From assembly GCA_031213475.1 (NCBI GenBank), contig JARUPZ010000009.1:8837601-8901600 (forward strand): DNA of 64,000 nt. The letters run 5' to 3'. Made by a program: the position numbers and the translations under genes. This document shows positions 1 through 64,000 of this stretch, in pieces (position 1 is the first letter of the stretch; each line of letters opens with the position of its first letter). This DNA is from Nereocystis luetkeana. Lineage: Eukaryota; Sar; Phaeophyceae; Laminariales; Laminariaceae. Below the pieces are notes generated by a model. The model saw only the letters and a list, made by a program, of their open reading frames with translations. It was not told the origin of the DNA and did not search any database.

Positions 1-1342
1 CAAGGGCAGGGGGAGCAGGCCAGAAAAACAAAATCATCGGGTTTTTTTCGCAGAAACAAGAGGTTTTACACGCAAGTTTTATTCCTTCAACGAAAAAGAC
101 TAGTTAAGACGTTGGAAGGGTAGCATTACGATATATATGGAGACGGTATCCTTGCAGATAAGCAGGTGTAACTAAGAACTCCATGGTGTACCATCTATTC
201 GTCCAGGTTTAGGTTCATCTCGAGACAGCCCCATCACGCGACCAGCTAGCTGCGTACCGGACAAGGCTTGGCAATAGAGCGAGCGGCCTCGAACAGTTGG
301 AGATGGGTCATGCCCGGAGGGAAATTTTTTCAATCATGTGGCTGCGCAACGTGCACATAGTGAACGGTTGATTACAGCAGCACGTATAGCAGCACGGAGA
401 ACGCTAGATACAAAGTATTCGAAGCAGTTGTGTTATGGTGGCCATCCCATGCTCCCCAAAAATGGAAACGACAAATGTAATTTATAGTTTGCTTGCTGCT
501 GTTGCTGCTGCTGCTACCCAACCAAAGCCGTACGGGCACGAGAACGAGTACTTTCTTCAGAACGATGCACCCCGCCCGAGACCAAGCGGGCGCACAGCGT
601 ATACCGAGGGAATCAAAAGGACAACTTTGTGGTCTGCTTCAACCCCGATTCTGTTTTGCTCCTCCTGTTACGGTGTTGGTGAGTATAATATAGTTTTCGC
701 GAGCAGTAACGTTGGGGCTCTATCATATTGATCGATAAAACAATGCGTTACGACCTCGATAACCAGTCGTCACACCGGAAGGATGGATCCTCCACCACAC
801 CAAGCGGACGCAGAGCGTATAGTAAGAGTGGCCTGTAGCTCGTCACCCGTCAAACTTCAGCATAACCTCTCGAGCCTGTTTGCTCAGCGGATGTCGTATT
901 GTGTCAGATAGGGCGACTTGTAGTAGCAGGTGACATTGTTTTGGATCGTTAAGACAACGACAGCAGCGATCGTTTCTGTAAGATTGCCGGTCTGTGAGCT
1001 TGATATTTTGGGCGATGTTCTACATAGATAGGTTGTTACTGGGTTCACACTAATAATTTGCAATCCTCAGAAAACTAACAGTATCGTCGAGCAGAGGGGC
1101 CATGGGTAGCATCAGAGATCGGAATGACCCCGTGTTTCTTTTTGTTCGGGTTGGACATTATACGTTAGGCAAGTACGTCCGTGCGTGCAGTTGACTCACT
1201 GTTTCACCTCATATGCAGCATGCAGCAACAAAAAATACGAATTGCGCACATTGTAGCATGTAACACCAAGTATCAGAAGTAAACACATGTGAACAACTAC
1301 TACTGTGGTTGCAATATTATTGATGATGATGTTATCTCATTA
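1..1342. other. Intergenic, no gene recognised
   Basis: Only short frames with no recognisable domain are present. A GC-rich phrase near 560-600 (CCAAGCGG followed by GCGTAT) recurs in diverged form near 798-818, suggesting a small old duplication. A CTG-rich run lies at 490-515. Confidence 0.5.
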
Positions 1343-1449
1343 TTACGGGGGACCATAGTTAACAGGACCTATGGTACACATAACAACCTATATGTTTTAA
1401 ACCATTTTTACTAACAACATTTGGTCCTGATAATTATGGCCCCCAGTAA
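1343..1449. mobile_element. MITE family A, copy 1
   Basis: A 107-bp element with terminal inverted repeats reading TTACGGGGGACCATAGTTAA on the left and the diverged complement on the right (ending CCCCAGTAA). The interior is AT-rich and encodes nothing. Three more copies of almost the same length occur in this window (44594, 46690, 50798). The outer TTA/TAA could be a TA target duplication of Tc1/mariner type, but this cannot be settled here. Confidence 0.8.
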
Positions 1450-1944
1450 TAATAATAGCAGGTTCATTGCATGTTACCAGGTACGTTACTATTTTATGCA
1501 TCCAACTGTAGCCGGCAAAATAATACCCGTTTGAAATTTCGATACTAGATCAAGCGATGACTGTATTTCCGTCCATTATGTGTCCTTTTAGTGTAGTACC
1601 TGGTGTACTTCAGAGCTGTAGCAGTGCCTAGGTACAGCAGCATTATTACCTGTTACGTACACGTATGTAGAAGTAGTTATGTCGTGTAGTCGTACTTTAC
1701 TACGGTATGTTCAGGCAGCAGAGGATCTCACGCAGCAGTAAGTAGACGTATAGACTCCTTTGCTTCGCTCGGCGTCAACTAACTGCGTCTCTCCAACCCA
1801 GTAATTTTTAAAGTGTCCAAAGTGTAACGTCCAAACTCCAGACTGAACGTACGAAATGGCTCGCATCCTGTGTCCCAGGTCAAGTATCGTCAAGCTCAAC
1901 CCCGTATCGAAAACGCCTTTTCAAGTCTAAGGGAGTTTTTCTTC

Positions 1945-2344
1945 TTTACTATTTTTTTTTCCCCGGCCCCGCTACTAAAAATTGCCTATTATGCTATTTT
2001 TTCTGTTTTCGCTCATCCCATTCATTATCTTCGCACATCTTCTTCTCTCTCTCCTTCCAACTCGTAACTCAGATCCGGGGTCACATTGCAGGCTCTTCTC
2101 CCCCCTTCCCGCTACGGTACGTGCCTTCATTTTTATCGCGAGGAGATTTCAGCCTTTTCTTCCCTCGTCGACTCGCATCGAATTGTGCCTACCCACGCTG
2201 CAAGGCGCTCTCAACAATTGAATCCTTTTTATTTATTTTTTTATTTTTGCAAACTAAGTCGAAGCCCGACCCACCTGGGGCTCGAATCCAGCACTCAAAC
2301 CCAAGTAGAATTCGAGGTTAACCACTTGAACCACCGGGGCGACA
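1945..2344 (-). mobile_element. tRNA-derived SINE, family A
   Basis: Read on the minus strand, the head at about 2344-2270 has an RNA polymerase III A-box-like segment (TGGTTCAAGTGGTTAA) and a B box (GGATTCGAGCCCC), as in tRNA-derived SINEs. The body runs to lower coordinates and ends in an A-rich tail, seen as T runs near 1936-1965 on the plus strand. It matches the SINE at 40161-40506 over most of its length. Promoter boxes, tail and a second copy together make a SINE more likely than a tRNA gene. Confidence 0.75.
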
Positions 2345-2389
2345 TATTAATAGAGGATAAAGCTGTGATTGAATATCAATAAATCTAAT

Positions 2390-4325
2390 GTAAAAAAAAG
2401 GAAATCAACACAAGACTTTCACACTCACTCCTACGACGCGTAGAGGCCCCACGGTGTCGGAAAAGAAGACAGAGGCGATCGTCCTACAAACACCAGACCA
2501 GACAACCCTCGCACCACCGCTCGTCATCGAAGCGGCAGGCCAGAGGTATCAGAGGACGACCCAGTTCATATACCTACGCGGCGTTATCCACGAAACCGCT
2601 GCCCTTTCGCTCGAAATCGACCGACGGATCCGCCTCATGCGAGCATGCCTGCCCCCCTTAGCCTTTAAAGTCCGAATACTGAAGGCCGAGGTTATTGAGA
2701 CCCTACTGTTGTACGGGTGTGTAACGTGGACCCTCAGAGCGGAACACTTTGCCAAGCATCCAACGGCTCACCACCAAGTCCTGTTGCGAGTCATTGGCTT
2801 CCAGGGCCGACTTCGTACTGACCATGCCACCCTCTCGTACGCGAAGGCCCTCAAGATGACACATGCATTGCGAGAGCATCGAAACGACCATTCGTAAACG
2901 GCGGCTCTTCTTTGCGGGGGGCGTGGCACGGCAAAGCAAGGAGCGATTACCCAGTCGGGTGATGTTCGGGACGATAGCTGGTGGGGAGAACCCGAGACCA
3001 GGCGGACAGTGTAAGACTTGGCATAGATGCATTGTCGAAGACCTTAGGGAGTTCCGAGCCACCGAAGGGTCAACGGAAGCTGCCCCCTTGGTGTTTGGAG
3101 TTCAGACCGCGTTGTGGTCCACTGCAGCCAAAAAGGTCGGGAAGTGGTACCGGGGGATCCTTGAAGCAGCCGAACGGTTCATGGTGAGGTGGCACGAAGC
3201 TGAGGCTGAAATGAGTGGGCAGCACCGCGCATCCGCCGTAGATGGTGTCCAAGGGAATGGGGGTGGAGGGGGCAACAGGAGAAGTGGCAGAAAGCCCGAC
3301 CAAGGGAATGCAGAGAGGGGGGGGAACAGGAGGGGTAAAAGGGAAACTGCGGTAGACGAAAGTAGGAAGGAGAGGGCAGACAGGGTAGCAAGGCACCAGG
3401 CCTACTAGGAAGTAGAACATTACCATACTACTAGTGCCACCAACCGATACAGCTGGTTCGAACAAAGGTCTTCCCTTGTCTTCTCTTTTTGTTTTGTTTT
3501 TTTCTGTTTTGCGCTGACTCTCCGTGATTTTCAGTTTATATTTTTCTCTTCCTTTTCTGATTGATACGCCGTACTAAAGAAGCCGTGTGGCGTGGTTGGA
3601 TGACGAACCTGCTCTGCTCGCCTCGTATTGTCTGACGCCAAGGGGCTGGGCATAGTTGTCGAACGCAGGGCGGAGACGGCAGTCTGGGTAGCAAGGCACC
3701 AGGCGGATTAGCAGGGGGAACCTGGCTATACCACTCGTACCACAAACTGCTGCCGCCAATTGGTAAGGTGCTTTGGGCTTTGGTCTGCCTGTTATATTCC
3801 CTTTGATATGAATATTTCCTTGGTTCTTTGTCTTGCTCTGTTTACAAGCAGTGGTGCTTTTGTTATTTTTTCTTTTTTCCAGATCGTTCTTTTTCAAGTG
3901 TTGGCCACCTCGCCTGCGGGGGGGGGGCACGACAGATTGTTTCTCCTAGCTTTTGCTTTCATTTTGTTGTTGTTTTCTCTCGATTTGTCTACCGGGTACT
4001 TCGTTATTGTTTTCTCTTTGATTGTTGCTTTTTGTTTCTCTAGTTCATAGAGTGTATATGTCGTGTCTGTCGTATATACTAGTATAATGGCATGACATTG
4101 CATTGCCCACTGCAGTGCTTACTGCATCCCAGGTACCAGGTACGTGGCAACTTAGTATCTCTGTGCCGTAGCGTTGTGACCACATAACTTGTATCTCTTC
4201 TAAGATTGAAGAATCGGCACGGACACGGGTTGTGCTGGATGTCGACGGGTAGAAAGAACGGTTTAATGTGAATAACACACACAAGCACACACACTCGCAC
4301 ACACACAAACACGCACACACACACA
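2390..4325 (+). mobile_element. LINE, 5'-truncated, 3' portion
   Basis: The segment starts inside a non-LTR reverse transcriptase frame (2454-3408), continues through a long T-rich 3' untranslated part, and ends in a CA-rich microsatellite (about 4266-4325). Parts of the 3' region recur at 31605-32083 and 32084-32915 (minus) and 33976-34725 (plus), each truncated at a different 5' point. Differently truncated 5' ends with a shared 3' end are the signature of target-primed retrotransposition. The last 240 bp also occurs alone elsewhere. Confidence 0.8.
2454..3408 (+). pseudogene. LINE reverse transcriptase C-terminal remnant
   Basis: Two overlapping frames make up the C-terminal part of a LINE reverse transcriptase. 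The first (2454-2897) contains the thumb-region pattern FIYLRGVIHE..EIDRRIRLMRACL and LLLYGCVTWTL. The second (2863-3408) contains KRRLFFAGGVARQSKERLP and GENPRPGGQCKTW, typical of the tail that follows. The phrase 'ALKMTH...ESIETTIRKRR' is split between frames, placing a one-base frameshift at about 2860-2870. The catalytic core with its YxDD motif is missing upstream, so this is a dead 5'-truncated copy. Confidence 0.8.
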
Positions 4326-4607
4326 TAGACTCTTGAAAAGGGCATTGCCCAGGCCGACAATGAACCCTGGTATAAAATATGAAACTTGGTATATGAAATT
4401 TGGAATATGAAACTCTCAGGTGTATCTAAGTAAAAAGAACAAGTACGTGGCAGTATACGTGCAATCATTTTTACTGGTATAAGAACACTTGCGATAAGAA
4501 TTCCTATTTTTCTAGTCAAATTAGTTTTTGCTGTTCAGAAGAGTCTCAAAACTGCAAAATGAATGGATAAATCGCACTGTTAATCTAAAATTTTGTTCTG
4601 CTCATGT

Positions 4608-4941
4608 CCCCGGTGGCTTCGTAGGTGGTCCGCGTGCCTATCAGGATCAATTTCGTGGGTTCAAGTCTCACCGAGTGCATGCTCCTAGGGGCCTTTTCTC
4701 GCATAGAAAATAGATTAGCGGAAAGCGCGAGAGCGTGAGTCAGCTCCATCGGATAAAAATCGACGAGCAGTGAGAATGCTGAACCCTATGCGCGAGAAAA
4801 AATGAAGGCACGTACCTGGGGGGAGAAGGGTGATGACATAGAAGATCCCACGGATCGACGAGGGTATAGCCCACTGAGAGCTTAGCTCGGAAGTAAAAGT
4901 TACTATTAATAATAATAAAAATAAAGACATGGAAAAAAAGT
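4608..4941 (+). mobile_element. tRNA-derived SINE, family B
   Basis: The head contains an A-box-like TGGCTTCGTAGGTGG (from about 4613) and a B-box-like GGGTTCAAGTCTCACC. The segment GTGGG-TTCAAGT-CTCAC folds as a five-pair T-arm. Downstream, AAATGAAGGCACGTACC matches the body of family A, so the two families share a body segment under different tRNA-like heads. It ends in an AT-rich tail (ATTAATAATAATAAAAATAA). Confidence 0.65.
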
Positions 4942-6860
4942 TACGTGGAGAAAAAAAAGTTATATACGTACGTACCCCTTCCGTGGAGCAAAGAAATATA
5001 TAAAAAACGGTGCACCGTCCACGAATAAAGTATATTATTCCTTCTGTCCTTTCATTATCCGCCCCATCCTGTCATGACAAACCCAACTCGCGATACTGCT
5101 GTACCGTACCTCTACCCGCCGAACCGTTTTGAAAACTCTTCGGTCCTACCCGGTCCCGTCCGAGCATGTATGATACGAGGTACCTGGTACGTATTTGTTC
5201 GTACCGAGTCGTGGGTATGTTGCAGCAGTCCAGCACCACCGTCGTCAGAAACATTCCCATTACACAAGTCAAAACATCTTGTCCCGTCTTCAATTATCCT
5301 TAGAATATGCGATGAATTATTTCCGGTGTGGATTTATTCAGTGCGGTGGTGGGTGGTGGAATGCTGTACTCCTTGCTGCCTAAGTGAAGTACGTTCAAAA
5401 TGCCGTGTGCTAAAAGATGCAGCCGGTCTCCGAAAACCGTACCATGATCGAGAAAGAAAGGGTGTTACAGGTATATATACCTGGTCACCCTTCGTCCGAA
5501 AAGAGTTACATACAAAGAACAAGTACAAAGCACACCTCTGCAGTCCTGCTGTTTGGCACAGGCTGGTATCCGAACTACTATTGGCTCGAAAAGGCCAGGG
5601 GGCGAGAATACCTGACTTTGTTTACTCTGCTGTCTCCCCTTCAAACGATGCTGACCATGTTTTAATCAAACACAGAGAGAGGTCATACACACGGATCCTA
5701 CCTTTTCTCTCCGTATGCGTCGGCGCTTCCTTGGGTGAAATTGTTTCGTACTCACGGGGTAGACTCTGTACTCGCACGTCATACATACGCGGGTTTCTTT
5801 TCATACATACATAGATGCGCACGTTGGTTTCAAGTTGTGTTCTTTGTGGTGTGTTACCTGCTTCAGATACGAAATTTACTGCGATGCGTACTCTGTTGTT
5901 TTCTAGGGTCACAACAATCGTTACAGCACAGGGAACGTACGGCATTTCGTTTGCACCACCCTGCATCGAGGTGGCTCTAGGTTAAGCACAGCAGGATATA
6001 TTCGTGCCGAGAAGGCGGTATATATAGCGAAGACCGCCTAAAAGCTGCGAAGCTGTCAACGCGCGGGGGGGGCGCTTATAGAGTACATTCCCTTGGCGCT
6101 TCCGCCGTGGCGAAACAAACGAAGCCTACGTTGTGACTCTATGCAGGCCGAGGTGGCGCCCGTCGTGGCGATATAGCCTTGGGAGAACATAACCATTCAT
6201 ATTTTGGAGGCCATGTGGCACGTTTAAAGCTGCAGGCGCATTCATTTTATATTTTAGAATTCAATTTTCACGAGGAAAACACCCCTCGTGGCGCGCGTTC
6301 TTATCTATCTGGTATCTGCTTTACCTCACCTTGAATTAAACGGATGAGGTATACCTGATGTTGGGTACAGCCCAAAACAACATAAAAATATATTCATGCA
6401 CGGAATAACTAAACTTTTTACGAACAAGAAGCCGATATTTGAAGTTTTTCGTTGGTTTTAAACGAGTTTTTTTCTGAAGATATTCTGTCTGATCACACTG
6501 CCACTGTATTGTGCAGCCCTCAACAAAGAAAAAAAGATGTCAATATATCGGGAGATGACTCGTCTAGTCTCACATTGGTCGGCGCCGACAAACGACAATC
6601 CCCGAAAACATTTCTTGCCGAAAATAAATGCCCGAAAACGTTTTTTGCCGTTTATTTACCTAAACAAGCAGACTTTTAAAAAATGAAAAAATCGTGAAGA
6701 TCCAACGCCGCCGTCAATCAAGTACCATGAAAGGGTAACATTCGAATTGCCTATCATCGGCTCCAAAATCACTATATTTACTTTAGACCAAATATTACGA
6801 GAAAAATTTGAAGGGGTCTGTTCATTTTTGCCGAAAACGGTCGATTTACTCGACCGGACT
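4942..6860. other. Intergenic, no gene recognised
   Basis: A 246-codon open frame at 5074-5814 (plus) has no recognisable domain and overlaps open frames on the other strand; it reads as chance. A TACCTGGTA word is at 5181. Several AT-rich and palindromic stretches are present. No tRNA or repeat family shared with the rest of the window was found. Confidence 0.5.
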
Positions 6861-6990
6861 GTTACAAACACCGGTAGACTCCTCAGGATGCTTACCCTAG
6901 TTTTCCGAGAGATTTATGGAGCACTGTTACAAACACCGGTAGACTCCTCAGGATGTTTACCCTAGTTTTCCGAGAGATTTATGGAGCACT
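6861..6990. repeat. 65-bp tandem duplication
   Basis: Two head-to-tail copies of a 65-bp unit beginning GTTACAAACACCGGTAGACT, at 6861-6925 and 6926-6990, differ at a single base (C versus T). The near-identity points to a recent duplication. Confidence 0.95.
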
Positions 6991-7446
6991 TTTCTTTTCA
7001 TCCAGAGTCCTAGTTGGACTGTTCGGGCATATTTCCCGATCTATCTGAGGAAATCATGATTTTTCATGAAAAATCTTCCAAGATCCATTATTTCTGTACC
7101 CAGTTCTGACCGACAGCCTTGATTCTGAGCCTCCAGAGAAAACTGATTGCCTGTTCCAAAAACAGAAGGTACTCTAGGACTCCGGAGAAACGGAAATTGT
7201 TCCTGAAAGCTCTCAAATAACTACGGGGAGCATTTTGAGGAGTCTGTCGGAGTTTTTGGATTACCCGCCTAGTAAAACGAGTAATTTCGTCCTAAAACCC
7301 CGGTTCTGAGAGCTCACAGAAATAATTTCCCGTATTAGTTGGTCTTATTCTCCTTTTTTAGCGAATTTGTTCTTCGCGCCACGAATATGTCATTTTCAAA
7401 TGTGAACTTGGCAAATCATTTTTCCTGTACATAGAACCCTGATTGA

Positions 7447-7683
7447 ATGGTGCGTGCAGATATTCAAGCAAACACCGAGTTCAACAGGTGGTATTTTGGG
7501 CTGACGCCGGGAAGAGACGCGCTGGATGCGCGGCACTTCGAGTCGGACCCAAGCGTCCAAGCCAGGCGGATTGCCACCGGTCTGGCGGCGAAGAGGTGTG
7601 GCGACTGCGCTAGAGCCAACCTGTCTGTCTTGGTTGTTGCGAGACAGGGGATGCGCCTAGGTCGGAGATCCCTTTTGCCGTAG
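7447..7683 (+). CDS. Small open frame, function unknown
   Basis: A 78-codon ATG frame (starts MVRADIQANTEFNRWYFGL) that looks more GC-rich than its surroundings. No domain, signal peptide or membrane segment is recognised. It stops where the 20-bp minisatellite begins. It could be an exon fragment, a transposon remnant or chance. Confidence 0.15.
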   Translation: MVRADIQANTEFNRWYFGLTPGRDALDARHFESDPSVQARRIATGLAAKRCGDCARANLSVLVVARQGMRLGRRSLLP

Positions 7684-7976
7684 GGGACCCCTCTTACCTT
7701 AGGGGATTCTGTCTGCCCTTAGGGGATCCACACTCACTTTGGGGGTCCCACCTAGCCTTAGGCGATCCCCAACAAGCTTAACCCCTTTAGAACCGCAGTC
7801 CCGTTATTATGGGGAAAACTCCTTGAAATTTGACTGGTTTGTCCCCAAAAACGGAACTGCGGTTCTAAAGGGGTTAAGGGATCATCAACAAACTTAGGGG
7901 AACCCAAACAGGCTTGGAGAATCCCGAATTGGCTTAGGGGATCCCAGACAGGCTTAGGGAACCCTCACCATGTGTG
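7681..7976. repeat. 20-bp minisatellite interrupted by a MITE
   Basis: About ten degenerate units of roughly 20 bp with consensus TTAGGGGATCCCAAACAGGC run head to tail. The best-preserved units are at about 7890-7970. The array is split at 7782-7873 by a small inverted-repeat element, after which the same repeat register resumes. Confidence 0.85.
7782..7873. mobile_element. MITE family B (piggyBac-like ends)
   Basis: A 92-bp element flanked by TTAA on both sides (7778-7781 and 7874-7877). Terminal inverted repeats are CCCCTTTAGAACCGCAGTCC and the near-complement ending in TGCGGTTCTAAAGGGG. TTAA duplications with CCC-starting ends are typical of piggyBac-type transposons. It interrupts the 20-bp minisatellite, so the insertion site is clear. 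A truncated relative lies at 39950-40033. Confidence 0.8.
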
Positions 7977-7979
7977 TAT

Positions 7980-9170
7980 TTTATGTGTACCTAACTTGTA
8001 CGGATCGTATGTGATACAGCAGTGTCTACATCCAGTTTGTTTTTCAGAAGGTATCGTAATCATTATGGCCTCCCATGACACCATTTGTGTGATATTACGA
8101 TATCACATAATGATGTAGATAAATCACCTGAATGTAATGTTGGAAAATCATGTTGTTAAACCATGTAGTTGAGTAGACGACACGGGTTTTCCCAGATGAA
8201 CAAGTTTCACTCGGTAAGTAAGTGTGTGTCCCATGCTCATTCGGCGGAGATACTAAATCTCCCGGACACATCGGGCACTTTGTTTCACTCTCTTGGAGCA
8301 TTTGCCCACTTACATAACAACAACCGGCTTATGTACGGGCGCAGACGACGTAGTCACCTGAGGAGATATAGGGAGGCTGTAAAGCTACACTAATCGCATG
8401 ACGGTCAAGCCTTTAGAACTCTGCTGCATGGGTATGAACGCGTCGACGAAGTTTCTTGTCCTCCCCTTTACGCCCAACCCTCCCCACCTCCCCCCTTGCG
8501 CGTTGAGGTTGACCTGTCTGTGAGTGGATCCGAGGTTGGTAGAATACGCGATGAGCGTCAGAGGTAGCTTTGGGGTAGCCTACTGCCGTACCATGACGAG
8601 TGTAGCTGTGCTGATGAAGAATCGTTGTGATAAAACGTCCGCCCTGTCTGCACGTTGTCTTGTTTGTCTAGCGCGTGATCCGTTTTTTAATATGGGATGA
8701 TACGTTGAACCCTGATCGATCAACCATTGTAGCGTTTTTCTGACCTACTGTGTTGCTTCAATGGTCTACAGAATACGACGCAAGTGATATATATATGCTG
8801 CATGCGTGGGACGCCGTATAAATGCTTCACCCGCCAACAACACGTGTCATAATGCTTTCTGTTGATACGAGGATACCAGTTTGTTATTTGAGCAGATTGG
8901 AAGATGCGTATTTATGCGGCTCAACATTTGATACGTTCCAGCAGTGGGGGAGCTTCCTGATTGATGGTTGATTCCGTCTACATACAGCAGTTAGTTTCTA
9001 GCAGGGGATGCTTGTTGTACTGGGGTAGTTCATATTTTGGAGTCGCTTCCGTTGAGATTGATATATTATTCAGGAAAAAGCTGGGAAAATATGAGGTGAT
9101 CGCCAGGACGAATTTGAAAAGTACAATATATTGTTCCCCGCTTGACAAATGGTATATGCCCTCTACCGAG
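7980..9170. other. Intergenic, no gene recognised
   Basis: No frame with recognisable protein similarity. Frames at 8169-8393 and 8961-9245 are short; the second runs into the LTR. The region ends at the 5' LTR, preceded by CGAG, the left copy of the target duplication. Confidence 0.5.
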
Positions 9171-9453
9171 TGTTATAATACTGCTTTGTATGAGGTTGAA
9201 AGCCCAGTAACTACCTGGGTTCTGGCACTGGGATCATATTTGTAGTACCTGGTACTTGGAAGGCGTATCTTAGGTGGAAAACCAGGGGTTTTCCAGAGAG
9301 GCACGAGGATGGTTTCAGTCACCGTCGTGCACGAAAGGAATCAAGTGGCTCTTCTATCTCTAAGCCAACATCAACGTGAGTACCACCGAGTGCCGGCCTA
9401 ATAGGCAGACCTGTCCAGGGATACAAAATGTCCCCCTCTCCGTGATCTTAACA
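9171..9453 (+). repeat. 5' LTR
   Basis: 283 bp, begins TGTTATAATACTGC and ends GATCTTAACA. It aligns end to end with 22796-23071, apart from a 7-bp insertion near the TACCTGGTA word at 9246 and about 30 substitutions. It would carry the element's promoter; no TATA box can be assigned with confidence. Confidence 0.95.
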
Positions 9454-9455
9454 AG

Positions 9456-9473
9456 TGGCGTCTTCGGCTTATG
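9456..9473 (+). other. Candidate primer-binding site
   Basis: TGGCGTCTTCGGCTTATG begins two bases after the 5' LTR. Primer-binding sites start with TGG because they pair with the CCA end of a host tRNA. The tRNA species cannot be named from this sequence alone. Confidence 0.35.
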
Positions 9474-9565
9474 ACTTTTTGCCTTTTGCCGGTACAATTT
9501 TGGTTATCACTATTTTTTTCCTTTCGCTTACTTTTGTTTTTAGAGACAGTTTGAGCCACTGCACG

Positions 9566-10315
9566 ATGGAGACTCGCGAAGAGGGAGGGTCTGCTTCCCC
9601 TCGTGGTGGACGAGACACTGAGGCCCAGAGCCCCACAGTGCCCCACCGCCCAAGGCTCGTCGATGAAGATCGAGCGACTTGTACAACAGACCACCAAGCG
9701 GAGCGGGTGTCTCGGCAGGAGCCCCGTGTGGACGACGTGGATCGCGCGCCTTGTACAACACGCCCGCCCGAAGACCCAGGGCTGGGGCCCCTTGGCGAAT
9801 CTCGAGAAGCCTCCGGCAGACGGACCTCGTTCAAGATCTTTTCCGAGCTTTCTCGCTCGCCGGGTCGAGCTCTGTCGTTCAAGCCGCCTGGCTCCGCTGA
9901 GAACGTTCAGCCAGCTTCTTCCGCTCTGGGCCGGAGAGCGTCCGACCCTTCGGAGCGCGTGGCGCGCGTAACCAGCCAGGCCTTGAGTTTTGCAGTTTTG
10001 ACTCCCCACTCGTGCCATCTGCCGTCCAAGCCACCTGGCTCCGATGCGGGCGTGGAGCCAGCTGCTTCTGCTCTGGGCCGGAGAGCGTCGGACAAACCTG
10101 GACGTAGCGGTTTTCACGCCACCCAACTGCGCTCTTCGCCATCGGATCTACCTGCACCTGGGCCAGATGAGAGAGTGATTGGGACTGGTTTTCCGCCTCG
10201 CACGATTCTACTGCTGCCCGACCTCGCTCGTACGCGTAGGATAGCCGCGAGCGATGCGGCTTCTCGTGTTTTTTTCCGCAACGAGCGCGCACGATGCGAG
10301 TTTTTCCGTGCCTGA
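9566..10315 (+). pseudogene. Gag-like leader frame
   Basis: An open frame from the first ATG after the LTR (METREEGGSASPRGG) to a stop at 10315. It is rich in Pro, Ser, Arg and Ala, likely disordered, and contains internal duplications: (E/V)DRA.CTT at about 9664 and 9732, and a 147-bp repeat (KPPGS...SSALGRRASD) at about 9881 and 10028. It overlaps the next long frame, suggesting one ancestral gag broken by a frameshift near 10254-10315. No capsid signature is recognised in this part. Confidence 0.45.
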
Positions 10316-11130
10316 ACCACACGATGACACACTGGATTTCAGTATTGATCCCGTTTCCCTCACTGCTGTAGCTGCAAACGACGATTCCGCGTGGAAATTC
10401 CGTACTGCTGCGCGTTTTAGTACCGCTGGTAGAGGGGGAGAAGCGGCCGCTCGTGAGATTTTCCCCGCGCCTCGCCCACAAGACGGCACACAGGATTTCG
10501 GTATTGAGTCTACTTCCTTAGCGGTCGCTTGTGAAGATTCTCCCACGCCTCGCTCAGATGACGGCACACTGGGTTTCGGTATTGCGCCTGCTTTGCCCAC
10601 TGCTGTGCCCGCCCGCGCCGTTTCTGCTGAACACTCCAGTACGGCAGCGAGTTTTGATGATGGAGTTAAAGGGAGCGATATGGTCGCTCGTGATTATTTT
10701 CCCACGCCTCGCCCACAAGATGGCACACTGAATTTCGGTATTGCGCCTGCGTTTTCCGCTGCTGTGCGCACCCGCGCCGTTTCTGCTGAAAATTCCAGTA
10801 CGGCTGCGAGTTTTGATGCTGCTGTTAGAGGGAGCGATATGGCCGCTCGTGAAAATTTTCCCACGCCTCGCCCACAACACGGCACACTACATTTCAGTGG
10901 TGCACCTGCCTTTTCCTCTGCCGTAGCCACCCACGCCGATTCTGCTGGAACCTACAGTACTGCTGCCAGTTTTGAGACTGCTGCTAGAGGGAGCGAGACG
11001 GCAGCTCGTGTCATTTTTCCTGCGCCCCGCCCACAAGACGGCGTCGTGGAGTTCAGTATAGCGCCTACCATATCCGCTGCTGTAGCGACCCGCGACAATT
11101 CTGCTGAAAAATGTGCTGAGAAACAAATTA
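10305..11130 (+). repeat. 159-bp (53-residue) repeats in gag region
   Basis: Units start near 10305, 10464, 10542, 10701, 10860 and 11019. Spacing is 159 bp except one shortened unit of 78 bp. Each encodes a phrase like PRPQDGTLNFGIAPAFSAAV followed by a Ser/Ala-rich stretch. Both 159 and 78 are multiples of three, so the frame was kept during expansion, meaning the repeats arose while the frame was under selection. Confidence 0.9.
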
Positions 11131-12150
11131 TTACTGCTGTTGGAAGGGACGATGCTTATGATAGCCCCCCTAGTACCGGCGACGTACCTGCATCAAACAC
11201 ACTGGATGTTAGTACACGTTCACCCTGCGACGACCCCATTTTTGCCGCCCCACCTTCTCGGGCCGATGCTGACTCCCCAAGCGCTAGTAGTGCGCTCCAA
11301 ATGGCTCGCCATGCCCTCATCACCGCTAGACAAGTTGCTGCAGCACGAGCCGCGGATACTGCCGCCGCAGCTCCTTCGTTACACGACCCTGAGTTCCGCC
11401 GAATGCCGCTGCCCCCGGCCCCGGTGTCCCCCCCTGCCCCGGTGCCCTCCCCTGCCCCGATGTGTTTCGCTCGTCCCCGACTCAGCATGCCACGGACACC
11501 AAAGCCAAAGGAGGAATCCGCCAGCCCCGCCAGGTCTGCCAGCGGCCTGAGGACTTACGGCTTCTCTCCCTCGTCGGGAGAGCGGACACCCCAGCGCCTG
11601 GGCCGGACAGATTTGGACGACGCGGTGGACTACGAGGCCCGCAGTTCCGAGGACGAGAAAGGGACGACGAAGCAAGACGCCGCCAAGGAGACAGCGCTGG
11701 ACGGGGATCAAGCCCTGCCCCCTCAACTACCAGAGGCTTCGACCTCCCTCTCAGTCGCGGCTCAGGCGGCCCTCATCCGGCGCTGGCCGGACGTGCCGGG
11801 CCTCGGCAGGGGGACCACGGCTCAATGCTCGACCCCAGCCCGGGCCGATGCGGCCGCAGCCGAGCGTCCTTTTGATGCAGCCGACGGTCACCCCGATGTT
11901 GCGGCGGCCGAACGGGCCTTGACAGTCGCCGAGACCCCCGGGGCGACCTCGGCGAAACCGCCGGCCGCCGGGCGCAGGCGCTCACGGTGGCCGAGACTGT
12001 GGCATCAGCGGCCGCTCGCACCGTCGCCGACGCTACTACTGCTTCGGAGGCCGCAAACAACGCTTCGAAGGAGGCCGTCGTGGCCTCGGAGAACGCCGCA
12101 CGCTTCGCCTCCTGCGCCGATGATTCCATTTACCGCGCCAGGGAAGCTCT

Positions 12151-12236
12151 GCGGGCGGCGCGGGCGGACGGCAGCACGAAGCCCCGTCGTGAGGCGGGCG
12201 GCGCGGGCGGACGGCAGCACGAAGCCCCGTCGTGAG
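12151..12236 (+). repeat. 43-bp tandem duplication causing a frameshift
   Basis: The segment starting GCGGGCGGCGCGGGCGGACG occurs at 12151 and again at 12194, a 43-bp step. The peptide ADGSTKPRREA therefore appears in two successive frames. Removing one copy would join the upstream frame (11987-12235) to the downstream one, so this duplication is one of the lesions of the element. Confidence 0.85.
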
Positions 12237-14285
12237 GCCGAGACAAGAAACTCATGGGAGCGCCTTCCCCTCGGCGGGGCCGCGACAGCCGCCACTCCAG
12301 CCCCCGGTTTTGGCTCCTCCGCCACGCTCCCTCCTAGAGCCATCGCGGTCGACGCCCGGATTAAGCGTACCGGGGGTCTGGATTTGTTCCAGGGGAGTGT
12401 CGCCTGCATGGTCGCCGCCCCAAATTCATGCTTCCCCTTGGAGGGGGCTTCGAGGGTTGTCTCTGCCGCTCGCGAGCTCCGACTGGATATGTCCAACGAC
12501 GACCTCTCCATTCACGACGCTTGGCGTGCCATGGGGGGTGACAGCTGGAAGGCCGAGCAACGCCGGCAGCACACCATGGCTCTCGTGAAAAACCTGGGGC
12601 AGGCGCACGACTTGTCCTCCGCCACCGTTTTTTCGCCGACCCCGAAGGAGTATGGGCGCCATTGCAAGCGCCGGGCTGACCTCGGCGCCCAGGGACAACG
12701 GCTCCCGGACGTCGGACAGGGCTCGGGTCAGGCCCACGCCCCCTCCCACTCCGTCTCGGAAGACAGAACTCACCGACCCCCGGGGCGCCAAAGCCGGGGA
12801 GTCCCCGACGGCTCCGGGGCCCGTGACCACCCCTACCGCCGCTATGACGCCCGGGTCCGCCGGCGTCCAAGCACGGGGGGAGCCTCGACAGGCCAAGACG
12901 GCCAAGCCCGCCGCGGACAGGGTTCAGATCATGGCAGGAGCACGTTTCGGCGAAACGGTGCTGGTCGGCGGCGGAACGGGGGCCAGGGGAAGTACAGCTC
13001 GAGCGACGGGCGAAATTGGAGCGACAGCTCGCGGGGAGACGCGTCTCAGGCCGAGGTCCTCCACGGACGGCAGCGGCGAAAACCCCGTTCCCGTTGTCAC
13101 TACCGGCTCCAAGAGGCAAGTTCCTTCGCTGGCGGCCGTTGCTTCCTCCGCCGCGCTTCTTGGTCGCCTGACCATGTCCGAGGACCGCGCCATGCCCGTG
13201 TCATCTAACCCGGCCCACGCTCGCACGGCGGCGATCGACTCTGCCGCCGCCGCCGCCGCGAAAAAGCACATCGCAGACGTCCAACGGGCGTACAAATACC
13301 TGGGACAGAAGGATATTGCACAAATTTCTGTTCTACCTTTTCCCTCCTCGATCAACCCTTCCGACGCCGCACAGCAACTAACTCGTTCGGTTAAGGCCTC
13401 CACGTCTGATATTCTTATGATGTGCAATAATGGCAGCCACGAAGGCCTCAGTTCTACCGATTGGATCCCCGGTTGGGAGTATCCCCTCAAGAAATCCTTC
13501 GCGCGCGCCATCGCACATGACAGGCCCACGACCGCCCTCCTTACTACCTTGATGGATGATGTTTTTGGGCAGGTGTCGCGCGCCCTCGCTGCTGGATTGA
13601 CGGGGCCGGAAGCGTTCACGCTAGGTCTGAGGCTGCTGAGCAACCACTTCGACCTCACCGACACGGGGGCCAGCTACACCAAGTTGCATACTTTTGGCGT
13701 ACCTAACGGGACCCCCCTTTGCGATTTAAGCCGTGCTTTTCGGGAAGTGGTGTCGGCAGCGACGGGGACTCAGTTTTGACTCCGAGGGTGGAGGTTGTTT
13801 TGGAGGTTGTTCGGATGGCAGTGAACGAGCACTTGCCCAGCTTGATGCCCACGCTGTACCCGGGAGTTTGGGCTACGGTGTCGAGGACGTTTGGTACTTT
13901 GCACGCCATGTGGCTGGCTTTTGAGACTCTCGCGAATATTAAGACACCTGCCATCAACGGCGAAAAATATTTTTGTTTGCCTGCTTCTTCGACGAGTGTG
14001 CAGTCATCCGCCCCGTCGGGGCCCCGGCCCGCCGTTAATGGTCGCGGCCAGGGCCGGACGCTTCCCCAGTCGCCTGTCTGGCAGACGGGGTCGCGCAATA
14101 TTCCGCTTGTGATGAACGCCCACAAATACATTCCTGACTGCCTCGACCCGTGGCTTGACACCACTATGCTGAATTTCACGCTGTTTGCATATCCATCCAG
14201 ACCGAGGACCCCCCCCTTTGGAGCGGTCTACTTTTATCGTCGTCCCGCGCGGCCGCCTTCAGCGAAAACCGAGGCCGCTGCTTAA

Positions 14286-15709
14286 ATTTTCCACGAAGAC
14301 TCACACTCCCCCCGACAGTGTAGGCATCCCTTTCAAAACCTCAGGTGTATTCTCAACCCCGACCTCGGAACTCTCGGCGACGACGGAGCGGCGTTCCGCC
14401 GCTGGCAAGAACGCATGACTCGACACCGCCGCGAAAATACCTCACGGTCGAACAAGAACTACCACAAGCAAAAACAGGCGACGTTCAGGCCATTCGCGTG
14501 GGCAGCACCACGGCCAGGGCCACATACAAGGTGACGGCTACAACACACACGCGGAACGAGGGCACCAACAGTCTAAATCCGACTACCACGGTGGTGGTTC
14601 GACCACGTCTGCCTCTTTCACTGCGGCTCCCGCGTCGGGGGTTCGCTACGGTGCCTCGAACAATGCGGACAGTAACCCCGACGGACGCCATCCGGGCACC
14701 TTACGCGCCGGTACCCGACAGGTCGACGGCGGTTCATCTCCTCATGCCCGCCCGCCGCCAGCATTGCCTGGAGAAAATACATTGATTTCAGAAGATACAC
14801 GCGTCCCAGGCTCGCTCAGCGCTAAGCGTCGCCCTGCGCCGCCCCCCTCCGGCGCGTTGCTCCGTACTTCGGACCGACACAGCGACTCAGCTCCACCGGT
14901 TCTACCGGGGAGTCCCCGGGCGTCTTCGCCGACGTTGGAAGCACGCGCCTCGAACGCCGCTCGCCTCACCCTGGGCACGAGAGCAGGCGAGATAACCGCC
15001 CCTCTCTCGAACCACGCACCGCACGGCATCACGCGTGTCGCGCCGTCCGGTCGTTCTATCCATCGAGGGTGTCCCCCTCTTTCACCTCCCGGCCTTGCAG
15101 TGGCGGTCGGTTTGAGGTGCGGGAAGGCAAACACTGAAACCCCGAGATCTCGGTTGAAGCTCGACTCAGCGTTTCCTCGCAATAACGATGGCCGTTCAAT
15201 CCGTTCTCCAATTAAGGAAGAGTCGACAAGATTAGCTACCTCGTCCTCCTTCCCCACCAAGTCTGCAGGGCGGAAGCCCTCTCCGGTGGACCCTTTGTTG
15301 CCCCCCAATGGAGCACCGTTCTTGAAGTCGTCTACAGGGTCTGCAGGCCCTCTTTCGTCTTTGCGCACGCCACTCCACGCGCGCCGCGCTCCTTTGGCTC
15401 CAGTGGAACAGGAACAACCTGGTACTGCCGGTCGAGCCAGTGGTGACTCCACAGCCTCCGGTCAGATCAACCGGACAGCATACCCGTTCAATTCGGAATA
15501 ATCGCAGCTCTCGTCAAGCAGGACGGGCTCAGAGCTCCCTGTCATCTTTGGTCCAGGACAGAGATCATCGGGCGCAGTAAAAGAACCTTCTGGCGAATGT
15601 TTGGCTACGGGCAATGGTGACCAAGCGCTCAGTGTTCTCAGAGAAGCACACTCCCCAAAACTCACACCGCAACGGTGGCCACCGACGACTCGACATATTC
15701 GGTCTTTGA
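14286..15709 (+). other. Gag-to-NADAR linker region
   Basis: Low-complexity Pro/Ser/Arg-rich frames, the longest at 14764-15501 (245 codons), with no recognised domain. The phrase FRRWQERMTRHRRENTSRS can be read near 14390-14450, a basic stretch of the sort seen at the end of Gag. Frame disruptions prevent a clean reading. Confidence 0.4.
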
Positions 15710-16198
15710 CCCTACTCTCGAGTATTCAGCGGAGCGGGTGGTATTTTCTGGCAGCCCCCCTCATATTTTTCGCAGTGGTCCCCCTCGGTTTTTGTCATTG
15801 ACGGAGTGGCATCCGTTTGCTCGGAGCAGTATATGATGGCTGAAAAGGCTCGCCTTTTTCTGGACCACGACGCACCGGGACGGATTATGTCCTCGCCAGA
15901 CCCTCGCGAGCAGAAACGCCTCGGTCGAGGCGTGCACAACTTCGACTGCGCTACCTGGGACCGCGTTCGGGACGACGCCGTCCTTGCTGGTTCCTTTGCC
16001 AAATTCACGCAGAACCCGGTCATGAAGCAGCACCTATTGAGCACTGGCAACAACATTTTGACCGAAGCCAGCCCTTTTGACTCCGTGTGGGGCATCTGTC
16101 TCCGGGCAGATGACCCCGAGGCTCAAGACCCCTCTCGGTGACGTGGCAAAACTTTTCTCGGGAAAGCTCTTTCCGCCGTTCGCGACACCCTCCGCTAA
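15710..16198 (+). pseudogene. NADAR (YbiA-like, DUF1768) domain inside the retrotransposon
   Basis: One frame from 15710 to the TAA at 16196-16198, broken once by TGA (16139-16141), covers a nearly full NADAR domain. Visible landmarks in order: IFW...YFSQWSPSVFVIDGV (about 15743-15808), EQYMMAEKARLF (15824 on), a P.E..RLGRG segment, WDRVRDDAV, AKFTQNP, LLSTGN..LTEASPFDSVWGI (about 16034-16096) and, after the stop, RGKTFLGKALSAVR. The TGA sits exactly where the family has Trp, so it is a simple TGG to TGA change. NADAR proteins include bacterial YbiA, which acts on riboflavin-pathway intermediates, and ADP-ribosyl hydrolases. The domain lies between gag and protease within the LTR pair, so it is element cargo. 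The copy is inactive as read. Confidence 0.85.
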
Positions 16199-16297
16199 AG
16201 TGAGGCCGGGTTGGCACCCCCCGCCTCTTCAGATCAATTTTGAAGTCCAACCACGACTGACGGAATACATGAGATTTCCCCAGCGCCGCCTGGCCCT

Positions 16298-16681
16298 TTG
16301 GCCGTGGCCCGCGCTTGCCTAGGTCCTCCCTTGGAGTTTTGGACGTTTTTTTCTGACGCGCCGGCTGATCACAGCCCCGACGTTTTGGCTTTCGCACCTG
16401 GTGTCGACCCCTTCCTCGCGCTACCAGAACACGGCCCCTGCCTCGTCCAGGGCACCATTACCCTCGATGACGCCTCTTTTACAACCAAAATCACGATCCA
16501 CAGCGGAGCTGGCGTTTTTGCACCTTTTGGCTGCGTGGCGTTTCTTGACACTGGCTCCCCACAGACAACCATTCGGCAAGATGGTTCGGATCGCATACTC
16601 ACGGTAGGTGCGGCATCCATCGCGTGCGAGGAGAAATGTGCCCCTCGTTCCTGGGGGGGGTTGGAGAATCAACCTTTTTAA
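16298..16681 (+). pseudogene. Retropepsin-like aspartic protease
   Basis: The frame carries CVAFLDTGSPQTTI (DTG codons from 16547), the active-site loop of a retroviral-type aspartic protease, which works as a dimer to cut the polyprotein. It is preceded by the hydrophobic strand GAGVFAPFG, as expected. The frame ends at 16681; further pol sequence continues in other frames to 17349 (for example LPRSLDLLGLPLSDAACS at about 16730), showing frameshifts. Position between gag and reverse transcriptase is canonical. Confidence 0.8.
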
Positions 16682-17349
16682 AGATATCGACGAGAGTGCC
16701 CCTGAGCGTCCAATTTGTTCGAGAAAATTAGCCTACGTGCTCCCTCGCAGTTTGGACCTGCTTGGTCTCCCCCTCAGTGATGCAGCATGTAGTACTGCTG
16801 GGACGTGGCTGCAGGATGCGTTTGAAAAGCCGCTTCTACCGCTATCTCTCACCTCTGCCGTCAGACAATCGCGTTTAAGGCGAGTTGGAGTTACTTCACC
16901 CCTCCCCGATAGGCATGTCCGTGTACGCCATCGACCCCGCCGCTACGGGAGGAGGCTTCCATCTCCGCTACGAGGGCGCGTCAGGCGTCACCCTGTCTGA
17001 CGATCTTCAACTCCTTGCGGTTTAATAGGTTCGAAGCGATGGCTTCCCGGCACTCACTGGGCACGACTTGGTCGACATGATACCCCAGTCCGACCTGCCT
17101 TCGGTTGAGGAGCACGTCGTCGCCTCCGGGCGACAGGTTCTTCCCCTCGTTGGAGTGGCGGCCCTCGAGCCTGACGATATCCTCGACCTCGCCCACGCCT
17201 CACTGCTGAGCGTTCTACTGGACGTTTGGCATTGGGACAACCGAGCCCCCAGCCTTCCGTCAGGACTATCTGAGGTGGCTCCGGTCTCGCCAGTTTCAAC
17301 GTCCCCCCTCGCAGATCCAACCTAGCCCTCGCCTGCACTGCTTGAGCGT

Positions 17350-18850
17350 TTGAGACCTGAACAGCGCGTTTCGTTCCTGGGCGTCTGGGAACATTTGCCG
17401 CTGCATCTGCGGGAGGTGACGTTTGACCTTCACGGCACGGACTGGGCCCCTGAGGCCACCGAACAACAGGGGGATGTTCTCTGCGATTTTCCCGACGTAT
17501 TCTCGAAGTCCAAATCTGATTTTGGTTCCCGCTCGTTGATGCCTTTCGTGATTTCGGTCCCGGAAGGAAGCCCTCCCGTCACGTCCAGGCCGCACCACAT
17601 CAACCCCATCCTGGCCAAGGAAGTGGAGGCCACCTTGGATCAGTATCTAGCGGCGGGTCTGATCCAGCTCTCGACCTCTCCGTACTCGAGCCCGCTGGTG
17701 GTCAGCCCGAAGAAGTAGGGAGGCGTTCATATCGCAGTGAACTACAAGAAACTCAACCAGATCAGCAACCTCAGCCAGCTGCCTATTCCTCGCATGGATC
17801 AAGTTGTCGACTCCCTGGGGAAGGGACGGGTGTTTTCTCGCTTCGATTTGGTCTCCTCGTTCCCACAAATTACCGCGCAAAAAGCCACCGTCCCCCTCAC
17901 GGCATTTTGCCTCCTACGAGACTGTACGAGTGGCTGGTCATGCCCCAAGGCAGCAGTGCTTCGCCCGTCTGGTTCGTCAAAGTGATTAACAAAGTCATCA
18001 AAGGCCTGGCACAGGTGGTGGCCTACCTCGATGATGTGATTGTCTCCAACTCTGATCCGACGGCCCACGTCAAGACGATACGAGCCCTTTTCGAACGCCT
18101 GCGCAATCACAACCTCAATATCTCCCCCTCGATGGCTCGCCTTGGCGCCACGGACGCTAATTATCTGGGCCACTCCATTTCGCCCGCGGGTATACGCCCA
18201 AAATGCAGAAACCGTTTCGGGGTTGTTGAAAATGCCCATACCCAAGAACCTCAAGCAGGTCCGAGCATTAATGGGCGGAGTGGGATAGTATCGCGAATTC
18301 CAGCCCGACCTGTCTAAAAGGATCCGGCCTCTCACAGCCATCCTTCGGAAGGGGGTTAAGTACGTCTTTACGCCGGCCATTGAAGTTATCGTTCGCCAGA
18401 TCCTCGCCGAGCTCGCTGCCCCGCTAATTTTGGTCTTCCCGGACTGGGACGCTGTCGCCGACGGGTCCTGCCCCTTTCGCGTGTACTGTGACGCCTGCAT
18501 CGACGGTGTTGGTGCCGCGCTTGAACAAGAACAACTGGACGGCTCGTTAGGGTTCATTGCTTATATCAGCTGCGCTACTCTCGATTCCGAGAGCCACTGG
18601 ACCCCGTTGGACCTCGAAGCGGGTAGAATTGTCTCGGCTATCATGCGACTCCGCGGCTACCTATGGGGGATAAAGTTTCGCATCTGTTCGGACCGCAAGG
18701 CACTTGAGAACATCGGGAAAGTAGGGGATCAAAACGCGCGAGTTCAGCGGTGGCTCTAGTTCCTCACAGCGTTCGACTACACCCTCGAGTACCGCAAGGG
18801 CAGCGGCAACGGCAATGCTGATTTCTCTCTCGCTTGCCAGAGCCGGCCAC
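17350..18850 (+). pseudogene. Reverse transcriptase and RNase H, broken
   Basis: Reverse transcriptase reads HHINPILAKEVEATLDQYLA, then SSPLVVSPKK, a TAG at 17716, GGVHIAVNYKKLNQ, FSRFDLVSSFPQI, YEWLVMPQGSSASP and YLDD (18024-18035), the catalytic motif. RNase H follows with YCDACIDGVGAAL, DLEAGRIVSAIMRLRGYL and DYTLEYRKGSGNGNAD. Lesions: TAG 17716, frameshift near 17910, frameshift near 18190, TAG 18286 (expected Tyr), TAG 18757 (expected Glu). All other landmarks are intact, so decay is mainly point change. This enzyme copies element RNA to DNA and removes the RNA strand. Confidence 0.9.
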
Positions 18851-18934
18851 GGAACACGACCGCAGTGGGTCTAGCAGTTTCACACCCGTAGAGGACGGGG
18901 GTATCTTCCTCACCCAGGCCTGCGGGCTTCGCAC

Positions 18935-19963
18935 TTGCTCTTCCTCCACCCCCGGTGTCGGTTGGGCGGGCTGGTGCCACAACTCAAAAGTGCCGTCTTG
19001 GGTGGGCCGCCTTTCACCTCTTCGGATTTTTGCGATTTTCGCGCGCACGGGCCACGTATGAGGATTGACGACCTCTCTGCTCCTTCGGGGAGATTCGTCG
19101 CTCGTGCGTCTGCTTCCGTCGCCAGCGTGGGTCGCCGTGTTGGCTTGAGATATTTTGTACCTGCCGCCAACACCGCTTTCGCTTCGGTTTTCGTCGTACC
19201 CTCCGGGGGCGACCAGGGCTCTGCAAAAGCCCCCGCTGCAACGACGATTATCGCCCAGCACGCTCCTCCCCCGATGAGCATTTTACAGGGAGAAGATTCC
19301 GCCGTGAGTACTGCTCCGGCCACGTCTGTCCCTTGAGGCCAGGGGAATGCAGAAGCCCCCGCTGCAGCGACCACTGTTGTCCAGCGCGCTCCTCCCCCGA
19401 TGAGCACTTTACAGGGACAAGATTCCGCCGTGAGCACTGCTCCGGCCGCGTCTTCCCCTCCAGGCCTGGGCAATGCGAAAGCCTCCGCTGCAGCGACGAT
19501 TGTCGGCCAGCGCGCTCCTCCCCCGACGAGCAATTTTCAGGGAGAAGAATCCTCTGTGATCACTGATCCGGCCGCGTCTACCTCATTACCGCCTGGCACC
19601 CCGGCTCCCCCGAACGTTTTGCCGTCTTCCGGCCGCATCTCCACTCGGACGCGCCGACGAACAGCCGCCGCCGCTGGCTCCGCGCCGCCTACTGTTGATT
19701 ATGGCTTCGGGCCCGGTGGGGGCCCTAGACCATCCGCCCGGCGTGCTATCACCCCGCAGCGAGTCCCACGGCCGCGACCGGCCGCGCCAGTCGTTTTGAC
19801 TCCGGCTCCTGCCTCTTCGTTGGTCCCGATGGTACCCATCCCGTCCGAACGCGACCGCGCCGAGCCCGCGGGAACCCCTCTTTTACTGCGTCCGCTGACA
19901 ACCGACGCACCGCCCGTCCCCACGAATGACTTCGACACTCTCGGCGCAGCTGCCGAATATTAA
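18935..19963 (+). pseudogene. Repeat-rich spacer between RNase H and integrase
   Basis: Pro/Ala/Ser-rich frames (18935-19336 and 19400-19963) with no recognised domain lie where most gypsy elements go straight into integrase. The 126-bp repeats at about 19239-19600 fall in it. A stop at 19334-19336 breaks the repeat frame once. Confidence 0.5.
19239..19600 (+). repeat. 126-bp (42-residue) tandem repeats in pol spacer
   Basis: Three units marked by CGCTCCTCCCCCGAYGAGCA at about 19261, 19387 and 19513, spaced 126 bp. The encoded unit is (R/H)APPPMS.LQG.DSAVSTAPA. The spacing is a multiple of three, consistent with expansion inside a working frame. Confidence 0.9.
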
Positions 19964-20041
19964 TTATGTGATTCTGCAGCGCGCTATACGCACAACAATT
20001 GGGCACGGGAACAACAGGCCGGGCCCGCGTGCAACGCCGCC

Positions 20042-22130
20042 ATGCACTACATAGCCCTTAGCTGGCCGGAAGATTTGCCCGCCGACTTTTGGTCGTGTTT
20101 CCCTTCCCACCAGCGCCCTCCTTTCACGGAGGATCAGGAGCTGGCTACCAAAGGCCGTTTACACACAACCGACGCGGGCATCGTTCTTCTCGTCTGGCAG
20201 CCGTCCCCCCCCCCTGCGTCAGGCACGCCACGCCTGGTGGGTCGTGCGGCCTGTTTTATTAATGACGAGGCTATTCGCATTTATTTATCTGCCGCTCCTC
20301 ATGCGCCCCTGGGTCATGCAGGCTTGCCATTCCACGGCTTCCTGCCACCTAGGAACAGCGCGCACCCTACGAATGCTCGAACGTTTCTACTGGTGGATCG
20401 GTATGAGCCTCTGCACCCGGTGGTGGTTACGCAACTGCTTGAAGTGCCAAGCACGGAAAACGTCGCGGAGAACGGTCCGGTGGCCCATCATCACATTGCC
20501 CTAGCCAGAAAGGCTCGGCATCGCCGTCATCATCGACTATTCTGGCCCCCTCCCGGTGACGCCTCGAGGAAATACCTACATCTCGCTTTTCACTGATCGT
20601 TTCAGCCGCCGAGCTGACATGTACGCCATCACAGCGGCAGAGTTCACCGCTGAGGGCACGGCTAATATTCTCATCAACCGGTATATTCCTCTCTGGGGAT
20701 GCCCGCGCAGCATCCTCTCGGACAACGGCCTCCAATTCTGCTCCAAGCTTTCGCACGCCGTATATCAGCTTCTCGGGGTTCGAAAAAATGCCACCAACTC
20801 CTACCACCCAAACGGCCACGGTAGGGTGGAACGTGTAAAACACACGATGGCCCAGATGCTGGCAATGGTCGTCAACGAGCTCCAGAACAACTGGGATGAA
20901 CAGCTCCCTCATGTCGAGTTTTCGTACAACAACTCGGTTAGTGCCGCCACGGGCTTGGAACCCAACTAGGTACATAACGGTCGGCTGCCACGCCTCCCCT
21001 TCACGATTGTCGAGCTTGCTGGAGTCGCCGGCCACCAAAGCTTGGCCCGCGAGCACCTCGCCTATCGCGACGTGGCGATGGACCGCCAGCAGCGCGCGTA
21101 CGATATCGTTCGCGAACACCATGCCCTCGCTGTTGCCCGTGTGAACCGCCGCAACTCCGCTCTCGCCGACACTCTGCGTCCCGTCCCCAGATTTGACGTT
21201 GGCGGCTGGGCGTGGGTGTACAATACGGCAGCCACCATCCGCCAGGGGGCAAAACCCGACACGGACGCCAAGGTCCTCGGGGCCAAACTCTCACTCAACT
21301 GGACAGGCCCCTACAAAGTTCTCGCAGTTGGCCCCTGCTCCGCAGCGGACACGCCGGACGGGTCTCATCTTGGGGCAAAGCTCCTGTATTTGGATCTTCC
21401 CTCCGATATGCCCGCCGCGGATGCTCGTCGGCGCGTTTCAGTTCAACACTGCAAGCCCTGTGCCAACCCCCAAGACCGTGGCGACATGTCGAAGCATTTT
21501 CCAGCGGGGTTGACGCAGTACGTGCTCAACAACTTCTCCGAGAAATCTCCCCCGTACCACGTCACCCAGGACGACGTCTCGACACCTCTTCACCGACTCG
21601 AAGTGGAAAAGATTACCGGACACCAATCGGTTCGAGGTCGAGGTGGCGTCATCGCAGTTATGTACGAGACGCACTGGACTGGACTCTCCCGTCCATCCTG
21701 GGAACGGGAAAGCGACCTTGAGCTTTCTCGCCACGCAAGTTTGCGCTACTGGGCCGGCACCCCGAACCAGCATCGTCTAACCAACCGCCTGTACCGCCGA
21801 ATGAGAATCGGTGCGGCACAACGGGAGCTCTCTCGGAACAACGGCCAGCGGCTTCTGGCACCCGGCAATGGCTGCGTCTCGCACGACGACTGGCTCCGCC
21901 GATACTGCAACACCGTTCTTCCCAACGGGGCCCATGCTTGGTACAAGGGCGACGACGGACTGTGATGGCTCGGGAAAATCTGCGCGACTACGCTCACGGA
22001 TGGAGTATATTTAGTTCGATTTTTGGACGACCCGGGACCGATCAAGCTTCCTCTTTCTCCGGCGCGCTACACGACTTCAACGAGAGCTGTACTCGACTCT
22101 TGGTTTCTACAAATTATCTTGGCTAGCGCA
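20042..22130 (+). pseudogene. Integrase with chromodomain and extended C-terminus
   Basis: Most of this lies in one frame (from 20244) broken by TAG 20502, TAG 20967 and TGA 21963. The zinc-binding HHCC part reads CHLGTARTLRMLERFYWW and CLKCQARKT. The catalytic core has IDYSGPLPV (Asp near 20544), LSDNGLQF and HPNGHGRVERV (Glu). After the core, GGWAWVYN and LNWTGPYKVLAVGP resemble the GPY/F module. A chromodomain-like segment follows (LEVEKITGHQS..GVIAVMYETHWTG...SWERESDL...LRYW, about 21596-21755); such domains steer integration to marked chromatin. Beyond it, YKGDDG and, past the TGA, WLGKI...GVYLVRFLDDPGP may form a Tudor/SH3-like barrel. The N-terminal zinc-finger part is split between frames near 20330. 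Confidence 0.85.
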
Positions 22131-22795
22131 TTTGCACGGGTGGTCCAGAGTAATGTCGCCGAATCTCGAGGCGCTGCCGTGGATCCCTGATTTTCGCTCC
22201 TGGCTGCGCTCTTTTTTGTTTCTTAACGTTTTCCTGGACTTTGGGTGGTGGTCTTTCTACTGGGTGACGGTTTCCGACTTTTCGGGTCGAGTTTTTTGTG
22301 CTGGCACGTGTGTTCCTGATTTGTTTGTTTGATTGTTTCTCTTGGGATTGGTTGGGGATGTTTTTCGCGTATCCTGTCCTGCATACCCCCTCGCTCAGTG
22401 TCGGGGCTGGTTAGGGTAATCGGGCCACTTATTTGTGGCACAAGACACGTTTCCGGAGTAGTAGGCTGGGTTTTCGATGTCTCTTGATATCTTCCGTGAC
22501 ACTTTTCTTCTTGTCATTTTATTATTCGCTTTTCACTTTCCCTGCATATTCCTCGCCCCCCCCCGTCGCGGGTGACATGTCGATGGTTCTTCGTGGATGA
22601 TTTCTTCCCGCCCCTTCAGGCTACGCTTCCTTACATTCTTTTTTTACCTAATTTGCCGGCTTCGTTGCCTTGCCGTTCAGAGGTGTGGGAGTGGGTTTCG
22701 AGGAGCCGCTTCTTCGACTCATGTTCTAGTTGTGGAATCGGGGTTTCCATGAATTTCCCCTAATTCTGCATATACGGCTCATCAGAGTGGGCTCG
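22131..22795 (+). other. Element 3' untranslated region
   Basis: T-rich DNA without recognisable coding between the end of the integrase frame and the 3' LTR. A polypurine tract should lie just before 22796; only a weak candidate (AGAGTGGG, about 22784-22791) is seen. Confidence 0.5.
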
Positions 22796-23071
22796 TGTTA
22801 TGATACTGCTTTGTATGAGGTTGAAAACCCGGTAATTACCTGGATTTGGGCACTCGGATCGTATTTGTAGTACTTGGAAGGCGTATCTTAGTTGGAAAAC
22901 CAGGGGTTTTCCAGAGAGGCACGAGCGTGGTCTTAGTCTCCGTCGTGCACAAAAGGAATAAAGTGGCCCTTCTATCTCTAGGCGAACATCAACGTGAGTA
23001 CCAACGAGTGCCGGCTTAATAGGCAGACCTATTCAGGGATACAAAATGCCCCGCTTTCCGTGATCTTAACA
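22796..23071 (+). repeat. 3' LTR
   Basis: 276 bp, begins TGTTATGATACTGC and ends GATCTTAACA, paired with 9171-9453. Followed directly by CGAG, the right copy of the 4-bp target duplication. Divergence from the 5' LTR of roughly one site in ten indicates an old insertion. Confidence 0.95.
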
Positions 23072-24058
23072 CGAGCAGGAGGGCAGGGTGTGACATGGTG
23101 GTTTTACTCTCGGGCTCGGTTGATGTTTGGTTCTCGGTTTGGTATAGAATGAAGCTTGCTAAAGTTCCTACTTCCTGTATTTACGTTGAGGATGATCTTT
23201 CTATGAGTTGACCTTTATTGGGTGGAGACTTTCTTGGATTTGGTACTACTAGACACATGAGTTTTTTCTGGATGGAGATTAGTAGATTAGTTGACAGTGT
23301 TCTGAGTGGAGACTTTCTTGGGTTTTGGTAGTAATTTACTATCGTAATAATAAACTCATGATTTGGATTTTGGGACTGAGAGTGTATTTTTTCTATGTGA
23401 GACCAAAAAATTAGAATTTTGGTATTTGATATTCGTTTTTTTCGCGGATTTGAGTTTGGGTTTTGATTTACAATTCATGAAATTGATTTTAGTTTGGGAT
23501 TTTTGGGGCTACTCTGTTGAACTTGACATGGACAAGTGGTTAAGAGATTTTGGTCTACACTTGTTTTGACCCAAATTCACTCTGCTGCTGATGAACGTTG
23601 GACCAACCGCCGCGGGAAGGCTGAGTGTTGATTACCGGGTCGATGTTGAAGTTAAAATGAATATGGTTCTGAAAATATGAGATTTGAGATCTATTTCTGT
23701 TTGAATCTGAGATTCGGTTTTGGGTAGTAGGTATTTATTTGAGTTTTGGTAGGATATCATGATGATGAGTCGATTTTTGTACTATTTTTTTGAAGGTTTG
23801 ATTTCATTTTTACGGGTGGTTCTTTTGCCTTACCTGTAGATAAATGATTGATGACATGGTGGTTGATAGCAGTATATATTTTGAGGACGTACTGCTGCTG
23901 CTGTTGTGTTTCAGAGCTTGAGGGGCTTGTTTTAATTTCCGAGATCTGAGGAGTTGATTAGTATGGGGTTTCCCCGTAAGAAAAGAGAGTCGTGAAGATC
24001 GTCGTCTCGCCAAAAGAAAGTCGTCTCGAGGTTACGCCGCTAAATTATACGTAAAAAT
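23072..24058. other. Intergenic, no gene recognised
   Basis: T- and G-rich plus strand with short phrases repeated loosely (GATTTTGG, TGGAGACTTTCTTGG at about 23224 and 23304). No coding signal. Confidence 0.5.
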
Positions 24059-24785
24059 TCAAAAACATAGAAATTGTTTTCCACGACGAAACAATCTGAC
24101 GAGAGGTACTTCTACGGCATATTGTTTTTCGTCGTGAGGATGAACAGCTGCGAACAGACCGCAGCCAGGCCCTCCCCATCTCCCAGCCTTGGCATCCCTC
24201 ATCTCGTGCGCTGTAAGCAATCCACAGCAGCAGCAATGTACCACGACGACATATACCGCTTCAACGTGTGGCCGGCCGGCACCGCGGAAGATCGGTACTG
24301 CTTTCTGTTTGTGTGAAACCCATCTACAGCTCTGCGCTGATCGCATGTTGAGTTTCTTGTCGACGAGAGGAAACATGTCGTCGGGTGCACGCAGCAAGGG
24401 GCATGCAACCACACCAACAGCGAGCGCAAAATACATTCCCTTTGCACTGGCACCCCGCCGAGCCGAGACCATCGCCAAGGCTGTGGAGAGCCGCAGCATG
24501 CCGGACTGGGGGTCGAGGGGGGTGGCGTTGGGCCTCTGAGGGCGACCGAGAGCAACAGCTCTTCAGTGCGTCTGGATGATAGCTTTGGCTCGTTGGGACG
24601 CTCACCGGAGTTGGAATTTGTGGGCACGAGAGGTGGGGGAGCTGCTGCTGTCGGTGGAGGTCCGAGCGGGGTGCAGGAGGCAGATGATGAAAAGGACGAG
24701 GATGATGAGCAGGGGGGTGAATAACGCAGGCGGCGGTACCGCAGAAGGTTGTGCTTGAGGTTGTATGTAGCTGGTCATTGGTCAT
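24059..24785 (-). other. GC-rich island with open frames on both strands, possible exon
   Basis: This stretch looks clearly more GC-rich than the DNA around it and is open in several frames: minus 24059-24499 (146 codons), 24199-24627 (142) and 24324-24785 (153), and plus 24189-24539 (116). None shows a recognised domain. A minus-strand gene is slightly favoured because three long minus frames overlap and could be joined by splicing, but the strand is not certain. It may be an exon of an unknown gene, a degraded mobile element or chance. Confidence 0.2.
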
Positions 24786-25176
24786 CGGAGCATATATATG
24801 ACGTCCGTACGAGTATGATGTACGAAGAAGCAGGACGGAGGATCGCTCCAGATGGTTTTGCGCTTATGAAACTTGCTGTCCAGATACGAGTGTTTTATAC
24901 CGCTACTACAGCAGTAGTAGTAAACCAGGTATTACATTTATTTGATGGTATCTTTGCTATACGTATGTACTCGTACGTCCCGCAACTGCTGCTGTACGAG
25001 CTTCAGGTATACACACAGTAATCAACACGCACGTGATTGGACCCACGAATGGAAGGGGTGTACAACGGCAGTAAGGCCAGCTGATAAACCGGAGGTTTTA
25101 GTTCTTGCGGGTTCAAGCTTTGTATCTGGTAGGTGATGAGAGTATGAGGAATGCGCAATCGGCACAGGAAATATAA

Positions 25177-25218
25177 TACCAGGTACCAGGTACCTGGTAG
25201 ATGAAAAGGTACCTGGTA
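25177..25218. repeat. Cluster of four TACCWGGTA words
   Basis: TACCAGGTA at 25177 and 25184 and TACCTGGTA at 25191 and 25210 occur within 42 bp. This 9-bp quasi-palindrome is also scattered singly at many other sites in the window. Confidence 0.9.
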
Positions 25219-25622
25219 GATGAAAAAACGGGCCAAACGTCGAGATCTACCTCATTTCCGCAGACTACTCGCCAAGCTGTGGTTCAAACGTCACGGCGAA
25301 CTTCGCGACGATTTATTTTGATAGAAAATAACTGAGACGACGTTCTTTCACGACGTTTTGAAGTATTTTACGGGGAAACCCTATATCATTCTACTTCATT
25401 TTTTTGTTTGATGAACAGGTGTTTTTGGTCGTATTGTCTGAAGATGGGGATTATGGTTTGAGGCGTGGAGGATTTTGACAATAACAGTATTTTTTTTGTA
25501 CGATACTTTAAACTTGGGTTTCGGGTGATCGTGGTTTATCACCATGGTATTTAATCGTGAGCTATGTTTGTTTATCCCATTCACCAAGTAGAGAGCAGAG
25601 GGGCTGTTCGGGATGCTCACGT

Positions 25623-25635
25623 ACTTGGTGCATGG
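25623..25635 (+). repeat. Left target-site duplication of non-LTR element
   Basis: ACTTGGTGCATGG here is repeated exactly at 28612-28624, directly bracketing the non-LTR element. Thirteen bases is a typical length for target-primed insertions. Confidence 0.6.
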
Positions 25636-28611
25636 ATTCATGTGTAACGGTATTTGGGAGTTCCATACAGGGAATATGCGTGTTCCTGTGTGGAGCGGTC
25701 AACGGGTTGGGACGTGTTCTGTCGACTTGGCCACTTCCACTTCGACTTCCCTTCCTTCCTTGTCTTCCTTGTCGTGTGTGTTCTACGTGGATACTATATA
25801 TACCCTGCGGGGCTTCCCCTCCAAAGATCGCGCCGCAGTGTCCGCGGGTGCGGCGGCTTGTTGGCGACCGCCACCGAGGTGGAAGACGGAAACGCCCCTC
25901 CGTGGCGCCCTGACGATGAGTACGCCTCCGAGGTGCTCTTCGACGTCATCAGCTCCCGCAGTGCCCTTTCAGGCCCCGGAAACGATGGTCAAGGCTTTGC
26001 GCGCCTGCAATCTATCCTCCACACCGACATCGGGCGGGAAGAGGTCGGAAAGGGCATGACAGCCTTCTGGCGGAGAATCGTCGACGAGCCGGATGCGTTC
26101 CCGCCAGAATTGTGGCAGCTCTTTTTGCAGTCGAGCCTCACTGCCTTGGGCGATAAGTGCCGGCCGGTTTGCGTGGGCATGACATGCAGGCGGCTCATCA
26201 CCCCGGGGGCTATGCGACAGTGGCGGCCGCTGTTGGAGGAGGTCAACCGAGAGGTGAGGCAGTTTGGGGTCGCCGTACCCGGAGGAGTGGAGCATGTGGG
26301 GCTGAGGGCTAGGACGTTACACGAGACGGGCAACTGGGTCGCCCTAACGGACTGCTCCAACGCCTTCTACAGGGTTGGACGGACGGCGGTTCTTGAAGAG
26401 GCGGCCAACTGCGTTCCAGCGCTCACGATGTTTGTGGCGAAGTGCTACGGCACAAGACCCGCCGACGTGTATTTCCTGATGGACTCAGGGGAGACCAGGA
26501 CGATCGCCTGCTCCAGCGGTGTCCAGCAAGGGGACCCCATGGGGCCAGGAATGTTCTGTTTGGCGTTGAGACCAGGGCTGACGCGTTTCCGACAGGAGGT
26601 CGAAGGAGAAGGAGTGGAAGCCTTCGCCTACATGGACGATGTATCTCTCGGCCTTATGGGGGTCACGGCCAACACGATTAGAGCTTTTGCCTTCCTCCGG
26701 CGAGAGCTAGACGACATCGGCATTGTGGTCAACCCCGCCAAGACCGTAGCACTACCACCCAAAGGACACGTCCCGACGGCGGAGGAGATATCGCTCTTGG
26801 AGAGCGTTGACGTCCGCATCGCAGACGAAGTATGGGTGACGGTGTTTGGTGTCCCGATCGGCTCGGGTGAATACGTGCTGGGGCGAGCAATGGAGGTAGT
26901 GAGGGACGGAGGCGCGGACCGCCTTGCACGCTGCCTCGCTAATATGCCAGACAAGCAAGCGGCGCCCCTCATCACCGTCGAATCCCTCGGGCAGCGGACG
27001 GGCTACCTCGAAAGGGCTCTGGACCCGGGGCTGTCACTCGAAGCATGCCGAAGGGCCGACAACGGGGCTCAGTGGGCCTGCGAAAATATCCTAGAGCTAC
27101 CGGGAGCGGCGGACGCACAGTCGTTTTTCCAGGAGGGGTGCCCGGCCAGCCAACTGACTCTAAAACCCTACCAACAAGCCCAAGCACGCCTTTCTACGGG
27201 AGCAGGAGGGTTAGGGCTGCCGTCGACGGAAGCGAGGCCAATGTCTGCCTCCAATGGGAGTAGGGTGGGCATCCTGCCGGAGGTTCTAGCAGACCTCACG
27301 GGCCCGCTAAGAGACAGGGTAAAGAGGGATCTCCCTCATTCGAGCATCATTGCTGAGCTCGGGGGCAGCCTGCGAGAAATCAGGGACACGTGGGGCGTGA
27401 CAAACGAAGCGATGGAGGGCATCGTCCCCGAATCCTGGCTGGAATGGAGCATGGGTGCAGAGGGGGACCTGGTCCCAGGGCCACCTGAAGCCGACATGCT
27501 GGCGGCGCATGATGGCGTAACCACCAACTCCCAGAAGGCTCAACAGAGGTTGGGCAAGCTGGTGAATCAGGGTCGACACGCTGAACACACAGCCTCGCTG
27601 GGGGGGCTACCCGAGATTGCACGCCCACCTGGACCAGGCGATCCGCTGGGGGGGAACGAGACCAAGGCCTTTGCCAAAGCTCGCTACAGGAGCCTACAAG
27701 GAGCAGGAGCCACTGCTTGCCTTCGGGCGAGGCCAACAGACTCGCTCCGTGTCATACCCGCAGAGGAGTTCGTGGGCATGGGAAGGCGCTTCATAGGGAT
27801 CGAGGAGCACGTGGCGGTGAGGTGCCCCTGCTGCGAGGCAGTCGACATCGACACACGCCACGCACGCATCTGTCCCAGAGCAGGGGCACAGGTAAACCAA
27901 CATCAACCGTTGGTTCACGCGATCTCCCGCACGCTGAAGCGGCTGGGAATCCCTCACCAAGTGGAGAGCGGCGAACCGTTCACTGCAGACCGGAACCTGC
28001 GGATGGACATCGTTGTCAGGAGAGGAGGTCTTCGGGACGCTCCTAACAGGGAATACAGGGAAACGTCCATCCTGCTGGACGTCACCCATGCAGACCCGCA
28101 AGCGCAGGTCCACCTGCGAGGAGGCAGCGCTGATGATGATGGATCAGCTGCCTCTACCTCCGAGGCACGCAAGCGCCAACACTACGCGCGTCCGGGACAT
28201 GTGTCCTTCGATGATCGGAGCCACAAACTAGCCACCTTAGCGATGGAAAGCTTTGGGTGCCTCGGGGTAGAGGGCAGCAACTTCATCGATCAGCTGGCAG
28301 CTAGCGTCGTGGGGGGGAGGGATGGTGTGTCGATGGCAAGGAAGGAGGTAGTGAAGGAACGCCTGCTCCAAATCGTCTCCGTGACCACTCAGGTCGCCAT
28401 TTCGAGGAGGGTGTCGAAGTTCAAGATTCAGCTTAGGGACCGCCAAGAAGGAAGAAGGAACAGGGGAGGGAGGGACGACAGACCCACACCGATGACGTGG
28501 GGATGGAGCTTGGATGAAGTTTAGGATTTATGGATAGAACGTGATGAGAAGGAAGGAGCAAATACAGCAAATATTGTAGACAAGCCGAAAGTTGGCACGG
28601 AAGGGAGGTAG
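25636..28611 (+). mobile_element. Non-LTR retrotransposon with restriction-like endonuclease
   Basis: A 2,976-bp unit bounded by the 13-bp direct repeat ACTTGGTGCATGG. It consists almost wholly of one open frame plus a short 3' tail of about 87 bp without poly(A). The frame starts right at the left boundary without a good ATG, so the copy is probably 5'-truncated. The domain order (reverse transcriptase, CCHC knuckle, restriction-like endonuclease) is that of early-branching non-LTR families such as R2, NeSL, HERO and Utopia. Confidence 0.75.
25654..28524 (+). CDS. Reverse transcriptase / restriction-like endonuclease protein, 5'-truncated
   Basis: 956 codons open without a stop. Reverse transcriptase motifs: KCRPVCVGMTCRRLI (about residue 168), motif A VALTDCSNAF (about 229), motif B SGVQQGDPMGPGMF (about 289), motif C FAYMDDVSL (about 324). 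C-terminal: a knuckle CPCCEAVDIDTRHARIC (about 722), then RMDIVV (about 782) and ILLDVTHADP (about 806), matching the (R/K).D...DVT pattern of restriction-like endonucleases. In this class the endonuclease nicks the target and the transcriptase primes from the nick. The listed start is TTG; the first in-frame ATG is near 26055, inside the fingers region, so no natural start can be given. The intact frame suggests a young insertion compared with the gypsy element. Confidence 0.85.
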   Translation: MGVPYREYACSCVERSTGWDVFCRLGHFHFDFPSFLVFLVVCVLRGYYIYPAGLPLQRSRRSVRGCGGLLATATEVEDGNAPPWRPDDEYASEVLFDVISSRSALSGPGNDGQGFARLQSILHTDIGREEVGKGMTAFWRRIVDEPDAFPPELWQLFLQSSLTALGDKCRPVCVGMTCRRLITPGAMRQWRPLLEEVNREVRQFGVAVPGGVEHVGLRARTLHETGNWVALTDCSNAFYRVGRTAVLEEAANCVPALTMFVAKCYGTRPADVYFLMDSGETRTIACSSGVQQGDPMGPGMFCLALRPGLTRFRQEVEGEGVEAFAYMDDVSLGLMGVTANTIRAFAFLRRELDDIGIVVNPAKTVALPPKGHVPTAEEISLLESVDVRIADEVWVTVFGVPIGSGEYVLGRAMEVVRDGGADRLARCLANMPDKQAAPLITVESLGQRTGYLERALDPGLSLEACRRADNGAQWACENILELPGAADAQSFFQEGCPASQLTLKPYQQAQARLSTGAGGLGLPSTEARPMSASNGSRVGILPEVLADLTGPLRDRVKRDLPHSSIIAELGGSLREIRDTWGVTNEAMEGIVPESWLEWSMGAEGDLVPGPPEADMLAAHDGVTTNSQKAQQRLGKLVNQGRHAEHTASLGGLPEIARPPGPGDPLGGNETKAFAKARYRSLQGAGATACLRARPTDSLRVIPAEEFVGMGRRFIGIEEHVAVRCPCCEAVDIDTRHARICPRAGAQVNQHQPLVHAISRTLKRLGIPHQVESGEPFTADRNLRMDIVVRRGGLRDAPNREYRETSILLDVTHADPQAQVHLRGGSADDDGSAASTSEARKRQHYARPGHVSFDDRSHKLATLAMESFGCLGVEGSNFIDQLAASVVGGRDGVSMARKEVVKERLLQIVSVTTQVAISRRVSKFKIQLRDRQEGRRNRGGRDDRPTPMTWGWSLDEV

Positions 28612-28624
28612 ACTTGGTGCATGG
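28612..28624 (+). repeat. Right target-site duplication of non-LTR element
   Basis: ACTTGGTGCATGG, identical to 25623-25635; the bases outside differ (GTACTTGG versus AGACTTGG), so the match ends at 13 bp. Confidence 0.6.
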
Positions 28625-28789
28625 GTTTCCTTTTGTTTCCGAGGTTTTCTTCTTTAGGGAAAGGTATGAGTGATCCATGTTGAAGATCATGCTGCACATT
28701 GTCGGATGGCAAGAGAAATAATAAGAATGAACTGACTCAGACTTGGTCCATCATATCAGTTAGTGTACCGAACAGATGTCGACTTCTAC

Positions 28790-28824
28790 ACCAAGCAGCA
28801 GTGTGCGCCTCTCGCAACATAGCA

Positions 28825-28857
<33 letters not shown>

Positions 28858-29420
28858 GTAGGACTCACGAGGCCAGGGTCAGCGTCGCCATAGACTCGGC
28901 TTGTCGGTCTAACTCTTGCACCGTTTTTGTACGCATACATACACACACGTACTACGTACGTACCCTGTTCTCGTATTTGTATATGTTTCCTGCTTCCCAC
29001 CTCGACAGTCGGCATAATATTTGCGAGACGAAAACTCTACAACACATGGCATGCCCCACAAGAGCTTCTCGTAGCAGGTGCCACCACTACTACTGCAGGA
29101 CAACATCTACTACAGCAGAGCTTCTCCAGCAGCAAAACAGCAGCAGTCGGAGCAGTAGGACCCACAAGGCTAGGGTCAGCGTCGCTGTACGCTCGGCTTG
29201 TTGTGTCTTGAGCCCTTTGTACACCATACTCGATGTTGTGTGTGTTTCCTGATGCCACACACATAATTTGAATAAGAAAAATCTTCAATTTGAAGACTAA
29301 AAATCTTCAACCTGACATACATGTATCCAACGAAGGTTCTCGTAGTAGGTGCCACCACTTTACTACTGTTGAAGAATATCTACAGCAGATCTTCTCCTGC
29401 TTCTCCGTCCCCTCATCAGT
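28790..29420. repeat. CAG-rich duplicated block
   Basis: A CAG run at about 28822-28858 is followed by CAGGGTCAGCGTCGCC...CTCGGCTTGT. The same order (CAGCAG run, GGGTCAGCGTCGCTGTACGC, CTCGGCTTGT) recurs at about 29123-29205. A second phrase, CTTCTCGTAGCAGGTGCCAC at 29070, recurs at about 29336, each followed by CTACTAC/CAGCAGATCTTCTC. At least two rounds of segmental duplication are implied. Frames here are chance products of the repeat. Confidence 0.75.
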
Positions 29421-29925
29421 AGGAGGGCCAGCCTGACAATATCACCTGCAGCATGTCTTGGGGTCATGGCCCGAACGTTGCTGTGGACAGACAGGCACAG
29501 TCTGCCTATGAGTACTCGTAGTTGCGTTTCGATAGTTATTGTACGTGGGTAGAAAAGCTCAAAAAGCAAAAGCCGCCTCGGCCTGCTGTGGACAGGTCCA
29601 GTCTCCCTGCCATTGGCTTCTGCGGACAGGATCAACCAGCCTGTTGTGGATAGGCATAGTCTGCCTGCTGTGGGCAGGCACAGTCTGCCTACTGCTGTTG
29701 GCAGGCACAAAACAAACGTAAAAGAAATGTATTTTGAACACGGCCCAGCACACACATGTGCCTACACACCTTGCGGCACCTAGCTCGACCAACTGTGAAC
29801 GACTTTCCACCCCACCAGGACGAGAAAGGGTCTTGCGTGTGTGTGTGCGTGCATAGAGCTCGCGGGGACTGGATTTGGTGACGTGTGCGCCGAGCGCGGT
29901 GGCGAAAGGTGGACTAAACAAATGT

Positions 29926-29992
29926 TCAATCACACACACGAACCCACCCACACCCACACACACCCACACCCACACAGACAGAAAAACTCAAA
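29926..29992. repeat. CA/CCCA microsatellite
   Basis: Runs of ACACACAC and CCCACACCCACA. The neighbouring open frames on both strands are translations of this simple sequence. Confidence 0.85.
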
Positions 29993-30127
29993 ACAAGGCA
30001 CCCTACCCTCGTGTCCGAGCCGCTATGAAGAGCCTTTTTTTCCCTTGTAGACCAAAGGTAAAAGGCTCGCTTCCCTCGCGCGCCTCATTTTTATCGAAGG
30101 AATATTACAGGCTTACCGAAGCACAAC

Positions 30128-30265
30128 AGCAGTCTTTTAGTACGACGACATGTCATTGCATTGTCTACTCTGCTCACTAAAAAACTATTTATTTACGAGT
30201 AGCTCTGTGTCGCACCTGGTGGTGTTTTTTACCACAGAGTTTGTATCCTTCTACAGGAGACGCTG
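30128..30265 (+). repeat. Partial copy of the 240-bp LINE-tail repeat
   Basis: TACGACGACATGTCATTGCATTGTCTACTCTG aligns with the tail unit of the LINE at about 4080-4110, followed by a diverged CTCTGTGTCGCAC. A similar partial copy is at 35060-35150. Confidence 0.5.
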
Positions 30266-31604
30266 GCACGCTCAGGAAAACGTCGTGAAGCACACGCGCG
30301 TAAATAAGAGTTTCGGGAACGTATACACACGGCTTGGAATTAGATTGGACAATTTGCACCCAAGATCCGTACTCTTTATTTGTAGAATGGTGGACCCAGA
30401 TATACGAGAATCGTGGGCTTTTTAGCCCTGTGTTGCACTTTTTAGGGCGCAATAAATTACTACTCACCACCGGAACGTAGGCTTCTGCCTAGCGGCATTT
30501 CCGACGATGACTGCCCAAGAAAACATATCGCCCGTCTGGATAACACCAATCTTCCAGCGATGGCTGTTTCTTCATCGGTGATGTGTTGTTTTATCTTTCG
30601 AATTGGGCTGTTGTTATTATTTTTCTCTGAGACGTGGGAGGGAGTTTTCCGTCGTTCGGCATGCAACCGACGTCACGGACGGTTTTCCATGTTCACACCG
30701 TCACCCTGTTACTCCGTGTAACAGCCCTATTACTCCGTGTAATAGCCCTTATTACTCCATGTAATAGTCGTATTACTGACTCCCTTGGGCCCCCTCGACT
30801 GGGGCCTACTGTGCGGTCTCGGACGACCGAGTACCCCAAATGGTCTCCGACCATTCCAACTCCTGACAGTATCGTACAGATTAACAGAATGTTGTTACTT
30901 CGTAGCAACTCCTTTCCTCCACCTTCGAAAGAAAAGGGGTGGGTGGGCGGGAGAAACTACGGAAACTCTGGCAGATTGATCTTCGAATATTTCCAGGAAG
31001 TGTTTGCTCCTGATCACATTAGTTAGCTAAGGTCGCGCGTTTCCCGCTTGAGATTGTTGTGCTTGTCGAACTGTGTGAGAATGATCTCGTGTGCGAGCTC
31101 TCTTCTTTGTTTACCAGGTATTCATATCTTGGACTCATATCAACTACATCGTACCTGCTCAGGCTAAATTTCGTTTCGGCTTGGACCTGACCTCCTCAGG
31201 GATATACATGTCGTATGTGTTGTTTTTCGCTCACCAATCAAAGAATATTTCAACCTCTAAATTCGCAATTCGCCCGTTCACAACAAAACACGGATTGTTT
31301 CTCGATCTGGTCCAGAGTCTCCTGACAAGCCTTCCTCTAATTATAGCCGATGCGGTATGTTTCCGTTAGTGAAATTAAACATTTTAGCGTTTTAGCGAGA
31401 TTTTCTTGCTACTCCTTCGCAACTTCAAATACACGACAACACATCGCGAGACCTTTCTTGCTTCGTACGACTGCCGTTTGGGGCACTCGACGCCCTCGTA
31501 GACCCCATCATGATGAGCATTCTTCAATTTCGCAGGTTTCAGTTTCCTGTGAAAAATGATAATAAGCAGAAACCCCGGGAACCAGGGGACTCTTCTTGTG
31601 TGTG

Positions 31605-32083
31605 TATGTTCTTCACATCAAACCGTTCTTTCTACCCGTCGACATTCAGCACAACCAGTGTCCGTGCTGATTGTTCAATCCTAGCAGAGAAATAAGTCCT
31701 GTGGTGACAAAACTACGCCACAGAATAGTATGCAGTAAGCACAGCAGTGGGCCATGCAATGCCATGTCATCATACTACATACGACAGGCACGACATACAC
31801 ATTCTATGAAATCGAGAAACGAAAGAAAACAAAAAGAAAATAAAAAACAATTGAAGAAAAACTAAAAGAAACAATCTGTTTTGCCCCCCCTCCCCCTCCC
31901 CCCCGCAGGCGAGGTGGCCTACACTTGAGAACGAACGAGCTGGAAAAAACGAAAAAAACAAAACAAACACTCTACTGCTTGTAAACAGAATAACACAAAG
32001 AACCAAAAAAAAAAATCAAAGGGGAAATAACAGGAAGACCAAAGCCCGAAGCACCCTCCAGGTGGCGGCAGCATTTTGTGGTG
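31605..32083 (-). mobile_element. LINE 3' end, truncated copy
   Basis: Reverse complement of about 3745-4280 of the LINE: contains the tail (ACCGTTCTTTCTACCCGTCG), a CCCCCC-rich tract with GCAGGCGAGGTGGCC, and AGACCAAAGCCCGAAGCACC. It ends at GGCGGCAGCATTTTGTGG and directly abuts the tail of the next copy. Confidence 0.8.
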
Positions 32084-32915
32084 TGTGTGTGTTCTTCACA
32101 TTAAACCGTTCTTTCTACCCGTCGACATCCAGCACAACCAGTGTTTGTGACGATTCCTTAATACAAGAAGATATGCAAGTAAGTTCTGTTGTCACAAAGC
32201 AACGCCCCAGAGATACTACGTTGCCACGTACCAGGGTATGTATGCAGTAAGCACTGCAGTGGGCAATGCAATGTCATGTCATCAAACTAGATACGACTGG
32301 CACGACATACATAATTTATTAAATAGAAAAACGATAGGAAACAATCAGAGAGAAATCAAAAACAAAGTAGACCAATCGAAACAGAAAGAGAAAAAAATGA
32401 AAGCAAACTAGAAGAAACAATCTGTGGTGCCCGCCCCGCGCAGGCGAGTTGGCCAACACTTGAAAAAGGACGAGCTGGAAAAAAGAAAAGATAACTAAAA
32501 CACCACACTGCTCGTAAACAGAGTAAGACAAAGAACCGAGGAAAAAAAGAACAAAGGGAAAATAACCTAGGGAAAATAACAGGCAGAGCAAAGCCCAAAG
32601 CACCCTCCAGCCGTTTGTGGTACGAGTAGTATAGCCAGGTTCCCCCAGCTAATCCGCCTGGCACCTTGCTACCCAGACTGCCGTCTCCGCTCTGGGTTCG
32701 TCAACTATGCCCAGCCCCTTGGCGTCAGACAACAAAAAACGAGCAGAGCAGGTTCGTCATCCATCCACGCCACACGAGCCCTTCAGTACGGCTTATCAAT
32801 CAATAAAGGAAGAGAAATACATATAATGAAAAATCACGGAGAGTCAGCGCAAGAAAGAAAAAAACAACACAAAAAGAGAAGACAAGGGAAGACCACGTTC
32901 GAACCAGCAACGTGA
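32084..32915 (-). mobile_element. LINE 3' end, longer truncated copy
   Basis: Reverse complement of about 3450-4290 of the LINE. It includes the tail, the GCAGGCGAGTTGGCCAACAC segment, the conserved block TGCTACCCAGACTGCCGTCT, and the stretch near GGTTCGAACGTGG. The tail's GT-rich end at 32084 joins the truncated end of the preceding copy, so the two insertions are adjacent and in the same orientation. Confidence 0.8.
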
Positions 32916-33209
32916 TGTATGTTTGCGTGTTGGTGTGTTTGAGCGAGTCAAACCAAATAAGCTGACAGAGGTGGGGGGCTCCGCAAGTATCGTGCGTGTA
33001 CACCTGATATGTCGACAGTCGATATAGCGACACACTGTCGCTATACCGGGGCGGATTGGTGACAAGCGATTCTGATGTCGCTATTCAGGGCATATCGCTA
33101 CTCAGGGTGTCGCCATACCTGGCTACCTACTACACTGCTGTTTGGAGTATAAAAATCTCGACACATACTCCGTACCTGGTAGCTTGTTTCTATTATATTG
33201 ATTGTGTTG

Positions 33210-33975
33210 ATTGTTTGATGTGTCTTTCTACCGTTCTGTTAATCTCTTTCTACCGGTCGACATAAGGCTCAAGCAGCGTCTGTGCCGATTGTTCAACCCT
33301 CGAAGATACACAAGTTCTAGAATCTTTGGTCACAAATCTACGAGATATATTCGTTGTTTTCATTTCTTTTCTTTTGACTTGTTTTCCCTGTCGTCTGCTC
33401 TTCTCTTATTTATTTGTGTTCGTGATAATCATTTCTTTTCTCCTTCATAGAATGCGTGTGTCGTGCGTGTCGTACCGAACACGATGGCGTGGCGTTGCAT
33501 TGCCTACTCCGTCTACTGCATAACTTGGCACCTGGTACTATTATTACTATCTGTGCGTGTTCTCAACATTCAAACGTTGTATCTATATAGTATGCGTCCA
33601 CACCCCGCGCAACCGGAATCGGTGCCAATGCTTCCATCCGGAAGAGATACAAGTTCTAAAATCTGAAGCCACAACATTTCCTCACAGCTTGTGTTCACTC
33701 GTTTTTCGTTTTTTGTTTTCCTACGTTCGTTTTGTCTCGATCATAGAATATGTACGTCGTCCCTGTCGCATTAAATATGATAGCATCTGCTCACTGCATA
33801 ACAATAAAGTACCTCGGTGTGTGTTCTTAGAATTCAACCATTCTTTCTACCCGTCGACATCCTGCGCGACCAATGTCGGTCCTTGGACCCCAGCGAGATA
33901 TAGTTCGGAGAGCACAAAACCACGCCAGACAATAATTGTTGATGTAACTAGATACTACAAGCGTAGACAATGCAA
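33210..33975. repeat. Scrambled LINE-tail pieces in both orientations
   Basis: Tail segments alternate in strand: minus-type CTTTCTACCGGTCGACAT (33247), plus-type CATAGAATGCGTGTGTCGTG (33448) with GCGTTGCATTGCCTACTCC, minus-type near 33650, plus-type CATAGAATATGTACGTCG (33743), and minus-type TTCTTTCTACCCGTCGACAT (33841) running to CAATGCAATGCCA. This suggests repeated insertion or rearrangement at one spot. Confidence 0.6.
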
Positions 33976-34725
33976 TGCCATTTTATTTCTTGCTCTTCCT
34001 TTTTTTTTGGATAAGCCGTATTGCAAGAGTCGTGTGGCGTGGTTGGAGGATGAACTTGCTCTGCTCGTTTCGTGATTGTCTGAAGCCAAGGGGCTGGGCA
34101 TAGTTGACGAACGCAGAGCGGAGACGGCAGTCTGGGTAGCAAGATACCGGGCGGATTATCAGGAAGAACCTGGCTATACTACTGGAGGGTGCTTTTTGGC
34201 TTTGGTCTGCCTGTTATTTGCCCTTGGTTCTTTGTCTTACTCTATTTACAAGCAGTGTGTTTTTTTGTTTTGTTTTTTTCTTCCAGCTCGTTCCTTTTCA
34301 AGTGTTGGCGACCTCGACTGCGGGGGGGAGGGGGGGGGGGGGGGTACGGGGGGGGGGGACGACAGATTTATTTATTTAGTTTTTCTTTCATTTTTTATTT
34401 TTATTTTTATTTTATTTTCGATTTGTCTTCTTTCTTTCTTGTTTTCTCTTTGATTTATTCCCTTTGTTTCTCTATTTCGTAGAACATGTCTGTCGTTCCT
34501 GTCGTATATAGTATGATGACATGACATTGCATTGCCCACTGCTGTGCTTACTGCATACCTGGTATGTGGCAGCATAGATAGTATCTCTGTGGCGTAGCTT
34601 TGTGACCACATAATAACTTGTATATCTTCTAGGACTGAAGAATCGGCACGGACATTAGTTATGCTAGATAGATGTCGACGGCTAGAAAGAACGGTTTCAT
34701 GTGAAGAACACACACTCATCGTACA
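33976..34725 (+). mobile_element. LINE 3' end, truncated copy
   Basis: Matches about 3540-4280 of the LINE in the same order: AAGCCGTATTGCAAGAGTCG, GCCAAGGGGCTGGGCATAGT, GGCAGTCTGGGTAGCAAG, the G-run after GCGACCTCGACTGCGG, then the 240-bp tail with CGGCACGGACATTAG and AAAGAACGGTTTCATGTG. The poly-G tract at 34321-34362 is expanded relative to the other copies. Confidence 0.8.
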
Positions 34726-35059
34726 GGATTCAACAGGCAAGATACATAAAGAACATGTTATAGAAGTGAATTCGCGAAATAAACTATAAAAACTGATCGA
34801 AAACAAAACACACCAAACAAAGGAAAAAAGAAAGAGTGTGGTCGCCCCTGGTAAGACATATCATATGGCAGACAATACATGGAACGAGCTGGAATAAGAG
34901 CACTACTACCTATACGCGGAGGAATCCAATAATGAGACGTATTTCGCAGTTTGTAAAGATGACTACCAACTATTTTTATCAGTCGAGCTCAAAACTGACG
35001 TATTTCATAAATTTATTAACAAAAAAAAACGAAGGGAACTCACGGGCTTACCGAAATAC

Positions 35060-35150
35060 AATTATCTAGTACGACGATTTGTCATCGCATTGTCGACTCT
35101 GCTTCCTGAATAACATTTCACGAGTATATCTGTGCGGTAGATGTCTACCA
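35060..35150 (+). repeat. Partial copy of the LINE-tail repeat
   Basis: TAGTACGACGATTTGTCATCGCATTGTCGACTCTGC and the following TCTGTGCGGTAGATGTC resemble the tail unit and the partial copy at 30128. Confidence 0.4.
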
Positions 35151-35389
35151 CAGACATACGAATATCATCCTCCTGACAAAAGGATTGCATGTGTAGCACA
35201 CACTTCACTACATAGGCGGTACGAGTGCGGACACTGGGGGTCCTTGATAACGACGAGTAAACGAGCAGTTCAATGCGAAGACCACACAATGTTATGCTGC
35301 CCTAATCTACAGACTGTGAAGCAAATACTTTCGTAACGAAGGACAAAAAAGAAAATTGTGGCAATTTCTTATCATGGAGTGTTTTTTCC

Positions 35390-35424
35390 ATAATATCCAA
35401 AGTTTGGAAATCTTTGGATATTAT
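35390..35424. repeat. Perfect 13-bp inverted repeat
   Basis: ATAATATCCAAAG (35390-35402) and CTTTGGATATTAT (35412-35424) are exact complements separated by nine bases, able to form a hairpin or cruciform. Confidence 0.9.
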
Positions 35425-38161
35425 ATGTATATACGTAGGCGTTCTGTCACGATTCGTAATTTTTGCAAAAGAAAAAAATCAATATCACTAACAATGTCAT
35501 GCCAATCTTTGGGGGAAAAAAAATAAGAAAATATGGAATATTGAAAAATTGCGCCAAGAAAAAAGTCCTAACATTGGGAAACAAGCCCTCTGATAAGAAT
35601 GACAATAACACAGGAGACACACCACCCCCCTGATTAGGATATTTGAAGTTGTTTTTCGAAAAGTATCATCACAGTGACCATCGTCACGTACATGGTTATG
35701 CGGTCTGTCGTCTGTAGTCCGAAGACTGGGTGAATCAAGCGAGAGGCTCCGTCCTTGTAGATAAAATCTGTCTTTGAATTTCATTCTCCTCTCTGGGGAT
35801 AAACCAACGCCAAACTCCAAGCTATTGTGGTTTCATTAGTCTGCGAAACGAGACTGCAGTCCTAAAAGGGTGAACACAACACATCACCCCCGAAACAGCA
35901 GCCCCCCCTGATATCAAACACTTGCCCTGATATCATTCCCAGAACACATCTTCGTCTGCGACTCACGACAGCTGACTCGTTGATCGGGGCGGCCGTGCTG
36001 TCTGTCCTTCTTATACATCAGCTACGTGCGGTTGGGCGTGAATACTGCCTTTGACATATTCCTAACCAGGCTACAAGGTGAGTCAAAGACGCTGCACCCC
36101 CAATGACGTGGCAAATATTTATGGGCAGATTGAGGACCTCAGACCCCAACCTATTATCAACAAACATACGAGGTAGTAGCTGTTGCGCAAGTCGCGTTAT
36201 TGCGCTGGCGCAAAACAGCACTACTAACTGTGCCCGAGTCGCTGTTACAGTTTGCGAAACAGCCCCTCCCGGACGGTGTGATCCGCGCAGCGCATCATGA
36301 CTCTACATGCCGTGCGAAACACGGGTTGCGCGAGCTCCTCTTAAACCCCGACTAAGCAAGGACCTCGAGAGGTGCGGTCCATTCAGTAGTTGCATTGCAT
36401 TGCGGGGTGCAAAGAGCTTCCTGGTGGGATCAGGGTATGGGAATAGACCCAGCTCAATCCCTAACCCCAACCCTGACCACAAACCGCACTATCACAAACC
36501 AGAGACGGGCGAGAAACGCGGCAGCGCCGGTTTAGCATCTAGCATGAATTTGTGAAACACTTCGAACGCGGACGCCGACGCCGAAGTGCGAATCACAGGT
36601 ATCTGAACTCGAAGACAAATAACCTTGTTGGCAAGTTGTGTGTTGTTGTGTACTGCGCAGCGTGTTTCACGGCACGCTAAACAACGTTGCGAGGGCTTGT
36701 TCCTCCCGTTTAGGCCTCACCTCGTGACACTCAATGTTTGGTTCTCTGATGAATATCAGGAATGCACGTTACGGCGTTAGGCGCAATACATCGTGATGAA
36801 GGTCAGCCGTTCGTAACACCTGAGTTGTTTCCCCGACAAAACATTAATAACGATGTGATCATGATAGCTGTAAACCAACCTGAAACGGGGATTTGGTCAA
36901 ATCCCAGCCCCTCACAATCCCTTTGAATCATTCATCACTCTGAGCGTTTTGGCTGGCGCCACACTCCCCACTCGAGCCTCAAAACAACACACCAGTCCCG
37001 AAGAAGCTGTCGTTGGTTTTGAGTCCTCTCGTGCTAGAAATACACAACTTCGATGCACTCGGTAGCGCAGTTTCAGGCCTTGCACATCCGATACCTGAGC
37101 TCCAACAATCGCGCCGCCGGTTTAGGCAACTTTGACGACAACTGCCGCTATGGACAAAGCTCAAGGTTGACTGTGTGCTTGTCGATACAGCTATAATAGG
37201 AACTAAGTGTATTCCAGAGTGTTTCGCATCAGTATTAATGTCACCCGCACCCAATCGGCTTTGGACGCTTCTGCAAAACATATAGACAGGCACCAGGTAG
37301 GTATACATATACCGGGTATATATATGTTAAACAAAAACCCTTTACTTTGTAGAGCAAGCACAAACATAAAAACGTTTCATTCTGTTTTTGTCTGTCTTGT
37401 ATGAATATTCGTACGTCAGGAGTATAGCTCCTTCATGGCTCCAGCAGTACATCATATGATTAGGCACATTTTGATCAATAAAGAAGAATGCCCATGACTC
37501 GACCGGAAAGAACGTTTTTAATCTTCGGCGATACTGCTGCCCACGTACATACATAGAGGATCCGAGTACGTCTGCCGCTTTGCCACATTGTTGTAGTAAA
37601 ATAATATTGAGTCCATCGTAAGGTTAGCGCACCTCCGATCAGATGTGAGGCTGGAGTTATAGCAGACATACGGAATGTTTTTGAAACACAAACGGAGTGG
37701 CGGTGCTTCCAGGTGGTGTGGATCTGTGGCTAGTCTAGAGCTGTAATAAAACAAAATGTTTTGTGGGGAAATCAAGATGTGACGGTATGAATAATGTGAC
37801 AAAAAATCGCTCTACCAGGTATAATAATAGTCTCAGCCGAGGGAGACATGCGATGAGTAATGCGTAGTATGTTGATGATCAATCATGAATGACCCCTAGA
37901 TCCCACGTGCTCCAACATTCTCTCTGATATGGTATCACGGCATGAAAACTGAGCCTGCGCCGGCTTGTTTTGTCGAAAACGCCGAATATGGCGTTAGAAA
38001 CGCGTGTTATATACGGCCTGGGAGTGGGTTTAATCTCTACCGGAAGGGGGATTTGAACGTTCTAATTTTGATTATTTTCGCAATCGACGCACTAATTCAA
38101 ATATTGGAGAATGTCGAGTGCAAACTCCAAAAAGTGAGTTCTACAGAGTCTTAGATAACGA

Positions 38162-38164
<3 letters not shown>
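35425..38164. other. Intergenic, no gene recognised
   Basis: No domain-bearing frame. AGACTGCAGTCCTAAAAGGG at about 35850-35870 resembles the right end of MITE family B but no left end is found. A TACCAGGTA word lies at 37813. The 36-37 kb part has repeated phrases such as GTGCGAAAC. Confidence 0.45.

Positions 38165-38230
<66 letters not shown>
38165..38230. repeat. (AT)n microsatellite
   Basis: Thirty-three uninterrupted AT dinucleotides. Confidence 0.99.
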
Positions 38231-38233
<3 letters not shown>

Positions 38234-38399
38234 ATTGCACCCTAGACAGTAGTAGACAAGAGTCCACGTTTATAAAAATGTGTTACTCTAGCATTTTACT
38301 GCGTATTTTGGTCCCTAATTCCAGGTGATTCAACGGCATCGAATATTGTTAGGGTGATTCAGACACTTAGTTCTATCATATGGCCCCTACCTGGCCCTA

Positions 38400-39560
38400 T
38401 TGCCCAGTTTGTTTTTTGGCAGTCTCCGTCATCAATGATCCGGAAAATTCCTTTCCTGGGACCTTCTCTAACATAAATTACCCGGCCAATTCGAATCTAT
38501 AGGCCATCTCCTACATAAATTGTCTCGGCAGTAACTGTTCGGACTATTATTCTAATTATTGATAAACAGTCTCCCAGATCAATGTTCCCGACAATTCCAA
38601 TGTTATATAAACAGTCTCCAAAATCAATTGTCCGGTCAACCCCAACTAGCAGACTGCCTTCTTTTTGTCTGGCCAGTTCCAATAAACAGGCAGTAGTAGT
38701 AGTAGTAGTGAAAATCAAATATCCGGACAAATTCAACTATTAATATGTTTATGATTCAAAACTACTAAATCACTTCTTCAGACGGTGCCATTGGTGGGCG
38801 ATCTCCTAAATCAATTGCCCGTGCATTAAAAGATATCAGTGCAACGGATTTTTTTGTTTCGCGAAACGTTTTTTTTTATGGTTGACATCCGAACACATTG
38901 GCTACTTACTATGTGCGGTATCGAACAACCTACTACGGACGGACATGTACAGAAGACTTAAAATTAACAAGGTGTCCCGCCCTGTTCTGCTTACGCCTTG
39001 GACAATGCACCTTTCACGTGACTAATGCCCCAACAGCAGAGTGACGAAATGCCTATTATTTTGGATTCTCCGGGCAAGTGATGTCAAAAAGACTCTTTAG
39101 CAATTCAATTTTTTTAGACTACTCGTATCGGTCTTGAATACTGTCTATTATTAAGAGTTGGATATGTTCGGAGAATTGATGTATGGTACTGTCCAACAAT
39201 TAATTAGGGATATCGGGACCAATATTATTAGAAACAACTCCCTATCAATTGAAATCACCATGCCAACTGATTTCAGAGACTGCCCGTTATTTGAAATTGT
39301 CTGAACAGCTGATGTTTGGTGCTTTTACATAGTTGGAATCGTCCGCCATTAAGAGTAATTGGCCGGACAAGTGGTTACGGAAACGACCTATTAATTGGGA
39401 TTGTCATGACTATCGAGTTCAAGAGACCTCGGTCTCTTGAACGCTGGCAACTGCTTGCCGAACTACAGTTCATTTGGTCTGTACGCAACCCTACCATGCT
39501 AGTGTGGCCCTTGGAACAGGATCGGGAACTTCCCTGCATACCCAATCATTAGAAAGTTTC
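38400..39560. repeat. Degenerate array built on AATTGTCCGGACAATTC
   Basis: Phrases such as TCAATTGTCCGG, CCGACAATTCCAAT, TCCGGACAAATTCAAC and AATTGGCCGGACAAG recur every 45-60 bp with heavy divergence. The core AATTGTCCGGACAATT is self-complementary. A last echo, TTGTCTGGACAATTCCAATC, is at about 40138-40158 beside the SINE. Confidence 0.55.
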
Positions 39561-39595
39561 TTGATTGCGCCATACTACGAGTAGTTTATCAATCA

Positions 39596-39930
39596 ATGGG
39601 CAGTGTCTATGACAATACAATGAGTATGTACGCGGCATTAACACTGATCGAGCAATTGATTACCCTGGTACTATTAATAGGGTGGTATCTGAAATGATTT
39701 ATGCCGACAACCTCAACCACTTGAAAAAGCAGAAGTCCGTTTGCGCAATTCTGTTTAATTCACTGCATGGGCAGTGTCTATGACTATACAATGAGTATGT
39801 ACGCGGCATTAACACTGATCGAGCAATTGATTACTCTGGTACTAGGGTGGTATCTGAAATGATTTATGCCGACAACCTCAATCACTTGAAAAAGCAGAAG
39901 TCCGTTTGCGCAATTCTGTTTAATTCACTG
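39596..39930. repeat. 171-bp tandem duplication
   Basis: ATGGGCAGTGTCTATGAC... at 39596 repeats at 39767, a step of 171 bp. The copies are nearly identical, the second lacking nine bases (ATTAATAGG). Recent local duplication. Confidence 0.95.
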
Positions 39931-39949
39931 CATCCTAATCAACTGTTAA

Positions 39950-40033
39950 CCCCTACAGAACCGCAGTCCCGTCTTGGAGACAAACTACTTGAATTTGGCT
40001 GGTTTGTCCCCGAACCGGGGCTGCGGTTCTAAA
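39950..40033. mobile_element. MITE family B, right end truncated
   Basis: Left flank TTAA (39946-39949) then CCCCTACAGAACCGCAGTCC; the right part GGGGCTGCGGTTCTAAAA lacks the terminal GGGG and TTAA. It is clearly the same family as 7782-7873. Confidence 0.75.
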
Positions 40034-40160
40034 ATATTCCATTTCATATGCAGCAACTGTATTTATTTATTTATTTTCAGACATACCTGGTATACAATTA
40101 ATGGACATAATAATTAATGGACAGCTCTCGAAATCAATTTGTCTGGACAATTCCAATCCC

Positions 40161-40506
40161 TTTTTTTTTTTTTTTTTTTTTTTTGCTCATCCCATTCATT
40201 ATCTTCGCATATCTTCTTCTCTTTCTCCTTCCCACTCGTAACTCAGATCCGGGGTCACATAGCAGGCTCTTCTTCCCCCTTCCCGCTACGGTACGTGCCT
40301 TCATTTGAATCGCGAGAAGATTTCAGCCTTTTCTTCCCTCGTCGACTCGCATCGAATTGTGCCTACCCACGCTGCAAGGCGCTCTCAACAATTGAATCCC
40401 TTTTTTTATTTTTGCAAATAAAGTCAAAGTCCGACCCTCCTGGGGCTCGAACCCAGGACTCAAACAAGTAGAATTCGAGGTTAACCACTTGAACCACCGG
40501 GGCGAG
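40161..40506 (-). mobile_element. tRNA-derived SINE, family A, with poly(A) tail
   Basis: Minus strand: A box TGGTTCAAGTGGTTAA and B box GGGTTCGAGCCCC in the head (about 40503-40435), with a T-arm CTGGG-TTCGAGC-CCCAG, then the family A body, ending in a 24-base poly(A) (40161-40184 as T). It aligns with 1945-2344. The long pure tail suggests this copy is the younger. Confidence 0.85.
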
Positions 40507-41624
40507 CCCAACTGGAATCGACCAACGATGTATCGTGTCAGCGAGGCTCCGTCGATTCCTCTCCCCTTCTATATGATCTACCAATGGCTCAGCCGATTCC
40601 TCTTAGAAAATGCGGTCCTACGTGTCAAGAAGATGCCGTGACCGTCAACCAGGTGACCTTACGAGTCTATACACAAGCCCGGAAACACGAATATGGCACG
40701 ACACACTCGAAACGCGGCATCGCGATTCGGTCGAAGATAGTACAGGTCACCCAGAATCCGACCGGCCTACTCAGATTGTTCCATCCAGTATACGTATATG
40801 AGTTTCTTGCATTTCTTCCTCAAGTTCAGAGGGTCTGCCGTTTTTACGTTGCCCAACTTCTCAGAAACAGGTGGTTGTCGTGGAACGGCTATCGCGGTCA
40901 GGGCTCTCTTGCACATGATCGATAGTAGTGGTGCAGTCTAGGACCACAATTTCAAAGCGACACAAATACTGCCGCCGCCACGCCCCACCGAGTAGTCTCT
41001 CCGCCACCACAGTCTGTCAGGAAGAAAGCGATCTTCATCGTTTACCCTCCACGGGTGTGTCGGTGGCGATGTGGCCGTGGTCTAGCCAACATCGGCAATT
41101 AATGAGGCTCGTTTATGCATCTCCTGAGTTTGAGTCAGTACGTTCCACACTGCTCGTGTATGGGTGTCGTCGTGGCGTATTGGTGTGGCCTAACCGAAGG
41201 GGTGAATGTGTTGTCTCCTAACAACTTTGGTGTGACCGGCACGGACGCCATGGATGTCTATCTCACGGGCGTGGTCCATCAATCAGCAGCGGCATAAAAA
41301 TCACCACCGCCGCCGCAACCATCTCCTCCACCACCTTCACCTCCCCAAAACCACCATTTTCACAGCGCAATCACAAACAAACATGAAAAAAAAACACCGG
41401 CAGAGCGGGCAGCGCAACAACAACGGTGCTGGGGGTAGGGATGGGAAGAAACCAGAAAAAGACGTCGCCCGTGTAGTTAGTGGCAGCACTTACTTCTCTA
41501 AGCTTGGGCCGCGGGTCGAGAAGCGCCACGTCTGCGTCGAAACGGCTCGCTTCGCGCAACCAGCCGTGGGGGCAATTCTTCGCGTACAACCGCGCCGACC
41601 TTGCTGCGGGAAAGAAGAAAAAAT
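40507..41624. other. Intergenic, no gene recognised
   Basis: Frames at 40584-40925 (113 codons) and 41254-41754 (166 codons) show no domain; the latter runs into the tandem array and is low in complexity. Short CCGCCGC and CACCACC tracts are present. Confidence 0.45.
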
Positions 41625-41990
41625 ATATTTGCCTTCCCCTTCAGGCGAGGGAAAAATATTTTTCCGTCCCGCCCCACCGAACAAAAAACAAATTGCCGTC
41701 CCGTCTAGCCGTGGGGGGGGGATATTCACCGTCCCGTCCTGCCGAGAAAACTAAATTACCGTCCGGCCCCGCTGAGGAAACAAATATGCACCGTCCCGTC
41801 CCGGCTGGGGCAAAACAGAATAATACCGTCCTGTCTCGTCGTGCAAAAAAATGCCCCATTGAATATATAATCGTCTCGTCCTGGCGAGAAATTATGCACC
41901 CGCTGCCCCATCTCGCCAACATTTTATTACGTCCTCACTTTACCGTCCCGTTTTCATATATATTCCCGCCAAACATGTGAAATTTGTCCC
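41625..41990. repeat. Degenerate ~30-bp tandem array
   Basis: About ten units with approximate consensus TTACCGTCCCGTCCCGCCGAG followed by an A-rich end (AAAAAATA). Examples start near 41664, 41695, 41728, 41758 and 41790. Unit length varies from about 28 to 37 bp. No coding frame survives the array. Confidence 0.8.
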
Positions 41991-42151
41991 GTCTCGATTC
42001 TCAGTCACTTTGATAAAATCGGTAATTGGATCTGAATCCGTCGTGTCAGTGTACACAGTACTGACCCTCACCCATTTTCTCGATAAGTGCTACAAGTTTC
42101 CCGACGGAGTTTGAGTATTCCGGCACAAAGGTACCGGCATACAAGGGCTCC

Positions 42152-42177
42152 GCATGGGTGCCTGCCGGCACCCATGC
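42152..42177. repeat. Perfect 11-bp hairpin
   Basis: GCATGGGTGCC and GGCACCCATGC are exact complements with a four-base loop (TGCC). GC-rich and stable. Confidence 0.9.
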
Positions 42178-42491
42178 TCCGGATGATAGGAGAATATACG
42201 TCAATGCCAAGTCGTATGATTATCTTCAAGCAAGTTGCCATAAATACACCGTTCGATGTTATTGCGAACGGGATCAGGGTAATGCCAAGCGGTTCAGGGA
42301 AAAGGCAATGCCCAGTATCAGTTCTCAGTTTTTGTGTCTGTCTCACTCGAAGTACACACCAACTTTTTGTGTTTTTTTTGGGACGTAATGATTATTGCTG
42401 TTTTTTTGTGCCATCTACTCTGAAGCATTGTGGGCCAGGGAATCATCGATAATTTGGAGCTCGGTTGCTGCTGGCGGGGGCAGAAATCAGC

Positions 42492-42529
42492 TCAGTTCTG
42501 AGAGGTCTCTCTTATACTCTCAGAACTGA
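42492..42529. repeat. Perfect 13-bp inverted repeat
   Basis: TCAGTTCTGAGAG (42492-42504) and CTCTCAGAACTGA (42517-42529) are exact complements around a 12-base loop. Confidence 0.9.
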
Positions 42530-43149
42530 ATTTATAATGATGATGTTGTTTACGATAGTAGTATTGCTGCCCTTCTTCTCCCCAGTTATTACCAAGTACC
42601 CCACGACGATATCGCTGAACCAGTAACCACGCCGATATCACAGCCGTATCTACGGCGAGCTGTACCTATACTTCCGACGGCGCTCGTGCCGAAGAGTCTC
42701 TCCCGCACATAAAAGCGATAGCAGCAGCACAACATGCAAAATGACAACAACAACAGCAACAGTAGGAGCAGTAGCAGGCATGCTGCTCCGGTCGGTTGCT
42801 GCAGCTGCTTCTGTGCAGACCCAGCCGCAAGACCAGTAAAATACTGCTGACATGGCAGTATTCTCATAATAGGCGTACCAATATGCAGTATGAAAAGCAC
42901 CCGTGCCAGTTATGCGTAAGGCATGAATAGCCCCTAGCATGTCGACAGTCATCGTATCTAAAAAGAATGTATGTCACTGACGTCAGACACCCGTCATTGT
43001 ACAGACGTTCGTGAGGCTCATTGGTTTTGTCTTGTCTGCGACGTCTCCCTCCGGAGAGTTTGTTGGTTTTTTCTCCGATTTGGTTGTATTGGTTTGTTTC
43101 GAATGTTTCTCTATCCGGTTGAAGATGTACTTGTTATATCCTGTCTGTC

Positions 43150-43330
43150 GTACCTGGTACACGGTAAGACGACAGGGCATTGCATGGTCGACTCTGATCA
43201 CTGAGCAACCATATAGTATCTGTGTGTCGTAGTTTGGTGACCACATAACTTATATTTCTCTAGAATCATATAATCGGCACGGATGCCAGTTGTGATGGAT
43301 GTCAACTGGTAAATATATATGATATGTTTA
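43150..43330 (+). repeat. Stand-alone copy of the LINE-tail repeat
   Basis: GGCATTGCATGGTCGACTCTG, then GTGACCACATAACTTATATT and CGGCACGGATGCCAGTTGTG align in order with the LINE tail (about 4085-4260). The upstream LINE body is missing, so the tail unit moved alone or this copy is strongly 5'-truncated. Confidence 0.65.
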
Positions 43331-44199
43331 ATGTCAAGCACACACACTGATCCACAAAAAGCAACATAATCAGTCTCCAGGGCAGCTTGGCGGCTATACC
43401 GGTCGCACAGATGGCCCTACTGACAATACACACACAACGAGCCGTTGGTTCTACTCCTCGAACTATCTGGTGCATCCGACCGACCGCGACCACACACAAA
43501 GAACTTTCTGTCACCCACATCCACTCGGAGCTCCAAGCGGCTCGAGCTACGCCGTTATGTACAATTTTTCGAAACAAGTTTAGGGCGTACCCTGGAAGCG
43601 CGCCGGTTGAAGATGAGGCGCCCATCGCAGCTGGCAGGATGCCCTCGAAGCAGCGCTCTACCCCACCGTTTGGCAGATTTGTCTCCGCGACGGATGCGGT
43701 ATGAAGGCCAAATGCAGCATAGCACATGCCTGGTATACGATGAGGAAACCCTTCATGAAAGCGGGTGTACGGCAGTCAGTCGTCAAGGACACCAATCAAT
43801 CAAGGCACTATTGAGTACTAGAATACGCGCGTAGATCCCGTTCACGTCAACTGTGGGGATTCCACGACCACTTCCAATACTCACGAGGTCCTTTCGTCTC
43901 TGGACAAATTGTGTCTGAGTGGGAAAAATAAGGCAATACACGCACGTAGGGTGCACTATAGATACACCAAAGAAAGGGACTTTCGTACGCGTACACACAG
44001 ACACAACAACACGGCATGTTGTTGCCTGCTTATCGTGCCCGATGGCAGGGTTGTTCGCCATATCAAGCTGATGGTCGCGCGCCGTGCACTGCTTATACTG
44101 TTGTTGTCGGTCGTTTGGACTGTGCGCCCGTCATCAAACACACTAAATCGCTACAACAAGTAGTTTGAAAAACAGCACTCCGGTACCTGGTATACCCTT

Positions 44200-44380
44200 T
44201 CGTTCAAACGAGATAAATCGTATTGCCCACTCCCATCGAAAAACGACTTGAGCGTCTGCCGCGCGCTCAATAGTGCACGGAGCGCGCCTAGATTTTGACC
44301 AATGTGTCCGGGCGGGCTTGCCGGGTCGACCAACTGGGCATTTTCCAGAAAGAAGATGGCTCGTACGAAGAGAGACGTCC
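44200..44380. repeat. Dispersed repeat related to 48735-48905
   Basis: CCCACTCCCATCGAAAAACG, GTGCACGG, then GACCAATGTGTCCGGGCGGG parallels CCCACTCCCGTCGAAAAAG, GTGCACAG and GACCAATGTGTTCATCCGGG at 48756-48845. Order and spacing agree. A similar CCCAC..GTCTGCC order also occurs in the arms of the foldback element at 49360-50085. Confidence 0.55.
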
Positions 44381-44593
44381 AAAAAAATATGAAAACATCG
44401 CCAACAAACGTACGTACGCGGTTCCCCTCCGGTAGGTAGGTGCGTAAAAGAGTGGCGCAAGATCGAAATTGTACTTGTCTGAAATACGCGTACCTGCACA
44501 CCTGAAAATAACAATCGTAGAGTTGCATCCTCCCACCAATGAGGTGAAGGACACACACATATTTTGCAGGACACGACATGTATACTGTTGTTA

Positions 44594-44698
44594 TTACGGG
44601 GGACCATAGTTAATAGGACCTACGGTATACATAAAAACCTACATATCTAACCATTTTTAGTGACAATATTTGGTCCTGTTAACTATGGTCCCCCGTAA
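44594..44698. mobile_element. MITE family A, copy 2
   Basis: 105 bp; ends TTACGGGGGACCATAGTTAA and TTAACTATGGTCCCCCGTAA are near-perfect complements. Best-preserved copy together with 50798-50902. Confidence 0.9.
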
Positions 44699-44759
44699 TA
44701 GTGGAAATCGTGTGGGATAATTTCTATTATTGCGGGGCACAACAGTAAAAATACAATAT

Positions 44760-46200
44760 TGCAATTAATCTATTAATTATATATAGACAGCGTGATGCCC
44801 GATTTAGACCTTCATGATAGTATTGCTTATAATACCAAGCAAAAAATAATATATTTCACATACTACTCCAAAATCAGCTTTTGTAACCTCCCTTAAAGGA
44901 ACGTACAACATAATGTATTTGTCACAATCGAAAACACTTTTTGGAAGCTGCCTTCGTGCAACGTTCCAAGATATTGTCTTTTAAGACGTAATCGTCAAAA
45001 CATGCATTTGTTTCTGTCCTCCTGCACTTTGAACATCCGGTCCTCGTCATCTTCCGCCGCTTCCCCCGATTTCCAGCGAAATAAGAGTCTTTCGAGCTAC
45101 CGAGGGCTTTAGGGAATCCTCACTGTCGTCTTTTTTACACTACATACGCCGCGCTGTGGACTACTGCAGACGACTTAGCAGCACCTCATGCTATAGCTCT
45201 GCAACAACACCCAATTTCCAAAGCGTCCCTCCCATGTCCTTCTATCGCAGCACATTGCTGTACACAAACAATCATGAACGCTTGACACAAGAAGGTATCT
45301 TCCCTAACAAATATTGTTTGTTCCGCCGCGTTGTAGGTGGAGATCGTATGAAGCTCCAGTTCCGCCGTACTTTGCCGTGAAGTATCGAGAACCCGCCGTA
45401 TTATTAATATTTCACAGTTAACCAACCGACTTCACCTCCCGGATAAAGCTTGAGTTTCACCGCTCTTTGCCGTTACATATCGAAAACACGCCGCATTATT
45501 CGACATAACCTCCCACTTTCATCATTCTCCTGTGGCCTGATCTACACGCCCCCCTTTAACGAAGCAAGTATGCCGTTGACGACAAGAGGATCCTCTAAAG
45601 CAAAGGTGAAAGTCACGCCAGATTTTACTGTAATACTGGCGTGTCCCTGACTCTCGTTCGTATCGTACAACGTTCTTCCCAACTTTGTAGGTAATAATCG
45701 TGTATCTCACCGAAATCGCGACCATCGCCCGTTAGTGTAAATCGCGCCCGTGTCAATAATTACCACCGTAACAATCATCATCCGCACCTTCCCGTCGGTA
45801 CTGATATCTTCAGAGCACCCCTTGGCCTTTGCTCAAGACGACCCAATCCGGCACACTTTGCTGTCGATGACCACCATACTTACAGCCGTATTTCGTGCGG
45901 ACCCGTCTCGTACGCCATATATATACGTTTTCCGTTACCACTGCTGCTTGCTGCCGTCTCCATCATCCTTCAAGCCGCAAGTACCCTATTACTCTCAGCA
46001 TTCCGAGTACGACATTTCCTCGATACGGAGACAGTCGATGCTCGGAGTGTGGTCCCTCTGCTGTGCCTTCATCGTATTGCCCGCAGATGGTATTGCATCG
46101 AACTGCCGCAACCAGCAACTAATCAAATGGCAGTGCGAGATTTTAGAGAGGGAGCAAGCACACGAAATATATATCACAATTCATAGTTTAGACGCTTATT
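44760..46200. other. Intergenic, with a diverged ~108-bp duplication
   Basis: Near 45353-45398 and 45453-45497 the phrase AGTTCCGCCGTACTTTGCCG..TATCGAGAACCCGCCG recurs as AGTTTCACCGCTCTTTGCCG..TATCGAAAACACGCCG. A 150-codon plus frame at 45750-46202 has no recognised domain. Confidence 0.4.
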
Positions 46201-46689
46201 GAGGTCCTACAAAAAATGACTTACAAAGTGGCATTCATGAATATAAAGCACGGGGCCACAGTTGCTGTCCGTTCTATGTATTGGCTCATATATTCTAGCT
46301 CCTATATTCTCTACTTGGATCTGGCCCGACCGCCGTGGGGGCGAGAGGGCCATTTATTCCCAAGTAGTAAATATATATGGCGAAATATATACCAGGTAGG
46401 TTTTTGTCTCTGCCGTAGTTCGTTCATATGGTCCCCTACAATACTAAAACAATCCAAAAGAGGGTACCGGTAAGTGGGCATTGATCCTGAACAGATGGGC
46501 CGCAGCAATCAATTCAATGTTTGCGGCGTAAGCGTAGGTAATAAAAGTTGGGTCAGGACGAGGCTGCAACACAACACTTACTTTGTGACTGGCTGAGTAA
46601 TATCAAGCATACACAAAAAAACAGCTTCCCGCGAAACAAATATTTCTTGGCGCTCAGAGTAAAAAAAAGGTTTGATAGATACAGTATTC

Positions 46690-46791
46690 CTGGGGACCAT
46701 AGTTAACAGAACCTGTGGTATAGATAAAACCCTTTATACTTAACCTTTTCTACTCACAATATATGGTCCTATTAACTATGGTTCCCCGTAA
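46690..46791. mobile_element. MITE family A, copy 3
   Basis: GGGGACCATAGTTAACAGAACC on the left and GGTCCTATTAACTATGGTTCCCC on the right; the outermost left bases (TTAC) are lost. Confidence 0.85.
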
Positions 46792-46849
46792 TAGGTGCTC
46801 AAGAGCAGTTCGTCTTCCGAGTATACCAAGAGAATGGAGAAGGCTCACA

Positions 46850-47520
46850 TGTTGCGAGTCCAGCGTTGGCGTAACTACTACTGAGAGTACTGAGAGTATG
46901 AGGAGTACGGAACCTCGAGAGCAGAGCAAAATGTAACATGTACTCCCAGTATCGAACTACGAAATACTTTGGGTGCAGGCAATATCCACAGCACAGAACC
47001 TCGAGATACTGAGAGTACTCGGTGTACATACTCATAGCAGTGCATATTCCCGAAATACTGCCGGTGTTCTAACCGTCCTCAAGTTGACCCTACGTAGCTA
47101 AAGTGATTTCCTTCAAACTCGCTCTCGTGAGACCATCTGTGAGTGTCTTGTGCCGATCAATGGCCCTGAGAATTGTCGACAGGCTGCATAGACGATCGAA
47201 GTATACGTCATACTCCAAGTATACTGGGCATATCGGGAGTATTTCGTTATACTGGCAGTACTCGTAGTACGAACACTACCAACGGATGAAATACTGATAG
47301 TACTTGCAGTACCCGCAGTACATAACCGCAAGAAACTAAATATAACAAGCAGTATCGACAACAAAAAGCGGGAGCAGCGAATCCCGAATTAATGCGAGCC
47401 TGAAAGTGTCCGCAGAGTATAGTACCAGCAGTAGTCCAGAACTTAAGAATACTATCTGCTGCAGCCCAGACCCGATATACTGCGAGTGCACGAAGTACGT
47501 ATGTACAGTATTTTCTAAAA
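46850..47520. repeat. Region dense in ATACTG-AGTAC phrases
   Basis: Variants of TACTGNNAGTAC (for example TACTGAGAGTACTGAGAGTA near 46879, ACTGGCAGTACTCGTAGTAC near 47252, ACTGATAGTACTTGCAGTAC near 47292) are scattered through about 670 bp. Most contain AGTACT or GTAC palindromes. It looks like a decayed short-period satellite. Confidence 0.55.
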
Positions 47521-49359
47521 CATACTTCGTTTTACTGCCAAGCAATTGGGAGCAACTAACTGCCAAAGGTTGAGGTTGGACGCACGCACGCCCCACATAA
47601 GCGCGTCCAAACTCGGTAGCTTCGCGAAAAACTCACATCTTGTTTTGTATCATACGCATATTATACAGTAGTAGGCGGGGAAACCAAGATGGGCGTACTG
47701 GTACAAGATAGGAAATAAATTGGAAGAGACAAAAATGAAACTTGCAGCGGGGATCGTGCGAATCAAACCTCGGTAACGAAACTATTGTCAAGCGCAGTTA
47801 AGTTTGTCGTTTACGCTACAACAGCAGCTTTTCTACGACTTGCACGCTGTTTTTGCCTCGTGATCTAAAAAAAGGTATTATTGAAGAATTTGTTAGAGTA
47901 GCTTGTACAGGTACCACTGCTGTTTGTTGTATGTACAACAGTACTGCCCATGCCGTAAAGGGCCATGTGACATGATACGACAGCAGAAGATACGTGTGCT
48001 GCCATGCGACAAAATAATGCGTACCTCTGGTCTTTCAGCTAGCTCAAGGATCTATGGTAGGACGCGCAGAAGTATGTATGTGTTTTACAAATAAATGCTG
48101 ATGATGCACACCATCCTTGTACGAAAGACTTGTTGTACTGGACTCGACGAACGTACACAATCCGGGGATGATCAGCACAGAGCCAAAAACGCCGGTCACA
48201 CACGGCATGCAGCAGGTACGTACATAATATATTGACGAAGACAGCTAAACGCTACTACTGTACTACTGAGAGTTCGGCGTGGATCTGCCACATGCGCATA
48301 GTGCGCTGCTAGCTGCTGCGGTTGGCGCGCTGTGCTGAGCACAGCTGGAGCACAGTGGCAATGTTGGATCACACACAGAAATGCGAAAAGAAGCAGCAGG
48401 GGGAGAGGTGATGATGAAACAGGTACGTCAGCTTGGGTATGTATGTACGTTTGGAAATAATCTGGTACCGGTATCTTGTAAGGCAGACAGTGTAATACGG
48501 ATGGGAGGCTTCGATAAGCCCAGACAGTCACAGCCATACTGGGCATATCGGCGTGACGCTCACCCACGGGGTGTGAGCGGCAGCGTTGAAACGATGGGAT
48601 TTGTGCATTGTTTCTGCTGTGTACCTGGTATACACCCGCCGGACTATGTGTTGACAGCTCATGAGAACCTAGGGAAGAAAACAGACAATATTTGTGCCGG
48701 TACGTACGTACAAAAAAAGGCCTCACGTACTGGGACGAGGGAAATCGTCTTCCCCACTCCCGTCGAAAAAGAATATCAGAGCGCTGCGACGCGCCCCAGA
48801 GTGCACAGATCTCATCGAGGCCTGGACCAATGTGTTCATCCGGGCTTCCCGTGTCCGAGCACTTAGCGTTTCACTGAAAAGTGATCGTGCGAAGAGAAAA
48901 GTTGACAAAATTACTAAAAATTGACAAGCTTACGTATACACATACATACTCGTACATGGGATCCCTGGTGCATCGCGTGACCACATAATAATACAATGCA
49001 CGCGAAAAAATATTTTTTTAATTCACAACACGACCCTGCAAACATAATATATGTGTTGACTGACACTCCCGCCCGCTCGTAATTTGCTGTTATATCGTGA
49101 CCTGTTTGAATTATTCACCTATATTAGCAGCAGCAGAATTATTTTGTAGCGCGTAGGATAACTGGCGTATCGCGTCTGCACACTCTCATATCATGCACGC
49201 CTCCTGTAAAAATGTGTCTGGTATTTATTGTAGAAATTTACCCAGACAGACTACTACTCGTAGTCAATACGGTGGGCTTTCCACTTACTCGTAAGTGCCG
49301 TGGGCGATGGGTCGACAGGCGACCAAACCACGTGTGACCCGGCCCTATTCTTATGATCA
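47521..49359. other. Intergenic, open frames of unknown meaning
   Basis: Long overlapping frames on opposite strands (minus 48196-48726, 176 codons; plus 48381-48866, 161 codons) have no recognised domain and cross the dispersed repeat at 48735-48905, so they are probably chance. Confidence 0.4.
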
Positions 49360-50085
49360 CTTATTATTGTGTTGCACTCCCACGAACAAACGCAGATATT
49401 ATTGCCAAAAAAAAGTGCCGACAAAATAGATTCTGGAAGCACGTCTGCCACCTTTATTTTCACGAGGACTTTTTTCTTTTCCGCTATAATAGCTTCGAAC
49501 GTTTCTATCGAACTAAAATTTGGAAGACCGGATGTGTCCTCCTTGGTACACCCCCGTGAGTGTGCCCAAGCGACAGCACTTTTCGTGTCCTTCTTCGCGG
49601 CGAACCTCGTCGCTGAGGTTTGAAAATGTGGTTCCAGGCACTTGAATTTTTATTTTCTTTGTACTCTTTGAGTAAAAAAAAATGTGCTGTCGCACGAGAA
49701 AGAAAAAAAAACTCGTTACGACTTCTGGGGGGCTCCTGCTCTTCTTACTACTACAGCGAAAAAAAATACTTGTCTACAGCATGCTGCACAAGAAACAGAC
49801 ATTCAAGCGCCTGGAACCACATTTTCAAACTTCAGCTACCAGGTCCGCCCCGAAGAAGGGCACGAAAGTGATGTCGCTTTGGCACACCCACTGGCGTGCA
49901 CGAAAGAGCTCATGTCGGGTCTGCCATTTTTTGGCTCTATGGCAACGTTCGGAGCTAGAAGAGCAGAAAAACGAAATGTCCTCAGGAAACAACAACGGCA
50001 GACGGGCTTCCATTGTCTTCGTTATCGTTTTTTGTTTTTTTTTTTGTGGGCAGTGCAACAAAGTTGTGATTGAGTGTTGTACTTA
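49360..50085. mobile_element. Foldback-like element with ~280-bp inverted arms
   Basis: The left arm (about 49370-49650) and right arm (about 49795-50062) are inverted copies around a spacer of about 145 bp. The inner 95 bp is well conserved: GTTTGAAAATGTGGTTCCAGG at 49618 versus its complement at 49814. Outer parts align more loosely (GTCTGCC, GAGGAC, CGAACGTT, TTGTTGCAC). No transposase is encoded. Imperfect arms suggest an old foldback element or the ends of a deleted DNA transposon. Confidence 0.75.
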
Positions 50086-50797
50086 AGCGGATTCAACCTT
50101 GGTACTCTAACGCACGCAGCTCCCACAAACAAACGAGGAAACATCCGAGTACAAGCTGTACACGTCAAAATAGGGCTGGGGCTGCATCAATAAATTGGCA
50201 AGAAGAAGATGTATTCGAGTATTTATAGCAGTAAATGAAGTTATCACGGCCAGGAAGGCCCCTCGAAAACACGCTCCTGTAGAGTAACATGACTGGAGAC
50301 GTGCGCTTTGTTTCGTGTATCCTCCCCGTGACCATTCCTGTACGATGCTACACAGTTAGTATGGACTGATCCTGTATTCACAGCGCTCGGTCACGCAGGC
50401 CATCACGTGTGAACATATCAATCAGGAAGGAATATGGCTCGCAAAAATTCTAGAATACAACGGATTTGGCCTATGCGATTGTGGTAATACTTACCCGTCA
50501 CAGCCCGAATGCGTAGTACAACCGCACTGCGAGCTTTATACATATATATATGCGGCATTTATATGAGGCGCCTTTGTTGCTCTACGACACCTAGTCGCTG
50601 CCGTTCTGGGATGGGTTCGTAGATTCGTGGAGGGCACTTAAGTGGGGTGACCGCACCAAAAGCCGGACACGTCCCACTTGATTTCGGCTATCATCGCAGA
50701 TAAGTGAGAGGTAGTTGCGGGAAGCCATGCACGCTGCACTCATGTGCCCCCCCCCGCCCAGAGGTACACCACTTAAATGGGGCCTCCATTGTTTCTG

Positions 50798-50902
50798 TTA
50801 CGGGGGGTCATAGTTAACAGGACCTATGATTTACATTAAAACCTATAAATTAAACCATTTTTACTCACAATATTCGGTCCTGTTAACTATGGTCCCCCGT
50901 AA
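50798..50902. mobile_element. MITE family A, copy 4
   Basis: 105 bp; ends TTACGGGGGGTCATAGTTAA and TTAACTATGGTCCCCCGTAA. Same length as copy 2. Confidence 0.9.
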
Positions 50903-51451
50903 TAGATGCCAAACGTCATGAACGCAGCTCCGATTTGTTCGTCGTTCAGGATACCTTGTAGGATGCTTGTGTTTCGTTGGAGCTCTGTTATGCCGGCGCG
51001 TACTTCAAATTTGCAACTGTTCGCCTTCTAGCAGTCCCTTGATATCGGAGGGTATGTAGGAAATCGTACTTCGCCTGTGCCACGGTCTAGGGAGGACACA
51101 ATAGCCTAGCCAGACAGGCGAACGGTCGATAATGATTGGATGTAGCTCCTATGTTGGCTTCGTCAGACTTACCTTGTGCACGGAATGGAGGATTGTGTCC
51201 GTTGGGGCAGAAACAGCGACTTCGTATTGTAGTTGCCTGGGTGGTCTCAGTGAACTTCCGAAAGGTCTACGGACACCTCGTTAGGTTGTGACGAGAATGG
51301 AACGCCGTCCCAGCCACACCATGTAACATATACGTCGAATCGACGTGTCTCCTTTGCGTGTGCGTATGCGCGTTGGACCTGCGATGCTCGTTCTGTCGCC
51401 CACAACCCCTTCCAGAATAACGAAACATTTGCGTCCAAGATTAGACTCAAG

Positions 51452-51515
51452 ATGGCACGGTGGGCTAAGTGGCTTATGGCCGTACTCGCGGTGTCATTCA
51501 CTAGCGGAGTACATG
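51452..51515 (+). CDS. Signal-peptide exon
   Basis: ATG followed by MARWAKWLMAVLAVSFTSGV: a short basic start, hydrophobic core and small residues before a likely cleavage point. It ends at G|GTGAGTGA, phase 1. An overlapping minus-strand frame (51247-51660, 137 codons) has no recognised domain and is the competing reading. Confidence 0.5.
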
Positions 51516-54500
51516 GTGAGTGAAACTGTCGAAAAACGTGTTGCCCCTTGTACGCGAGCCTGTTAACTATGAAGTGCGCGAGACATATCTGGCAATCTCC
51601 AGTACAGTACGTAGTCATTGCCTGGTCTCGAGAATCGTTCGTAACGAGTGCATCCATCACCTGACGGTCACAGATTGGATGTTAACCGGATCCGGTACAT
51701 CTAAACGGCGTTGCAGTCGGCGTCAACCACACGCGGCGAGGTCTGGCCAAAAACAGTCCCCCGACCGGGGAACATACCTCGCATACTAAATACCGACAGG
51801 CAACGGATGTAATTACCTGCTCCCACACATCCGCATACGCGTCTCTTGGTCTGACACTGATCCAGGCCAAAATGGGTGTCTCACCGGCCCGACTGCGCTA
51901 TGCACCCCAGGCGTCTCAGTCGTGTGAGTGAAACATTCGCGAAGATGGCGTACTACTGTCGAAATCGTATAGATCGGGGCGTAATAGTGTACTGTAAGAC
52001 ATACGCCATGGTGTTGGATCGTCATCTATCTGAACACCTTGTTCACATTCCGCGTGCGATGTGGGTATCTTTGCTCTGCTGCTATATGCTTGCGTCCATA
52101 CTATTATTGTACTCGTGCACCGAAATCATTCATATCTCGGAGAGGGGGGTGTTCACGATCGAATGATACGGGCGTGCTATATCCCACGTGTTCACCCTAA
52201 CGTTTACATCGACCACCTCGAACCGATTTTAAAGCTACCGAACTGTTAACCTGAGGCATTTCCTTGCGCGAAGGGTGCTTCCGATGACGCCACCCAACTG
52301 AGTAATCGTACGACTAGCTAGTCATGGTTGGCGCTGACCACCTTACCCGGTACTGCACACGTTGACCTCACCGTGTGTGGCAACCTCAGAGGTTCTCCCT
52401 CCCCTCTTGCTTGCACTACTCCAGGCGATTGAACCATTGCGGTATTAGAGACGAAGACGGGATTGATCTTCGGAGCTGCCTCGACCTCATCGGACGCAAC
52501 ACAATTTCGGTGCTGTGAGTTTCGTTGTGCTTCGCAGGGCAAGCAAGAATACCACTGCCGCTCTGGCGTCACCGTATTGTCTTGCTAGCGCGCTCACACA
52601 AACCAACGCCGTTACCTCGATTATTTTTAGGCAACCCCGTATACGTGTCGTCTACCTGATAGGGTCTATTTCACTAGAACACGAGACGTCTCGTGGTTGC
52701 AGATTACAAGATGATAAATTCACTAGCTGAATATTTCCCGTTCTCCGGTGGCTGGACTTGTCCAAAGCACTGGACTTCTGGAAAACGTCCACGATTTATC
52801 TCCTACTTCGCCTCATCACCAACGACTACTACTGGTGTGTAACCGTGCTCAGACGCTCAGACCCAGTAACATCCGGGGCAGGGGTATAGGCAAATGTATA
52901 AAGTGCTTGTGGCATAGGCTGACTCGAAACTTTGGCGTACTTCGTGTTCGAACGAATAAAGTACGGCTCTGTGAAGGGATACCAATATATACGTACACAT
53001 CTATATATAGCCTTGAGGGTGTCGACAGTCGTAGCGCGTGAAGCATGGTGGGCGGAAATACACACGTGCAATGATAAATGGAGCGTAGTGGTGTACGATC
53101 GTTGGTTGAGCGCGTCCTTCCCGGCCAAACATCCACCACCAGTACGCACGAGACTGCCTAGGCCCCCATGGTATTCGCCACCTTTTTCCTAAGAGACTCC
53201 TCAACGACCAATCGGTGAACTTAATCCAGTGGCATTCAGTGACTCCAATAACAGACGGCCCAGACCCTACCACAGGTCGGCCGCGTCATGCTGACATTGT
53301 GTGATCTCCCATATCTATAGTGGACGCTGCTCATCCCACGTATTGTATGGCGTATTGTATGGAGCCCGTACCCTATCCTGCCGTTTTGACGACCGGGTAC
53401 CCGGCATTACGATTGCTATTTTTCCTTTTCATTTCAATTCCAAGAGGGATGGAGTTGGAGTGGAACATGTGCGTATTACTGTTTCATGCTGAAGCATCCA
53501 GTACGGACGGCATATATTGTTTCTTCGGTGAACAAGCCCCCCAAAACCGTATTATTCTTGTATTACTTCGACGCGAGGGCGTGATATGATGGGTTTGAAT
53601 GACATCGATGTGCGAAAAATGTGAAAACATGTACGATGGGAGTGCTCGTTGACGGTGTCCTACTCCTGTTACCATATTTCCAACCCACTGTATGTACCGG
53701 TGCGGAAACGTAGCACTATAGAATCATCGTAATGATGCACCGTGTATGCTGATTTACACCCCGTAGTACCAGAGGAATGAGAAACTACCGTGAATCGCTG
53801 TAATGCTGAATTAAAAAGTTGTTGTATCATAGTACTGCGGAACAATCTCAGATAGCATGTAAACGACCGAGCGCCTCCTTGTTTCTGGATGCGAGGGAGG
53901 CTTCCCCCGCCACTTGGTTGCCACTACTATCTGACGCACCAGCAGCAAGCTCTGTATGTTCGCACGCGAGAACTTCTCCACACAGGCAGTAGCTGCGCTC
54001 GAAGCACCCGAAGACCCGTCGTTAGCCTTTGTAATTCACGCGGGTGCTGGTACCTCTTCGACGACGTCATTTACATATTCCTTTATGTTCTCCGCTGCTG
54101 CTGCTATCAAACCCAGGGCCTGCGCAGTCTTCGCTTTCTTCGCTACTGTTGGTCTCATCGCCTTCCAGGGCGCCTTGCCCCGATATATTTGAAACTCTAG
54201 GCGGGATTATCCGCCTAATTATCCGCCACCAGCAATAGTTTCCCAAGAGACCGCGCCAGGATTGCTCGCATCTTAGTTCATTGTGCTCAACTGGTGCCGT
54301 GCGCCTCCTGTTCAGAGTTGAATATAGTAAGTTAGTTGTTTGTCTGTTTGCTCGGGTTTACTGAATATATAGTACAGGCTTTACGAACCGGAAATACCAT
54401 TTTTCCCGCGGGTACCTCAATACCCCCGGATACCTTCCAGCGGGTACCTTAACACCCCCGGGTACCCAGGTACCTCGTTCCCGACGACACAACTACCCGT

Positions 54501-57500
54501 AGGCTCAGAAGCCTCGCTGGGTTTGAGATCGGACCCTACCTGTCAAACGGGTAGGACGCATCCGGGTATACCCGCCCGGTACCCGGGTAATTAGTTGAAA
54601 TCAAGGTCGTATCTCCCCAGCCCCCCCCCCTCCCTACCTCTAGTGCCCCCCCCCCCCCCTCCCCCCCCCACCACTACCACGACCTTCCCGTTTGTGGAAG
54701 ATGAACTCTAGGCGTTAGGGCTTTAACACGTGAACACCGACGTCTCCGATCAATGTTCATCCCCATGGTTGTAGCCAGAGACAGCAGCAGGCCACAATAA
54801 TCGATGAGTCTCATCGGGTTCAGGGTGAACATATTCCCTTAACCCATTTTCGAGTCAGAGCTCCGGAGGCGAGGAGTTCGAGAAAGAGTAACTGTATGCG
54901 GATGCACCTCTAAGGTAACATGCGTCTGTATGACTTGCAGGTTTTGAGCCTAATCGTAGTTTTCATCATGGGTCTCCCCACCCAAGGAGCCACTCAGAAG
55001 ATCTGAATAAAAACCCCGCACAGGTTTTCGCGGTTTTTCCGTACAAGACATATATCGTACATAGCGTGGGGGGTAGATGAAAACATTATGCTCTTGAGTT
55101 GAGCTATTGTGGAAGAATCAGTCTTGGCAGTAGATTGAAACGAACTAGGTTTCCTCTACGACGCACAAACACTGAGAGAGTGGTCGGTGAAATCAGAACA
55201 AATTATGAATATATCCGAGCTAGCAGTGTGAATTCACCAGTGTAGGCGTAGAGGAGAAGGATGCCATAGATGTCCTGCCTTGGGACATGTGCTTCTTGCC
55301 TTACATATCCATTGTTCTCAGACTGCGTTGCTTGGGATATGTATGGGGCTCAACAAGCGGAGAGCCGCAGGGGTAATAGGTGGTAACTCCCAGCCGTGGT
55401 TGGCGTCATAAAGCGGAGCCCTCAATGCCTCTCACGTCTGCTAGAATCAGTATTTACAACGGAGTACATATAGGATAGTTCACCCATGGGCAGCAATAGG
55501 TATGAGAGCGGCCCGCCGAACGATACCTTCCACGATCCTCCTCGTCACCGAAGCACTGCTCTTAAACACCGCCATAGGAGTAAATGTGGCGCGAGACAAT
55601 TAAACCAGGGGTCTTCCGCTAGAGCACTCAAAACAGCAATACGCGTGCAATTTTCTGTTTTAGTACGGCAGAGTTTGCCACCGTACTCGCAGCGGCGTCT
55701 CGTTTCTAACACAGGATTGGGTACGTAGGAAGTAGTGACATATCAACCCTCATCCGCGGTTTATTCCGGAAGCGTTTACGTGCGACGTGAGACAGTTTCC
55801 AACGTGCTGGCACGGCATCAGATATACACACATATATATATATATATGCCATACACACATGAAACGGTTCATACCTGTTACAGGAGTGAAAAACCGACAC
55901 GAATAATGCCCGGACCTTTTCCTGCACTTTTTAGTATACAGCAAACCTACACGATCAGAGCCGGACTGTTGCCTATAGTCCATATCCCTTTCTTTGGCGA
56001 ATGTATCAGGGACGCGCTCTACGATAGAGGCAGCACATTTCCGCCATAATAGTTTCTGAATGACGGCGCTCCTTAACCCAAACTCGTCGCAATGCCAATC
56101 TTGTTAAAAAAAATGACGTTTGAGTATACTTGGGCCATGGGAATATTCTAGGGATGCAACTTGATTTTTGCTGAGTCTGTTTTGAGGTGGGTCATGGAGC
56201 TCCTGAAGTGAGGAGCCTCAGAAAAATTAGGTAAACCTCTATCGTAGAACGCCTCCATGTGTTTATGCACTGCAAAGGGCACGTGAACAGGCCGCCGGCA
56301 CTACATCTTTCGACTGGTCAACACTACTACTGAAAAAATATTCTACAGTTCTACCGTGTCGAACGTTAGGTACCGACAAAAACAAAACATCACTCAGGGG
56401 ATTACTCTGCCTTTCTTCGTGGTTTAGATCAGTAGTTTAGTGTTTGTATTACGCTTTTTTCTGCAACCCGCACGTCCCCTCACACAACATGACCACGACG
56501 ACAGTAGAAACCAAACTGGATTGGGGCGGCAACGAAATTGGGCATACCACCGTGAATGGCGAGCAGACGTCTCACATGTATATTTGGTGGCTGACCCCAC
56601 CCACGGGTAAAACCATATCGTAGTCAGTCGCTGAAGGGTTGAATATTGTCGAAAATACGTACAGTAGGTGCTCCTTTCCGACCAAACAATCACATTATGA
56701 AAGTATTCCGATAGGACATAGAGATAACATGCACGGGCGAACCGGGAAAAGCCGCAGAAGTAACACATACCGGGTACGTGGTAGTAACTTGCTCCGTTGG
56801 AGGCCGATGTCTGTTAGACTTCACGACGATGTGTGCACGTGTTTCGTTCAGGCGCCTCGACTACAACGACCTTACCACGGTGCCAGCGGGTCTCTTCGAT
56901 AATTTGGGGTCTCTCAAAACGTTGTGAGTGGAGACTATGGCGTTCCCCCCGTTGCGTCCTGAAACTTCGTGGTAAATTTCGATGCGGCAAACCCCGGGTG
57001 ATGAATTGATGTGTACTTGATGCCATGTATGAGGAGCTTTCGTCGAGAAACCTATCTTGCCAGCCAGACAATATGGTGCGGGCATTCGCGACGGATAAAT
57101 AGCACAAGAGCCCCCCCCCCCCCCTCACTGCGAGTGAAAAACTTACACGCACCCGTTCAATTTTGACGCACGTCGCTCTGTTGACGCTGTGACATCGTCG
57201 TAACAGGAACCTGGAAAAAAATGCCATCACCACTATCGACGCTGACGCTTTCACGAGTTTGACGTCTGTTCAACTTTTGTGAGTGAGCGAGGGAGGTTAG
57301 ACCACGATCTCGACCAGAGATGGTAGACACGGGAGCGAATATGTGGTTCGTTGCTGATTCTGCTACCGCACTTGCTTGACCTCGGGCAATGCACATCCGT
57401 CATTGTGCCTTTGAACGTCAGCGTGTATATCACGCCACCGAATTCCAAGTCCTCCCTACATGTAACAGCAGCGTGCGCACCAGACAGAGACGGAGAGATT

Positions 57501-60500
57501 ATTACCCCCAACCAAGAACACCAACGTTGTTAGGCGACCAAGTTGTCTACGATTTCCCACTCTTCCATGGTATCGAGATGTTTGCTGGGGGGCAACATTA
57601 TCATGCAATCTATAAGCCTGATATGTATGTCGAGAATTGTTTCTATTCGATGCATGCTCACATAATCCTTCAGGGTCCTCGAGGATAATGATCTCACCAC
57701 CCTGGAACCGGGCCTCTTCATCGGTTTGGGATCTCTTCGGACATTGTGAGTAGGTTGTATAGCTTTCAGTCCTATGTATATACGGTTACTCTAACTCATA
57801 GATGTACACCGAACTGTCAGGTCGTTCGGGGTTTGAGGTGTTGCGGACTCTCCGGTGTCATTATTTGTGGATATGTTTGTTAGACCATGGATGCCGGTTT
57901 GACGTTGTAATATTGATAATTACATCATCACATATGTGTTTCATAGTCGCTTCGTCGTCCTTACTGCATCGTTCGAACAGGACGCTGCAACGGACTTCCC
58001 TGGAGACTCTCGACGCAGGCATATTTGCCGATTTGGCTTCGATTGAAGTCATGTAAGGGAAGCTCGAAACTAATGTGGGACTTCACAGGGGTGTGTGTAG
58101 AATAAAGCAGAGGCGCTGTAGCCTTTACGGGGCAGCACTTGATTTTTCTGAGGGTATTGTTTGACTAGACTAAGTGATCTATATACTTCGCCTGAATGCG
58201 GACTTTAGATTAACGCTTATCGTGCAAGAGCCGATGTTCAATCCCAACACATATATTGGCATGCCACGAAACCTATTCTGAAACAATATTGTCGCTCCTA
58301 CGAAAAAAAGTGAAAAAGGACGGACAGTCGGATACATTTTGCCCAGACGTGAGGGCCCTATCGCATCACGCTTCATTCAGCGTTGGCGGCATGGGTCGCC
58401 CCAACAACCCGGTTTGTTTGGGTGAGTGATATGCCTTTAGTACCAAGAGAGACAATGCCCAAGATGGGCGCCGCCGGCTGATATACATTGGCTACACGCA
58501 CTCTTTATAGGATTCGTATGATCGAACCTGCGTGTCTATCCTCAGGGTCATTATTTTCTGAGAGTTTTCTTATTTATAATTTCGATATATATTTGTTTTC
58601 GCGTAAATTCTCAATCTTCAATATTCTCCAATTTGCTTTTTCCAAATATATATTATGTGGAATTGAACGAACTTGAATTTTAACTTCTGGACAATTTCAC
58701 GAATAGGGTACAGAACGCCTCTATTCATTGATACATATCTCCAATCATTTCCAAACATTTGAAACTTATGGAAAGATCGCTCTCCGATACCAACGAGCCT
58801 TAGGTGTTTGATACTGCGTGTCAAGGAGGAGTTTTGTAGGACTTTCCTAGGGGGGGATTCGTTGGGGACACTTGAGTGAACGTTAGCAAACGGAAAACGG
58901 CGTCATCACCTTTCAGCAGCGAGATTGCGAATCGATAAAATGAGGACACGGAGGCAGCTGCGCCAGATATATCGTATCTCGTACGTGAGGATAGTTTACC
59001 TAAATGTTTTTTTTATACTCAAGAGGCTAATGTTGTGCATGCGTGACCTCGCCCGTGGGCGTGTTCCGACCCCGAGCATTTTGACTAGTCGATAGCATGA
59101 CCATTCCAAACGTGTCTTGGTTTCTCCTTGCAGCTTGTTGTGTCATCTTGAGTTGTTTTCCCCCTGCTGTCAGTCTTCACATAGATACACTGTACAACAT
59201 AACGGATGTAGACGCTCCTCAGCCGCTGCGTCAAACGATACCGGCATGTTGGTAAATCTTCACTGCGCTCTCAGATACCTTCATGAGAACGAGCTGACTA
59301 CGATTCCGGCGGATGTCTTCTCCGGCTTGACGTCTCTTCATACATTGTGAGAAGTCTGCAGTAGTAGGGGTTATCACTGCTGCTCATGGGCAAATAAATG
59401 TTACAAATAATGCGTGTTACTGTTTCGCATTAGGATTGTCTGTCTTTCTTTGTGGAATTTGGTCTGTGCTCATGTGCCTCGAGGTACACCTGTCTATCTA
59501 GCCCATGCTCGCCAGGTCTACGCTATAGGTGCATTATTTTGATATGTACCCGTACAACAACACGGTGCTACGTCGCCCTCGTATATTCAGTTTGTACGTC
59601 CTTCGCTTTGTTCGCGCAACTTCGTCCTGTCGGTGCAGGTGGCTGCAGCGAAACGACATCGGGGACATCAGTATTGATGCTTTCGCGAACATGCCCTCAC
59701 TCCTAGAGTTGTGAGTGAGCTACAAGTAGGGAGGATGACGGCCCCCTTGACCCGCGGCAATATATTACGTTAAACGGTGTATCGCACGGTGCTACTGTAG
59801 TGGTGCAGTGGACAATACGTGCCCCCTATATTTGGAGCTCGTCATCATGAAAAATTGACACAGCGTGTCGTTACGCTGACGAAATCCTAACTTTTCATGA
59901 CAGACGTTTGCAACGCATTCACTCGCCTGCGTCATCATCGTCACCGTCGAAGATCGTCTCGGTAGTGCGGCAAACGGTATTCGGTGTAAGCAATGGTGAC
60001 CGGTAGTCACTTTCACAAGGACTTGACAGACGTCCTGAGAGACGCTGTGGTCAACGGTTACCGCGTAGGGGGCACTAAAAAGAGCAGAGGGGCATTTTCA
60101 TATATCCATCACAGGGGGGTAACAACCACAAAAATATCGAACCTGAAAATATGCAGTTCCGTGTGTAAGGCCACTTCTTATTCGGTCGAAAACTCGGATT
60201 GAGAAAGACGGTTTTCAATTGGCGACAAAAGAGTTATTCTTATGCAGTTGAAAAAGCGCCTTTTCAATCCCATAAAAGACGATTCTGATTTAAAACTTGA
60301 CCAGGCAGTCGAAGATACTGAGGTTTCCGATCCAACTTGTTTGTCGGATTCGTGCATCGGAAATGTTAGAACGTCCAGCCGCAAACACGTACAAGTATCA
60401 CGCACCCACACAACAGCACGGCATGCGACACATATCCACACCACCACATCGACGACGTTGGCTTGGCTGCTGTCACGTTTGCTCCTGCTCGACTCTAGTC

Positions 60501-61730
60501 AGAGTGATATGTCCTCATCTATGTCCGTCAGCAGAACGTGGCAGCACCCGATGGTCGCAGTGTGCGGTAGCGATGATGACCTTTTGCCAACCGCTGCGCT
60601 CGCTGTAGCTTTGACAACTAACTGTTGAAGAAATCCAGCGTCTTGATGGCCTCGAGGACGAGATAGAGAGGAACGCCCCGCGTGTGAAGCTCACACGCTG
60701 CTCGAGGAACAAGCGGGACATCAGCATATAAGCGTGGTTGGGAGCAGCGGCAGGAGGATAAAGACCTCCTTGACGCCACGAGCATTTCGGCGAAGCAGCT
60801 TGGAACCGATTTCCGTCTACCCTACCCTTTTTCCTCGGTGCTACAGCAGTGGTCAAGCTACACTCACGCACTTACGTCAAGCGTCTCCTGGTCTCCAGAA
60901 AAAAAGTATAAAAACTGTAAATTCTATCCGACGGACGATCACAGGGGTAGCTATTCGCAATTCAGTCTGAAAAATAACCGATCGGAAACCGGCTTTTTCT
61001 ATCCTAGTTTCCAACTGCATAAGAAGTGGCCTAAAGAAATGAAATCGTGCAACTTTTTTGTGATTACTGTTTTCTCGTCTCTTTGACACACCGGTGATAT
61101 TTATCGTTGCCCTATCGCATATAACGGGCAAAACCCTACATACGTACAATTCATATCTAGACTACAATGTGAGGCAAACCCAAGTTTCCCCACACATTCA
61201 CTTCCAAGCGCTGTTTTGGGGGAAGGCGCACTGAGATCCACGCCTGCATGCTACTCCTCATAGGTTCCTTCACCAAAATCTGCTTACCACGGTACAAGCC
61301 GGGATCTTCGACGGTTCGCCATCTCTTGTGGAATTGTGAGTGGGGTCCGTTACGTGCACTATGTCTTCTGTACTTCGAACTCATGTTCAATGTGTAAATA
61401 CGAACCATCGGTCATTCCGCATATACGTGAGCGATAAGTTATGGTATGACAGCATTTATTTGTGAATAGTTTGCTCGGTGAGTGACACGTTTCGGTCCAG
61501 TGCCACTCGGTGAGTTTTGATGCTGTTGTACACGTGTTGCAGACTTTATCCATAGAATGACACTAGGCGTTGACCTCAACGCTCAGGTAACCGTTCTCCT
61601 CGTTGGTAGTCTTTTCTATTCACGCCCCTCCGTTGCCGATATTGCGTCGTTGGAACAGGTGGCTAGACAGGAACGACATCGTAACCATCGACACCGACGC
61701 GCTGACAGGATTAACGTCTCTGGAAGTCTT
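51452..61730 (+). CDS. Putative secreted LRR protein gene (multi-exon, 3' end not found)
   Basis: Exons proposed: 51452-51515 (signal peptide), 51800-51923 and 52425-52514 (Cys-containing N-terminal part), then eight LRR exons of exactly 72 bp between 56852 and 61730. All LRR exons begin after AG with one base of a split codon and end two bases into the next before GTGAG or GTAAG, so they are mutually interchangeable. Units follow L..N.LTTI.AG.F.GL.SL.TL. Secreted or membrane-anchored LRR proteins of this type bind ligands and often act in recognition of microbes; that role is inferred. No kinase, NB-ARC, ROCO or membrane segment was found downstream, so the C-terminus lies in unrecognised exons or outside the window. 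Joining the first three exons to the array across 4.3 kb is the least certain step. Confidence 0.6.
51800..51923 (+). CDS. Candidate Cys-containing exon
   Basis: Follows GACAG at 51795-51799 and ends before GTGAGTGA at 51924. Read in the phase set by the signal-peptide exon, it is open for 40 codons with three Cys (NGCNYLLP, QNGCLTGP, ALCTPGV), and its end phase (2) matches the LRR exons. Phase agreement at both ends is the main support. Confidence 0.4.
52425..52514 (+). CDS. Candidate LRR N-cap exon
   Basis: 90 bp after CCAG and before GTGAGTTT, phase 2 at both ends. Encodes RLNHCGIRDEDGIDL and SCLDLIGRNTISVL with two Cys and a final Leu, as expected just before the first LRR. Not a standard LRRNT sequence, so this rests on splice signals and phase. 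Confidence 0.4.
52515..56851. other. Large putative intron or intergenic gap
   Basis: No intact 72-bp LRR exon is seen. A remnant may lie at 52703-52785. A 78-codon plus frame at 53956-54192 contains a hydrophobic stretch (CAVFAFFATVGLIAFQG) but no recognised domain. The 54.4-54.7 kb part is rich in GGGTACC and poly-C. Confidence 0.45.
54390..54670. repeat. GGGTACC-rich patch and poly-C tract
   Basis: CGGGTACC and CCCGGGTACC variants occur about ten times between 54400 and 54600 (for example CGCGGGTACC, CCCGGTACCCGGGTAATT), followed by interrupted C runs at about 54620-54669. Confidence 0.7.
56852..56923 (+). CDS. LRR exon 1
   Basis: 72 bp after TTCAG and before GTGAGTGG. Encodes RLDYNDLTTVPAGLFDNLGS then LKT, with the final Leu split over the junction. 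It is the best match to the 24-residue LRR consensus in the set. The preceding 4.3-kb stretch holds no clear exon except a possible dead one near 52703. Confidence 0.9.
57207..57278 (+). CDS. LRR exon 2
   Basis: 72 bp after AACAG and before GTGAGTGA. Encodes NLEKNAITTIDADAFTSLTS then VQL. The intron from exon 1 is 283 bp. Confidence 0.9.
57674..57745 (+). CDS. LRR exon 3
   Basis: 72 bp after TTCAG and before GTGAGTAG. Encodes VLEDNDLTTLEPGLFIGLGS then LRT. The intron before it is 395 bp. Confidence 0.9.
57981..58052 (+). CDS. LRR exon 4 (divergent)
   Basis: 72 bp after AACAG and before GTAAGGGA, the only LRR donor without GTGAG. Encodes TLQRTSLETLDAGIFADLAS then IEV; the usual Asn is replaced by Thr. 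Joined to exon 5 the split codon becomes ATA (Ile). Confidence 0.8.
59097..59251 (+). CDS. Alternative first exon with signal peptide
   Basis: ATG opens 51 codons starting MTIPNVSWFLLAACCVILSC, a strong signal-peptide profile, and continues to RQTIPAC before TG|GTAAAT, phase 2. It sits inside the intron between LRR exons 4 and 5. Splicing to exon 5 would need a 23-bp intron and would give TGA; splicing to exon 6 gives TGG and stays open. This fits an alternative promoter giving a shorter secreted product, or the first exon of a separate gene. Confidence 0.5.
59275..59346 (+). CDS. LRR exon 5
   Basis: 72 bp after CTCAG and before GTGAGAAG. Encodes YLHENELTTIPADVFSGLTS then LHT. Its first base is A, where all other LRR exons have G, so junctions to it change the split codon. 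Confidence 0.85.
59639..59710 (+). CDS. LRR exon 6
   Basis: 72 bp after TGCAG and before GTGAGTGA. Encodes WLQRNDIGDISIDAFANMPS then LLE. Close in sequence to exon 8 at its start (GTGGCT.., then GAACGACATC in exon 8 and AAACGACATC here), suggesting the two arose by duplication. Confidence 0.9.
60169..61031. mobile_element. PIF/Harbinger-like non-autonomous element in LRR intron
   Basis: GGCCACTTCTTAT at 60169 and its complement ending at 61031 begin inverted repeats that align for about 50 bp (GAAAACT.GGAT.GA.AAAG.CGGTTT). TAA flanks both sides (60166-60168 and 61032-61034), the 3-bp duplication typical of PIF/Harbinger elements. The 863-bp interior has no recognised transposase. It lies in the 1,553-bp intron between LRR exons 6 and 7 and accounts for more than half of it. 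Confidence 0.75.
61264..61335 (+). CDS. LRR exon 7
   Basis: 72 bp after CATAG and before GTGAGTGG. Encodes FLHQNLLTTVQAGIFDGSPS then LVE. Confidence 0.88.
61659..61730 (+). CDS. LRR exon 8
   Basis: 72 bp after AACAG and before GTGAGTGA. Encodes WLDRNDIVTIDTDALTGLTS then LEV. The last recognisable unit; no further exon of this type is seen to the window end. Confidence 0.9.
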
Positions 61731-63424
61731 GTGAGTGAGGACACTATTTCAAAATATAGTGAACTGAAACGGCGACCACGGGTCACACGGGGCCGCTGTG
61801 GAAAGGTGGCAATCGATGACTTGCTATCACAAAGTCGAGGGCGTCTTTACGCCGCCGATGTATAAAACTACCTCTCGGGCTGTCTCTGTGGCCGGGGGGC
61901 ATGTTACCACCCCGATGATCACCAACAAATAAACGTAGAAAAAGTGCGCGAAAGCCTCAGTTTCCCCCGATGATCGTGTGCCGGAATGAATCGAACTTGA
62001 CTGAGCTGAACTTGCACTTTCTTCCGGGGGGGGGGGGGGGGGGGAGTGGGAGGGGGGTATGTGGTACGGACTACGTGTGAAATTCGTCGTAAACAGGTTG
62101 CCTCGTCAGGCGGCCTAGTCCCAAAAGAGCGACAGGATATTTTCTAATTACTCGTAGAACACCGCAAATGGGTACCACCACGATAGATTGGGGGGGGGGG
62201 CTACTTAGTTGTGTCTTATCCACACGAGGGCGAGCTCAATATCTCACCCGAAACACGACTTCTTTTGAAAACGTTCGTTCGTGCAGCTCAACCAACAAAT
62301 CTGTGCGCTATCCCTACACACGAGGTGCTACTGCAGTAAGAGCATCGCAATATATAATCAGGAGTTTACAGAGGGATCTAAACCAGTCATAATATGTTGA
62401 CCCAGAAATGCAACTACTACCGGGGCGTGCGTCGTATGGGGTGCCAGTAGTACTACTCATGGTGTAGGCGAGACGAGGGGACCGTACATGTATGCTTTGA
62501 TATATACAGCGAATGTTGTCGGCGGTAGCCGGATGGGAGCATCCGAGTATTCCTACGTACCGTGTAGGTGGTAGTACGTAAAACTATACGCTGAATATAT
62601 GTACGATATACAACAGGCATATAGCTCAATAGGTCCCAAAGTGTGCACCTCGTCGAACGGTCAGGGAGGCGTCCTCTCTGCAGGGTAGACCCCGGATATG
62701 GTCTGATTTCACGGTTGAAAATCGAGACGAAGGACGAGCCCTCAGGTAGTTACGCACAGCGTATAAACTTCACACAGTGCACGAACAAGACGAATACACC
62801 CGAGGAACCTGCCCATGGCTTAGTACTAGCCTATACACGGCACCACATCGATCGGCTTCCCTCTGTTTCCTTGGTTCAGAGGCTAGTTTTTCAGCATCTT
62901 GCTTTTACGCGGACTATGTTTTCATGCAGCAAATCCCAGGTGTTCGAGTCAATAAATCTACCATACTGAAGCACTACACAGCTACTTTCACCAGGCCATA
63001 TTTATATATTTATACGTATATATATGTGTGTTGTTGCACATACTTAGGTAGAGGTGCACCAAGTTGTTTGTGAGGTTCCTGACTGGAGGGAATTCAAATA
63101 GTAAGTTAGCCATTTACTGGTTGTGAAAAAAAAAGGTAGAATCTCGATTAAACACACCATGCCCTAGGTGTGAAAACAAAAACAAAGCGCATAAACCAAT
63201 GAAATTGCTACGATTTGCTGTCAAGAAGCCCCGGAATTCGGAACAGTTTTGATCCCCAAAAGTGCTCCCATATCTCGTAAGCCCTAGCCTTTAAAGCACG
63301 CCGCAGGCTCTTTCAGGCGATCGGAAATATGCACGCCGCAGGCGAACAAAATTGAGATAGACATAATTATAGGCTTATAGCTGGCGTGCTTAACTTGTGC
63401 GTTAACGTACCTATCTACTGACGG
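61731..63424. other. Downstream of LRR array, no exon recognised
   Basis: Contains G runs (62026-62044 and nearby) and a 108-codon plus frame at 62643-62969 without recognised domain. If the LRR gene continues, its C-terminal exons are too short or divergent to see here. Confidence 0.4.
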
Positions 63425-63850
63425 TATTTCCCTTGAAAAAAGCCTGAGACGAGCCTGAAACCTTTTCGTCGCCCCGAAACTTTTTTTTTACTAAGTTCGA
63501 GTAGTTTTTTTGTGAAGTAATAGAGATAGGCGAAAATGTAGGCACATGGGACGTGCCTTGATTTCCCTTTAACGTGCCAATCTATTCTAGGCACTTGCCT
63601 TCAAAAATGCCCTGAGACGTGCCTGAAACGTTCGGTGCCTAAAGACAAACCCTGTACTAGATTCAAGCAGTTTCGTTGAAATAATGGGCAACCTGCCTGA
63701 AACTTGGTCAGCGCCCCAACGCAAATCTTGAACTAGTCTCAAGTAGTTTGGTTTCGAGTGGTAAAAGGCGTAAAAAACGAAACCTATTAACCACCGTAAG
63801 GAGAGATCCTATACAAACATCGAGTAATTTTTTTTCGAGACGTAAAAGTC
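63425..63850. repeat. Degenerate tandem repeat with CAAGTAGTTT and GCCTGAAAC
   Basis: TTCGAGTAGTTT (63497), TTCAAGCAGTTT (63662), TCTCAAGTAGTTT (63737) and ATCGAGTAATTT (63820) alternate with GCCTGAAAC (about 63456, 63622, 63694). Spacing is near 75-80 bp or a double of it. Confidence 0.6.
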
Positions 63851-64000
63851 CTGAAATAGTGCTTGTGAACGTACGTACGAGGGTACCGTACTCAGCTGGG
63901 TTGTCAATACGCACACACATACATGACATAATGATGGGTTTTTACGCCGTTGCCATTTAGGAGTTTATGAAGACAGAACTTGCAGCATTCAGCTAATAAT

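What the first reader, a model, noticed from the sequence alone, without database searches (positions are those of the whole stretch)
15710..16198. A NADAR (YbiA-like) domain carried by a Ty3/gypsy retrotransposon
Seen: a near-complete NADAR domain (FVIDGV, EQYMMAEKARLF, WDRVRDD, LLSTGN..LTEASPFDSVWGI, FLGKALSAVR) lies between gag and protease, inside paired LTRs, interrupted only by a TGG to TGA change. Known: NADAR-family enzymes include YbiA, which removes N-glycosidic groups from riboflavin intermediates, and enzymes that remove ADP-ribose from nucleic acid. Inference: the element may have used it to reverse host ADP-ribosylation, a widespread antiviral response, or to act on nucleotide pools during reverse transcription. 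A retroelement with such cargo is, as far as I know, little described.
Basis: partly seen in the sequence, partly recalled or inferred. Interest (0 to 1): 0.9.

Follow-up and report, generated by a model that had tools for sequence, protein, structure and literature searches.

The report
Retrotransposon lineage carrying a NADAR enzyme
The window holds a decayed copy of a large family of jumping genes whose replication protein starts with an enzyme domain of a kind that removes ADP-ribose; the same arrangement was recently reported from a brown alga, and it looks selected for rather than accidental.

Summary
Confirmed: a NADAR domain (Pfam E 6.5e-36) lies between gag and protease inside a 13.9-kb Ty3/Gypsy element (9171-23071; 283/276-bp LTRs, CGAG duplication). 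This copy is dead: one stop inside NADAR, gag and pol broken elsewhere. It is not a chance insertion. The host genome has 150 scored NADAR places (778 candidates), 48 of them in open frames of 2,003-2,428 aa; in the stretches read, NADAR heads Pol, ahead of the retropepsin. Three subfamilies carry it. Catalytic residues are mostly kept, and dN/dS in the window's subfamily is 0.53 (0.38-0.74). One TGA separates Gag and Pol in 23 of 25 copies examined, but only 7 of the 23 read openly on into NADAR. Prior art: PMC12477816 reports NADAR at the Pol N-terminus of an Ectocarpus Gypsy lineage. New here: selection and active-site data, and two Gypsy polyproteins from unnamed ENA contigs: P0143 with NADAR between RNaseH and integrase, P0124 with NADAR before protease and Macro after integrase, places where retroviruses carry dUTPase. 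Best reading: a Pol-borne ADP-ribosyl hydrolase protecting the element's nucleic acid; substrate untested.

The parts
9171..9453 (+). 5' LTR (283 bp, TGTTA...TTAACA)
9167..9170 (.). target-site duplication CGAG, left
9454..14715 (+). gag side, broken frames, with direct repeats at 10379-11057; limits inferred from the junction seen in relatives
   Evidence: no Pfam match in the two pieces tested
14716..14718 (+). Gag/Pol junction codon: CGA here, TGA in 23 of 25 distinct copies examined (window included)
14719..15709 (+). N-terminal linker of Pol (Pro/Ser/Thr-rich)
15710..16198 (+). NADAR domain, premature stop at 16139-16141
16547..16558 (+). retropepsin active-site motif DTGS in the frame 16244-16678
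   Evidence: motif only; relatives
17520..18314 (+). reverse transcriptase piece
   Evidence: PF00078 E 6.7e-16
18289..18756 (+). RNase H
   Evidence: PF17917 E 3.7e-20
19213..19590 (+). three 126-bp tandem repeats between RNase H and integrase
20505..20966 (+). integrase core
   Evidence: PF00665 E 1.2e-6, 29.2 bits, below the Pfam cut-off of 32.6
20970..21962 (+). integrase C-terminal part with a weak chromodomain match
   Evidence: PF00385 E 0.0094, 16.3 bits, below the cut-off of 25.1
22796..23071 (+). 3' LTR (276 bp)
23072..23075 (.). target-site duplication CGAG, right

Best explanation
A dead copy of a large Ty3/Gypsy lineage whose Pol begins with a YbiA-type NADAR hydrolase. Shown: the domain sits at a fixed place (N-terminal part of Pol, before the retropepsin), is shared by three subfamilies, mostly keeps the residues that bind and hydrolyse ADP-ribose adducts, and is under purifying selection in the window's subfamily. 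Inferred: NADAR is made as part of Pol behind a conserved TGA that ends Gag (by readthrough in subfamily A; the mode in C and B is unclear), is packaged in the particle at enzyme stoichiometry and is freed by the protease. There it removes ADP-ribose (known NADAR substrate: guanine-linked ADPr in DNA) or a related N-glycosidic adduct from the element's RNA or single-stranded cDNA, placed there by host ADP-ribosyltransferases, much as retroviral dUTPase keeps uracil out of cDNA. Estimated steps: cargo under selection 0.95; active hydrolase in intact copies 0.8; substrate is nucleic-acid ADPr and purpose is protection 0.45; readthrough 0.5.
For: Copies: 150 scored of 778 candidates, all 150 over the Pfam cut-off. 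A listed NADAR lies upstream of RNaseH in 83 of 150 RNaseH hits, and no listed NADAR within 6 kb lies otherwise. Of 19 upstream pieces taken from the RNaseH list, 13 hold NADAR; the other 6 have no blastn match to this element. dN/dS in subfamily A is 0.53 (0.38-0.74) for 16 copies, and 0.54 (0.36-0.80) for 10 taken from the RNaseH list; RNaseH itself in 4 A copies is 0.58 (0.36-1.03). Catalytic E43/K50/E125 (8BAU numbering, PMC11543638 section 12) are kept in 13 of 13 C and 2 of 2 B copies, and in 16, 15 and 12 of 16 A copies. TGA junction in 23 of 25 copies; in A 6 of 8 such copies keep NADAR in the frame of the TGA, 4 of them without a stop between. Other Gypsy polyproteins: P0143 has NADAR between RNaseH and integrase; P0124 has NADAR before protease and Macro after integrase. 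Between these and the window lineage NADAR is more alike than RT, the reverse of the pattern within the lineage. Host PARP-like match.
Against: No activity was tested. Within subfamily C alone dN/dS is not clearly below 1 (0.55, 0.25-1.28), nor in B (one pair), and the linker of A gives 0.67 (0.51-0.87), not far above NADAR. NADAR changes faster than RT/RNaseH between subfamilies (47% against 78-80% identity). Four of 16 A copies lost E125. The adenine-ribose contact D86 is replaced in all 31 copies aligned (C, A, E or Y), as it also is in the five bacterial-type homologues aligned. Against readthrough: in 13 of 23 copies with the TGA, among them 10 of 13 C copies, NADAR is not in the frame of the TGA, and no RNA structure beyond chance follows it (z 0.22, -1.54, -0.38). 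I saw nothing in print on ADP-ribosylation of retroelement nucleic acid in algae.
Confidence: 0.5

Rival explanations
1. Nucleotide or metabolite hygiene: NADAR clears damaged or modified nucleotides or reactive riboflavin-like N-glycosides from the pool used for reverse transcription, as YbiA does for riboflavin intermediates, without any host attack.
For: YbiA chemistry (PMC11543638 discussion passage). Placement resembles that of retroviral dUTPases (PMC1224870 passages). The YbiA-type catalytic Glu is mostly kept.
Against: Co-occurrence with a Macro domain in P0124 points to ADP-ribose rather than riboflavin intermediates.
Confidence: 0.25
2. RNA processing: NADAR acts on ends or caps of the genomic RNA (for example products of NAD-dependent RNA repair), as suggested for RNA viruses and for the Ectocarpus elements.
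For: Proposed in PMC12477816 section 5; NADAR-RNA-repair links in PMC9503650 (passages).
Against: No RNA-repair partner domain was found in the two Pol frames scanned.
Confidence: 0.15
3. Non-catalytic role: the domain binds ADP-ribose (on chromatin or proteins) and helps target or anchor the particle.
For: The ADPr-contact residues R79, W89, R93, D130, W133 are kept in nearly all 31 copies; PMC12477816 section 5 reports chromatin readers on the polyproteins of all four Ectocarpus Gypsy lineages.
Against: The catalytic Glu/Lys/Glu set is kept too, in 13 of 13 C and 2 of 2 B copies.
Confidence: 0.08
4. Chance insertion or captured gene without function.
For: The window copy is broken; 4 of 16 A copies lost the catalytic E125.
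Against: Fixed position in many copies, long open frames, dN/dS below 1 in A, three subfamilies.
Confidence: 0.02

Closest known systems
NADAR-bearing Gypsy lineage of Ectocarpus (Gypsy-12_Ec32 and relatives; PMC12477816)
   Same: [quoted passage not shown] its figures and supplements not seen)
   Different: Other, larger genome (465 Mb against 200 Mb); sequences could not be compared, as the Ectocarpus library is not held here. Selection, active-site and junction data are not in the passages I read.
Retroviral dUTPases (betaretrovirus N-terminal of Pro; non-primate lentivirus within Pol; MuERV-L C-terminal of IN; PMC1224870, passages read)
   Same: Small enzyme cargo gained several times and kept at comparable places of the polyprotein
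   Different: Different fold and chemistry (recalled); analogy only
NADAR and Macro domains in polyproteins of positive-strand RNA viruses (PMC9503650, passages read)
   Same: ADPr-processing domains embedded in a replication polyprotein; proposed to undo host ADP-ribosylation
   Different: RNA viruses; Macro and NADAR largely exclude each other there, whereas P0124 has both
DarT1-NADAR and YarT-YbiA toxin-antitoxin systems (PMC11543638 section 12 and passages; PMC11125620 passages)
   Same: Same fold and catalytic residues; guanine-ADPr hydrolysis
   Different: No ADP-ribosyltransferase partner in the two Pol frames scanned

Membership tests
Ty3/Gypsy (Metaviridae) LTR retrotransposon | paired LTRs with TG...CA ends and a short target-site duplication | tested here: met
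Ty3/Gypsy (Metaviridae) LTR retrotransposon | order PR-RT-RNaseH-IN | tested here: met
   window pieces; in one frame in L046 and L057; PR by motif only
NADAR superfamily | Pfam PF08719 match and YbiA fold | tested here: met
YbiA subfamily of NADAR | Glu in the last strand (E125 of P. nicotianae NADAR) | tested here: met
   present in the window, in 2 of 2 B, 13 of 13 C and 12 of 16 A copies
BC4488 / DarT1-associated NADAR | Asp in place of that Glu and a DarT partner | tested here: not met
   Glu found; no ART domain in the two Pol frames scanned
[quoted passage not shown]
NADAR-Gypsy lineage of brown algae | sequence kinship with Gypsy-12_Ec32 | not testable with these tools
   Ectocarpus sequences not held; host of the window unnamed
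active ADP-ribosyl hydrolase | hydrolysis of guanine-linked ADP-ribose | not testable with these tools
   residues only
stop-codon readthrough Gag-Pol | Pol in the frame of Gag behind a single conserved stop | tested here: inconclusive
   TGA in 23 of 25 copies; same frame in 10 of 23 (A 6 of 8, C 3 of 13, B 1 of 2), open in 7 of 23

The most novel reading that the evidence does not exclude
LTR retrotransposons of algae and other eukaryotes have repeatedly and independently captured ADP-ribose erasers (NADAR in at least two or three Gypsy lineages, plus a Macro domain in one), at the polyprotein places where retroviruses carry dUTPase. That would imply that ADP-ribosylation of retroelement nucleic acid is a widespread, so far unseen host restriction.
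Probability: 0.35. Interest if true: 0.85.

Novelty: new member of a known kind. Interest (0 to 1): 0.55.

Why it matters
It turns a curiosity (NADAR in a retroelement) into a testable claim: a selected ADP-ribose eraser with its catalytic residues is part of Pol in a whole lineage. Two other Gypsy polyproteins show the same kind of cargo, once together with a Macro domain. If hydrolysis is shown, it points to nucleic-acid ADP-ribosylation as a defence against retroelements.

Tried and rejected
Chance insertion was rejected on copy number, position and dN/dS. A separate origin of NADAR in subfamily C against A+B is neither shown nor excluded: the tree separates them, but one clade is not rejected (p-AU 0.377; all retroelement NADARs together 0.38). 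Bacterial or viral donor: not resolved. A+B join one supported clade (99/96) with eight unnamed ENA proteins; bacterial and IMG/VR sequences surround it. The 66 rows were chosen by me from 143 proteins, 27 viral loci and the genome copies (6 of the A and 4 of the C rows kept), so neighbours of subfamily A are over-sampled. A readthrough-stimulating RNA structure was sought in one copy of each subfamily and not found. Retroelement-borne NADAR was sought in IMG/VR with P0124 and P0143: P0124 gave no relative, P0143 gave two loci without RT or IN matches; among the 27 loci the two hits flagged by my filter only spill over the edges of the NADAR region. A macrodomain in the window genome's own elements: the Macro family gives only two short matches in the whole genome.

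Counts limited by tools and by my choices: the genome search scores only the best candidates, so 83 of 150 and 7 of 150 at 2.58-2.81 kb (plus two chance neighbours at 8.6-8.8 kb) are lower bounds. L040-L059 were picked by me from the NADAR score list (20 of 150), so they favour well-kept domains. The control set L060-L078 comes from ranks 2-22 of the RNaseH list (all window-like): 21 ranks, of which C11:3964758 was left out as already held and C6:9035432 because its known NADAR lay nearer than the piece; the piece of L073 was shifted to take in a known NADAR place. The 13 of 19 should be read with that. Only 10 of these 13 entered dN/dS; L063, L064 and L075 were not given to the script. For dN/dS each copy was used in its best-scoring tblastn match, codons with stops or gaps skipped.

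Full report
What is there. The window (G000:C9:8837601-8901600 of an unnamed 465-Mb genome) contains one LTR retrotransposon at 9171-23071. Its LTRs are 283 and 276 bp, differ at 27 of 276 aligned bases (K2P 0.106), end in TGTTA...TTAACA and are flanked by the same four bases, CGAG. Inside, in order and on the + strand: broken gag frames, NADAR (15710-16138, then a stop at 16139-16141), a retropepsin motif (16547-16558), RT, RNase H, integrase and a weak chromodomain match. The NADAR match is far beyond chance (E 6.5e-36). The fold model agrees: the only PDB hits at E<=0.001 are the oomycete NADAR-ADPr complex and E. coli YbiA. The host is probably a brown alga or a close stramenopile; I infer this only from the kinship of architecture with the published Ectocarpus lineage. 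No call names it.

Is it element cargo? Yes. The family search scored 150 NADAR places of 778 candidates, all 150 above the Pfam cut-off; 48 of them lie in open frames of 2,003 aa or more. A DNA search with the window's NADAR listed the window itself and 39 places at 91-93% identity, of 319 candidates. An RNase H search, which does not select for NADAR, listed 150 of 1,333 candidates. 83 of the 150 have a listed NADAR upstream on the same strand, 80 of these at 2.53-2.73 kb, and no listed NADAR within 6 kb lies otherwise. Of 19 short upstream pieces taken from ranks 2-22 of that list, 13 hold NADAR; the other 6 have no blastn match to this element, so they look truncated or disrupted and give no example of a NADAR-free copy. 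Among the 150 best matches to the general RT_RNaseH family (of 1,143 candidates), many in frames of other lengths such as 1,512 aa, only 7 have a listed NADAR 2.58-2.81 kb upstream; these belong to the lineage already seen. NADAR therefore seems to mark one Gypsy lineage and not all; these counts are lower bounds.

Anatomy of the lineage. Three subfamilies were seen in 20 fetched stretches: A (window-like, NADAR 79-89% identical to the window's; 67-87% in the RNaseH-chosen pieces), B (53-55%) and C (42-46%). Where the frame is long the order is linker (up to about 370 aa), NADAR, retropepsin DTGSPQ about 265-280 aa after the NADAR start, RT, RNase H, integrase, in a single frame of up to 2,428 aa. 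Such frames were seen in C and in one B copy; the five A copies fetched are all broken (longest frame 882 aa). The last Gag residues (PG-T/V-FR...) and one TGA lie about 0.94-1.15 kb ahead of NADAR. The TGA is present in 23 of 25 distinct copies examined: 8 of 10 A (the other two are the window, which reads CGA, and L005, where the junction was not found), 13 of 13 C, 2 of 2 B. Whether it is read through is not settled. NADAR lies in the frame of the TGA in 10 of 23 copies (A 6 of 8, C 3 of 13, B 1 of 2), and in 7 of the 23 no stop stands between (L007, L008, L040, L042, L049, L050, L054); in the other 13 of 23 the linker is shifted. A conserved stop in the Gag frame with open copies in A and C suits readthrough, but indels in the linker, a frameshift or a restart could also serve. 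No RNA structure beyond chance follows the stop.

Selection and active site. Mean pairwise dN/dS for NADAR in subfamily A is 0.53 (bootstrap over codons 0.38-0.74, 16 copies), and 0.54 (0.36-0.80) in 10 copies taken from the RNase H list. In the A copies that could be measured RNase H gives 0.58 (0.36-1.03, 4 copies) and integrase 0.37 (0.20-0.65, 3 copies). The Pro-rich linker gives 0.67 (0.51-0.87), so the contrast with a poorly conserved stretch is modest. In C the value is 0.55 but not clearly below 1 (0.25-1.28), because the copies are very alike; B has one pair. Between subfamilies dS is saturated; the 95% ranges of the bootstraps that could be computed (202, 347 and 193 of 1,000) lie within 0.12-0.44. 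The residues shown in PMC11543638 (section 12 read) to catalyse are E43, K50 and E125. They are kept in 13 of 13 C, 2 of 2 B, and 16, 15 and 12 of 16 A copies; the contacts R79, W89, R93, D130 and W133 are kept in nearly all 31, D86 in none. The Glu at E125 places the domain in the YbiA subfamily.

Relatives elsewhere. A search with a Pol piece, scored on NADAR, returned 22 proteins; 21 show no RT or integrase among their listed Pfam domains, and one, P0124 (1,560 aa, one sequence on an unnamed 6.1-kb ENA contig), has NADAR (cut at its start), a DTGS protease motif, RT, RNase H, zinc finger, integrase and a Macro domain (E 1.9e-19) at the C-terminus. A second search returned P0124 itself and P0143 (1,693 aa, unnamed ENA contig) with NADAR between RNase H and integrase. 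Against subfamily C, P0124 is 52% identical in NADAR but 38/36/24% in RT/RNaseH/IN. Within the window lineage C and B are 47% in NADAR but 78/80/70% in RT/RNaseH/IN. NADAR thus changes faster than RT within the lineage, yet is more alike than RT between lineages, which fits separate captures better than common descent. The NADAR tree alone cannot decide: one origin of all retroelement NADARs is not rejected (p-AU 0.38). P0124 is a single sequence, so a chimera is not strictly excluded. Retroviruses carry dUTPase N-terminal of Pro, within Pol, and C-terminal of IN, gained three times (PMC1224870, passages read). NADAR and Macro sit at comparable places here (that the lentiviral one lies between RNase H and integrase is recalled).

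How it most likely works. By analogy with dUTPase and with the NADAR/Macro domains of RNA-virus polyproteins (PMC9503650, passages read), the enzyme is carried in the particle as part of Pol and removes ADP-ribose or a related N-glycosidic adduct from RNA or single-stranded cDNA. The writer would be a host ADP-ribosyltransferase; the genome has one partial PARP-catalytic match (E 1.1e-5, profile positions 9-58 of 199) and two short Macro matches, so the chemistry probably exists in the host. Substrate, packaging and purpose are inference.

Known or new. PMC12477816 (section 5, part 1 of 2, and passages read; [quoted passage not shown] The window element is a new member of that known kind. I found no report of a retroelement with both NADAR and Macro, or of NADAR between RNase H and integrase, in the listings of seven searches of the held open-access library (one search listed 20 of 104 papers, 20 of 67, 15 of 46, 8 of 971); subscription papers and preprints are not held.

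Noticed in passing
window 25648-28524(+): Open frame of 958 aa with a reverse-transcriptase match (PF00078, E 3e-12), 2.6 kb downstream of the LTR element; looks like a non-LTR retrotransposon ORF.
   Followed up: no
window 10379-11057: Direct repeats spaced 159 bp (families of three and four copies, 70-86% alike) in the gag side of the element.
   Followed up: no
window 19213-19590: Three 126-bp tandem repeats between RNase H and integrase, the place where P0143 has its NADAR.
   Followed up: no
P0124 (protein on an unnamed ENA contig, 1560 aa), residues 1-121 and 1339-1435: A Gypsy polyprotein with both NADAR and a Macro domain, at the two ends of Pol.
   Followed up: partly
G000:C13:6246743-6253997 (L079, L080) and G000:C20:9599331-9599474 (L081): Short Macro and PARP-catalytic matches, probably exons of host genes.
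   Followed up: no
L046, L050, L054 (subfamily C), linker between the Gag stop and NADAR: A tandem duplication in the Pol N-terminal linker (a block of about 30 residues twice).
   Followed up: no
L043-L054, L059 (subfamily C), linker behind the Gag TGA: In 10 of 13 C copies the linker frame is shifted against NADAR although the Pol frame behind it is often open; chance indels or a programmed shift are both possible.
   Followed up: partly
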